Assembly (NCBI GenBank): GCA_018813295.1
Contig: JAHJBZ010000072.1
Coordinates: forward strand, 1 to 37,445
DNA: 37,445 nucleotides
Reading direction: 5' to 3'
Source of the DNA: Patescibacteria group bacterium
GTDB taxonomy: Bacteria; Patescibacteriota; Gracilibacteria; UM-FILTER-43-11
Positions 1 to 37,445 of this stretch are shown here, piece after piece (position 1 is the first letter of the stretch; every line of letters starts with the position of its first letter). Made by a program: the position numbers and the translations under genes. The notes beneath the pieces are model-generated. The model was not told the DNA's origin. It ran no database searches and saw nothing but the letters and a program-made list of their open reading frames with translations.

Positions 1-312
1 CAAAGCTTAATAGTTACAATATTAGTAACAGGATTCTATTATATTGTGTTGGCACTAGTTGTTGATTTTTTTATTGTAAAACTTGTTATTTCTCAAATTT
101 CCTCCTATTGGTCTTTTGATATGAAATATATTTCTATAATACCCTTTCTAATTTTTATATTATCTATATTATTTGCATTTCAAACATCAAAAGAAGCAAA
201 AAGAATATTAAGCATAAAAAATAAATTCTATTGGGCTATCACAGTATTAAGTTTTTTTATATTATTGCTGCTATTGGAAGTTTTTCCGTTAAATTATGTA
301 AATATATTTTGA
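1..312 (+). CDS. Membrane protein, C-terminal part (5' end outside window)
   Basis: The frame is open from base 1, so this is the tail of a longer gene; the GTG at 46 is internal to the open frame. About 103 residues are visible. Three hydrophobic stretches are evident, roughly at visible residues 4-30, 46-60 and 78-95, separated by short basic loops (for example SKEAKRI). It ends in TGA. No motif or family is recognised. It converges on the minus-strand gene at 371-1102 with a 58-base gap that shows no convincing terminator. Function unknown. Confidence 0.6.
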   Translation, partial: QSLIVTILVTGFYYIVLALVVDFFIVKLVISQISSYWSFDMKYISIIPFLIFILSILFAFQTSKEAKRILSIKNKFYWAITVLSFFILLLLLEVFPLNYVNIF

Positions 313-370
313 GAATCTAATTATTTCATTGTTGTTTTTGTAGCTGGCTGTTGTGGTTGTAGATGAATCC

Positions 371-1102
371 TTATACTTCAAATTCCGTCCCGCAATTATT
401 ACATTTGTATGCGTTGCCTATGTTGACTGTAGGTCCAAAGCTCAAGCCCATATCTGATTTTATTACACCACATTTGGGGCATTTAATTCTATTCCGTACC
501 CCTGTCCACATAGAGTCGATGGTTGCCTCTTTCAATGGAGAGCTACCAGTGAAATGTTTTTTTAATAAACGTACAAATGCCTCGGGATCACTAACTATTC
601 TTTCCAGATCAAATTGATGTTTAAGTAATTCTGGCTCTTTATAGCCAGGGGTTTCGATTTCTTTGAGGGCTGCTTGTATTGATTGCTTTAGTGCCTTGGG
701 GTATTCTAAATCGCTCGGGTTATATCTAATTGATCTCCAATTTTTAATATCAAATGGAACTGCTTGACCATCTGGATATATTTGAATCACTGGCTTTTTG
801 GCAATGTGGCGTATTGCGGCCTCATACATCACATTGGGGTTTGGACCACTTTCGATAGTCTCACCAGTGTAATCTATAATGGCCAAATCGTCGTCTAAAA
901 TATGGTCAATTATTTGGTCTGTTATTAGTCCTGGTGCAGCAATACTGTCTGCTCTGATTGGCTCATATTTTGTGTTAATAGCTGGCTTGTAAATAAGATT
1001 CATCCATTGATCCACTCGCTCTCTGACAATAGAGCCAGGTTGGCCAATTGGGGTAATGATGAAGCATTTTTTCTTGGGATTTGCTTTTCCTGTCTTTGAC
1101 AT
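371..1102 (-). CDS. TIR/nucleoside 2-deoxyribosyltransferase-like protein with C-terminal zinc ribbon
   Basis: The 243-aa protein opens with CFIITPIG (13-20), the first strand of the nucleotide-binding fold shared by nucleoside 2-deoxyribosyltransferase-like and bacterial TIR-like domains. It continues with the IRADSI region (49-54), DDLAIIDYTG (71-80) and NPNVMYEAAIRH (88-99). In that last motif E94 occupies the position of the catalytic Glu of these families. PFDIKNWRSIRY (116-127) closes the domain. A C-terminal zinc ribbon follows: C208/C211 and C234/C237. Family members cleave N-glycosidic bonds, and many bacterial ones are NAD-directed immune effectors, but no sensor, cyclase or SAVED partner lies beside this gene. 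Role as an immune NADase is therefore only inferred. There is no Shine-Dalgarno before the ATG at 1102. Confidence 0.7.
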   Translation of the reverse strand: MSKTGKANPKKKCFIITPIGQPGSIVRERVDQWMNLIYKPAINTKYEPIRADSIAAPGLITDQIIDHILDDDLAIIDYTGETIESGPNPNVMYEAAIRHIAKKPVIQIYPDGQAVPFDIKNWRSIRYNPSDLEYPKALKQSIQAALKEIETPGYKEPELLKHQFDLERIVSDPEAFVRLLKKHFTGSSPLKEATIDSMWTGVRNRIKCPKCGVIKSDMGLSFGPTVNIGNAYKCNNCGTEFEV

Positions 1103-1150
1103 AATAAAATTTAAATTTATGACTCTAATCGTCTAAGGTAAGTATCTTAA

Positions 1151-1226
1151 TGGTGGGCCAGGTAGGAATTGAACCTACGACCAATCGATTATGAGTCGAC
1201 TGCTCTAACCACTGAGCTACTGGCCC
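1151..1226 (-). tRNA. tRNA with CAU anticodon (Ile2 or elongator Met)
   Basis: A full 76-nt cloverleaf on the minus strand with genome-encoded CCA (1151-1153). The acceptor stem is GGGCCAG/CTGGCCC and the D arm is GCTCAGTGGTTAGAGC. The anticodon loop is CTCATAA and the T arm carries GGTTCAA. It is not the initiator: base pair 1-72 is G-C and the anticodon stem lacks three G-C pairs. The TTGGTCG segment after the anticodon stem resembles tRNA-Ile2, which needs TilS lysidine modification, but elongator tRNA-Met cannot be excluded. Confidence 0.9.
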
Positions 1227-1297
1227 GCTCAAGGATCTAAGTTGAAAGATCGTAGTTAAAGATACAATATTTTTTTAAAATTCGAAACTCTAAATTC

Positions 1298-1380
1298 CTT
1301 GCTGGCTCCACGGCTTTGCCTGGAGCCAGTCAAGTCTGAATTTGGGCTCGCTGGACTCCACGTACAACGATGGAGCCAGC
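1298..1380 (+). repeat. Dispersed double-hairpin repeat, copy 1
   Basis: An 83-base element with two hairpins. The first pairs CTGGCTCCA with TGGAGCCAG around CGGCTTTGCC. The second pairs GCTGG.CTCCA with TGGAGCCAGC around CGTACAACGA. A second, diverged copy lies at 26273-26367 in the same orientation; both begin CTTGCTGGCTCCA and end CCACGTACAACGATGG plus AGCCAGC. No coding potential was seen. It sits between the tRNA and the promoter of the 605-aa gene. Confidence 0.8.
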
Positions 1381-1416
1381 TCAACGGTTTCGTGCTTTAA
1401 AATACAATGCAATCTA

Positions 1417-1445
1417 TTGTTTTAAGCAATAAAATGTGTTATAAT
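1417..1445 (+). promoter_or_regulatory. Sigma70-type promoter of the papain-like gene cluster
   Basis: TTGTTT (1417-1422) and a consensus TATAAT (1440-1445) are separated by 17 bases. Transcription would start near 1452, about 20 bases before the ATG at 1473. No Shine-Dalgarno lies between them. Confidence 0.65.
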
Positions 1446-1472
1446 TAATGGATATAATTATAACTTTGCTAA

Positions 1473-3290
1473 ATGCCAGGTACTGACGATTCACAAATCA
1501 TTGGACCGCAAAAGAGACCTGGATCAGCTCCTGATGTGACGTATGCAGATTTGATGGATGAAATTGGAGAATCTCCAGCACAGCAGCGAGAGGCCTTGAT
1601 GGTAGATCAGGAGTGGGAAGAGACGGTAAAAGCTGTAGGGCCGGCAGCACTTGTGATTGCGGGCATATTGCTTTTGAAAACTTTGGAAGAGAAAGAGGAG
1701 GAAGCTGAAGAAGTTGAGACCCAGGAAGATCTAGAAAAACCTAAGGCTGATATTGCACCATTTGTTGGTGTGGATGTTGTGCCAGCTGAGCAAGGTGAGC
1801 TATCTGAAGATCAGGAGCGTTTTGCTAAACTTCGGGAGGAATTAACTGAAGAAATGGGTGACGCCGAATTTGCTAATGAGGTTGCTTTTTATGCTCAGAA
1901 AATTTATGAAAATACTGCTGTTCCGCTTGAGTTTGGTAAAAAATATAGCTCAAAGGTAACCGTTGAAAATTTTGATGGTTCAGACCGCAGAATTACTAAT
2001 AATTGTGTTGGTTTTACAATGGCATCTTTGGCAGGTATTCCTTTTAAGATATCAGCAGAAGGGAGCAATGAAGGGCGTTATTTGAGTGCTTATGCCTGGT
2101 CTGGCAGGGATGGTTATCGCGATTTTATTCCAGATATCGTTGGTAAAGAAAAATTTAGATATGAAAGGGTTAAGCTAGATCCAGATCGCGTTGATGAACA
2201 AGTGAGCCAACACTTAGCAACAGGGGAATATGCTGTTGCTGCTTTTTTTAACCATGTTTTCTTAATTTATAAAGACATGGAAGGTGAGGTTAAAATGGTT
2301 CATTCCGGTGCGAATGTAGATGAGGCTGGAGTGGCCCAAGGTTACTCCAGGGCTAATGAAACTTCACTCTCTGCTTATGCAGTGCGCATGCAAAGACAAG
2401 GAAAGCCTATGCAGTTTGAGTTTGTAAGACTTCGCGATATTGTTGCTGTGGCAAAAAATTATAATAATAGAGAAGTCGATGAATTTTATCAGGCGGAAGC
2501 GATGCCTAGAGGTGCTACCACAGCTGAAGCAGTCAGGTTTGCTGAGCAGACTCAGGGTTTGGAATTTATGAGGCAAGGTGCTGTAGATAGCCAGGGGAAA
2601 CCTTACATCACTTTATCCCGCTTAATGGACAGAGTTGCTGATGTAAGTGGGACTTCTATGGCAATTACAGAGGTTAATTATAATTGGGATGTTCATCAGG
2701 ATAAAAATTTTGTAGGAAATAGGCAATGTGCGCGCACCGTTGGCAATATTTTAGGTTTAGGAGGTCCGGAAGGAGCACAGCATAACTGGATGTCTGTAAC
2801 ATGGGGGCTGGTTCCCGGGCTGATTGCCGGTAATCTTGAAAGAACCGGGCATACCGGAATTATTTATGGAATGGAGAATTTTATAAAGGGTGATGTTATT
2901 TGTTACAGGGGTGGCGAAGGAGCAACTGATTACGGTCATGGACGTTTTTCTCATGTGGGGATTGTGCGGGATGTTCTTACTATTGATGGTGAGAAATATA
3001 TTGCCATGCAGCATAATGGAAGCACCCGTTTATTAATTGACCTTCTCCCTCTTAATCCTGACCAAACTAAATGGAAGGAGTTGAAAAAAAAGATGGATAA
3101 TCCGAAAACCAGGGAAGAGTTTATTGCCCAGTATCCAAAACTGGCTCCTCTTTATGAATATAGAAGTGATTATCCTCAATCCGTTCAGGTGCTTAGGGCA
3201 AGGCCTATGGATACCTCTAAGGGCAGAGGAGGACGTATTGCTTTTGCTGTAAGAACTTCTACTTTGGTTCCGAAAAGGTATTATGCCTAA
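1473..3290 (+). CDS. Two-module papain-like (NlpC/P60-CHAP-like) protein with one membrane segment
   Basis: 605 aa. An acidic N-terminus carries one hydrophobic segment (about 55-69) followed by a Glu-rich linker. Module 1 (about 125-340) has NNCVGF (C178), NHVFLIY (H261) and VHSG (H277). Module 2 (about 355-595) has RQCARTVG (C419), FSHVGIV (H494) and MQHNG (H514). The order Cys, then His in a strand, then a third polar residue, resembles the papain-like NlpC/P60 and CHAP fold of peptidoglycan hydrolases and amidases; this is a motif-level guess. Module 2 is closely matched by the next gene and module 1 by the one after. There is no cleavable signal peptide, so the protein may be cytoplasmic or anchored by its single segment. 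Substrate unknown. Confidence 0.65.
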   Translation: MPGTDDSQIIGPQKRPGSAPDVTYADLMDEIGESPAQQREALMVDQEWEETVKAVGPAALVIAGILLLKTLEEKEEEAEEVETQEDLEKPKADIAPFVGVDVVPAEQGELSEDQERFAKLREELTEEMGDAEFANEVAFYAQKIYENTAVPLEFGKKYSSKVTVENFDGSDRRITNNCVGFTMASLAGIPFKISAEGSNEGRYLSAYAWSGRDGYRDFIPDIVGKEKFRYERVKLDPDRVDEQVSQHLATGEYAVAAFFNHVFLIYKDMEGEVKMVHSGANVDEAGVAQGYSRANETSLSAYAVRMQRQGKPMQFEFVRLRDIVAVAKNYNNREVDEFYQAEAMPRGATTAEAVRFAEQTQGLEFMRQGAVDSQGKPYITLSRLMDRVADVSGTSMAITEVNYNWDVHQDKNFVGNRQCARTVGNILGLGGPEGAQHNWMSVTWGLVPGLIAGNLERTGHTGIIYGMENFIKGDVICYRGGEGATDYGHGRFSHVGIVRDVLTIDGEKYIAMQHNGSTRLLIDLLPLNPDQTKWKELKKKMDNPKTREEFIAQYPKLAPLYEYRSDYPQSVQVLRARPMDTSKGRGGRIAFAVRTSTLVPKRYYA

Positions 3291-3292
3291 TT

Positions 3293-3335
3293 GACGAAAT
3301 AACGAAACAACGATACAACGATACGACGAAACAAC
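3293..3335 (+). repeat. Degenerate ACGATACAACGA-type tandem repeat
   Basis: Roughly five 8-10-base units of the form (A)ACGA(T/A)A(C/T) fill the spacer between the first two papain-like genes. The same oligonucleotide family recurs at 26140-26170 and 28496-28522, and in reverse at 28597-28620. Confidence 0.6.
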
Positions 3336-3366
3336 ATTATTGTTATCTAAGTATAATTAAAAATTT

Positions 3367-4335
3367 ATGACACCAGCTGGAGTACCAGAATTACTTCATG
3401 GGCCTGACGATACTGAACCAGACCAAAAATCTGAGGATGATGCATTGAGTGATACATTAATGACTGGGCGTGAATTGTATGAGAGGGCGAGTGTTAAGAT
3501 CAATCAACAGGAAATTTTAAGAAGGAAAGAAGGGCTGACTACGGATGAGGTTATTGGATATGTTAATATCACTGATGGTTTAGAATTTTTGAGATCTGGC
3601 GCAAGAGATCAGTATGGTAAGCCGTATTTTACTTTAGTCTATACTTTTGATCGAGCTGATACTTTTCGAGAGACTCATTATCCAATAAATCAAGTGGATT
3701 ATAATTGGAATGTTCATCAAGAAAAATATTTTGTAGGAGAAAGGCAGTGTGCACGTACTGTTGGTAATATTCTTGGATTTGGCGGTGAAACTGGCGGGAC
3801 ACATGACTATATGGCTGTTACAAAATATCTGGTACCTGCATTAGTTGCTGGAAATCTTGAGAGAACAGATGGGCAATATACCGGGATTATTTTTGGGATT
3901 GAGAATTTTCAAATAGGAGATGTAATTGTTTATAAAGGCGGTGATGATATCAATGATTACGGCCATGGCCGTTTTTCTCATGTGGGGATTGTCAGGGATA
4001 TTTTGGATATAGATGGAGAAAGATATATTGCCATGCAGCATAATGGCAGAACTCAGCTGCACATCGATTTAATTCCGCTTGATCCTGATCAAACTAGTTG
4101 GGAGAGTTTAGGTGAAAGACTGTCTGATCCCGAATCAAGGCAGGAGCTTATTGCACAGTATCCCGAGCTTGCGCCTATTTATGAATACAGGAAAGATTAC
4201 CCAGAAACTGTTCGGGTACTTGAAGCAGAACCTCGGGATGCGTCAAAAGGAAGAGGCGGACGTATTGCTTTTGCTGTGCGCACATCAACTCTTTTAACAG
4301 AGCCAGAAGCTCAAGAGTATTTAGCTTCGAGATAA
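3367..4335 (+). CDS. Single-module papain-like protein, paralog of module 2
   Basis: 322 aa. After an acidic N-terminus of about 60 residues, the protein matches residues 355-595 of the upstream 605-aa protein almost throughout: RQCARTVGNILG (C128), GHGRFSHVGIV (H205), MQHNG (H225), then SKGRGGRIAFAVRTSTL near the end. It has no transmembrane segment or signal peptide. A TATAAT at 3352-3357, nine bases before the ATG, would give a very short or absent leader; no good -35 accompanies it. Spacing to the next gene is 10 bases, so the pair is probably co-transcribed. It looks like a domain-fission or duplication product of the two-module gene. Enzymatic role is inferred only from Cys/His geometry. 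Confidence 0.65.
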   Translation: MTPAGVPELLHGPDDTEPDQKSEDDALSDTLMTGRELYERASVKINQQEILRRKEGLTTDEVIGYVNITDGLEFLRSGARDQYGKPYFTLVYTFDRADTFRETHYPINQVDYNWNVHQEKYFVGERQCARTVGNILGFGGETGGTHDYMAVTKYLVPALVAGNLERTDGQYTGIIFGIENFQIGDVIVYKGGDDINDYGHGRFSHVGIVRDILDIDGERYIAMQHNGRTQLHIDLIPLDPDQTSWESLGERLSDPESRQELIAQYPELAPIYEYRKDYPETVRVLEAEPRDASKGRGGRIAFAVRTSTLLTEPEAQEYLASR

Positions 4336-4345
4336 ATTAAATTAT

Positions 4346-5452
4346 ATGTATTTTCAATTTTTTAAAAATCATCGGTTTGTGTATGAGTTAGCCGATTCTG
4401 GTGATGTTAAACCAGAAATAGTTGCTGAGGAGCTTGATGAAGTTGAAGAAGATGTGGATCATGAAACAGTGGCAGACAAACAGAGAGTTGCAGCAAGTAA
4501 TCTTGGAAGAAAATTAGCAAGAGACGCCAATAGGGTACTTGGTGATGATATTACACCTGAACAAAGAGCTAGCGCGAGGAGCATGGGAAGAAGGATGCTA
4601 AAATCCTTGGAAGCATCTATTGGTGAAAGATCACCAGATGAAGTTGCAGATGTTTTGGATGATTTTCAAGAACCATCAGAAGAATATACAGCGTTGCCAG
4701 AAGGCATGACGCCAACCGCAGCCCAACAAATGTATGAACTTTTTGGTATCTTAGAAGAAGAGCGAGGTTCAGAGGTATCTTTTTATGCTCAGGAAATATA
4801 TAGAAATATTCAAGATGCACTTGAATCCGGGAGGTTCTATCTTACGGATGTAGTTGTTGAAAATTATGATGGCTCTGGGCGCGAAATATTAAATAGTTGT
4901 GTTGGTTTTGTAATGTCAGCTTTTGCAGGGCTTCCTTTTAAGGTTGCTAGTGGAGAGAATGAAAATTGTTATTTGAGTGCATATGGCTGGGGGAAGACAC
5001 ATCAGACACCTAAGGGAAAAGATGGTATGCAACACTTCATTCCCGATTGTGCTGGTGAAGGAGAACCACCTCGTTATACAGATGTTCAAGAGCTAGACCC
5101 AGAATCAATTGACGAGCAAGTGGGACAACATTTGGCAGTAGGGGAATATGCAGTTGCTGCGTTTATGAATCATGTTTTTTTAATTTATAAAGATGGTGCA
5201 GGTGTAGTAAAAATGGTTCATTCTGGTGCTGTTGTAAATGAACAAGGTAAAAGGCTTTCAGCTCCAGGCAAAAGCAGGGTTAATGAAACAACCTTAGCCG
5301 GTTATGCTAAGTATATGAAAAGACGCTATCCGAGATTAATGCAATTTAGATTTTTGCCTATTAGTGAAATTGTAGCAGCATCGGAAGAAAGGGATGATAG
5401 GGAAGTTTATAAATATTATTCCTTTACCCATCTGACCAGACGTGCGGCTTAA
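4346..5452 (+). CDS. Single-module papain-like protein, paralog of module 1
   Basis: 368 aa. The N-terminal 120 residues are charged and helical and unlike the other two genes. From about residue 125 it matches module 1 of the 605-aa protein: VSFYAQEIY, VVENYDGSGREI, NSCVGF (C185), GEYAVAAFMNHVFLIYKD (H276) and KMVHSGA (H292). The Cys and both His residues are conserved, which argues for an active enzyme rather than a decaying copy. It follows the module 2 gene by 10 bases and stops one base from the convergent rplI, leaving no room for a terminator. No signal peptide or membrane segment is visible. Function unknown. Confidence 0.65.
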   Translation: MYFQFFKNHRFVYELADSGDVKPEIVAEELDEVEEDVDHETVADKQRVAASNLGRKLARDANRVLGDDITPEQRASARSMGRRMLKSLEASIGERSPDEVADVLDDFQEPSEEYTALPEGMTPTAAQQMYELFGILEEERGSEVSFYAQEIYRNIQDALESGRFYLTDVVVENYDGSGREILNSCVGFVMSAFAGLPFKVASGENENCYLSAYGWGKTHQTPKGKDGMQHFIPDCAGEGEPPRYTDVQELDPESIDEQVGQHLAVGEYAVAAFMNHVFLIYKDGAGVVKMVHSGAVVNEQGKRLSAPGKSRVNETTLAGYAKYMKRRYPRLMQFRFLPISEIVAASEERDDREVYKYYSFTHLTRRAA

Positions 5453-5453
5453 T

Positions 5454-5897
5454 TTATTCCTCTTCTACTTTAACTACAATTTTTACTTCTACGCCTTCTG
5501 CTAGTTGTAATTTTACCTTGTGTTCGCCGAGGTCTTTTATGTGACTTTTCATTTTTACCGCTTCTTTGGCTATCTCTATCTTATGTTCTTTTTTCAAAGC
5601 TTCGATAATATCCTTTTCAGTAATAGAGCCATATAGTTTTTTGCCTTTGGCTTTCTTCTTGAATGTTAGTCCAACATTAGCAAGTGATTCTTTCGTTTCT
5701 TTTGCTTCTGCGATTACTTTTTCTAATTTTTTAGCACGTTCAGCCAGAACTTGTTCCGCTTTTTTCATTAGTGATGCTGTTGCTGGTTCAGCTAATTTTT
5801 GAGGCAATAGAAAATTACGAGCATAGCCAGATTTAACGGTTACTACGTCCCATTCTTGGCCTAAATTTGGAACACGGGTTTTTAGAATTACTTTCAT
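5454..5897 (-). CDS. rplI: 50S ribosomal protein L9
   Basis: 147 aa, the normal length for bL9. The N-terminal RNA-binding domain is recognisable from [13 protein letters not shown] and the [16 protein letters not shown] segment (22-37). A long charged connecting helix (about 42-75) and the C-terminal domain with [10 protein letters not shown] follow. bL9 binds 23S rRNA near the L1 stalk and helps maintain reading frame. Some CPR groups lack L9, so its presence is mildly informative about lineage. It lies downstream of the solute-binding protein gene and secG on the same strand. The start has no Shine-Dalgarno; the upstream bases are AT-rich. Confidence 0.97.
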
Positions 5898-5923
5898 TTT
5901 TCAAATTTTATTGAATAAAATTT

Positions 5924-6018
5924 ATTACAAGATTACAAGATTCAAAATTACAAGATTATTTTTTCGTAGCCTATTTTATATTTAATTTTGTAATTTTGTA
6001 ATAACTAATTTTGTAATA
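5924..6018. repeat. AT-rich imperfect inverted repeat in spacer
   Basis: ATTACAAGATTACAAGATTC-type units on the left face TTTGTAATTTTGTAATAAC-type units on the right around a short centre (about 5961-5982). The whole spacer between the solute-binding protein gene and rplI could form a long, imperfect stem. Confidence 0.55.
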
Positions 6019-8220
6019 TTAAAATTGTTTAATTATCCAGGATAAAAATGTGAGAATACCAGTACCTTCTTTGAATGTGCGATCAACTTTAGCATACCAG
6101 TTTCCAACAGATGCAAAACGGTCACTGGTTGTTGCTAAATTATCGAAGGTAGCGTTTTGGATTTTATCTGACAAGGCAAAGTAATAAGTAGGGCTATAAA
6201 GGAAAACTGCAGGCACTTCCTGGCTAATGATCTGCTGAATGTCGTTCAGTGTGTTTTTGCGATCTTCAGCTTCTGTTTCGTATCGCGCTTTTTCCAGCAA
6301 GCTATCTACAACGAAATTTTTGAATTGTGAAAGATTTAATCCGCTCTCATTAGCCTGGCTACTATGCCAGTAAGGATAAGCGTCGAGATTATACCCCAGG
6401 TTCTGACCAAAAATCAACAAGTCATATTCACGGCTGCTCACACGCTGTTGAAATATTCCGTTATCTAAAACTTCAATATTCAAATCAACGCCAATTTTTT
6501 TCCACTGTTCCTTTATAATTTCAGCAACCTGGCTGTAGGCTTCCGGCTTCATGCTTGTAATTAAATTTAAGGTCAATTTTTCTCCTTCTTCATTTTCTCT
6601 GATTGGCAATTCTTCAGCGACTTCATTTTCTATTTCCAGTTGTTGTTTTTCTTCTTCAAAGAAAGTGGTTTTAGTTCCATAAGTGATTGTAATAGCATCA
6701 ATTAATGTTGTTTCACCGTTGAAATCTGTTGCATACACTTCAAATATATTTTCTCCAAGCTTAAGGTTGTCGTATTCAGTGGTGGCCATGTAACTCCACC
6801 CAGGATCTCCAGGGACATATTTGCTTAGTTCATAATCGTTAACTGCAATTGATTTTGTGTTTGCTGGCGCTGTTCCTGTAATAGTAACTCTGGTATCGGT
6901 TGTTCTGTAATCCTTTCCTTCGTTAGGGCTATTTATATAGGTGACTTCACTTGTGCCTATGTCTTCGTTGATATCTTCGCATTCTTTGTCGTTTTCTTCA
7001 CACTCTTCTTCCAGAGACGCAGGATCCTGCGTCTCTACGTCATCCTCCTCCTCGGACGCGAGATCTCGCGTCCCTACTTCGCATTCTTCGTCGTCTTCTT
7101 CGCATTCTATTTCTTCTTCATCTTTGCTAGGAATTTTCCACTCAGTATCAAATAGGGCTCCGTTTGCTTTTTTTACACTGTATTGATGAACCCAATTTTC
7201 CTGGTCGATTTCAAGAAGCGGTGTGTCTATTGTTTTATTCTGGCCGATTTCTTCTATTAAACCTTCTTTATCCGTTCCCAATTGCAGGGCCAAACGCACA
7301 ATGCTTCCTTTCAGCTTAGGTGATTCGTTGTTAATGAATATGGCTACATATTGCGGAAGGTGATAACGCACTAAAGTCATTTTTTTAACGACTTTATCAG
7401 TGTATTCTGCTGGCACGTTCCTAACTCCGTCCAAATCGCTTAATTTTTTTTGCAGATCCTGGAATGTTGGGAATACTTTAATTAAAATATTTTCGATGTG
7501 TGCGGGTGAATCGTAATAATCCTCAAAAGCCTCCAGGCTTATTTCTACGTGATCACCGAAATGGTTTTGAGCTATAAATTTATATCTACCCGAACCTGTT
7601 GGCATAAAGTTGAATGGGGCTGTTTCCAGGTATTCAATAGACTCATTTTCTAATAAGTGGCGAGGAAGCAGTCCTGTCATTGTTTTTACCAAAAAGAAAG
7701 AATCAGGTCTTTCGAGTAGGAACTGTACTGTTCGTTCATCAATTTTATCTATTCTTATTCCGCTGTAATCGTTGTAATTTAAAATAGTACCATTAAATAC
7801 AGGATTCTTTATCACGTCGTTGTAGGTAAACATTACATCATCTGCTGTAACCGGCTCTCCGTCATGCCATTTTGCCCCTTCCTTGATTACAAATGTGTAT
7901 TCCTTTCCATTAGAGGAAACTTTGAAGTTTGCAATGTCACCAACGATATCTTGTGTTTCTGAATCATATTTTGTTAGTCCGGAAAAAATCAATTGAGTCA
8001 GATCATGAGTAATAGATCCCTGATGAACAAAAAGAGGATTTAACATTTCAATTGTTCCGACAGCACCTTCAGCGTAAACGCCTCCATCCACTGGTGTAAA
8101 ATCCGTGTGTTCTAAATAAAAAGCATGAGCTATTTGGAAGCCTGCAATAACTACAATCAAAGCCAAAAAGGCTATTATAATTTTTTCGACTTTATTCAAG
8201 TGGCTAATAACTTTCTTCAT
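6019..8220 (-). CDS. Family-5 peptide/oligopeptide solute-binding protein with inserted Ig-like domain
   Basis: 733 aa. An N-terminal hydrophobic segment (13-33) without a clear lipobox suggests membrane anchoring outside the cell. The SBP_bac_5 fold is clear: LNPLFVHQGS, YTFVIKEGAKWHDGEPVTAD (108-127), VMFTYND and GSGRYKF in the N-lobe, and LTLNLITSMKP, IIKEQWKKIGVDL, YDLLIFGQN and NTLNDIQQIISQEVPAVFLY in the C-lobe. Between the lobes lies an insertion: a very acidic Cys-containing linker (366-420) and an Ig-like/cadherin-like beta domain (about 424-516). The linker contains two DNA palindromes translated in frame. Family members bind peptides for ABC import, but no permease or ATPase is in this window. 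The DNA runs secG, then this gene, then rplI on the minus strand. Start at MKKVISHL is supported by the following membrane segment. Confidence 0.9.
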   Translation of the reverse strand: MKKVISHLNKVEKIIIAFLALIVVIAGFQIAHAFYLEHTDFTPVDGGVYAEGAVGTIEMLNPLFVHQGSITHDLTQLIFSGLTKYDSETQDIVGDIANFKVSSNGKEYTFVIKEGAKWHDGEPVTADDVMFTYNDVIKNPVFNGTILNYNDYSGIRIDKIDERTVQFLLERPDSFFLVKTMTGLLPRHLLENESIEYLETAPFNFMPTGSGRYKFIAQNHFGDHVEISLEAFEDYYDSPAHIENILIKVFPTFQDLQKKLSDLDGVRNVPAEYTDKVVKKMTLVRYHLPQYVAIFINNESPKLKGSIVRLALQLGTDKEGLIEEIGQNKTIDTPLLEIDQENWVHQYSVKKANGALFDTEWKIPSKDEEEIECEEDDEECEVGTRDLASEEEDDVETQDPASLEEECEENDKECEDINEDIGTSEVTYINSPNEGKDYRTTDTRVTITGTAPANTKSIAVNDYELSKYVPGDPGWSYMATTEYDNLKLGENIFEVYATDFNGETTLIDAITITYGTKTTFFEEEKQQLEIENEVAEELPIRENEEGEKLTLNLITSMKPEAYSQVAEIIKEQWKKIGVDLNIEVLDNGIFQQRVSSREYDLLIFGQNLGYNLDAYPYWHSSQANESGLNLSQFKNFVVDSLLEKARYETEAEDRKNTLNDIQQIISQEVPAVFLYSPTYYFALSDKIQNATFDNLATTSDRFASVGNWYAKVDRTFKEGTGILTFLSWIIKQF
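7013..7036. repeat. Perfect 24-base palindrome inside coding sequence
   Basis: Half-arm AGAGACGCAGGA meets its exact complement at the axis 7024/7025. It encodes residues about 396-403 (ETQDPASL) of the solute-binding protein. It shares GTAG(A/G)GACGC..GATC..GCGTC with the next palindrome when read on the minus strand. Confidence 0.9.
7054..7073. repeat. Perfect 20-base palindrome inside coding sequence
   Basis: GGACGCGAGA followed by its exact complement, 17 bases from the 24-base palindrome. It encodes residues about 383-389 (GTRDLAS). Both palindromes are followed on the plus strand by TAC, indicating copies of one element type. Confidence 0.9.
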
Positions 8221-8294
8221 TTCGGATTTTTTTATGTCGCACTATTAATACGAAAAACTCTAAAGCTCTGGACTTTGAATTCGAATTTTTCTAA

Positions 8295-8510
8295 TTAAAT
8301 AAGTACGATTAGAATTGCATTAATCATAAAAGCAGCTCCTAATACAATTGTTGCGTTATAGATAAATTTTTCCGGTCCGCGTTTGGTAGACTGAAAACTT
8401 TCTCCGCCACCGAATACAGCACTCAAACCACCATCTTTATTTTGGACGAGAACTAATATTATCAGAAGAATTGAAATAACAACCTGAATTATTAGAATGA
8501 TATTTTGCAT
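8295..8510 (-). CDS. secG: Protein-export membrane protein SecG
   Basis: 71 aa, typical for SecG. Two membrane helices (about 3-22 and 50-70) flank the conserved loop with GGLSAVFGGGESF (27-39). SecG associates with SecYE in the inner membrane and assists SecA-driven translocation. It is the first gene of a minus-strand run followed by the solute-binding protein gene, an exported product. It is divergent from comF, with 153 bases between the starts. Confidence 0.95.
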   Translation of the reverse strand: MQNIILIIQVVISILLIILVLVQNKDGGLSAVFGGGESFQSTKRGPEKFIYNATIVLGAAFMINAILIVLI

Positions 8511-8663
8511 ATTGTTTTGTTACTTTCTTAAGCAGGAGGATTTTAGCATAGGTCTTTTAATGATTCAATACATTCCATTAGGGCTTTCATGCGGAGCGCT
8601 ATGAGATACTCTGGACAAAATTTAAAAATCGTGTTAGAGTGAATCCTAAATTATTTTTTTGGA

Positions 8664-9347
8664 ATGAGATTTTTTAATTTTATACTTAATATCTTATTCC
8701 CTCCCAGGTGTGCTTCTTGCAAAATTGAAGGAGATTTTTTATGTAATGAATGTATTGCGAGATTAAAGATTAAAAAGATTAAAGATTTAGGTCGTTTTAA
8801 GCAGAATGAATTCCAATATCTCGATGGGGTTATTTATGGATTGGATTATGCCGAGAATCCTCAAATTAAGGCAGCATTGAAACAATTTAAATATCGTTTT
8901 ACTAAAGATTTAGTGGATTATTTTAGCGATTTAATTGCCTGCAAATTAAATGAGCTGTCTATGACTAAAAATAAACAAATTATTCTGGTTCCCGTACCCT
9001 TACACAAGAAAAGATTGAATTATCGTGGGTTTAATCAGGCAGAGCTTATCGCCAGATCAGTTCAGGAGAAAATGGGCGATAGAGTACAAGTTTTAAATCT
9101 TTTGGAAAGAGTCAGGCATACAGATCAGCAGGCAAAGCTTAATAAAAAAGAACGGCAGGAGAATCTGAAGGATGCTTTTGTCATCGAGTCCGGACTCCAA
9201 TTGGAGTCCGGACTCGACACAGTTTATTTTGTTGTGGATGATGTTTGTACGACCGGTTCTACTTTGGAGAATTGTGCGCAGGTTTTGAAGAAGTCAGGTT
9301 TGCAGAGAGTTTATGGGTTGGTTGTTGCTAAAGCACTGAAGAACTAA
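8664..9347 (+). CDS. comF: ComF family phosphoribosyltransferase-like protein
   Basis: 227 aa. An N-terminal zinc finger (C16, C19, C27, C30) precedes a type I phosphoribosyltransferase fold. LVPVPLHKKRLNYRGFNQAE (108-127) is the ComF signature and VVDDVCTTGST (190-200) is the PRPP-binding loop. ComF proteins contribute to DNA uptake in competent bacteria, and a pilT gene elsewhere in the window would fit such a role, but the enzymatic reaction is not established. A 34-base perfect palindrome (9184-9217) lies within the gene and encodes residues 174-185, immediately before the PRPP loop. The spacing there appears a few residues longer than usual. The start follows an AT-rich stretch without a Shine-Dalgarno. 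Confidence 0.88.
   Translation: MRFFNFILNILFPPRCASCKIEGDFLCNECIARLKIKKIKDLGRFKQNEFQYLDGVIYGLDYAENPQIKAALKQFKYRFTKDLVDYFSDLIACKLNELSMTKNKQIILVPVPLHKKRLNYRGFNQAELIARSVQEKMGDRVQVLNLLERVRHTDQQAKLNKKERQENLKDAFVIESGLQLESGLDTVYFVVDDVCTTGSTLENCAQVLKKSGLQRVYGLVVAKALKN
9184..9217. repeat. Perfect 34-base palindrome inside comF
   Basis: Half-arm TCGAGTCCGGACTCCAA meets its exact complement at the AATT centre (9199-9202). Each arm also contains the smaller palindrome GAGTCCGGACTC. Translated in frame it gives the near-repeat ESGLQLESGLD. The reading frame is intact through it. Confidence 0.92.
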
Positions 9348-9358
9348 AGGGCTTATTA

Positions 9359-9397
9359 CTGAAGGGCCTTTTTGTCCATAAGTTAATTGCCCTTCAG
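9359..9397 (+). terminator. Possible terminator hairpin after comF
   Basis: CTGAAGGGC pairs perfectly with GCCCTTCAG across a 21-base loop, 11 bases after the comF stop. Only TTT follows, so termination is uncertain. Confidence 0.35.
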
Positions 9398-9447
9398 TTT
9401 ACAGGTTAGTTATTGTATCTTTGTATTGTCCTCTAATTTTTAATTGA

Positions 9448-10746
9448 ATGATCAAATTTGCTGTTATTTCCTTTCCCGGTACCAATTGTGAAGCAGAAAA
9501 CATACGTGCATTTAAACGTGCTGGTATGGATGCGGAGATGATTTTGTGGAATGACCCCGGAATTCTTGATAGGTCACGCTTGGATGAATTTGATGGTTAT
9601 TGTATAGCCGGCGGTTTCAGCTATGAGGATCGTGGCCGCAGTGGCATTGTTGCCGCCCAGGACCCAATTACCGAGGTTTTAAAGGAAGAGGCGGACAATG
9701 GGAAAATTATTCTTGGAATCTGTAATGGTGCTCAGGTTTTGGTTGAAACCGGGCTGATTCCAGGTTTTAATAACAAAGGGCTTGCCATTGCGCTTGCTTG
9801 GAATGAAATGAAAAAAGGAGATGAGATAATCGATACAGGCTTTTATAATATTTGGGTTCGCCTAAAAAACTCAGCTCCAAAAAACAGATCAGCTTTTAAT
9901 GATTTCGATGATTTGCTCCATATTCCTATGGCTCATGGTGAAGGACGTTTTGTTGTTGAAGATGATGTTTTACAGAAACTCGAAGATAATAATCAAATTG
10001 TTTTTAAGTATTGTGATGAAAATGGAGAGATAAATCCTGATTTCCCCTATACGCCAAATGGAGCTACAGCCAGCATTGCAGGTATCTGCAATCCGGCAGG
10101 TAATGTAATGGCTATAATGCCTCATCCGGAACGTGACCCTATGGGCAATGGAAGTTTAGTCTTTGAGTCAATTAAGCGTTGGATCGAAGAAAAGAAAGGA
10201 GTTGAGCACAAGTCACTTGGAGACTATGAATGCAAAGAGGATATTCGAGAAGTTAAACATTCTGATATCGAGTTTTTTATACGCTTAATTATTACTGACA
10301 ATGCAGAACGTACAATTGAAGAGGCTTTGGTTCGCAAGGGGCACAGTCTTCATCTTGATCGCTATGAATATTTTGGCGTGTCCCTTAATGAAGGAGTTGA
10401 TACCCAAGATGCCATCAAAAAAATAATGGATACAGGAGAACTTGCTAACTTTAATAAGCATCTTGTTTACGTTCGAGTGGGGGATGAGATTTTTTCTTAC
10501 GATCCAGTTAAAGGCCTCAGTCCAAAAGACCTAAATGTCGATGACTTTGTAATTGCTACAGATAGAAAGGATTTTGTTGGCCAAAGTAAAGCAGCTGCCA
10601 TTAACCATCATGCTGGTGATATTGTTAAAGAGATTCATTATGGGATTTTGTGGAACTTTTCTCACGCTGATAGCACTACTGTTGACCGGGTAATTGAATC
10701 TAAGGTGCTTTACAATCCTCATTCGATGTACTTACTACGTTCGTAA
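9448..10746 (+). CDS. purQ: Phosphoribosylformylglycinamidine synthase glutaminase subunit (PurQ) with C-terminal extension
   Basis: 432 aa against about 225-270 for ordinary PurQ. Residues 1-255 form a class I glutamine amidotransferase: FPGTNCE (9-15), GGFSYEDRGRSG (55-66), nucleophile C92 in GICNGAQ, and MPHPERDP with H226 and E228. It supplies ammonia for conversion of FGAR to FGAM in purine synthesis. Residues 262-432 are extra; the FFIRLIITDNAERTIEEAL segment is vaguely PurS-like, but I cannot confirm this. No other pur gene is in the window. The start ATG follows TTTTTAATTGA without a Shine-Dalgarno. Confidence 0.9.
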   Translation: MIKFAVISFPGTNCEAENIRAFKRAGMDAEMILWNDPGILDRSRLDEFDGYCIAGGFSYEDRGRSGIVAAQDPITEVLKEEADNGKIILGICNGAQVLVETGLIPGFNNKGLAIALAWNEMKKGDEIIDTGFYNIWVRLKNSAPKNRSAFNDFDDLLHIPMAHGEGRFVVEDDVLQKLEDNNQIVFKYCDENGEINPDFPYTPNGATASIAGICNPAGNVMAIMPHPERDPMGNGSLVFESIKRWIEEKKGVEHKSLGDYECKEDIREVKHSDIEFFIRLIITDNAERTIEEALVRKGHSLHLDRYEYFGVSLNEGVDTQDAIKKIMDTGELANFNKHLVYVRVGDEIFSYDPVKGLSPKDLNVDDFVIATDRKDFVGQSKAAAINHHAGDIVKEIHYGILWNFSHADSTTVDRVIESKVLYNPHSMYLLRS

Positions 10747-10909
10747 TTTCCAATCTCCAAATCCCAAATCCCAAACAATATACAATTACCAAAATTTCAA
10801 TGTCCAAAACTATTATTTTATTATTGATCAAAATATAAGTTTGGAGTTTTGATTATTGAGAATTAGAATTTGTTTTGGAATTTGGTGCTTGTAATTTGGA
10901 ATTTATACA
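10742..10909. repeat. Long imperfect inverted repeat between purQ and the SpoU gene
   Basis: The left half is made of CCAAATCCCAAATCCCAAAC-like units. The right half, from about 10840, is made of their reverse complements (GTTTTGGAATTTGG and similar). No ORF is supported. The same sequence family fills 15133-15315. Confidence 0.6.
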
Positions 10910-10916
10910 TAAAGTT

Positions 10917-11375
10917 ATGCCAAGACAGAAAAAAGTATGCGTTTTAGCCCATAATATACGCTCGATGCACAATATCGGCTCTATTTTTCGTACCTCCGAT
11001 GGAGCTGGCGTTTCTAAGGTTTATTTAACCGGTTATTCAGCTTGTCCGCCGCGAAAAGAAATTACAAAAACAGCTCTTGGAGCAGAGGATTTCCTGCCAT
11101 GGGAATTTTATAAAGATCCGGTTGAGCTCGTTAAAAAATTAAAAAAAGACGGTGTTCAGATTATAGCTCTTGAGTGCCTGTCTTCCGGCGAAGATATTTT
11201 TAAATTTAAACCAAAATCTTGTTGCTGTTTAATTGTAGGCAATGAAATTGAAGGTGTTCCAATGGATTTACTTGATTTATGTGACGCGACTGTTGAAATA
11301 CCCATGCGGGGAATGAAGGAGTCGCTGAATGTTTCCGTGGCATTTGGGATTGGGATTTATGCGCTTTTGAAGTGA
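10917..11375 (+). CDS. SpoU/TrmH family RNA 2'-O-methyltransferase
   Basis: 152 aa from the ATG at 10917. An upstream in-frame start would add residues encoded by the inverted repeat, so I reject it. All three SPOUT motifs are present: motif 1 NIRSMHNIGSIFRTSDGAG (about 14-32), motif 2 LIVGNEIEG, and motif 3 IPMRGMKESLNVSVAFGIG. The trefoil-knot fold binds SAM and methylates a ribose in tRNA or rRNA; the target cannot be assigned. At about 150 aa it lacks an N-terminal RNA-binding extension. The ORF ends in TGA and converges with the gene at 11381-11779 with only five bases between. Confidence 0.9.
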   Translation: MPRQKKVCVLAHNIRSMHNIGSIFRTSDGAGVSKVYLTGYSACPPRKEITKTALGAEDFLPWEFYKDPVELVKKLKKDGVQIIALECLSSGEDIFKFKPKSCCCLIVGNEIEGVPMDLLDLCDATVEIPMRGMKESLNVSVAFGIGIYALLK

Positions 11376-11380
11376 TTTTT

Positions 11381-11779
11381 TTACCCTCTCCCAAGATGTT
11401 CAACCTGTTTTTCGACGGTGAAATCAGGCTGAATGACTATTTTATATTTTGCATTTGTGCTACCAGCAGCAATATTTTCTGGTCTTTCGCCTTCAAATCC
11501 GGAATATTCAATAACAAGGTTCTTGTCTTCACTATGTATATCAACCCAAGTATTTTCCAAACCAAGGTTCAATTCTTCATTTAATTCTTCAATGATATCA
11601 TGAAGTTGAAATGATACTTCTTCTTTTGCTATTATATCCCTTTCATTTTTTATAGTTTTTTCCTCTAACCTTTTTAATTTGGTATTAAGGGTATCAACTT
11701 TATTTTTAATTTCAGAAAAGTTTTCTAGGCTTTCGTCGCTTTCCGATAATGTTGGTTCTGGTTGTGGTGCTTCAGTCAT
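11381..11779 (-). CDS. Hypothetical coiled-coil protein
   Basis: 132 aa. An acidic, Pro/Ser-rich start is followed by a heptad-like region (about 20-70, NKVDTLNTKLKRLEEKT) predicted to form a coiled coil. A short beta-like end (NLVIEYSG, KYKIVIQPDF) follows. No transmembrane segment or known motif is visible. Codon use and length support a real gene, but no function can be named. Its 3' end meets the SpoU gene tail to tail. Confidence 0.6.
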   Translation of the reverse strand: MTEAPQPEPTLSESDESLENFSEIKNKVDTLNTKLKRLEEKTIKNERDIIAKEEVSFQLHDIIEELNEELNLGLENTWVDIHSEDKNLVIEYSGFEGERPENIAAGSTNAKYKIVIQPDFTVEKQVEHLGRG

Positions 11780-11860
11780 TTTTTTTAAATAGAAAGTAAA
11801 ATTATCATATTATTATACCATTTTATTGTTTAAAAAACAAGCATTAACATAATACATTTA

Positions 11861-11914
11861 ATGGATTTATGCGCTTGTGAGGTGATTGTTGAGCTTCCCT
11901 GTATGCGATATCCA
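11861..11914 (+). pseudogene. Possible decayed SpoU methyltransferase fragment
   Basis: An in-frame stretch from ATG 11861 reads MDLCACEVIVELPCMRYP, resembling the segment around motif 3 of the intact SpoU protein (LCDATVEIPMRG). The DNA GGATTTATGCGCTT at 11863-11876 also matches the 3' end of that gene (11352-11365), and the match continues with few differences. It lacks motifs 1 and 2. It could be a degraded partial duplication or chance. Confidence 0.3.
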
Positions 11915-11951
11915 GAAACTGAAATTGTTTCTATTTTAAGTTTCAGTTTCT
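11914..11951. repeat. Hairpin downstream of the surface-protein gene
   Basis: AGAAACTGAAA pairs perfectly with TTTCAGTTTCT around a 16-base loop, 26 bases past the stop of the minus-strand gene. No T-run follows on either strand, so it is not a standard terminator. Confidence 0.5.
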
Positions 11952-11976
11952 GTTTCAGGAACAGGATACAGTTTTC

Positions 11977-14763
11977 CTATTCAACCGTCGCTTCCGCATA
12001 AACAGTATTTCCAGTCACGTCTTCTGTTTCTGCGACAATCAAAAGCCTATCACTGCCGGTTAGGGCGGAGAAAATGACGTCTAGTTGATAATCTGCACTA
12101 TCTGCATTGAACTGGGCAGGGGATAGCTCTACGTTGTTTTCGATTGCATTATCTGACCCACTATTGGTTCTTTCGTCGAAATCCACTTCTTTTTCCTCTA
12201 ATAGCTGGCATTGTGCGTCATAAACGGAAACTTTTACATTATTTATATCCAATTCATCACGAGGAGCAACTATGTGAGTCTGAATAGTTGGGTTTGCCGG
12301 ATCGATTAACTCAGGAGTTGTGATTTCGATAGTATGATTGGTCGTATTACTGTACGGAAGATAATTGAATGGATTTACATGTGGTTCTGCCTCAGAATCC
12401 ATTACATTTTCACGTATTTCAAAGTGCAAGTGTTCAAAATCTGTTTCTCCGCTCATGCCACTTAGAGCGATTTGCTCACCTTTTGTTACCACTTGATCCA
12501 GCACCACACTTATATCGGATAGGTGCATGTAGAGTGAGTAATATGTGCCATTGTCTTCATGGCGAACAGCAACTACTGTACCGCCGTTTGGATATGGATT
12601 ATCAGGTTCGCCTTCATAGTAAACTGTAGTCACAGTTCCATCTGCAACTGCGTAAACAGGTGTTCCGATTGTTGCTGGGATATCAACACCTCTGTGGAAG
12701 TCATAGATATAATCCTGTGATGCCTGCAATCTTGGTCCAAATGTAGAGCTCACTTCCTCCGGTGTCATGCCAGCGCTTATTGGCCAAATTCTGCTTTGAT
12801 TAACAGGTCCATTTACCGGAGTTTCCGGTGTGTAGCAATCAGAAGGCTCCAAAACTTCAATTTCTCCTTCAATCATATTTACGTAGGAGTCGTAATAATG
12901 AATAGCCAGTCCGGCAAACATAATACTGCTTCGGAGTGCGTTTAAAGTTGCATCAAATACTTCTTCCATGAAAAGATAGCCTTCGTCAGCAAAGGTAATT
13001 TCCGGTTCTTCTAAATTGATATTCGTTTCTACACCAAAATTCAGAGGTATGAATGTATTTGCTAAATTGTTTTGTGCGCGGTTAATAAACCATTCTTCAG
13101 AATCAGTGAAATTCGCTATGGCTATGTAGTCTAATGGTGAATCGATTGCTGTGAATGGAACCCATAAATCTCCAACACTTGTTTGATACCAATAAGGCAC
13201 GACTTCAGTAAGGCTCATTTGCTGTCTGTTTGCAATAATCATTGATTTACATGTCTCCAGAATTTGGATAAAGTTGCTTTGATGTTCATCGTTATATGCA
13301 TCATTTCCTTCTCCGTTATTTCCTTCCCAATCATCGAGTGTATGAGGTTCGATATCAAAATGAATTCCTTTGAAATCATCAGAAGTTTCCGCGGTTAAAA
13401 GGTTGAAACTGATTATATTTTGACACTTCTCTATCGGTCTATCCATTTGCTCAGGTCTAACCCAATTTGGGTCACCGGCTAGGTATTCAACAGCAATGTT
13501 GTTTTGGTTTGCAAGTGTTAGGAAATCTAACATGTTTTGAACGTCTGTCGGGTCTGCAAAATCAAATCCACCACCACCTGCCAGGAAGATTCTGTCGATT
13601 GCATAGTCCGAATTGCCGTGGGGCGCCTTAAGGAAGTTAATAAACTCTGTCTGAAGGCTCGGATTACCTGCCATTACCGGCCACTGACTCCAAACCCATA
13701 GACCGCGCGAATTTTCATCAGGCAAAACAGGATTGTGTTCAAATGGTATATCAAGCATGCACTGTTCGCTGCATCCTTCTCCTCCGTCACACTCTTCCCC
13801 GTTATCAGGATCGATAATTCCGTCACCGCAGTAAGAAGTTTCTCCTATTACATATTGGCATGTTGCATTACAGATATAGCAGGAATCTAAACCGTACTCA
13901 CATGATTCTGTGACAGCATTTCCATCATCACACATCTCACCACCTGCCACTTCAACAACTCCATTACCGCAAACATATGTTGTTGCGGCACCTCCACCGC
14001 CACCTCCACCACCACTTCCACCACCACTTCCACCGGTGTTTGGCTGGGTGCGTGCAATTGTTGCTAACTGGTTTTTTCTTTCTTGTGAGATTTCTTCCCC
14101 CTCTTCCGGTTGTGGCTCGGATGTGGCTTCCACCGCGGCGGATGACTCGGATTGTGGCTCTACGTCTGTAGCTAGTGGGTCTACAATTGGGTCTTCTATT
14201 GGGTCTACAAGGGTCTCATATAAAACTCCGAGTGCTTCAATACGTGTCATGTCTTGAAATAGTATATCCGGAATTAGATCTGCGAATTGTTCTTTAATAT
14301 TTACCGATGAAATGTGATTAATTAGATTTTCTGGATTTAGCATCTGAAAAATAGTTCCAATTCCTTTAAACCAAGAAATAGGGGACTGGGGCTTTAAAAA
14401 CTTTCCCCCCTCCTTTAAGAATCCACTTTCTTTTGCAATACATATATAAGGTGCAAACCAAGCGTCTTTTTCTACATCGCGAAAGTAAACAAAGCGCCAA
14501 TTGCGTTTAAAATTATCCTGAATACAATTTAATGCCTGTTCTTCCGTAACGCCACTGGCGAGCATAGCTAGTTTAACAAACTCCGCTTGATTAATTGGTT
14601 CATCTGGCCGAAAATCTTCATAATTATTTGCTGCTATGTAGCCTTGATCTTTGAAATAATCAAAAGCTTCTTGGTTTTCATACCCAAAAACATTATTTGT
14701 AAAACTTGTAGACAAAAGGATGAGTCCAACAAGGAGGCAACATACAGATTTAGAAAATTTCAT
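11977..14763 (-). CDS. Secreted multidomain surface protein: SLH-like, DUF4215, TIM-barrel, M23 peptidase
   Basis: 928 aa starting at MKFSKSVC (ATG 14763). This start gives a clean signal peptide (about 1-27), whereas an upstream ATG at 14796 would bury it. Domains in order: SLH-like region (about 29-179; NNYEDFRPDEPINQAEFVKL); acidic linker and a Gly-rich run (244-259); two Cys-rich DUF4215-type repeats (265-338; CGNGVVE, CGDGIIDPDNGEECD). Next is a TIM-barrel glycosidase-like domain (353-630; GLWVWSQW, GIHFDIEPH with D470/E472). An M23 endopeptidase follows (about 660-805; HRGVDI H690/D694, YMHLS H747, HLHFE H778/H780) with all zinc ligands, then a beta-sandwich tail. It probably acts on cell-wall glycopeptide outside the cell. 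The combination of barrel and peptidase is unusual. Confidence 0.85.
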   Translation of the reverse strand: MKFSKSVCCLLVGLILLSTSFTNNVFGYENQEAFDYFKDQGYIAANNYEDFRPDEPINQAEFVKLAMLASGVTEEQALNCIQDNFKRNWRFVYFRDVEKDAWFAPYICIAKESGFLKEGGKFLKPQSPISWFKGIGTIFQMLNPENLINHISSVNIKEQFADLIPDILFQDMTRIEALGVLYETLVDPIEDPIVDPLATDVEPQSESSAAVEATSEPQPEEGEEISQERKNQLATIARTQPNTGGSGGGSGGGGGGGGAATTYVCGNGVVEVAGGEMCDDGNAVTESCEYGLDSCYICNATCQYVIGETSYCGDGIIDPDNGEECDGGEGCSEQCMLDIPFEHNPVLPDENSRGLWVWSQWPVMAGNPSLQTEFINFLKAPHGNSDYAIDRIFLAGGGGFDFADPTDVQNMLDFLTLANQNNIAVEYLAGDPNWVRPEQMDRPIEKCQNIISFNLLTAETSDDFKGIHFDIEPHTLDDWEGNNGEGNDAYNDEHQSNFIQILETCKSMIIANRQQMSLTEVVPYWYQTSVGDLWVPFTAIDSPLDYIAIANFTDSEEWFINRAQNNLANTFIPLNFGVETNINLEEPEITFADEGYLFMEEVFDATLNALRSSIMFAGLAIHYYDSYVNMIEGEIEVLEPSDCYTPETPVNGPVNQSRIWPISAGMTPEEVSSTFGPRLQASQDYIYDFHRGVDIPATIGTPVYAVADGTVTTVYYEGEPDNPYPNGGTVVAVRHEDNGTYYSLYMHLSDISVVLDQVVTKGEQIALSGMSGETDFEHLHFEIRENVMDSEAEPHVNPFNYLPYSNTTNHTIEITTPELIDPANPTIQTHIVAPRDELDINNVKVSVYDAQCQLLEEKEVDFDERTNSGSDNAIENNVELSPAQFNADSADYQLDVIFSALTGSDRLLIVAETEDVTGNTVYAEATVE

Positions 14764-14833
14764 ATAATAAATAAGATAAGTATGGCTTAACATCATACTA
14801 TTTTTTGTGGATTTGTAAAGGGTTTTAATCGGC

Positions 14834-15112
14834 TTATTCTTTTTTTTGAATTTTTCGGCTTTCTTTAAGAATTTCCAGATACAGTTTTTTGATTAATTTG
14901 TAATCAATTCCTTGTTTTTTAGCTTCTTTTTGGAGCTTAGAAAGCATTTCTTCTTCTCTTTTTTTATCCTGAATTGGCAATTTTTCCTTTTTTTTGAGTT
15001 TAGCTAATTTTGGCACAAGTTTAAAACGCCTGCCCAATAAAGCGATGATTTTTTTATCGATGGTGTCTATTTGGTTTCTTATTTCTTTCATCTTTTTGTG
15101 ATATTGCGACAT
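14834..15112 (-). CDS. AroQ-type chorismate mutase domain protein
   Basis: 92 aa from ATG 15112 (MSQYHKKM); a longer in-frame start would translate repeat sequence. The pattern IRNQIDTIDKKIIALLGRRF, then K..K, then DKKREEEMLSKL fits the all-helical type II chorismate mutase family, including the Arg/Lys active-site positions. The reaction is chorismate to prephenate at the start of Phe/Tyr synthesis. No other aromatic-pathway gene is nearby, so a stand-alone or repurposed role is possible. The gene lies 70 bases upstream (minus strand) of the surface-protein start. Confidence 0.75.
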   Translation of the reverse strand: MSQYHKKMKEIRNQIDTIDKKIIALLGRRFKLVPKLAKLKKKEKLPIQDKKREEEMLSKLQKEAKKQGIDYKLIKKLYLEILKESRKIQKKE

Positions 15113-15132
15113 AACGATACTATAATAATTTT

Positions 15133-15315
15133 CAATTTCCAAATCCCAAATTCCAAACAAATTTCAAATCACAATATTCAAAATTACAAACAATAAAATC
15201 ACACCCGAAGGCGAGATTCGCGAATCTCGCCTTCTGTTGGAGGGGGTATTTTTTGAAATATTGAAATTTGGTCATTGGGAATTGTTTGGGATTTGGGATT
15301 TGGAGCTTGGAATTT
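15133..15315. repeat. Long imperfect inverted repeat with central palindrome
   Basis: The left arm contains TTCCAAATCCCAAATTCC; the right arm contains GGGATTTGGGATTTGG and GAGCTTGGAATTTC. A perfect 28-base palindrome is near the centre. This occupies most of the 268-base spacer between the chorismate mutase start and the 191-aa gene. Confidence 0.65.
15207..15234. repeat. Perfect 28-base palindrome, GAAGGCGAGATT family
   Basis: Half-arm GAAGGCGAGATTCG is followed by its exact complement. The same 12-base start recurs in the hairpin at 37086-37117, so the two are members of one family. Confidence 0.9.
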
Positions 15316-15380
15316 CGTATTTCAATTTGCCTTTATATTAGTTTTATGGTAATATTCTCCCCGTTAATAATTCAAAAAAC

Positions 15381-15956
15381 ATGGACGATCAAACAGATCC
15401 AAATGCATCTGCTCAAACTGGAGGACAGCCAATACCTCCACCACCTCCACCACCCGCTGGTGATCAAGGCGCTACTCCAGCTGCTGGGCAGCCGCCTGCA
15501 GGTTCAGGTGCTGCTGCAGGACAAAAAGACTTGAGCGGAATAATGGAAGAGAATGTAGATATTAGTGGTTTGGTAGCTAATGCTGGCAATCAGCAACAGC
15601 AACAGGATTTTCTTACCAGCGTAAAAATTCCGCCACATCCAAATACAACTTTTGATGAACAGAAGTTTGTACAGTTACTTGCTGGCTCAATTTCTCTGAC
15701 AATTACAGAAAAAAAGAGAATTATTGAGGCAGTTCCTCAGCTTTCACAATTTCAAATTGATGAGTTAATAAAGATTTTTGAAGAGGAGAAAGGGAAATTT
15801 GCAGAACTAGAAAAAAAGCATACCGAACAGATTAAGGAGCTCGAAGAAAAACATAAAGGTTCATGGGAAGATCTAGAAGCTCAAAAAGAAGAAGAGAAGA
15901 AAAAGGGTGAAGAAGAACAGGAAGCGGAGGATATTAAGAAACAACTAGGATTGTAG
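15381..15956 (+). CDS. Hypothetical protein: Pro/Gln-rich N-terminus, C-terminal coiled coil
   Basis: 191 aa. Residues 1-55 are low-complexity (Pro, Ala, Gly, Gln; a PPPPPPP run). A compact helical segment follows (about 78-130: FDEQKFVQLLAGSISLTITE, IIEAVPQLSQFQIDELIKIF). Then a strongly charged Glu/Lys coiled coil runs to the end. There is no membrane segment. The middle segment looks like the conserved part; I do not recognise the family. Upstream GGTAATATTC (about 15347) may be a -10. Its transcript is probably ended by the hairpin at 15977-16011. Confidence 0.65.
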   Translation: MDDQTDPNASAQTGGQPIPPPPPPPAGDQGATPAAGQPPAGSGAAAGQKDLSGIMEENVDISGLVANAGNQQQQQDFLTSVKIPPHPNTTFDEQKFVQLLAGSISLTITEKKRIIEAVPQLSQFQIDELIKIFEEEKGKFAELEKKHTEQIKELEEKHKGSWEDLEAQKEEEKKKGEEEQEAEDIKKQLGL

Positions 15957-15976
15957 ATTTTTGATTTGTGAATTTT

Positions 15977-16017
15977 ATTGCTGGAGCGCTCTTACAGAGG
16001 GGTTCAGCAATGTTTTT
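15977..16017 (+). terminator. Terminator-like hairpin after the 191-aa gene
   Basis: ATTGCTG pairs with CAGCAAT across a 21-base loop that contains its own GAGCGCTC palindrome. GTTTTT follows. It begins 21 bases past the stop codon. Confidence 0.5.
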
Positions 16018-16021
16018 AAAT

Positions 16022-16063
16022 AAAAAAAAGCTAGAGCCCACTACAAGTACGCTCCAGCTTTTT
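16022..16063. terminator. Bidirectional rho-independent terminator, mainly for clpC
   Basis: On the minus strand AAAAAGCTGGAGC pairs with GCTCTAGC (one G-U) and is followed by eight T, 17 bases after the clpC stop. On the plus strand the stem ends in TTTTT, so it may also serve the convergent 191-aa gene. Confidence 0.8.
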
Positions 16064-16079
16064 AGTAGTAAATCAAAAA

Positions 16080-18749
16080 TTATTTATTAGCAGTAGCCAA
16101 CTTTTTAGCTGGTTTCTTTTTTGCCTCAACCTTTACCCTTGTTCCTGTGAACGTAAAATCCTCTTTACCAGGTTTACGGTCTATTTTAATATGACTGCCT
16201 TCGCCAAATTCTCCTTCCAGAATACGTTCAGCGATTGGATCCTCAATCAAATCCTGAATTTTTCTTCTTACAGGTCTGGCCCCATATTCTGGCTTATAGC
16301 TAACTTCTGCAAGTAGTTCGACTGCTTTGTCTGTAGCCTCGATCTTGATATTTTTTTCTTTAAGCCTGTCGTTTAATTCGTTGAGTTGTAACTTAACAAT
16401 TTCTTTTATTAATTCATGATTTAGCGGCCTGAAGACAATGGCTTTATCGATACGATTAAGAAATTCCGGTCGGAAATGATCTTTTAATTCTTTTAAGACC
16501 TGTTCTTTTTTTTCGTCAAAATCCTCTTCGGCTTGTTTAATTTTATCAACCGATAAGTTAAATCCAATTTTAGCTGCCTCTTGTGTTAATTGCTTTGCTC
16601 CAAGGTTACTGGTCATAATGATGATAGTATTTCGAAAGTCCACCTTTTTTCCTTGTGCATCGGTTAAATAACCGTCTTCAAGAACCTGAAGTAATATATT
16701 GAAGAACTCGGGATGAGCTTTTTCAACTTCATCAAAAAGTACTACTGAATATGGTTTACGCCTAACAGCTTCTGTTAATTGTCCGCCTTCTTCGTATCCC
16801 ACATACCCAGCGGTTGCACCAACAAGGCGGGATACATTATGACGCTCCATGAATTCACTCATATCTATTTTAATGAGCGCATCTTTGTTGTTGTAAACCT
16901 CGTTTGCAAGGGTTTTAACAAGTTCAGTTTTACCAACACCTGTTGGCCCCAAAAATATAAATGAACCAATAGGGCGATTAGGAGATGTGATGCCCACACG
17001 GGCTCGGCGGATAGATTTTGATACCTCATGGACTGCTTCGGTTTGCCCGACGATAAATTTCTCTAGCACGGATTCTAAATTTGCGAGCTTCTTTCCCTCA
17101 TCTTTCATAATTCTTGTTACTGGAATTCCAGTGATTTTGCCTACAATTTTTGCAATATCATTTTCATCGATTTTAGCCTGCTTAGTCTTTTTTTGATGTG
17201 AAATTTTTATTTCATCAATTTCTTTTAAAATTTGTTCTTTTTCTCCTTTTAATTTCGATGCCTTTTCGTATTCCTGAGCCATTACCTGTTTTTCAATTTC
17301 TTTTTCGATTTTATTAACCGCTTCTTTTTTTTCTTGAATTTCAGGAATATTCCCCTGGGATCTAGCCCCTTTGAGTGCTGCAGCTTCGTCCATAAGGTCA
17401 ATTGCCTTATCCGGCAGAAATCTTTCGGTTAGATATCTTTGGGATAGGTGTACTGCAGCATCAAGCGCCTCATTGGAAATATTTAAATTGTGGAATTTTT
17501 CATAAGTTGGGCGTAGTCCTCTAAGAATTTTTACGCAGTCTTCTATACTCGGTTCCTCTACCATAATTGCCTGGAAACGCCTTTCCAAAGCCTTATCTTT
17601 TTCTATGTTTTTTCGGTACTCGTCTGTTGTTGTTGCACCAATAATCTGCATATGTCCTCTGGAAAGTGCTGGCTTTAATAAATTAGCCGCATCCATACTT
17701 CCCTCTGCAGATCCAGTTCCAGTTAATGTATGGATTTCGTCGATAAAAAGAATGATTTCATTATCAACTTTTGTTGCCTCTTCGATAATGCTTTTCATTC
17801 GCTCTTCGAATTCTCCTCTGTATTTTGTTCCCGCGATTACATTGCTAAGAGAAAGCGAAAGTATTTTTTTATTAAGAAGAATATCCGGTACATGCTCTTC
17901 TACAATTGCCTGAGCTAGCCCCTCCACAATAGCTGTTTTACCCACACCTGATTCACCGATAATGACGGGGTTGTTTTTGGTTTTGCGGTTTAAAATGTGA
18001 ATCATGCGTTCGATTTCCTCATCACGTCCAATAATTGGATCCAGTTCTCCTTTTTGATATTTTTCGTTTAGATTTGTCGTAAAATAATCAAGTGCTGGAG
18101 TTTTACTTTTTTTGCCTTTTTTTGCTGCCTGAGGTCCCATTCCTGGCATTCCAGGTATCCCCGGCATTCCCGGTATTCCTTGTTCTTTATGTTCGAAAGC
18201 ATCACTATAATCAGTTTGGCCAGGTGCAAAAATTACCCCTTGTAACCCTTGCAAGAATTTATCGAGAGATGTGTTTATTTGCTGAGCATCCTTTTTACGT
18301 GCATGAGCCATTTGCTCAAACATATCTTCTATTTGTTTTTGAAAATCTATTGGGTTTATCTCCATATTTTCCAGAATCACTGTTGCTGCACATTTCCCCT
18401 GCGAAACGAGCGCATGGAGTAAATGCTCTGTTCCTATAAATGGGTGATTAAATTTGTGTGCGATTTTAACTGCCTCTTCGATTATCGATGTAAGATACGA
18501 AGAAAGACCATGCTGAACATTTTTGGCTTCAGGTTCTTGGTTGGATGCCGAATTTAAAATCATTCTGACGTTCTCAAGCGATACACCTGCGCCTGTAAGA
18601 ATTGAAAAAGCAAGTGATCTTGGATTGCTGAGCAGGCCGATTAGCAAATGTTCACTACCGATGTATGGCAAACCATGCTTGCGGGATTCCTCTTCCGCAA
18701 TACTTAAAGCCTGTTTTGCATTTGGTGTAAATCTTTCGAATGGAGACAT
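16080..18749 (-). CDS. clpC: ClpC-type AAA+ unfoldase
   Basis: 889 aa. Clp N-repeats occupy 1-150 (MSPFERFTPNAKQALSIAEE; NHPFIGTEHLL). A Gly/Pro/Met linker with GMPGIPGMPGMGP runs 194-206. AAA-1 has Walker A GESGVGKT (265-272) and Walker B IILFIDEIH (332-340). The middle coiled segment with a UVR-like stretch is about 470-520. AAA-2 has Walker A GPTGVGKT (601-608), and the C-terminal D2 small domain ends with a basic tail. ClpC unfolds substrates for ClpP; no adaptor or protease gene is nearby. The N-terminal linker is unusual: simple tandem GIPGMP units where most ClpCs have a shorter joint. It has its own promoter overlapping the end of fmt. Confidence 0.95.
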   Translation of the reverse strand: MSPFERFTPNAKQALSIAEEESRKHGLPYIGSEHLLIGLLSNPRSLAFSILTGAGVSLENVRMILNSASNQEPEAKNVQHGLSSYLTSIIEEAVKIAHKFNHPFIGTEHLLHALVSQGKCAATVILENMEINPIDFQKQIEDMFEQMAHARKKDAQQINTSLDKFLQGLQGVIFAPGQTDYSDAFEHKEQGIPGMPGIPGMPGMGPQAAKKGKKSKTPALDYFTTNLNEKYQKGELDPIIGRDEEIERMIHILNRKTKNNPVIIGESGVGKTAIVEGLAQAIVEEHVPDILLNKKILSLSLSNVIAGTKYRGEFEERMKSIIEEATKVDNEIILFIDEIHTLTGTGSAEGSMDAANLLKPALSRGHMQIIGATTTDEYRKNIEKDKALERRFQAIMVEEPSIEDCVKILRGLRPTYEKFHNLNISNEALDAAVHLSQRYLTERFLPDKAIDLMDEAAALKGARSQGNIPEIQEKKEAVNKIEKEIEKQVMAQEYEKASKLKGEKEQILKEIDEIKISHQKKTKQAKIDENDIAKIVGKITGIPVTRIMKDEGKKLANLESVLEKFIVGQTEAVHEVSKSIRRARVGITSPNRPIGSFIFLGPTGVGKTELVKTLANEVYNNKDALIKIDMSEFMERHNVSRLVGATAGYVGYEEGGQLTEAVRRKPYSVVLFDEVEKAHPEFFNILLQVLEDGYLTDAQGKKVDFRNTIIIMTSNLGAKQLTQEAAKIGFNLSVDKIKQAEEDFDEKKEQVLKELKDHFRPEFLNRIDKAIVFRPLNHELIKEIVKLQLNELNDRLKEKNIKIEATDKAVELLAEVSYKPEYGARPVRRKIQDLIEDPIAERILEGEFGEGSHIKIDRKPGKEDFTFTGTRVKVEAKKKPAKKLATANK

Positions 18750-18752
18750 GTT

Positions 18753-18820
18753 TTTAATTTTTAATTTTAAGTTTTAAATTTTCAATATTTGTAAATTGTA
18801 AATTAAAAATTGAAAATTCT
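18753..18820. repeat. AT-rich inverted repeat in clpC leader
   Basis: TTTTTAATTTTTAATTTTAA on the left and AATTGTAAATTAAAAATTG-like units on the right form an imperfect stem in the untranslated leader between the clpC promoter and its ATG. Confidence 0.45.
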
Positions 18821-18825
18821 ATATA

Positions 18826-18854
18826 ATTATACCTTAAAAAGGCTGAAAAGTTAA
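18826..18854 (-). promoter_or_regulatory. Promoter of clpC
   Basis: On the minus strand TTAACT (18849-18854) and TATAAT (18826-18831) are 17 bases apart. The -35 overlaps the stop codon of fmt (18851-18853). The implied leader is about 70 bases and AT-rich. No CIRCE or CtsR site was recognised. Confidence 0.55.
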
Positions 18855-19813
18855 GGGCTCACGGTTAAAATGGAGTTGATAAAACCTGGATTTCCGTTGA
18901 TAAAATCTTCAATGGATTGGGTATTTTTACCCTCAATTTGAAGTTGTACTGGGATTAGTATTCCGTTTTTTGCCGTAATTGCTACGATATCTCCTTCTTT
19001 AATAACTGATCCGGGATTCATGTTGTGACTTGTTTTTTTGTATTTGGCTTCAAGTATTTTGAGTCTTTTGCCATTGAAATATGTGTAACTGGAAGGCCAC
19101 CCCATAAAGGCCCGGATTCTGGAATCGATAATTTTAATATCTTCGTTCCAGTTTATATTTCCATTCTCTTTGTTTATTTTTGTGCAGTAAGTTGCCTGAG
19201 ATTCATTTTGCGGGACAGGGGACAGATTGTTTTCTATAATATCATATAAAAGATTTGGAATTTTATGAGAGATTAGATGGGCTGTTTTTTCAGTAAGTGT
19301 TATTGAGTTGTCATCAATTTCTATTGGTATTGGGAATTGTTCATAAACAGGTCCGGCATCCATTTTTTCAACCATTTGCATTAAGCTGATACCCGTTTCA
19401 TTATCGCGATTAAGTATTGCACTCTGAATAGGGGAGGCGCCCCTGTGTTTTGGTAGAAGCGAAGCATGAACATTTATACAGCCATGTTTTGGGATATCTA
19501 AAATTTGTTTACTTAAAATTTGACCGTATGCAAAAACGATTATGATATCGGGATCGATTGTTTTTATTTTTTCAATACTTTCTGGGCTATTGATGCTTTC
19601 GGGTTGAAAAGTAGACAGAGATAATTTTTCAGTTATTTTTTTAATTGGTGATGAAGTCAATTCCATTTTTCTGCCAGCGGGCTTGTTTTGTTGAGTTATA
19701 ACTAAAGCCACATCAAAACGCTCATCCGCATTTAAAGCGCGGAGCAATCCGGTGCCGATTTCTGAAGTTCCTATAAAAATGATTTTTATTTTATCCATAT
19801 TTTCTGTTTTCAT
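18851..19813 (-). CDS. fmt: Methionyl-tRNA formyltransferase
   Basis: 320 aa, normal length. The hydrolase-fold N-domain has IIFIGTSEIGT (11-21), and VHASLLPKHRGASPIQ carries H116 with N114 before it; D152 in EKMDAGPVY completes the catalytic Asn-His-Asp set. The C-terminal OB-like domain has RAFMGWPSSYTYF. Fmt formylates Met-tRNAi, so translation initiation here probably uses fMet. A second in-frame Met (MDKIKI, ATG at 19798) is possible; the first is preferred because GAGG lies ten bases before it, one of few SD-like matches in the window. TATAAT 14 bases upstream of the first ATG would make that leader very short. clpC follows downstream. Confidence 0.95.
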   Translation of the reverse strand: MKTENMDKIKIIFIGTSEIGTGLLRALNADERFDVALVITQQNKPAGRKMELTSSPIKKITEKLSLSTFQPESINSPESIEKIKTIDPDIIIVFAYGQILSKQILDIPKHGCINVHASLLPKHRGASPIQSAILNRDNETGISLMQMVEKMDAGPVYEQFPIPIEIDDNSITLTEKTAHLISHKIPNLLYDIIENNLSPVPQNESQATYCTKINKENGNINWNEDIKIIDSRIRAFMGWPSSYTYFNGKRLKILEAKYKKTSHNMNPGSVIKEGDIVAITAKNGILIPVQLQIEGKNTQSIEDFINGNPGFINSILTVSP

Positions 19814-19833
19814 CAGCAGTATACCTCATTATA

Positions 19834-19925
19834 AGCAATTTACAATTTACAATTTTAAATTTACAAACAATTACCAATTTACAATATTTAAAAATCACAA
19901 ATCACGAATCACAAATCAAAGTTTT
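19834..19925. repeat. AT-rich oligonucleotide repeats upstream of fmt
   Basis: Units of CAATTTACAA and AATCACAAATCACGAATCAC fill the left part of the 232-base spacer between fmt and the DHH phosphoesterase gene. From 19968, TTGATC and TAAATT 17 bases apart are a weak promoter candidate for the DHH gene. Nothing else is recognised. Confidence 0.45.
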
Positions 19926-20045
19926 ATTTATTGGGAAATATTTAAAAAAACCTGCCACCTCAAATCCTTGATCAGGTCATTTTAATCAGATAAATTGAAG
20001 TCTAATATCATTAACAAAATTAAACCCTTAAATTAAAAATCAAAA

Positions 20046-21008
20046 ATGCAATTTAACGAAAAAGAACTTAATTCCATTAAGGAGCTAATCGATAAATCTA
20101 ATCGTATTCTAATAATCCCCCACAAAGCTCCTGATGGTGATGCGATAGGTGCTGCTCTTGGCCTCTTTCAGGTTTTTAGCCAGTTAGGTAAGTCTCCTAT
20201 GGTCAGATGTTTTGATGAGCCGCCTGGGGTTTTTTCTTTTATGCCGAATATTGAAAAAGTTCAGATAGGTCTTACTAGCACCGATTATGATGCAATTTTT
20301 ATTGTTGATTCCGGCGCCACTCATTTAACCGGATTTAACGAATCACATCCTCAGCTTTTTGATAAAAGTCTGGAGGTTATAAATATTGACCATCATCCAT
20401 CTAATGAGTTTTATGGTAAATATAACTTGGTTGTTACTGAGGCTTCCTCTGCAACGCAGATTTTGTATGAAATGTGCATGAATTTAGATCTGCCCATTGA
20501 TCGAAATACCGCTACTTGTTTTTTAACCGGAATTTATACCGATACAGGCAGTTTTATGCATTCCAATACCACTCCTGAAGTTATGAAAATTGCTGCGAGA
20601 CTGCTTGCCAAGGGAGCGAATTTAAGAAGTATTTCTAAAGACCTCTTCAATACTACAAAGATCTCAACCATGCGCCTTTGGGGACGTGTTTTAAAAAATA
20701 CTTATCAAACTACGGACTCTGTAACTATGTCCGTTGTAACCGAAAAAGATTTTGAGGATACAGGAGCGGAATACAGCGAGATGACAGGAGCTGTAGATTA
20801 TGTAAATTCCGTTCCGGAATCTAAGTATAGTGTGATATTAACGGAGCGTGACGGGAAGGTAAAAGGTTCTCTTAGAACACTTCGAGAGGAGGTCGATGTA
20901 GCCGCAGTTGCAAGCGCTTATGGTGGCGGTGGGCACACCAAGGCAGCTGGCTTTACAATACCGGGTTATTTGGAGAAAGAAATTCGCTGGAAAGTGGTTG
21001 ACAACTAA
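20046..21008 (+). CDS. DHH/DHHA1 phosphoesterase (NrnA-like)
   Basis: 320 aa, typical NrnA length. The metal-binding motifs are PHKAPDGDAIGA (H26, D30, D32), IVDSG (D88) and NIDHHPSN (D115-H116-H117). A further TDTGSF motif lies near 171-176. The C-terminal DHHA1 domain ends with GGGGHTKAAGF. Such enzymes degrade nanoRNA and/or dephosphorylate pAp, or hydrolyse linear dinucleotides; which one cannot be told from sequence. It runs in the same direction as the methyltransferase-like gene 71 bases downstream. Confidence 0.9.
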   Translation: MQFNEKELNSIKELIDKSNRILIIPHKAPDGDAIGAALGLFQVFSQLGKSPMVRCFDEPPGVFSFMPNIEKVQIGLTSTDYDAIFIVDSGATHLTGFNESHPQLFDKSLEVINIDHHPSNEFYGKYNLVVTEASSATQILYEMCMNLDLPIDRNTATCFLTGIYTDTGSFMHSNTTPEVMKIAARLLAKGANLRSISKDLFNTTKISTMRLWGRVLKNTYQTTDSVTMSVVTEKDFEDTGAEYSEMTGAVDYVNSVPESKYSVILTERDGKVKGSLRTLREEVDVAAVASAYGGGGHTKAAGFTIPGYLEKEIRWKVVDN

Positions 21009-21079
21009 TATATAATTATGTTATAGTTCCCGCCTTGCTTATGCGATTTTAATTTTTTATACCTCAATTTATATAAAAA

Positions 21080-22630
21080 GTGACCTCCTTCGACCCAGAC
21101 AACAGAGAATCATTGCCAGAGGGTAAAGCTGAAACTTTTGAGCTTGCCAGATTAACTTTGCCGGAAGAACAAAAGGAATGTTTAAATGAAGCGAGAGGTA
21201 TGATTGCCAAGGTGCTGTCAGATCTTGCCCCTTATATTACTAATGATGAAGCATGGAGAGCACGACTTTTTTGGGAAATTGTAGATGATTCTGTGCCGAA
21301 AATTAAGGAGGTTAGAAATCGAGTTCTTGAATTGTTTGATTATGATTTCGGTGAGCTGGATCAGGCTTTGGAGGATTTTGATGTAAATGGGAATGCCAAT
21401 AATTTTAGGAGAGTGCTTGATGCTGTTGTGACTCTTCAAAAGGGCATTAAATCCCGTTTGGAGGCAATGGGTGGTGATACACGCGAATGCCTGGTTAAGG
21501 TACTACAAAGATATGATATTGATGAAGATAGTGCTTGGCATGACAAAGTTCTTGGTAAAGTCGAACGTGAAGGAACGCGCGGTGCTCTTAAGTTGGCTCT
21601 AGAAAGGTTTGACATTCCTTTAAGCCTGGTTAATATTACTGATCGTGGAATGGGTACAGGCCGTTTTCAAAAAATGCTGATAGGTGTTGCAAGGGATATT
21701 GCGACGCAAATGCTTATGGATGCTAATGGTATTACTAAACTTACCCCAAATCAGGAGAAAGCAATTGATTCTACAATTGAAAAGTTTGCAAAAAATCTTT
21801 ATGGTATGGATTTGTTACCAAAAAATGTTGAAAGAGCCCAAAGGATTCTCGGTTCTTTTGGTGTACCTGAAGAGAATTTGGTTGCTGGTGATTTTCAGTC
21901 TTCACCAGAAAAATGTGATTCCAGATTTGCCTCTGGTAATACACATTTAAGTATTTGTATGATGCGTACGGTTTTATATAATGTTACAGAAAAACAACTA
22001 AGGAATTTTTTAAAGCAGCTTGAGACAGATTTAGTTCCCGGTACACCTGATAGACCAGGTGGCATTGCATTATTTGATACTGTAGGAATGCATCGTCGTG
22101 ATTTAAAGGCCATGAGGGACCCCGAAGCAAGAGCCAGTTTAGATGATTTGAAAAATTTCTACTCTTCACTTTGGCGATGGAATTCTTTTCTTAATCAACG
22201 GTTTATGCCAGAAGGTGTTGATTTAGTAGAATTACCAAGATATCCGATATTTGATAATACTACGGGGCAAGGTTTTTACTGGCGTGAAGTTATTACCGGA
22301 CCCTATCTTCAGCATGTTATAGATAAGTATGGATTGGATTTGGAAATTTGGGCAACTACAATTAAAACCCCAGGTATAAAGAAAAGATTAAGAAAATTTG
22401 CAAGAAATTTAGGAAGAAAATGGATAAAGGATAATGACCTTGAGACAATATACAGACAAATTATTGAAGATCGAATTTCCAGCGGCATGGTTGACCCTGC
22501 CCGGATTTTAAAAAAAGAAATTGCGGAAGATGATGATGTTCTTGAGGATTGTTTAAATTATGTAGCCTTTCATATGGTTAGGAGGTTTGGTGCTGAATAT
22601 TATTTACTGCAAAGACTCCAAAAGTCTTAA
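21080..22630 (+). CDS. Unannotated protein with a class I SAM methyltransferase-like core
   Basis: 516 aa from GTG 21080; no earlier ATG fits and the next Met is residue 41. Residues 1-175 are helical and unassigned. From 184 a Rossmann methyltransferase pattern appears: NITDRGMGTGRF (D188, G190, G192, G194; motif I), then YGMDLLPKNVERAQ with D244 at the ribose-binding position, then NLVAGDF (D271), then LSICMMRTVLYNVTEKQL and a GGIALFDTVG strand. About 30 more residues than usual separate motif I from D244. The C-terminal 180 residues (LRRKFARN-like basic helices, EIAEDDDVLEDCL) are unassigned. The methyl acceptor is unknown. Assignment rests on motif order only. Confidence 0.55.
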   Translation: MTSFDPDNRESLPEGKAETFELARLTLPEEQKECLNEARGMIAKVLSDLAPYITNDEAWRARLFWEIVDDSVPKIKEVRNRVLELFDYDFGELDQALEDFDVNGNANNFRRVLDAVVTLQKGIKSRLEAMGGDTRECLVKVLQRYDIDEDSAWHDKVLGKVEREGTRGALKLALERFDIPLSLVNITDRGMGTGRFQKMLIGVARDIATQMLMDANGITKLTPNQEKAIDSTIEKFAKNLYGMDLLPKNVERAQRILGSFGVPEENLVAGDFQSSPEKCDSRFASGNTHLSICMMRTVLYNVTEKQLRNFLKQLETDLVPGTPDRPGGIALFDTVGMHRRDLKAMRDPEARASLDDLKNFYSSLWRWNSFLNQRFMPEGVDLVELPRYPIFDNTTGQGFYWREVITGPYLQHVIDKYGLDLEIWATTIKTPGIKKRLRKFARNLGRKWIKDNDLETIYRQIIEDRISSGMVDPARILKKEIAEDDDVLEDCLNYVAFHMVRRFGAEYYLLQRLQKS

Positions 22631-22638
22631 GGCTAATT

Positions 22639-22667
22639 TTGACATAATCATCTTATTTATATATAAT
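22639..22667 (+). promoter_or_regulatory. Perfect consensus sigma70 promoter
   Basis: TTGACA (22639-22644), 17-base spacer, TATAAT (22662-22667). It drives the 92-aa gene whose ATG is 50 bases downstream of the -10, leaving an AT-rich leader of about 43 bases. It is the best promoter match in the window. Confidence 0.85.
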
Positions 22668-22717
22668 AAAGTTAGATAATGATACATTATCTATTTGCTC
22701 TCTAAATATAATATTTT

Positions 22718-22996
22718 ATGACTTCTGATTTATCTAATAAAAGTTCTGATAAAAGTTCTGATGATTGGGCCGCTGAAGTTGCAGCGGATCAAGAGGATTT
22801 TCAGGTGAGATGTCCTAACTCACGGGTTGCACAGGAGCTGTACGATGATTTGGTTGCGACTGGTAATGCTGTAAACTGTCCTAGCGTCTTAAGAAGGGGG
22901 AATCTTTTAGTGATAACGGCTATTAGATCAGAATTTGATAGAATATTTGATGTATTAGATAGAAGATGTAGAGATCTTCTCGGGAAAGTAGCTTAA
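22718..22996 (+). CDS. Small hypothetical protein (92 aa)
   Basis: A Ser/Asp-rich start (with a duplicated AAAGTTCTGAT DNA unit) precedes a compact alpha/beta segment: FQVRCPNSRVAQELYDDL, NLLVITAIRSEFDRIFDVL. Two Cys (C32, C54) are present but no CxxC pair. No known family is recognised. Expression is supported by the perfect consensus promoter upstream. It converges on the TrmB-type regulator with three bases between the stops. Confidence 0.65.
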   Translation: MTSDLSNKSSDKSSDDWAAEVAADQEDFQVRCPNSRVAQELYDDLVATGNAVNCPSVLRRGNLLVITAIRSEFDRIFDVLDRRCRDLLGKVA

Positions 22997-22999
22997 TTC

Positions 23000-23767
23000 T
23001 TATTTCCCAGAAGCCATATCCCAACATAAGTTGAATATGGCTTTCATTGAATTTGTAATAGCTTTACTTTCCAGAATTACTCCGAACATTTCCTCGTGTT
23101 TATAGGAAAAGAGTGCGGTTTTTTCTCCATATATATTTATTTCTATTTCGATAGGGAATTTAGCCTTTGGAATAAATTTTGTTTTACGTGCACTCTTTTT
23201 GTCATTGTTTTTAAATTCAATATTGCTTGGATTTTTAGGTGTGATAACGTGGGCAAAGATGCCTTTTTCTGTACGGCGGGGAACGTAGCTGTTCCATAAA
23301 TAATCTTGCACCTCAAGGGACATATCTTCGACGTTTTCGAATGCGTAAATTTCCTTGCCTTCTACCAGAGTATCTTCGTACACCCTTTTTACACCTTCTA
23401 TTCCTTCGTAATAACGCATTTTTGGCATAAGGAGTTCATGGCGTTGTATATCTTTAATATCACTTATCACTTCATTAAAATCCTGATTAAGGTCGTCTAG
23501 TTGTTTTTGCTGGTTTACCAAAAGCTCCTCAAGACTTTTTTCTGGCTCTTCAGCCAGGAAGCAGGTAATGCCATGTTTCATGGTTTTTGTTATCAAACCC
23601 ATTTTCGCTAATTTCAAAAGGGTTTTGTATACGGTGGTACGGTTCATACCAACTTTTTGAGCTATAATACTGGCAGGTTGTACACCGGAAGTTTTAATAA
23701 GCTCCAGATAAATTTCAGGCTCTTTATCCGTTAGGCCTAATTTTTGTAATACTTGTAAGATTTTCAT
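23000..23767 (-). CDS. TrmB family transcriptional regulator
   Basis: 255 aa. The N-terminal winged helix-turn-helix (1-75) has LGLTDKEPEIYLELIKTSG and ASIIAQKVGMNRTTVYKTLL, the TrmB-type DNA-binding helix. A coiled segment (about 78-105) leads to a C-terminal effector domain beginning RYYEGIEGVKRVYEDTL. In archaea and some bacteria TrmB proteins sense sugars; no sugar-transport operon is here, so the ligand and target are unknown. The gene is transcribed from its own promoter, back to back with a strong divergent one, so it could regulate the candidate RNA and the kinase-like gene next door. Confidence 0.85.
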   Translation of the reverse strand: MKILQVLQKLGLTDKEPEIYLELIKTSGVQPASIIAQKVGMNRTTVYKTLLKLAKMGLITKTMKHGITCFLAEEPEKSLEELLVNQQKQLDDLNQDFNEVISDIKDIQRHELLMPKMRYYEGIEGVKRVYEDTLVEGKEIYAFENVEDMSLEVQDYLWNSYVPRRTEKGIFAHVITPKNPSNIEFKNNDKKSARKTKFIPKAKFPIEIEINIYGEKTALFSYKHEEMFGVILESKAITNSMKAIFNLCWDMASGK

Positions 23768-23812
23768 AATTATTTTATGGTTAATCTGTTGTGAATGAGT
23801 AAGAACACCCTT

Positions 23813-23841
23813 ATTTTACCTTATATTCTAGCAAAAATCAA
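23813..23841 (-). promoter_or_regulatory. Promoter of the TrmB-type regulator
   Basis: On the minus strand TTGATT (23836-23841), 17 bases, TAAAAT (23813-23818). The -35 lies only 16 bases from the -35 of the divergent promoter, so one bound regulator could affect both. Confidence 0.65.
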
Positions 23842-23857
23842 GGGTTGTTATAAATAA

Positions 23858-23886
23858 TTGACAATTGTTAAAATATCATATATTAT
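23858..23886 (+). promoter_or_regulatory. Strong divergent promoter of the candidate small RNA
   Basis: TTGACA (23858-23863), 17 bases, TATTAT (23881-23886). The -35 is inside a TTGACAATTGTTAA near-palindrome that could be an operator. The expected start is about 23893. Confidence 0.75.
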
Positions 23887-23892
23887 GATTAC

Positions 23893-23998
23893 CGTTAACA
23901 AAGCAGAGAAATTCAGACACTTATCCGCAAAGAAGTTAACAACTGTTTAATGGGAGGGCAACTTTATAGGAATCAGGGGGGTTTTACCCCCCTTTTTT
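23893..23998 (+). ncRNA. Candidate small RNA or attenuated leader, about 106 nt
   Basis: A strong promoter and a strong intrinsic terminator bracket about 106 bases ahead of the kinase-like gene. Two GTTAAC sites (23894 and 23937) can pair with each other, and GGGAGGG (23952-23958) is a free purine run resembling a Shine-Dalgarno. A 21-codon frame starts at 23885, before the likely transcript start, so it is not favoured as a peptide. No known RNA family is recognised. It could be a stand-alone small RNA or a leader whose terminator controls the gene at 24030. Confidence 0.5.
23976..23998 (+). terminator. Strong intrinsic terminator
   Basis: GGGGGG, loop TTTTA, CCCCCC, then six T. It ends 31 bases before the ATG of the kinase-like gene, so it would stop most transcription from 23893 unless antitermination occurs. 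Confidence 0.88.
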
Positions 23999-24029
23999 CT
24001 ACTCTAAATCCACTCTAATAATTTTTCTT

Positions 24030-24728
24030 ATGATTCCAATTTCCTTTGATTCATCGGATTTAAAAAATAAGGAAGCTTTGGTTAAAGAGCTGCAAAATAA
24101 TATGTGTGCTCATTTTTTGGAACATACTATGTACGATATTAATGATGCCTTAACTTCTATTCTAGCCTTGTGTGATGTGGAGGAAATGAGAACTATCCCT
24201 AGAGTCAAAAAATATATAAGCCGTGTTAATCAGCTTCTTAATGATGTTAAAACTTATCAAAGTAATGAGGGGCTTAATATAAATCATGTTATTGAAAATG
24301 TAATTGATATTGTTGAGGACAACTTTAAGGGGAGGACAAAAATAACATGTTCTTGTCCTGAAATAAATGCATTGGTGAAGTGCAAGCAGTCTAGGTTGGA
24401 GCGAATTTTGCTTTATGTTTTTGTGGAGCTGATTACCGGAGACAGAAAGGATCCAGTTTCGCCAATTAGTGTCGATTTACGTCAAAAAGGTAAGGATGTA
24501 ACACTTACTATCAATAAGCCTGATTTTTCTTTTTCCACTTTGGCTTTAAAGGAGATGGAGGAAATGCGCAGTGACTTTGGTGGTGTGCTTACAATTAATT
24601 TTCGTGATGGTGGTGTGGAGATTGTGTTTAAGATGCCTCTTCAATTTCAAACACCACAATCAAGAATAGATCTCAAAGTTCAGTCGACGAAAAAACAGGA
24701 AGAAAAGAGGGTTTATGCTATGCAGTAA
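24030..24728 (+). CDS. Degenerate histidine-kinase-like protein
   Basis: 232 aa. A dimerisation-helix pattern, MYDINDALTSILALCD (34-49), matches the H-D-x-N-N-x-L-T-x-I region of histidine kinases, but Tyr (Y35) stands where the phospho-accepting His belongs. The ATPase-like half has LERILLYVFVELI where the N-box Asn is replaced (Glu), then a GGVLTINFRDGGVEIVFKMP end typical of the HATPase fold. No sensor or membrane segment precedes these and no response regulator is adjacent. It is probably a catalytically dead or scaffold protein; assignment rests on pattern only. It lies behind the terminator at 23976-23998 and 77 bases before tRNA-Leu. Confidence 0.55.
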   Translation: MIPISFDSSDLKNKEALVKELQNNMCAHFLEHTMYDINDALTSILALCDVEEMRTIPRVKKYISRVNQLLNDVKTYQSNEGLNINHVIENVIDIVEDNFKGRTKITCSCPEINALVKCKQSRLERILLYVFVELITGDRKDPVSPISVDLRQKGKDVTLTINKPDFSFSTLALKEMEEMRSDFGGVLTINFRDGGVEIVFKMPLQFQTPQSRIDLKVQSTKKQEEKRVYAMQ

Positions 24729-24766
24729 TTCTGGTTTGTATAATCAGGATGTTTTTTTAGTGTGTC

Positions 24767-24795
24767 TTGCATTCGAAAAGGACATAGCGTAAAAT
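24767..24795 (+). promoter_or_regulatory. Promoter of tRNA-Leu
   Basis: TTGCAT (24767-24772), 17 bases, TAAAAT (24790-24795), ten bases before the mature 5' end at 24806. Confidence 0.65.
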
Positions 24796-24805
24796 TCTGT
24801 AGCCT

Positions 24806-24896
24806 GCCCAGGTGGTGGAATTGGTAGACACGCTAGCTTGAGGGGCTAGTGGCCGTATTTATGGCCGTGGAGGTTCAAGTCCTCTCCTGGGCACCA
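24806..24896 (+). tRNA. tRNA-Leu(GAG)
   Basis: 91 nt with encoded CCA (24894-24896). The acceptor stem is GCCCAGG/CCTGGGC. The anticodon stem is CTAGC/GCTAG with loop TTGAGGG and anticodon GAG at 24840-24842. A long class II variable arm (GGCC...GGCC) and GGTTCAAGTCC T arm are present. It converges with htrA six bases away. Confidence 0.96.
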
Positions 24897-24902
24897 CACA
24901 AC

Positions 24903-26132
24903 TTATTCCGCTTCTGCAAGTATAACCTGAACTTCAAACTCCTCTTCGTCACGCCAGACCTTAAGGGTGATTTCGTCGCCTGGTTGGTTTTTGGATATCA
25001 GAACATGAAGTGGTTGATCCACTGTTACATTTTGTCCGTTAACCTCCAGAACAACATCATTGATCTCTAAGCCTGCTTCCTCTGCGGGGCTGTCTGGCAC
25101 TACGGCAAATTCACCTTCCGATAAATCTCCGACAAGTAAAGCGCCGTATTTCACATCTATCTGAAGTTCCTCCGCCTTTTCTTTGTCTAGCATCATAAAT
25201 CTTACCCCAAGGTATGGGCGGATGATTTTGCCATAAGTTTTAACACTTTCGATAATTGAACTTACATCATTTATTGGTATAGCAAATCCAATCCCTTGGG
25301 CATCAACTGCGATAGCTGTATTTATTCCAATTACTTCACCATCTAAGTTTACAAGCGGACCACCACTGTTTCCTGGGTTGATTGCTGCATCGGTTTGAAT
25401 TAGATTTATCAGGCTTTCAGTAGAATAAACAGATCCGGCTACAATGGATCTGCCTTTAGCACTTATTACTCCTGTTGTGACTGTGTTTTCGTATTCAGCA
25501 AGTGCGTTGCCAATGGCTATTACCTGTTGTCCGACCTGAATTTTATCTGAGTCTCCCATTTTTGCTACAGATAAGCCGTCAATTGGTTCATCGTCATTAC
25601 TTAAAATGCGTAAAATTGCAATGTCGTTTATGGTATCTATACTTACAACCTCTGCATCGTATTCTGTACCGTCGTTTAATATTATCGTGTAATCTGATGT
25701 TGAGTCATCAACAACGTGCCTATTGGTAACAACCAAACCATCTGCTGTAACTATGAAACCGCTTCCTCCACCTATTTTTTGAGTTTCATATTCAACACCT
25801 CCTTCATCATCTAGTTCTGGGAAAGCGAATGGAAAATCGAAAAAGGGATCGTCAAAGAACGGATCGTTAAAGTTGAAAATACGCTCCCTATATAATGGAA
25901 GATCTTTTGTAATTACTATACTTACTACAGTTGGGCTGATTTCTTTAACTGTATCAATTATCTGAGAGCTTTCTACGTATACCTGTTTTTCTATAATGGT
26001 TTCATTCGTTTTATCAGAGGTTGAATTTAAACCAAGCAGGCTTACTGTTAAACCTCCCCCTAAAATACCGCCAGCTAAGGCGATGATAAGAATTAAGACA
26101 ATTAATCCAAAAGAAAGACGATATTTTTTCAT
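24903..26132 (-). CDS. HtrA/DegP-type serine protease with PDZ domain
   Basis: 409 aa from MKKYRLSF (ATG 26132). A longer in-frame start would translate repeat sequence and push the membrane segment inward. One N-terminal membrane anchor (about 8-32) is followed by an acidic linker with a short FNDPFFDDPFFDFPF run. The trypsin-like domain has all three catalytic motifs: TNRHVVD (His), NDIAILRI (Asp) and NPGNSGGPL (Ser). A C-terminal PDZ domain follows (VPDSPAEEAGLEINDVVLEV). It should act outside the membrane on misfolded or damaged proteins. It is downstream of ligA on the same strand but separated by 242 bases of repeats, so separate transcription is likely. Confidence 0.93.
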   Translation of the reverse strand: MKKYRLSFGLIVLILIIALAGGILGGGLTVSLLGLNSTSDKTNETIIEKQVYVESSQIIDTVKEISPTVVSIVITKDLPLYRERIFNFNDPFFDDPFFDFPFAFPELDDEGGVEYETQKIGGGSGFIVTADGLVVTNRHVVDDSTSDYTIILNDGTEYDAEVVSIDTINDIAILRILSNDDEPIDGLSVAKMGDSDKIQVGQQVIAIGNALAEYENTVTTGVISAKGRSIVAGSVYSTESLINLIQTDAAINPGNSGGPLVNLDGEVIGINTAIAVDAQGIGFAIPINDVSSIIESVKTYGKIIRPYLGVRFMMLDKEKAEELQIDVKYGALLVGDLSEGEFAVVPDSPAEEAGLEINDVVLEVNGQNVTVDQPLHVLISKNQPGDEITLKVWRDEEEFEVQVILAEAE

Positions 26133-26139
26133 GTGTAAT

Positions 26140-26259
26140 GACGAGATAACGAAATAACGACACAACGATACTACATGTATGAAAACTTGAAAACTTGAAA
26201 ACTTAAAAATTTGAAAATTATATCTACTTCGATAGAGTTTATAAGCAATTTTCAAATTT
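26140..26259. repeat. Composite repeats upstream of htrA
   Basis: ACGATA/ACGAAATA-type units (26140-26170) are followed by three GAAAACTT units (26181-26204). A perfect 13-bp inverted repeat follows: AAATTTGAAAATT (26207-26219) with AATTTTCAAATTT (26247-26259). Confidence 0.6.
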
Positions 26260-26272
26260 CATTTTTACCGAA

Positions 26273-26367
26273 CTTGCTGGCTCCATGGTTATACCTGGAG
26301 TCAAGCAAGTCTGAATAACCGGTTGTCGTCGGATATCGCTGACCCCACGTACAACGATGGAGCCAGC
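26273..26367 (+). repeat. Dispersed double-hairpin repeat, copy 2
   Basis: A 95-base relative of 1298-1380. It begins CTTGCTGGCTCCATGG, carries CCTGGAG and GTCTGAAT in the middle, and ends CCACGTACAACGATGG plus AGCCAGC. The 3' half is nearly identical to copy 1 and the centre is about 12 bases longer. It lies seven bases past the ligA stop, so it might also end that transcript, though no T-run was seen. Confidence 0.8.
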
Positions 26368-26374
26368 GATACAG

Positions 26375-28615
<2,241 letters not shown>

Positions 28616-28623
28616 GTTTATTG

Positions 28624-28652
28624 TTGATTTTAAGCCAAAAATTTGGTATAAT
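28624..28652 (+). promoter_or_regulatory. Extended -10 promoter, first copy of a duplicated promoter-leader
   Basis: TTGATT (28624-28629), 17 bases, TATAAT (28647-28652) preceded by TGG (extended -10). The sequence from 28632 through about 28710 is repeated, nearly base for base at first, at 29616-29690 in front of pilT. Confidence 0.75.
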
Positions 28653-28737
28653 ATAGAGATTACAAAATTGAAAATTACAAAATTAATTTTGAATCTTGAA
28701 TTTTGAATCTTGAATTTTGAATCTTGTAATTAGTAAG

Positions 28738-29610
28738 ATGCCAACACCACTACAAACATTTGAGGAAACAGTAAAAAAATTAAAAGTAATGCCTTTTGAG
28801 TTTTGGCATGCAAGTGATCAAAAACAGACAATAGGGGTACTGGATTTGGTGACTGAATCTTTAAGGCGGAAAATAGCGGAGAAGAATTTGCTTGAAACGT
28901 CTGCCTACAAAGCTATTCTGGACACGCAGGAGGTTATACGCGCTGAGGAATTTGATGAAGTTAAATTTATAAAATCCCTAATTCCTTTGATCGGTGTTTA
29001 TAGGGAAATCACTGCGAGTAATAAGAATATGCAGATATTTTTGGATTATTTAGGGAAAGAGGTGGCTGAAACTTTGCCAAAGCTCTTGCAACATCATATT
29101 GCTATGGAAAATCTGGAGAAGAATATGGCTGGTATGCCTGAATCTGAGAAGCATGAAAATGATTTAAAGGTTTTGCAAGAAATTGGTATTTTTTATGTTT
29201 TGGAATATACCCTGCAAGTACAGCTGGAATTTACGCGTATTTCTGATGAAGATAAGAGAAAATTGCTGACAGATGGCCTGCGCGTTGAGGCGGGGAGCCT
29301 ACCTGGTTATTTGCCGATAAAAGATACTTATTCGGCAGAGCTTTGCTACAAAATATATGATGAGGAGCTGCGGAATAAATTATTTAGAGTTTTCTTTAAG
29401 TTTGATGAAACTTATAGCGGTGAGGATCTGAATGTTTTTTATACAGTGCTTAAAGAAATGAATTTGGCTTTGCTTAGGGCTTTTTATGAAGCTGGTTTGG
29501 AGGAATATAAAGCTATGTTCTATGCACCTTTTGGTAATAACGTTCCTTTAGATGAAGTTATCAAGAAAACCGAAGCGGCTGAGATGAAGGAAAAGGCTTT
29601 AATAACTTGA
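28738..29610 (+). CDS. Hypothetical helical protein, first gene before pilT
   Basis: 290 aa from ATG 28738 (MPTPLQTF); the upstream TTG would translate the leader repeats. The sequence is almost entirely amphipathic helix, with no membrane segment, Cys cluster or nucleotide motif. Recognisable segments include KVMPFEFWHASDQKQ and YLPIKDTYSAELCYKIYDEE. The family is not recognised. It shares its promoter-leader sequence with pilT, suggesting common expression, and its TGA stop overlaps the pilT -35. A role in the pilus system is inferred only from context. Confidence 0.65.
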   Translation: MPTPLQTFEETVKKLKVMPFEFWHASDQKQTIGVLDLVTESLRRKIAEKNLLETSAYKAILDTQEVIRAEEFDEVKFIKSLIPLIGVYREITASNKNMQIFLDYLGKEVAETLPKLLQHHIAMENLEKNMAGMPESEKHENDLKVLQEIGIFYVLEYTLQVQLEFTRISDEDKRKLLTDGLRVEAGSLPGYLPIKDTYSAELCYKIYDEELRNKLFRVFFKFDETYSGEDLNVFYTVLKEMNLALLRAFYEAGLEEYKAMFYAPFGNNVPLDEVIKKTEAAEMKEKALIT

Positions 29611-29635
29611 AAAACAAGCCAAAATTTGGTATAAT
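29607..29635 (+). promoter_or_regulatory. Extended -10 promoter of pilT, second copy
   Basis: TTGAAA (29607-29612), 17 bases, TGG-TATAAT (29630-29635). The -35 contains the stop codon of the upstream gene (29608-29610). The leader from 29616 repeats that at 28632. Confidence 0.75.
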
Positions 29636-29707
29636 ATAAAGATTACAAAATTGAAAATTACAAAATTAATTTTTTAATCTTAAATTTTGAATCTTTTAAT
29701 TAAAAAT

Positions 29708-30784
29708 ATGTCGATTGATCTAAAAAACATAATGCAGATTGTTACCGAGGAAGGATCACCCGATTTGCATCTGCAGGTTGGGCAGCCTCCTGTAATTCGC
29801 TTAAGAAATGGTGATTTGAGTTCTTTGGATATGCCTGCTATATCAAAAGAGGATGTTGAAGCGGTTATTGAAGAGGTGCTGACATCTAAACAAAAAGAGA
29901 GCTATAAGGCGAAGCATCAGGTTGATTTTTCATATAGCATTCCGAATTTAAGTCGTTTTCGCGTTAATGTTTTCGATGAACGCAATGGTCCCTCTGTTGC
30001 ATTCCGATCAATTTCTGAATCAATTCCAACTTTCGAAGAATTAGGGCTTAATGACACTGTAAGGTCACTCGCTATGCAGCCGCATGGTTTGGTTTTAGTT
30101 ACAGGTCAGACAGGAATGGGTAAATCTACCACTTTGGCTTCCATTGTTGATTACATAAATGAAAATAAGAAATCACATATAATCACAATCGAAGACCCGA
30201 TCGAATTTGTTTATCAAAAAAAACAAGCTTTAATTACACAGCGCGAATTGAATGTGCATACGCATAGTTTTGCTGATGCCATCAAAGGAGCGCTTCGTCA
30301 GGATCCGAATGTGGTTATGGTTGGTGAAATGCGCGACCTTGAAACAATTGCCGCGGCTATTACCCTAGCTGAAACCGGCCATTTGGTTCTTTCAACTTTG
30401 CATACCAGTGATGCGGCGCAAACTGTTGATCGTATAATTGACGTATTTCCACCTTATCAACAGCAACAGATCAGGGCTCAGCTCTCTGTTTGTTTGAGAG
30501 GTGTTATTTCTCAGGTTCTTGTCCCGCGCGCGGATAACCAAGGCAGGGTGGCAGCCAGAGAGATAATGCTTGTGAATGATGCGATTAAAAATTGTATATC
30601 AAAGGGTGAAACTCATCAGATTTATTCAATTATGCAAATTGGTGCCGGAGAAGGGATGGTGCTAATAGATAATGCCTTAGGAGATCTTTGTAAGGCAGGT
30701 GTTATTACCCCTGAAGAGGCTCTTTCAAAAGCATCTGATCCAGAGTTTTTAAAAACTCGACTGCAAGCCTTAGAGGTTGTTTAA
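29708..30784 (+). CDS. pilT: Type IV pilus retraction ATPase PilT
   Basis: 358 aa from ATG 29708 (MSIDLKNI); the upstream TTG falls in the duplicated leader. The N-terminal domain has GSPDLHLQVGQPPVIRL. Walker A is GQTGMGKST (133-141, Met replacing the common Ser). The Asp and His boxes (IITIEDPIEF; LSTLHTSDAAQT) and the PilT-type GEMRDLETIAAAITLAETGH follow. PilT depolymerises pilin filaments and powers twitching and DNA uptake. No pilB, pilC or pilin gene is in the window. The cNMP-domain gene follows by 39 bases. Confidence 0.95.
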   Translation: MSIDLKNIMQIVTEEGSPDLHLQVGQPPVIRLRNGDLSSLDMPAISKEDVEAVIEEVLTSKQKESYKAKHQVDFSYSIPNLSRFRVNVFDERNGPSVAFRSISESIPTFEELGLNDTVRSLAMQPHGLVLVTGQTGMGKSTTLASIVDYINENKKSHIITIEDPIEFVYQKKQALITQRELNVHTHSFADAIKGALRQDPNVVMVGEMRDLETIAAAITLAETGHLVLSTLHTSDAAQTVDRIIDVFPPYQQQQIRAQLSVCLRGVISQVLVPRADNQGRVAAREIMLVNDAIKNCISKGETHQIYSIMQIGAGEGMVLIDNALGDLCKAGVITPEEALSKASDPEFLKTRLQALEVV

Positions 30785-30823
30785 TTTATTTATAACGTGC
30801 CTAGTGCCTCGTGGACTCGTGAA

Positions 30824-31675
30824 ATGCCAACACAAACTAAAACACAAACACCGGGACTTCTGCAGATTCAAAAAATACTCCATATTGCTCAAGATCAAAA
30901 CTTTAAAAGTGGTGAGTTTATTTTAAAAGAGGGGGAGGAAAATCCGTATTTTTATATTGTTATGCAGGGGGAGGTTGAAATTACTAAAAAAACTTCAACC
31001 GGTCAGGACAAAATCATCGCGCATTTAAAATCCGGGGAGTTTTTTGGTGAAGGAGCGCTTTCCGGACACATCATAAAACCAGCATCTGCTAAAGCTATTA
31101 CAGATGTTCAATTGATGACATTTTCGTATGATGATTTTAACAAACTGATTGATGAGGCTGCAGAAACAGGAGTTGAGTTCCTGCAATCTGTTCTGGGGGC
31201 TGTTACAAATCGTTTAAATCAAACAAATATCAAACTTCTTGCGCTTTATGAAATCAATAAGTTAATGGGTGTTTTTCGTGATGATTTAAACAATCTTGGT
31301 AAAGGGTTGGTGGAAAAATTAATTGCAATTACCGAAAGCCGAGATGGAATTATGCTTCTTAAAAATCCTTTTAGTGAAACATATCGCACAATTTATACAA
31401 CTACAGCGGAAATGGATAAAAATACGTTTTCTGAATTTCTAAAGGATGATTTAAAGATTTTTGCTAAAGATGGTTATCAGTATCTTCTTGTTAAATTGAA
31501 AGATGTTGGACTTTTAGTACTTCGGCGCAATAAGGGGGATGCTCACTTTGAAGATGATCACCTGAGAATGATTGCATTGGTAGCGGAACAAGCAGCTAAT
31601 ACAATCGAATCAGCTTCTCGCAGGGCTGCAGATAAAGCTAAAAATATACTTCATCAAAAGAAATTTGTTTTATAA
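30824..31675 (+). CDS. Cyclic-nucleotide-binding-domain protein with GAF-like C-terminal half
   Basis: 283 aa from ATG 30824; an upstream GTG at 30797 is possible but adds a poor N-terminus. Residues about 15-120 form a cNMP-binding jellyroll (FKSGEFILKEGEENPYFYIV, GEVEIT, GEFFGEGALSG). The phosphate-binding cassette keeps FGE.AL but has Lys-Pro where the ligand-gripping Arg normally lies, so classical cAMP binding is doubtful. Residues about 130-275 look like a GAF-type sensor (KLLALYEINKLMG, YQYLLVKLKDVGLLVL, LVAEQAANTIESA). There is no helix-turn-helix, so it is not a CRP. It overlaps the next gene by one base. Confidence 0.75.
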   Translation: MPTQTKTQTPGLLQIQKILHIAQDQNFKSGEFILKEGEENPYFYIVMQGEVEITKKTSTGQDKIIAHLKSGEFFGEGALSGHIIKPASAKAITDVQLMTFSYDDFNKLIDEAAETGVEFLQSVLGAVTNRLNQTNIKLLALYEINKLMGVFRDDLNNLGKGLVEKLIAITESRDGIMLLKNPFSETYRTIYTTTAEMDKNTFSEFLKDDLKIFAKDGYQYLLVKLKDVGLLVLRRNKGDAHFEDDHLRMIALVAEQAANTIESASRRAADKAKNILHQKKFVL

Positions 31676-32304
31676 TGGATGAAAGTAAAATAACATCAGA
31701 GGATATCGAACAAAATAAGGAGTTAGCGGCCTTGAGTTATTTATGGCTGTTTAGTTTGGTTGTACTTTTTGCGCGCAGAGATAGTCACTTTATTCAATTT
31801 CATGCAAGGCAGGGCGTTGTTCTTTTTGTTTTATCGCTTCTTCTTTGGCCCTTCGAAATTACCCGTTATGGTGAATTTGTTATTTTAGCTCTTATTGTTT
31901 TAGGTTTTATTGAAGCGGCTATGGGTCGCGCTTACAGCATACCGGTTATTTCAGTTATTGCAGGAGGAAAAGTGGAAAAAGCACATTTTAAAAAATTATG
32001 GCATGTCATTAAACATACTTTTATTAAGATTGTGAAACCTGGGCATATAACACCATCTTTCATGGAAGAACTTCATGAGCAAGAGGCTGAACTAAAAGCT
32101 CAAGAGAAATTCCTGGATTCAGAAAGGAAAATGTTAGAACAAGAAGAAAAGAAATTATCAGCTCTAGCACATAGGGTGGATGAAGATGAAAACGAATTGC
32201 ATAAATTAGAAGATGAGGTGCATCATGAATTTGATGATTTAAAAGGTGATGTTCATCAGTTGGAAGATAAGGTGGATAAAATCTTAACAAGCGTTAAGGA
32301 TTAA
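31675..32304 (+). CDS. DUF4870/Tic20-like membrane protein with coiled-coil tail
   Basis: 209 aa. The N-terminal half resembles DUF4870: LAALSYLWLFSLVVLFA (helix 1), DSHFIQFHARQGVVLFVLS (helix 2), then FVILALIVLGFIEAAMG (helix 3). The C-terminal 80 residues are a heptad-repeated, acidic coiled coil (EEKKLSALAHRVDEDENELH, KLEDEVHHEFDDL). The coiled coil probably projects into the cytoplasm. ATG overlaps the previous stop (TAATG), implying translational coupling. With pilT it may form a module placing the ATPase at the membrane; this is inference. Confidence 0.7.
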   Translation: MDESKITSEDIEQNKELAALSYLWLFSLVVLFARRDSHFIQFHARQGVVLFVLSLLLWPFEITRYGEFVILALIVLGFIEAAMGRAYSIPVISVIAGGKVEKAHFKKLWHVIKHTFIKIVKPGHITPSFMEELHEQEAELKAQEKFLDSERKMLEQEEKKLSALAHRVDEDENELHKLEDEVHHEFDDLKGDVHQLEDKVDKILTSVKD

Positions 32305-32353
32305 GCTGTAAGCTCTAAGTTTAATTCTTAAGACTTTAATTCTTACAGCTTAA
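32301..32353. repeat. Inverted repeat between DUF4870-like gene and pyrH
   Basis: TTAAGCTGTAAG (32301-32312, overlapping the TAA stop) pairs perfectly with CTTACAGCTTAA (32342-32353). It may terminate the pilT operon, though only AAAAGG follows on the plus strand. Confidence 0.6.
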
Positions 32354-32358
32354 AAGGT

Positions 32359-32387
32359 TTGACGCTTTTTTGGTAAATCTATAAGAT
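32359..32387 (+). promoter_or_regulatory. Promoter of pyrH
   Basis: TTGACG (32359-32364) with either TATAAG (32380-32385, spacer 15) or TAAGAT (32382-32387, spacer 17). Confidence 0.5.
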
Positions 32388-32415
32388 GTTTAGTGAATTC
32401 AAATAATAAAAAACT

Positions 32416-33129
32416 ATGCCTAAAAGAAAAGGATATAAGAGAATAATGCTTAAGATTTCCGGTGAAGTACTTGGTGATCATGGTCAGGGGATCGATTCAA
32501 AATCACTTAATAAGATTGCGAAAGAAATTGTCAGCTTGAGTAAACATAAAATCGAAGTTGTTATTGTAAATGGTGGTGGCAATATTTGGCGTTATCGTGA
32601 TACCCAGGAGGCTGGTATTGAGCGTACAACATCGGATTATATGGGTATGATGGCGACTATTATGAACGCTGTGGCACTCCAAAGCGCTATTGAGAGGCTG
32701 GGGGCCTTTTGTCGTGTGGCTACCTCTCTCGATCTTCCTCAGATTGCTGAGCCGTACATTCGTAGGCGCGCTCTTCGTCATCTAGAGAAAGGTCGTATTG
32801 TTATTTGCGCTGGCGGAACAGGGAATCCCTATTTTACCACTGATACAGCAGCAGCACTTCGTGCTGTGGAGTTGGATTGCGATATCATTCTTAAAGCCAC
32901 TAAGGTTGATGGAGTTTATACAGCTGATCCTGAAAAAGTTAAGGGCGCAAAAAAATATTCAAGGTTAAGTTATGACGAGGCTATTGAAAAAAACTTACAA
33001 GTAATGGATCAAACCGCTTTTTCTCTTTGTCGTGAAAGTAATATGAGAATTTTAGTCTTTAATATGCATAAAAAAGGTGCGATTTTGAAAGCTGCGATGG
33101 GGGAAAAAGTGGGTACGGTGGTTTCTTAA
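32416..33129 (+). CDS. pyrH: UMP kinase
   Basis: 237 aa, standard length. Amino-acid-kinase fold: RIMLKISGEVLG (9-20), VVIVNGGGNIWR (48-59), RTTSDYMGMMATIMNAVALQ (70-89), and YFTTDTAAALRAVELDCD with the downstream KATKVDGVYTADP (phosphate loop). It phosphorylates UMP with ATP, and the bacterial enzyme is hexameric and unrelated to the eukaryotic one. It heads pyrH-frr-rseP-dnaA; the first three resemble the common pyrH-frr context, with tsf and rpsB absent from this window. Confidence 0.97.
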   Translation: MPKRKGYKRIMLKISGEVLGDHGQGIDSKSLNKIAKEIVSLSKHKIEVVIVNGGGNIWRYRDTQEAGIERTTSDYMGMMATIMNAVALQSAIERLGAFCRVATSLDLPQIAEPYIRRRALRHLEKGRIVICAGGTGNPYFTTDTAAALRAVELDCDIILKATKVDGVYTADPEKVKGAKKYSRLSYDEAIEKNLQVMDQTAFSLCRESNMRILVFNMHKKGAILKAAMGEKVGTVVS

Positions 33130-33174
33130 AGTTATTTATCTATTAATTTCAAAAATACTTACTTAATGATTAGC

Positions 33175-33240
33175 GATTTAAGATTAGCGAATAGTGATTT
33201 GCGATTTAAATCTAAAATCTAAAATCACTAATCTTAAATC
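33175..33240. repeat. Inverted repeat immediately upstream of frr
   Basis: GATTTAAGATTAG (33175-33187), CGAAT, AGTGATTT (33193-33200) pairs with AAATCACT then AATCTTAAATC (33222-33240). The stem is about 19 bp with one bulge, and ends 8 bases before the ATG of frr. Confidence 0.7.
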
Positions 33241-33248
33241 AAAATACT

Positions 33249-33806
33249 ATGTCTGATCAACTTATAAATGATGCTAAAGCCAAAATGGAGAATGCCATAA
33301 GCTATCTTAACGAGGAATATGGCAAGCTTCAGATGGGGCGCGCTAACACTGCACTTGTTGAAAGTATAATGGTTGAAAGTTTTGGAGCAGTAATGCCCCT
33401 TAAGGGCCTTGCCAGTATTTCTATTCCCGAATCTAATCAAATTGCTATTCAACCTTGGAATAGAGATCAATTACCGAACATTGAAAAGGCCATTACAAAT
33501 GCGAATTTAGGTTTTAATCCTCAAAATGATGGGACCGTGATTCGAATTATTTTGCAACCACTTACCGAGGAGCGCCGAAAGGAGTTGGTTAAATTGGTTC
33601 ATCAATATTCTGAAGATGCACGTATTTCTATTCGCAATGCTCGTCATGACGCCCTTGCTCATTTGAAGACAATGCAAAAAGAAAAGGAAATTAGTGAAGA
33701 TGAGCTTTCTAAAAGAGAAAAAGAGTTACAGGATATTGTTGATGATTTTAACAAGAAAATAGAAGAAGCTGCTAAGCATAAAGAGCAGGATGTTATGACA
33801 GTTTAA
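33249..33806 (+). CDS. frr: Ribosome recycling factor
   Basis: 185 aa, normal length. The three-helix bundle and beta domain are recognisable from YGKLQMGRANTALVESIMVE, MPLKGLASISIPESNQIAI, RKELVKLVHQYSEDARISIR and NARHDALAHLK. With EF-G it splits post-termination ribosomes. It lies 119 bases after pyrH, separated by a long hairpin, and 78 bases before rseP, also separated by a hairpin. No Shine-Dalgarno is seen. Confidence 0.97.
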   Translation: MSDQLINDAKAKMENAISYLNEEYGKLQMGRANTALVESIMVESFGAVMPLKGLASISIPESNQIAIQPWNRDQLPNIEKAITNANLGFNPQNDGTVIRIILQPLTEERRKELVKLVHQYSEDARISIRNARHDALAHLKTMQKEKEISEDELSKREKELQDIVDDFNKKIEEAAKHKEQDVMTV

Positions 33807-33825
33807 TTTTTTTATTAAGGAAACA

Positions 33826-33878
33826 GGATTAAGGAAACAGAAAACAGCTGAATCCTGAATTCTGTTTCCTTAATCCTT
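33826..33878. repeat. Inverted repeat immediately upstream of rseP
   Basis: AGGATTAAGGAAACAG (33826-33841) pairs perfectly over 16 bp with CTGTTTCCTTAATCCT (33863-33878), loop 21. It ends six bases before the ATG. The same CAGGAT/GGAAACAG words occur near 11945-11975 and 37141-37170. Confidence 0.75.
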
Positions 33879-33884
33879 ATTAAT

Positions 33885-34994
33885 ATGATATTCCTTACAA
33901 TAATCGCATTTCTGGTCATTTTTTCACTTCTTATCCTTGTTCATGAAATAGGGCATTTTGTTGTGGCTCGCAGGGCGGGGGTTAAAGTAGAGGAATTTGG
34001 CATTGGATTGCCTCCGCAGGCAAAAAAGCTTTTCAAAGATAAAAAAGGAACTGTTTATTCTTTGAACTGGATACCATTTGGTGGCTTTGTGCGTATGTAT
34101 GGCGAGGATAGCAGTGATCCAAAATTACTTAAAGATAAGAAGAGTTTCCTTTCCAAAACAATCGGACAAAGGGCAGCTGTAATCGTGGCTGGTGTTGCAA
34201 TGAATTTTTTGTTGGCATGGGTTCTAATTACAATTGGTTTTACTATCGGAATGAAACCTTTTTTGGTAACTGAAGAAGATCTGAGTCGGGGCATTGAGCA
34301 GGGCATTGTTGAGGCGGAGGAAGTTCTTTATATACATAGTATTCTGCCTGATTCTCCTCTTGCTGAAACCGATTTGGAATCAGGTGATATGATATTGCGC
34401 GTTAATAATGAGTCTGTTCCTGATGCTGAAGAACTATCTTCTATGCTTAATCCAAATGAATTAGTTAGTTTGGTTGTTGTACAAGGTGAAACTGAAGTTA
34501 ATTTGGAAGTGATGACAGATGGTGAAGGTAAGTTGGGATTTGAATTTTCTTCTGGTCAGTTTATTACTGAAGTTCAGGATTTGCGATATCCTTTTTATGT
34601 AGCTCCTATTGAATCTGCTAAGGAGGTGGGCCGCCTTTCGGTACTTACTGTTAAAATGCTCGGTAAGGTTATCGTTAGTCTGGTTGCTAAGTTAACTGTA
34701 CCCGAAGGTGTAGCTGGCCCTGTCGGGATTGCCAAGATGACTCATTACTTCGTTCAGCAGGGATTTGTGGCACTTTTACAATTTACTGCACTGATTTCCA
34801 TCTCTTTGGGTGTTATTAACATAATGCCATTCCCAGCTTTAGATGGCGGCCGTTTTCTATTTATTATTTTCGAGGTTATTACACGTCGCAAGGCTAATGC
34901 AAAATGGGAGGGGGTTATTCATACAGTTGGTTTTGCCTTACTTATGCTTTTGATTTTTGTTATTACCTGGAATGATATAGTGAATTTATTTTAA
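33885..34994 (+). CDS. rseP: RseP-type site-2 metalloprotease
   Basis: 369 aa. Catalytic HEIGH is at 20-24 in the first membrane helix. A PDZ domain lies about 130-215 (LPDSPLAETDLESGDMILRV). The second metal-ligand motif PFPALDGGRFLF is in a C-terminal helix. Four hydrophobic segments are seen: 3-23, 95-117, about 300-320 and 345-365. It cleaves membrane-spanning substrates such as anti-sigma factors or leftover signal peptides; the substrate is unknown here. HtrA in the same window is a natural partner in envelope proteolysis, though not adjacent. Confidence 0.95.
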   Translation: MIFLTIIAFLVIFSLLILVHEIGHFVVARRAGVKVEEFGIGLPPQAKKLFKDKKGTVYSLNWIPFGGFVRMYGEDSSDPKLLKDKKSFLSKTIGQRAAVIVAGVAMNFLLAWVLITIGFTIGMKPFLVTEEDLSRGIEQGIVEAEEVLYIHSILPDSPLAETDLESGDMILRVNNESVPDAEELSSMLNPNELVSLVVVQGETEVNLEVMTDGEGKLGFEFSSGQFITEVQDLRYPFYVAPIESAKEVGRLSVLTVKMLGKVIVSLVAKLTVPEGVAGPVGIAKMTHYFVQQGFVALLQFTALISISLGVINIMPFPALDGGRFLFIIFEVITRRKANAKWEGVIHTVGFALLMLLIFVITWNDIVNLF

Positions 34995-35011
34995 TAAATT
35001 CCTAATTTTTC

Positions 35012-35033
35012 ACCTGCTTGCCGGCAGGCAGGT
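35012..35033. terminator. Palindromic hairpin after rseP, terminator-like
   Basis: ACCTGCTTGCC pairs with GGCAGGCAGGT with one G-T pair at the arm junction; TTTATCATTTTT follows. It begins 18 bases past the rseP stop. Confidence 0.5.
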
Positions 35034-35113
35034 TTATCATTTTTCCCACTACGCCACGGCGCACAGGCACAGCGGGTCTTCGACATTTTTCACTTACGTC
35101 AATTAAATCCGCT

Positions 35114-35141
35114 TTGCAAATTGGGGAAAATTGGATACTAT
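35114..35141 (+). promoter_or_regulatory. Possible dnaA promoter
   Basis: TTGCAA (35114-35119), 16 bases, TACTAT (35136-35141). The remaining leader to 35217 includes ATTACC...GGTAAT inverted words. No DnaA box was found in this 222-base spacer. Confidence 0.4.
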
Positions 35142-35216
35142 GAGCTTCCAATAAAAATTAAAAATACAAAATATTACCTTCTAATTGGCTGTAGGTAATT
35201 TTGTAATCTTCTAATA

Positions 35217-36629
35217 ATGAACTTAAAAGACCTTTGGCTTGCCATTGTTGGGAAGTTGCTTGAAGAGTTTGAAAGAGCTCAAATAATTACATGGTTTAAA
35301 AATACTGCGGTTCTTTCTTTCGAAGATGGAGTTTTAAATGTGGGTCTGCCTTTACCCTTCTTTTTAAATTGGCATATTACCCATTTTTCTAAAATAACTT
35401 TAGAGGCTGCTCAAAAAGTTGATCCAAAAATTAAGAAGATCACCTATCAAGTTGATATTGCTTTGGGTGAAGCGGATTCTCGCGTTATTGATTTACTTAA
35501 ACATTTTCCTGACAAAAAACCTCGGAAGCTCCCGAATAAAAATGAAAAGAGATCGGAGGAGGGGATTATTTCTAAAATGTTCAATCCTAAATATACTTTA
35601 GAGAATTTCATAACCTCTCCGGAAAATCGTTTGGCACATGCTGCATGTCAAAACGTCGCTAAATATCCCGCAGAAAACTATAATCCTTTGTTTATTTATG
35701 GTGGTGTAGGTTTGGGTAAAACGCATTTACTGCAAGCTACTGGTAATGAGATTATGCGCAATGATCCTAGTAACTTTATCGTTTATACAACAACCGAAGG
35801 CTTTGTTAATGAGGTAGTTGATGCGATTCAAGCCCGAAACATGAATCATATTAGGAATAAATATCGTAAGGTAACGGTTTTGATTATTGATGATATTCAG
35901 TTTATTGCGAATAAAGACAGAACTCAGGAGGAATTCTTTCATACATTCAATTCGCTTTATGAATCAGGGAAACAAATTATTATAAGTTCTGATAGACCTC
36001 CTCATGAACTTGCTTTGCTTAATGAGCGTTTGGTTTCCCGTTTTCAATCAGGAATGATTGTTGATGTACAAATGCCTGATTATGAAACACGCCTGGCTAT
36101 TTTGCAGTATAAATGCCAGGAGGCTCAGGTTTTTATTAATCAAGAAGTTCTTGAGTTTATTGCTTTTAATGTCACCAGTTCCGTGCGTGCGCTTGAGGGC
36201 ATTTTAAAACAATCTATTGCTAAATATGAACTGGAACATACAGCTCCAACTGTAAAATCGGTTGCCAAGATGATGAAGCAGACTCAAAAGGAAGTTAAAA
36301 TGATCGGTTTTGTAGTCCAAGACCCGGCTCCGAGGAGCGCAGTTACAATTGATAGCCTTATTGATTCGGTTACTGAATATTTTACCGTTCCAAAAAGTGA
36401 TATTGTTGGTGATTCGCGTACTCGTGATTGTATGGTTCCGCGCCAGGTTATTATGTATTTGGCTAAAACAAAGCTCCACATGTCTCTTGCTAAGATCGGT
36501 CAGCTTATCGGTAACCGTAATCATACAACTGTAATGCACTCTGTTAAACGAATATCCGATCAGCTAAAAAACGATCGCCAGTTACTTTGTGATATCAATG
36601 CGATTACTAAGGAAGCAGGGATACACTAG
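35217..36629 (+). CDS. dnaA: Chromosomal replication initiator DnaA
   Basis: 470 aa. Domain I (1-80) begins LWLAIVGKLLEEFERAQIITWF. The linker (about 100-120) is short and basic. The AAA+ domain has NPLFIYGGVGLGKTHLL (156-172, Walker A 162-169) and VLIIDDIQFI (Walker B). The C-terminal DNA-binding domain ends with the NRNHTTVMHSVKRI signature. It binds DnaA boxes and opens oriC. dnaA is usually followed by dnaN or sits near oriC; here neither dnaN nor DnaA-box clusters are visible, so oriC is probably elsewhere. Confidence 0.97.
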   Translation: MNLKDLWLAIVGKLLEEFERAQIITWFKNTAVLSFEDGVLNVGLPLPFFLNWHITHFSKITLEAAQKVDPKIKKITYQVDIALGEADSRVIDLLKHFPDKKPRKLPNKNEKRSEEGIISKMFNPKYTLENFITSPENRLAHAACQNVAKYPAENYNPLFIYGGVGLGKTHLLQATGNEIMRNDPSNFIVYTTTEGFVNEVVDAIQARNMNHIRNKYRKVTVLIIDDIQFIANKDRTQEEFFHTFNSLYESGKQIIISSDRPPHELALLNERLVSRFQSGMIVDVQMPDYETRLAILQYKCQEAQVFINQEVLEFIAFNVTSSVRALEGILKQSIAKYELEHTAPTVKSVAKMMKQTQKEVKMIGFVVQDPAPRSAVTIDSLIDSVTEYFTVPKSDIVGDSRTRDCMVPRQVIMYLAKTKLHMSLAKIGQLIGNRNHTTVMHSVKRISDQLKNDRQLLCDINAITKEAGIH

Positions 36630-36667
36630 TAATTTTCAATTTACAATTTACAATTTTCAATTGAAGA

Positions 36668-37018
36668 TTAATACATACAAAATGTTTCGATAAAACTACC
36701 ACAAAAGTTTTTTAGTTCTTCGCGTATTGCCTTTACATCATATTTACTGATTCCCTCCTCAACTATATTGTCATGCATAATCTGAGAGGATTTGTTATAT
36801 GTTTTTGCGATGTCGTTTATGTTCTTTTCAATATGTGCAGACAGAGTCATTTCAGATTTACATCTATGACATTTAACATCAAATAAGCACTCATTATCTA
36901 CAATGTCGTTTATTTTAATTTGATGCGGTAATATTTGTGAATCGCACTCAGGGCAGGCTAATGAGTTTGATATTTGTGAAAATATTTCATGAATGTCGTG
37001 GTGGTTCAAATTTTTCAT
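36668..37018 (-). CDS. Hypothetical zinc-ribbon protein
   Basis: 116 aa from ATG 37018, chosen because a good -10 (37041-37046) overlaps the alternative upstream ATG at 37042. Two CxxC pairs (C22/C25 and C50/C53) form a split zinc ribbon. The C-terminal half is helical (DVKAIREELKNFCGSFIETF), reminiscent of small conserved CPR proteins, but I do not recognise a function. It converges with dnaA, with 38 bases of AT-rich spacer. Confidence 0.65.
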   Translation of the reverse strand: MKNLNHHDIHEIFSQISNSLACPECDSQILPHQIKINDIVDNECLFDVKCHRCKSEMTLSAHIEKNINDIAKTYNKSSQIMHDNIVEEGISKYDVKAIREELKNFCGSFIETFCMY

Positions 37019-37040
37019 TTTTGTATTTTTAAATCCTTTC

Positions 37041-37069
37041 ATTATAGCAAAAAATGAATTAAAAAGCAA
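37041..37069 (-). promoter_or_regulatory. Promoter of the zinc-ribbon gene
   Basis: On the minus strand TTGCTT (37064-37069), 17 bases, TATAAT (37041-37046). The expected start is about 37034, upstream of ATG 37018. Confidence 0.65.
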
Positions 37070-37085
37070 TACTATAACCTTAAAA

Positions 37086-37117
37086 GAAGGCGAGATTGAT
37101 CAATCAATCTCGCCTTC
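37086..37117. repeat. Palindromic hairpin, GAAGGCGAGATT family, second copy
   Basis: GAAGGCGAGATTGAT pairs over 15 bp with ATCAATCTCGCCTTC around CA. Shares 12 bases with 15207-15234. On the minus strand it is followed by TTTTAAGG, so it may also terminate the dockerin-like gene. Confidence 0.88.
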
Positions 37118-37172
37118 GGGATTTGCGCTTATCTTCAGCAACAGTTTCAGTTACAGCAACAGGATACAGGAT

Positions 37173-37445
37173 TTATAAACACTCCGTCCCCACCAAATCT
37201 ATCCACACGGGAGCTTCCACTGCAGTTTCCGGTGAAGACTGAGGAAGTAAATCAAGTCCGAACATCTCAAGTAACTCAAGTAATGTAATTTGATTTTCTT
37301 CTACCTGCCATAAGTCAGAAACTCCCCAGTGTCCAAGAAGAGTAACTACATCAAGTAAATCAATACCTATAATTCCATCAATATTAGCATCTAAGAAGCT
37401 TTCCGGACTGAATGCAATAATACCTCCCCATCCGCTAATATCATC
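37173..37445 (-). CDS. C-terminal part of a protein with dockerin-like repeats (5' end outside window)
   Basis: The minus-strand frame is open from the right edge to TAA (37173-37175), giving 90 visible residues. DANIDGIIGIDLLDVVTLLG followed by HWG resembles the D-x-N-x-D-G...DL..LL..WG calcium-binding dockerin type I repeat. A second, weaker copy (QVEENQITLLELLEMFG) follows and the end is Pro-rich. Dockerin-like repeats occur at the ends of secreted proteins. The catalytic or surface part lies beyond the window. Confidence 0.6.
   Translation of the reverse strand, partial: DDISGWGGIIAFSPESFLDANIDGIIGIDLLDVVTLLGHWGVSDLWQVEENQITLLELLEMFGLDLLPQSSPETAVEAPVWIDLVGTECL

Follow-up and report, generated by a model that had tools for sequence, protein, structure and literature searches.

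Three adjacent Cys-His-His proteins of an ultra-small bacterium as probable members of a modular set of peptidoglycan hydrolases without export signal in Gracilibacteria/Peregrinibacteria

The 37,445-nucleotide stretch of DNA analysed here (the window) comes from an uncultured ultra-small bacterium and carries three adjacent plus-strand open reading frames, P1, P2 and P3, with exact coordinates (Table 1). These genes probably represent one example of a repertoire, specific to the Gracilibacteria/Peregrinibacteria, of modular peptidoglycan hydrolases that carry no Sec signal. The repertoire shows itself in recurring modules with conserved residues, a common N-terminal domain (N-domain), the exchange of enzymes at fixed sites and the lack of Sec-like signals. 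This class-wide set of swappable enzymes without export signal has previously gone unnoticed, and it is likely to be wall-cutting.

The initial annotation described a three-gene tandem cluster built from two Cys/His modules, M1 and M2, and comparison of the open reading frames bears this out. Similarity of P2 to P1 is confined to M2 (62%, E = 2.9e-108), and that of P3 to P1 is confined to M1 (56%, E = 2.9e-63). The Cys and two His residues said to be kept in every copy were located in M1 and M2 of P1, in P2 and in P3. The dN/dS values between paralogues, which are rough because dS is near saturation, were about 0.17-0.38 where computable, and the changes were mostly synonymous, indicating that selection maintains the copies as genuine genes. 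The earlier suggestion that all copies may be active is supported as likely. No further plus-strand open reading frame of at least 80 aa was found inside the cluster, no immunity-like gene adjoins it, and promoter-like sites that could serve P1, P2 or P3 individually were not commoner than in shuffled sequences.

Table 1. Positions of the P1-P3 cluster, its modules and its flanking genes in the window
Feature	Position	Strand	Description
tRNA-Met (cat)	1151..1226	-	One edge of the variable-enzyme slot common to relatives
P1	1473..3290	+	605 aa; hydrophobic segment, M1 (aa ~130-348) and M2 (aa ~350-605)
P1 hydrophobic segment	1632..1676	+	aa 54-68, AVGPAALVIAGILLL; possible membrane anchor
M1 of P1	1860..2516	+	aa 130-348
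M1 of P1, putative catalytic codons	C178 2004-2006, H261 2253-2255, H277 2301-2303	+	
M2 of P1	2520..3287	+	aa 350-605, NlpC/P60-like
M2 of P1, putative catalytic codons	C419 2727-2729, H494 2952-2954, H514 3012-3014	+	
P2	3367..4335	+	322 aa, M2 alone
P2, putative catalytic codons	C128 3748-3750, H205 3979-3981, H225 4039-4041	+	
P3	4346..5452	+	368 aa, M1 alone
P3, putative catalytic codons	C185 4898-4900, H276 5171-5173, H292 5219-5221	+	
rplI (ribosomal protein L9)	5454..5897	-	Opposite edge of the variable-enzyme slot

Several weak but concordant matches suggest that M2 is a peptidase or amidase with a papain fold and of a distant NlpC/P60-like kind. First, its residues follow the layout of NlpC/P60 (PF00877, for example dipeptidyl-peptidase VI 3npf/3pvq and the endopeptidase 6sqx), with a Cys where a helix begins, a GD motif, an HVGI-type strand carrying His and, on the strand after it, a third polar residue; in the AlphaFold model of P1, the Cys lies at helix 419-426 and the two His in strands 492-504 and 507-515. 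Across the M2 relatives the first His never varies and the Cys is kept wherever a sequence covers its position, while the third residue is His in P1, P2, L031, L032 and L036 and Glu or Asp in L033, L034 and L035. Second, the M2 profile matched the NlpC/P60-type dipeptidyl-peptidase VI (3npf/3pvq, E = 0.007-0.009), and the top Foldseek match of the P1 model was an NlpC/P60 endopeptidase (E = 0.064, not significant), with further papain-like matches to viral deubiquitinases and a toxin protease-like domain. Third, the best-scoring M2 member in Pfam reached E = 0.0009 for NLPC_P60 and E = 0.013 for CHAP, both below the gathering score, and P1 and P2 themselves gave no NLPC_P60 match. M2 differs from NlpC/P60 in staying under that score, in its long C-terminal extension and in the lack of a signal peptide. 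CHAP (PF05257) matched M2 of P1 and P2 weakly (E = 0.02-0.05) and the slot protein L172 at E = 4e-4, but its gathering score was never reached, and two other cassettes of the same system, the modules M3 and M5, are CHAP-like.

The other Cys-His-His domain, M1, belongs to no recognised family and probably shares the fold of M2. The Cys and both His are invariant in 8/8 relatives, and in the P1 model the Cys sits at the start of a helix (177-185) and the His residues on strands 261-267 and 273-277. It is this layout, together with the AlphaFold topology, that suggests a papain-like character for M1, which resembles NlpC/P60 in layout only and gave no relevant Pfam or PDB match. The papain-like layout assigned earlier agrees with the predicted secondary structure, and the family is indeed an unrecognised one. 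Both modules fall below the Pfam gathering scores. The layout shared by M1 and M2 holds for the Cys-His-His arrangement but not for a relation in sequence, since hhalign of the two profiles returned a probability of 0.19%; the older duplication proposed for them is rejected on this lack of detectable homology. In the same comparison M2 scored 7% and 24% against two NlpC-type sets, and every other pair was below 1.3%.

Adjacent fused and split copies had led to the idea that M1 and M2 are two subunits that cooperate in one enzyme, joined in P1 and encoded separately by P2 and P3. Among 353 genomes of the class, M1 was found without M2 in five genomes and M2 without M1 in six, and the two occur together in the window's genome only, so that co-occurrence fails and we regard this arrangement as very improbable.

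The distant relatives of the modules lead instead to the N-domain. The copies L028-L030 of M1 and L031, L032 and L034-L036 of M2 are C-terminal parts of proteins of 600-930 aa that share this new N-terminal domain of about 110 aa, which is present in 99 of the 353 class genomes and was not found outside the class in the genomes sampled. The core of its predicted model has pLDDT values above 90, and neither PDB nor viral structures matched it at E < 0.001; at most it is a generic small beta-rich domain. The C-terminal parts of 71 N-domain proteins are mostly wall enzymes: SLT (14), glucosaminidase (6), M15 (5), NLPC_P60 (4), GDSL (5), beta-lactamase/S11 (2) and amidase_2 (1). At least eight kinds of enzyme are combined with the domain, some proteins carry two wall enzymes, and a few carry phosphatase-like, VWA or DUF218 domains that are not wall-related. 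P1-P3 have no N-domain, and their link to it runs through these distant homologues of the catalytic modules. P3 begins with MYFQFFKNHRFVYEL, an aromatic motif of a kind also found in N-domain proteins. The window's genome encodes one N-domain protein of its own; in the window's family, model A3 recovered none and the improved model A6 recovered the domain in 5 of 18 genomes, so that statements about its absence depend on the model. M1 and M2 are two of a wider set of interchangeable enzyme modules, which the initial annotation could not see.

Exchange is visible at fixed chromosomal sites. At the ksgA-pyrF site the N-domain is followed by M2 (L034), by a beta-lactamase-like enzyme (L067, L069) or by a CHAP-like enzyme (L085, L116), and at a site next to pyrD by M2 (L035) or a CHAP-like enzyme (L107, L117). 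In 12 of the 18 family genomes a hydrolase-like gene fills the slot between tRNA-Met and rplI, and these genes fall into at least six kinds. A constant module joined to varied enzymes is a feature of the N-domain proteins and not directly of P1-P3.

None of the 68 complete N-domain proteins has a Sec-like signal, compared with 51 of 357 neighbours, as judged by a hydropathy test rather than SignalP. The statement that P1-P3 lack a cleavable signal peptide is supported for all three, but it has to be qualified for P1, whose hydrophobic segment (mean Kyte-Doolittle 2.49) is a possible membrane anchor; P2 and P3 have neither a Sec-like signal nor a hydrophobic segment. AlphaFold places a long helix of low confidence at aa 35-73 of P1, and the relatives L007a, L007b and L008 have a similar 15-residue hydrophobic segment there (mean 2.2-2.5, P1 included). 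A single N-terminal helix common to the whole family was rejected: the amphipathic LMGP helix occurs only at the rplI slot of seven genomes, and its model does not recover P1, whose segment is only loosely comparable.

These segments favour the possibility, which we take seriously without preferring it, that the proteins remodel the cell's own wall and reach it by an unusual route, P1 for example by an uncleaved N-terminal signal anchor. Since no NlpC/P60 or SLT match was found in the window's genome, P1-P3 could belong to its wall-lytic set, which also fits such a role. P2, P3 and the N-domain proteins, however, have no hydrophobic segment, and swapping at one site and patchy presence are not readily explained by a housekeeping function. 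The missing export signal, with the deubiquitinase and toxin protease-like Foldseek matches of P1, would also suit cytoplasmic cysteine proteases or amidases acting on a non-wall substrate in protein processing, deubiquitinase-like reactions or defence. We consider this improbable, because transglycosylase, glucosaminidase, M15 and amidase are exchanged on one scaffold and no defence family was matched; a defence system was rejected on the lack of any PADLOC match. Phage endolysins, or remnants of prophages, are likewise signal-less multi-enzyme wall hydrolases, and the N-domain proteins with two wall enzymes recall them. But M1 and M2 have no relative in IMG/VR, P1 and an N-domain protein have none in 50,697 phage records, the N-domain has no significant viral fold match and the surroundings are housekeeping genes, and a phage origin was rejected as highly implausible.

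The orphan type IV secretion system (T4SS) that Patescibacteria possess may also be considered as a delivery route. On this view the cell would inject the proteins as effectors into a host or prey bacterium, with the N-domain, or a hydrophobic or amphipathic N-terminal helix in the window's family, as recruitment tag and the C-terminal cassette cutting the host wall. Patescibacteria T4SS mostly lack a relaxase, and their cargo is not known (PMC12102498). The constant N-terminal part, the swapped enzymes without Sec signals and the repertoire of lipases and wall enzymes speak for such effectors, and so does their likeness to X-Tfe effectors, proteins of bacteria-killing T4SS that have a recruitment domain in common and break down phospholipids or murein (PMC6536674); the T4SS component PrgI is encoded in the window's genome and in the rplI region of the relative L175. 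On the other hand, the N-domain genes sit among housekeeping genes, a PrgI blast of their neighbours gave no match, the cluster lacks an adjoining immunity-like gene, and T4SS are so widespread in the phylum that their presence says little. We thus find injection by the T4SS rather unlikely. Its fullest form, an undescribed polymorphic effector system in which the N-domain (or its counterpart helix) recruits changing murein hydrolases and lipases, M1 and M2 included, for injection into the bacteria lived on, is put forward as speculation.

Known systems agree with the proteins in part. As in X-Tfe effectors with XVIPCD, one common domain is combined with wall-degrading and lipase domains of various kinds without an evident Sec route, whereas here the domain is N-terminal, shows no known sequence relation and has no adjacent immunity gene. 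Polymorphic toxins also keep a constant N-terminal part and exchange the C-terminal enzyme at the same locus, but immunity genes and a known trafficking domain are missing here. The VirB1-type two-domain hydrolases of monoderm T4SS (PrgK, TraG, CD419) are likewise multi-domain murein hydrolases, tied to a T4SS of the same MPF-FATA type; those combine SLT and CHAP and serve machine assembly, while no SLT domain was found in P1-P3 and P2 and P3 have no membrane segment.

Based on these observations, we return to the modular repertoire. M1 and M2 would each be an exchangeable catalytic cassette, which in the window's family lies in the variable tRNA-Met/rplI slot and in other families is joined to the common N-domain at other fixed sites. 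After synthesis in the cytoplasm, an N-terminal module would retain or recruit the enzymes, which would then exit by a non-Sec route. We infer that they are catalytic and act on murein, where they would cleave peptide or amide bonds of the cell's own wall or that of a host.

The N-domain set provides concrete candidates for the opening of host walls by ultra-small Patescibacteria and for the cargo of their conserved, mostly relaxase-less T4SS. How signal-less enzymes reach a wall, their own or the host's, becomes a testable question, and the N-domain offers a handle for work on binding, localisation and structure. Even the modest reading, enzymes for the cell's own wall, gives two new wall-hydrolase-like modules, M1 and M2, and a domain family that has so far no annotation and occurs in over a quarter of the class genomes.

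P1, P2 and P3 lie in the window, which makes up an entire contig of a 1.53-Mb Patescibacteria genome assembled in 87 contigs; the nearest named relatives are the Patescibacteria MAG JAHIYT010000131 and the Candidatus Peregrinibacteria MAG JAFGNE010000038. The three ORFs matched the positions in the initial annotation exactly. The second half of P1 shares 62% identity with P2 and its first half 56% with P3, and no further copies were found in this genome. The three genes are under constraint according to sequence analysis, and P1-P3 gave no above-cut-off match in Pfam, PHROGs or NCBIfam, in agreement with the initial annotation, which did not recognize the family. The TATAAT-like sequences near the P1 and P2 starts (Table) hint at leaderless transcripts or very short leaders; promoter-like sites in a consensus scan were not above chance. 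The neighboring 243-aa protein matches the phage families phrog_3634 (E 2e-36) and phrog_10872, both of unknown function, and had no match in PADLOC.

In P1 numbering, the candidate residues are C178, H261 and H277 in M1, and C419, H494 and H514 in M2. The Cys and His residues had been described as kept in every copy. In the wider comparison, all three positions are invariant in 8 M1 sequences, three of which are just 31-34% identical to P1. Among 8 M2 sequences, there is no variation at the first His, and the Cys is present wherever the position is covered. The third M2 residue is His, Glu or Asp, as in NlpC/P60 enzymes, which have His there, and CHAP enzymes, which have an acid or amide. Two structures were predicted, those of P1 and the N-domain. 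AlphaFold modeled P1 with a mean pLDDT of 77.8, and with values of mostly 80-94 across both modules; each Cys is predicted to open a helix and the His residues to lie on adjacent strands. Foldseek with this model gave no significant match, the top entry being an NlpC/P60 endopeptidase (E=0.064) followed by other papain-like cysteine enzymes. The M2 profile matched NlpC/P60-type dipeptidyl-peptidase VI at E=0.007-0.009, and individual M2 members gave matches at E=0.0009-0.08 to the papain-like families NLPC_P60, CHAP, Amidase_5 and Peptidase_C39. M1 had no relevant match to known families or structures and no detectable relationship to M2, which gives no support to the older duplication hinted at initially; M1 is presumably catalytic.

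Three genomes have distant copies of M1 and six have distant copies of M2. These copies make up the C-terminal portion of long proteins, except L033, a 345-aa M2 protein in which no N-domain was identified. The N-domain, an N-terminal domain with the pattern IGxGxLLPP...GYYDxxGxYxPIxxGYxI, is common to the long proteins of both types. It occurs in 99 of 353 class genomes. In a sample of 380 genomes from the phylum, an improved model detected it in 14, every one of them within the class. TGA is a sense codon in some carriers; Gracilibacteria and Absconditabacteria read TGA in this way. The N-domain model has a confident core (pLDDT above 90) without a significant match to solved or viral structures. 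The window's genome encodes one N-domain protein, joined to the CHAP-like M3 (L171), and P1-P3 are tied to the family by distant homologues of their catalytic modules (E 1e-5 to 1e-46; one M2 match 1e-3), not by a common N-terminus.

Pfam searches of 71 N-domain proteins, with which NCBIfam concurred, identified mostly wall enzymes: SLT transglycosylase, glucosaminidase, M15, NlpC/P60, GDSL, class A beta-lactamase/S11, amidase_2 and polysaccharide deacetylase. Some proteins carry two different ones (M15+SLT, NlpC-like+SLT). This company, together with the NlpC/P60-like features of M2, suggests that the M1/M2 proteins cleave murein. Phosphatase-like, VWA or DUF218 domains occur on a few N-domain proteins, so wall enzymes may not be the sole type of cargo.

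The enzyme attached to the N-domain differs at fixed sites. In related genomes, the ksgA-pyrF interval encodes an N-domain fused to M2 in L034 (L032 has the same pair beside pyrF), to a beta-lactamase-like part in L067 and L069, and to CHAP-like modules in L085, L109 and L116. Beside pyrD, it is joined to M2 (L035) or CHAP-like modules (L107, L117). The genomes are MAGs and some loci are clipped by contig ends. Given this swapping, M1 and M2 are, at the level of sequence, cassettes within a pool, which would also account for the fused and single-module versions adjoining in P1, P2 and P3.

When we compared the rplI region across all 18 family genomes, in a neighbor survey of the kind proposed initially, two members carried M1 genes at the place of P1-P3, between tRNA-Met and rplI. 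This slot is variable: a hydrolase-like gene is present in 12 of the 18 genomes and absent from four (L175, L176, L177, L185), and the contigs of L180 and L184 stop short of it. M4 resembles transglutaminase-type papain folds in its Cys-His-Asp layout, and also occurs on the N-domain protein L065. Several family genomes have a gene for PrgI, a VirB3-like T4SS protein, at a distance of a few kb from this slot: L175, the one checked with Pfam, and L007, L172, L181, L183, L185 and L186, which have similar ORFs.

Table. Features of the window and of the tRNA-Met/rplI slot in related loci
Feature	Locus	Position (strand)	Remarks
243-aa protein	window	371-1102 (-)	KKCFIITPIGQPGS...; C-terminal zinc ribbon
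Inverted repeat	window	1301-1380	25 nt, imperfect, between tRNA-Met and P1; GCTGGCTCCACGG.../...GATGGAGCCAGC
TATAAT-like sequences	window	1438-1472; 3350-3366	~30 bases or less 5' of P1 and P2 ATG
P1	window	1473-3290 (+)	605 aa; M1 + M2
Direct repeats	window	3294-3335	P1-P2 gap; ~8 bases, overlapping; ACGAAACA/ACGATACA
P2	window	3367-4335 (+)	322 aa; M2
P3	window	4346-5452 (+)	368 aa; M1
Solute-binding protein	window	6019-8220 (-)	long acidic insert mid-protein, EEEDDVETQDPASLEEECEENDKECED
Slot: M1	window, L007 (twice), L008
Slot: M2	window
Slot: M3, CHAP-like	L007, L173, L178, L181		HCWDWV...GNHSVIFLGW
Slot: M4, unrecognized Cys-His-Asp module	L178; L183; L186	476-1780 (-); 4915-5970 (-); 6418-7245 (-)	TLCSxTAxxN...YDHRAxAFK...WYVLDPY
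Slot: M5, NlpC-like	L172		CHAP E=4e-4
Slot: VanY/M15	L174, L179		joined to esterase-like part in L179
Slot: esterase-like	L007	7861-9045 (+)	394 aa; PF00756 E 1e-4; no signal peptide; peptidoglycan-binding-like stretch, LQRALDMPDRIGRRGCDGMFGPITYRRFL
Slot: incomplete gene	L182		cut short after N-terminus
PrgI	L175	3182-4249 (-)

None of the 68 complete N-domain proteins had a Sec-like signal, compared with 51 of 357 neighboring genes in the identical crude test, which was based on hydropathy rather than SignalP and which the solute-binding protein adjoining the cluster passed as a positive control. The slot proteins likewise showed no clear Sec signal by hydropathy, and P1 and L007a passed the crude test solely from an internal start. 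Many slot proteins have in common an N-terminal amphipathic helix around 'LMGP/MAPL' despite differing enzymes, and the corresponding stretch is more hydrophobic in P1, L007a, L007b and L008. An aromatic N-terminal motif, e.g. FxxxRFVF, was found on 12 of 72 N-domain proteins versus 6 of 382 neighbors, and also on P3.

We infer that the enzymes are exported. Effectors injected by a T4SS are one form that this could take: delivery via the Patescibacteria T4SS would be compatible with the findings, with the X-Tfe effectors as a parallel (PMC6536674), and that system mostly lacks a relaxase and has unknown cargo (PMC12102498). N-domain genes showed no linkage to T4SS genes in a PrgI search of their neighbors. 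Remodeling of the producer's own wall is another form, and the confidence values of the rival readings overlap because these two are narrower versions of the best explanation. Published work names wall hydrolases predicted as secreted in the related predator Vampirococcus (PMC8080830), and the literature searched, with incomplete coverage, contained no mention of a common N-terminal domain or a signal-less repertoire. Based on these observations, we suggest that the M1/M2 proteins are most likely murein hydrolases that would be exported without Sec and act beyond the cell that makes them.
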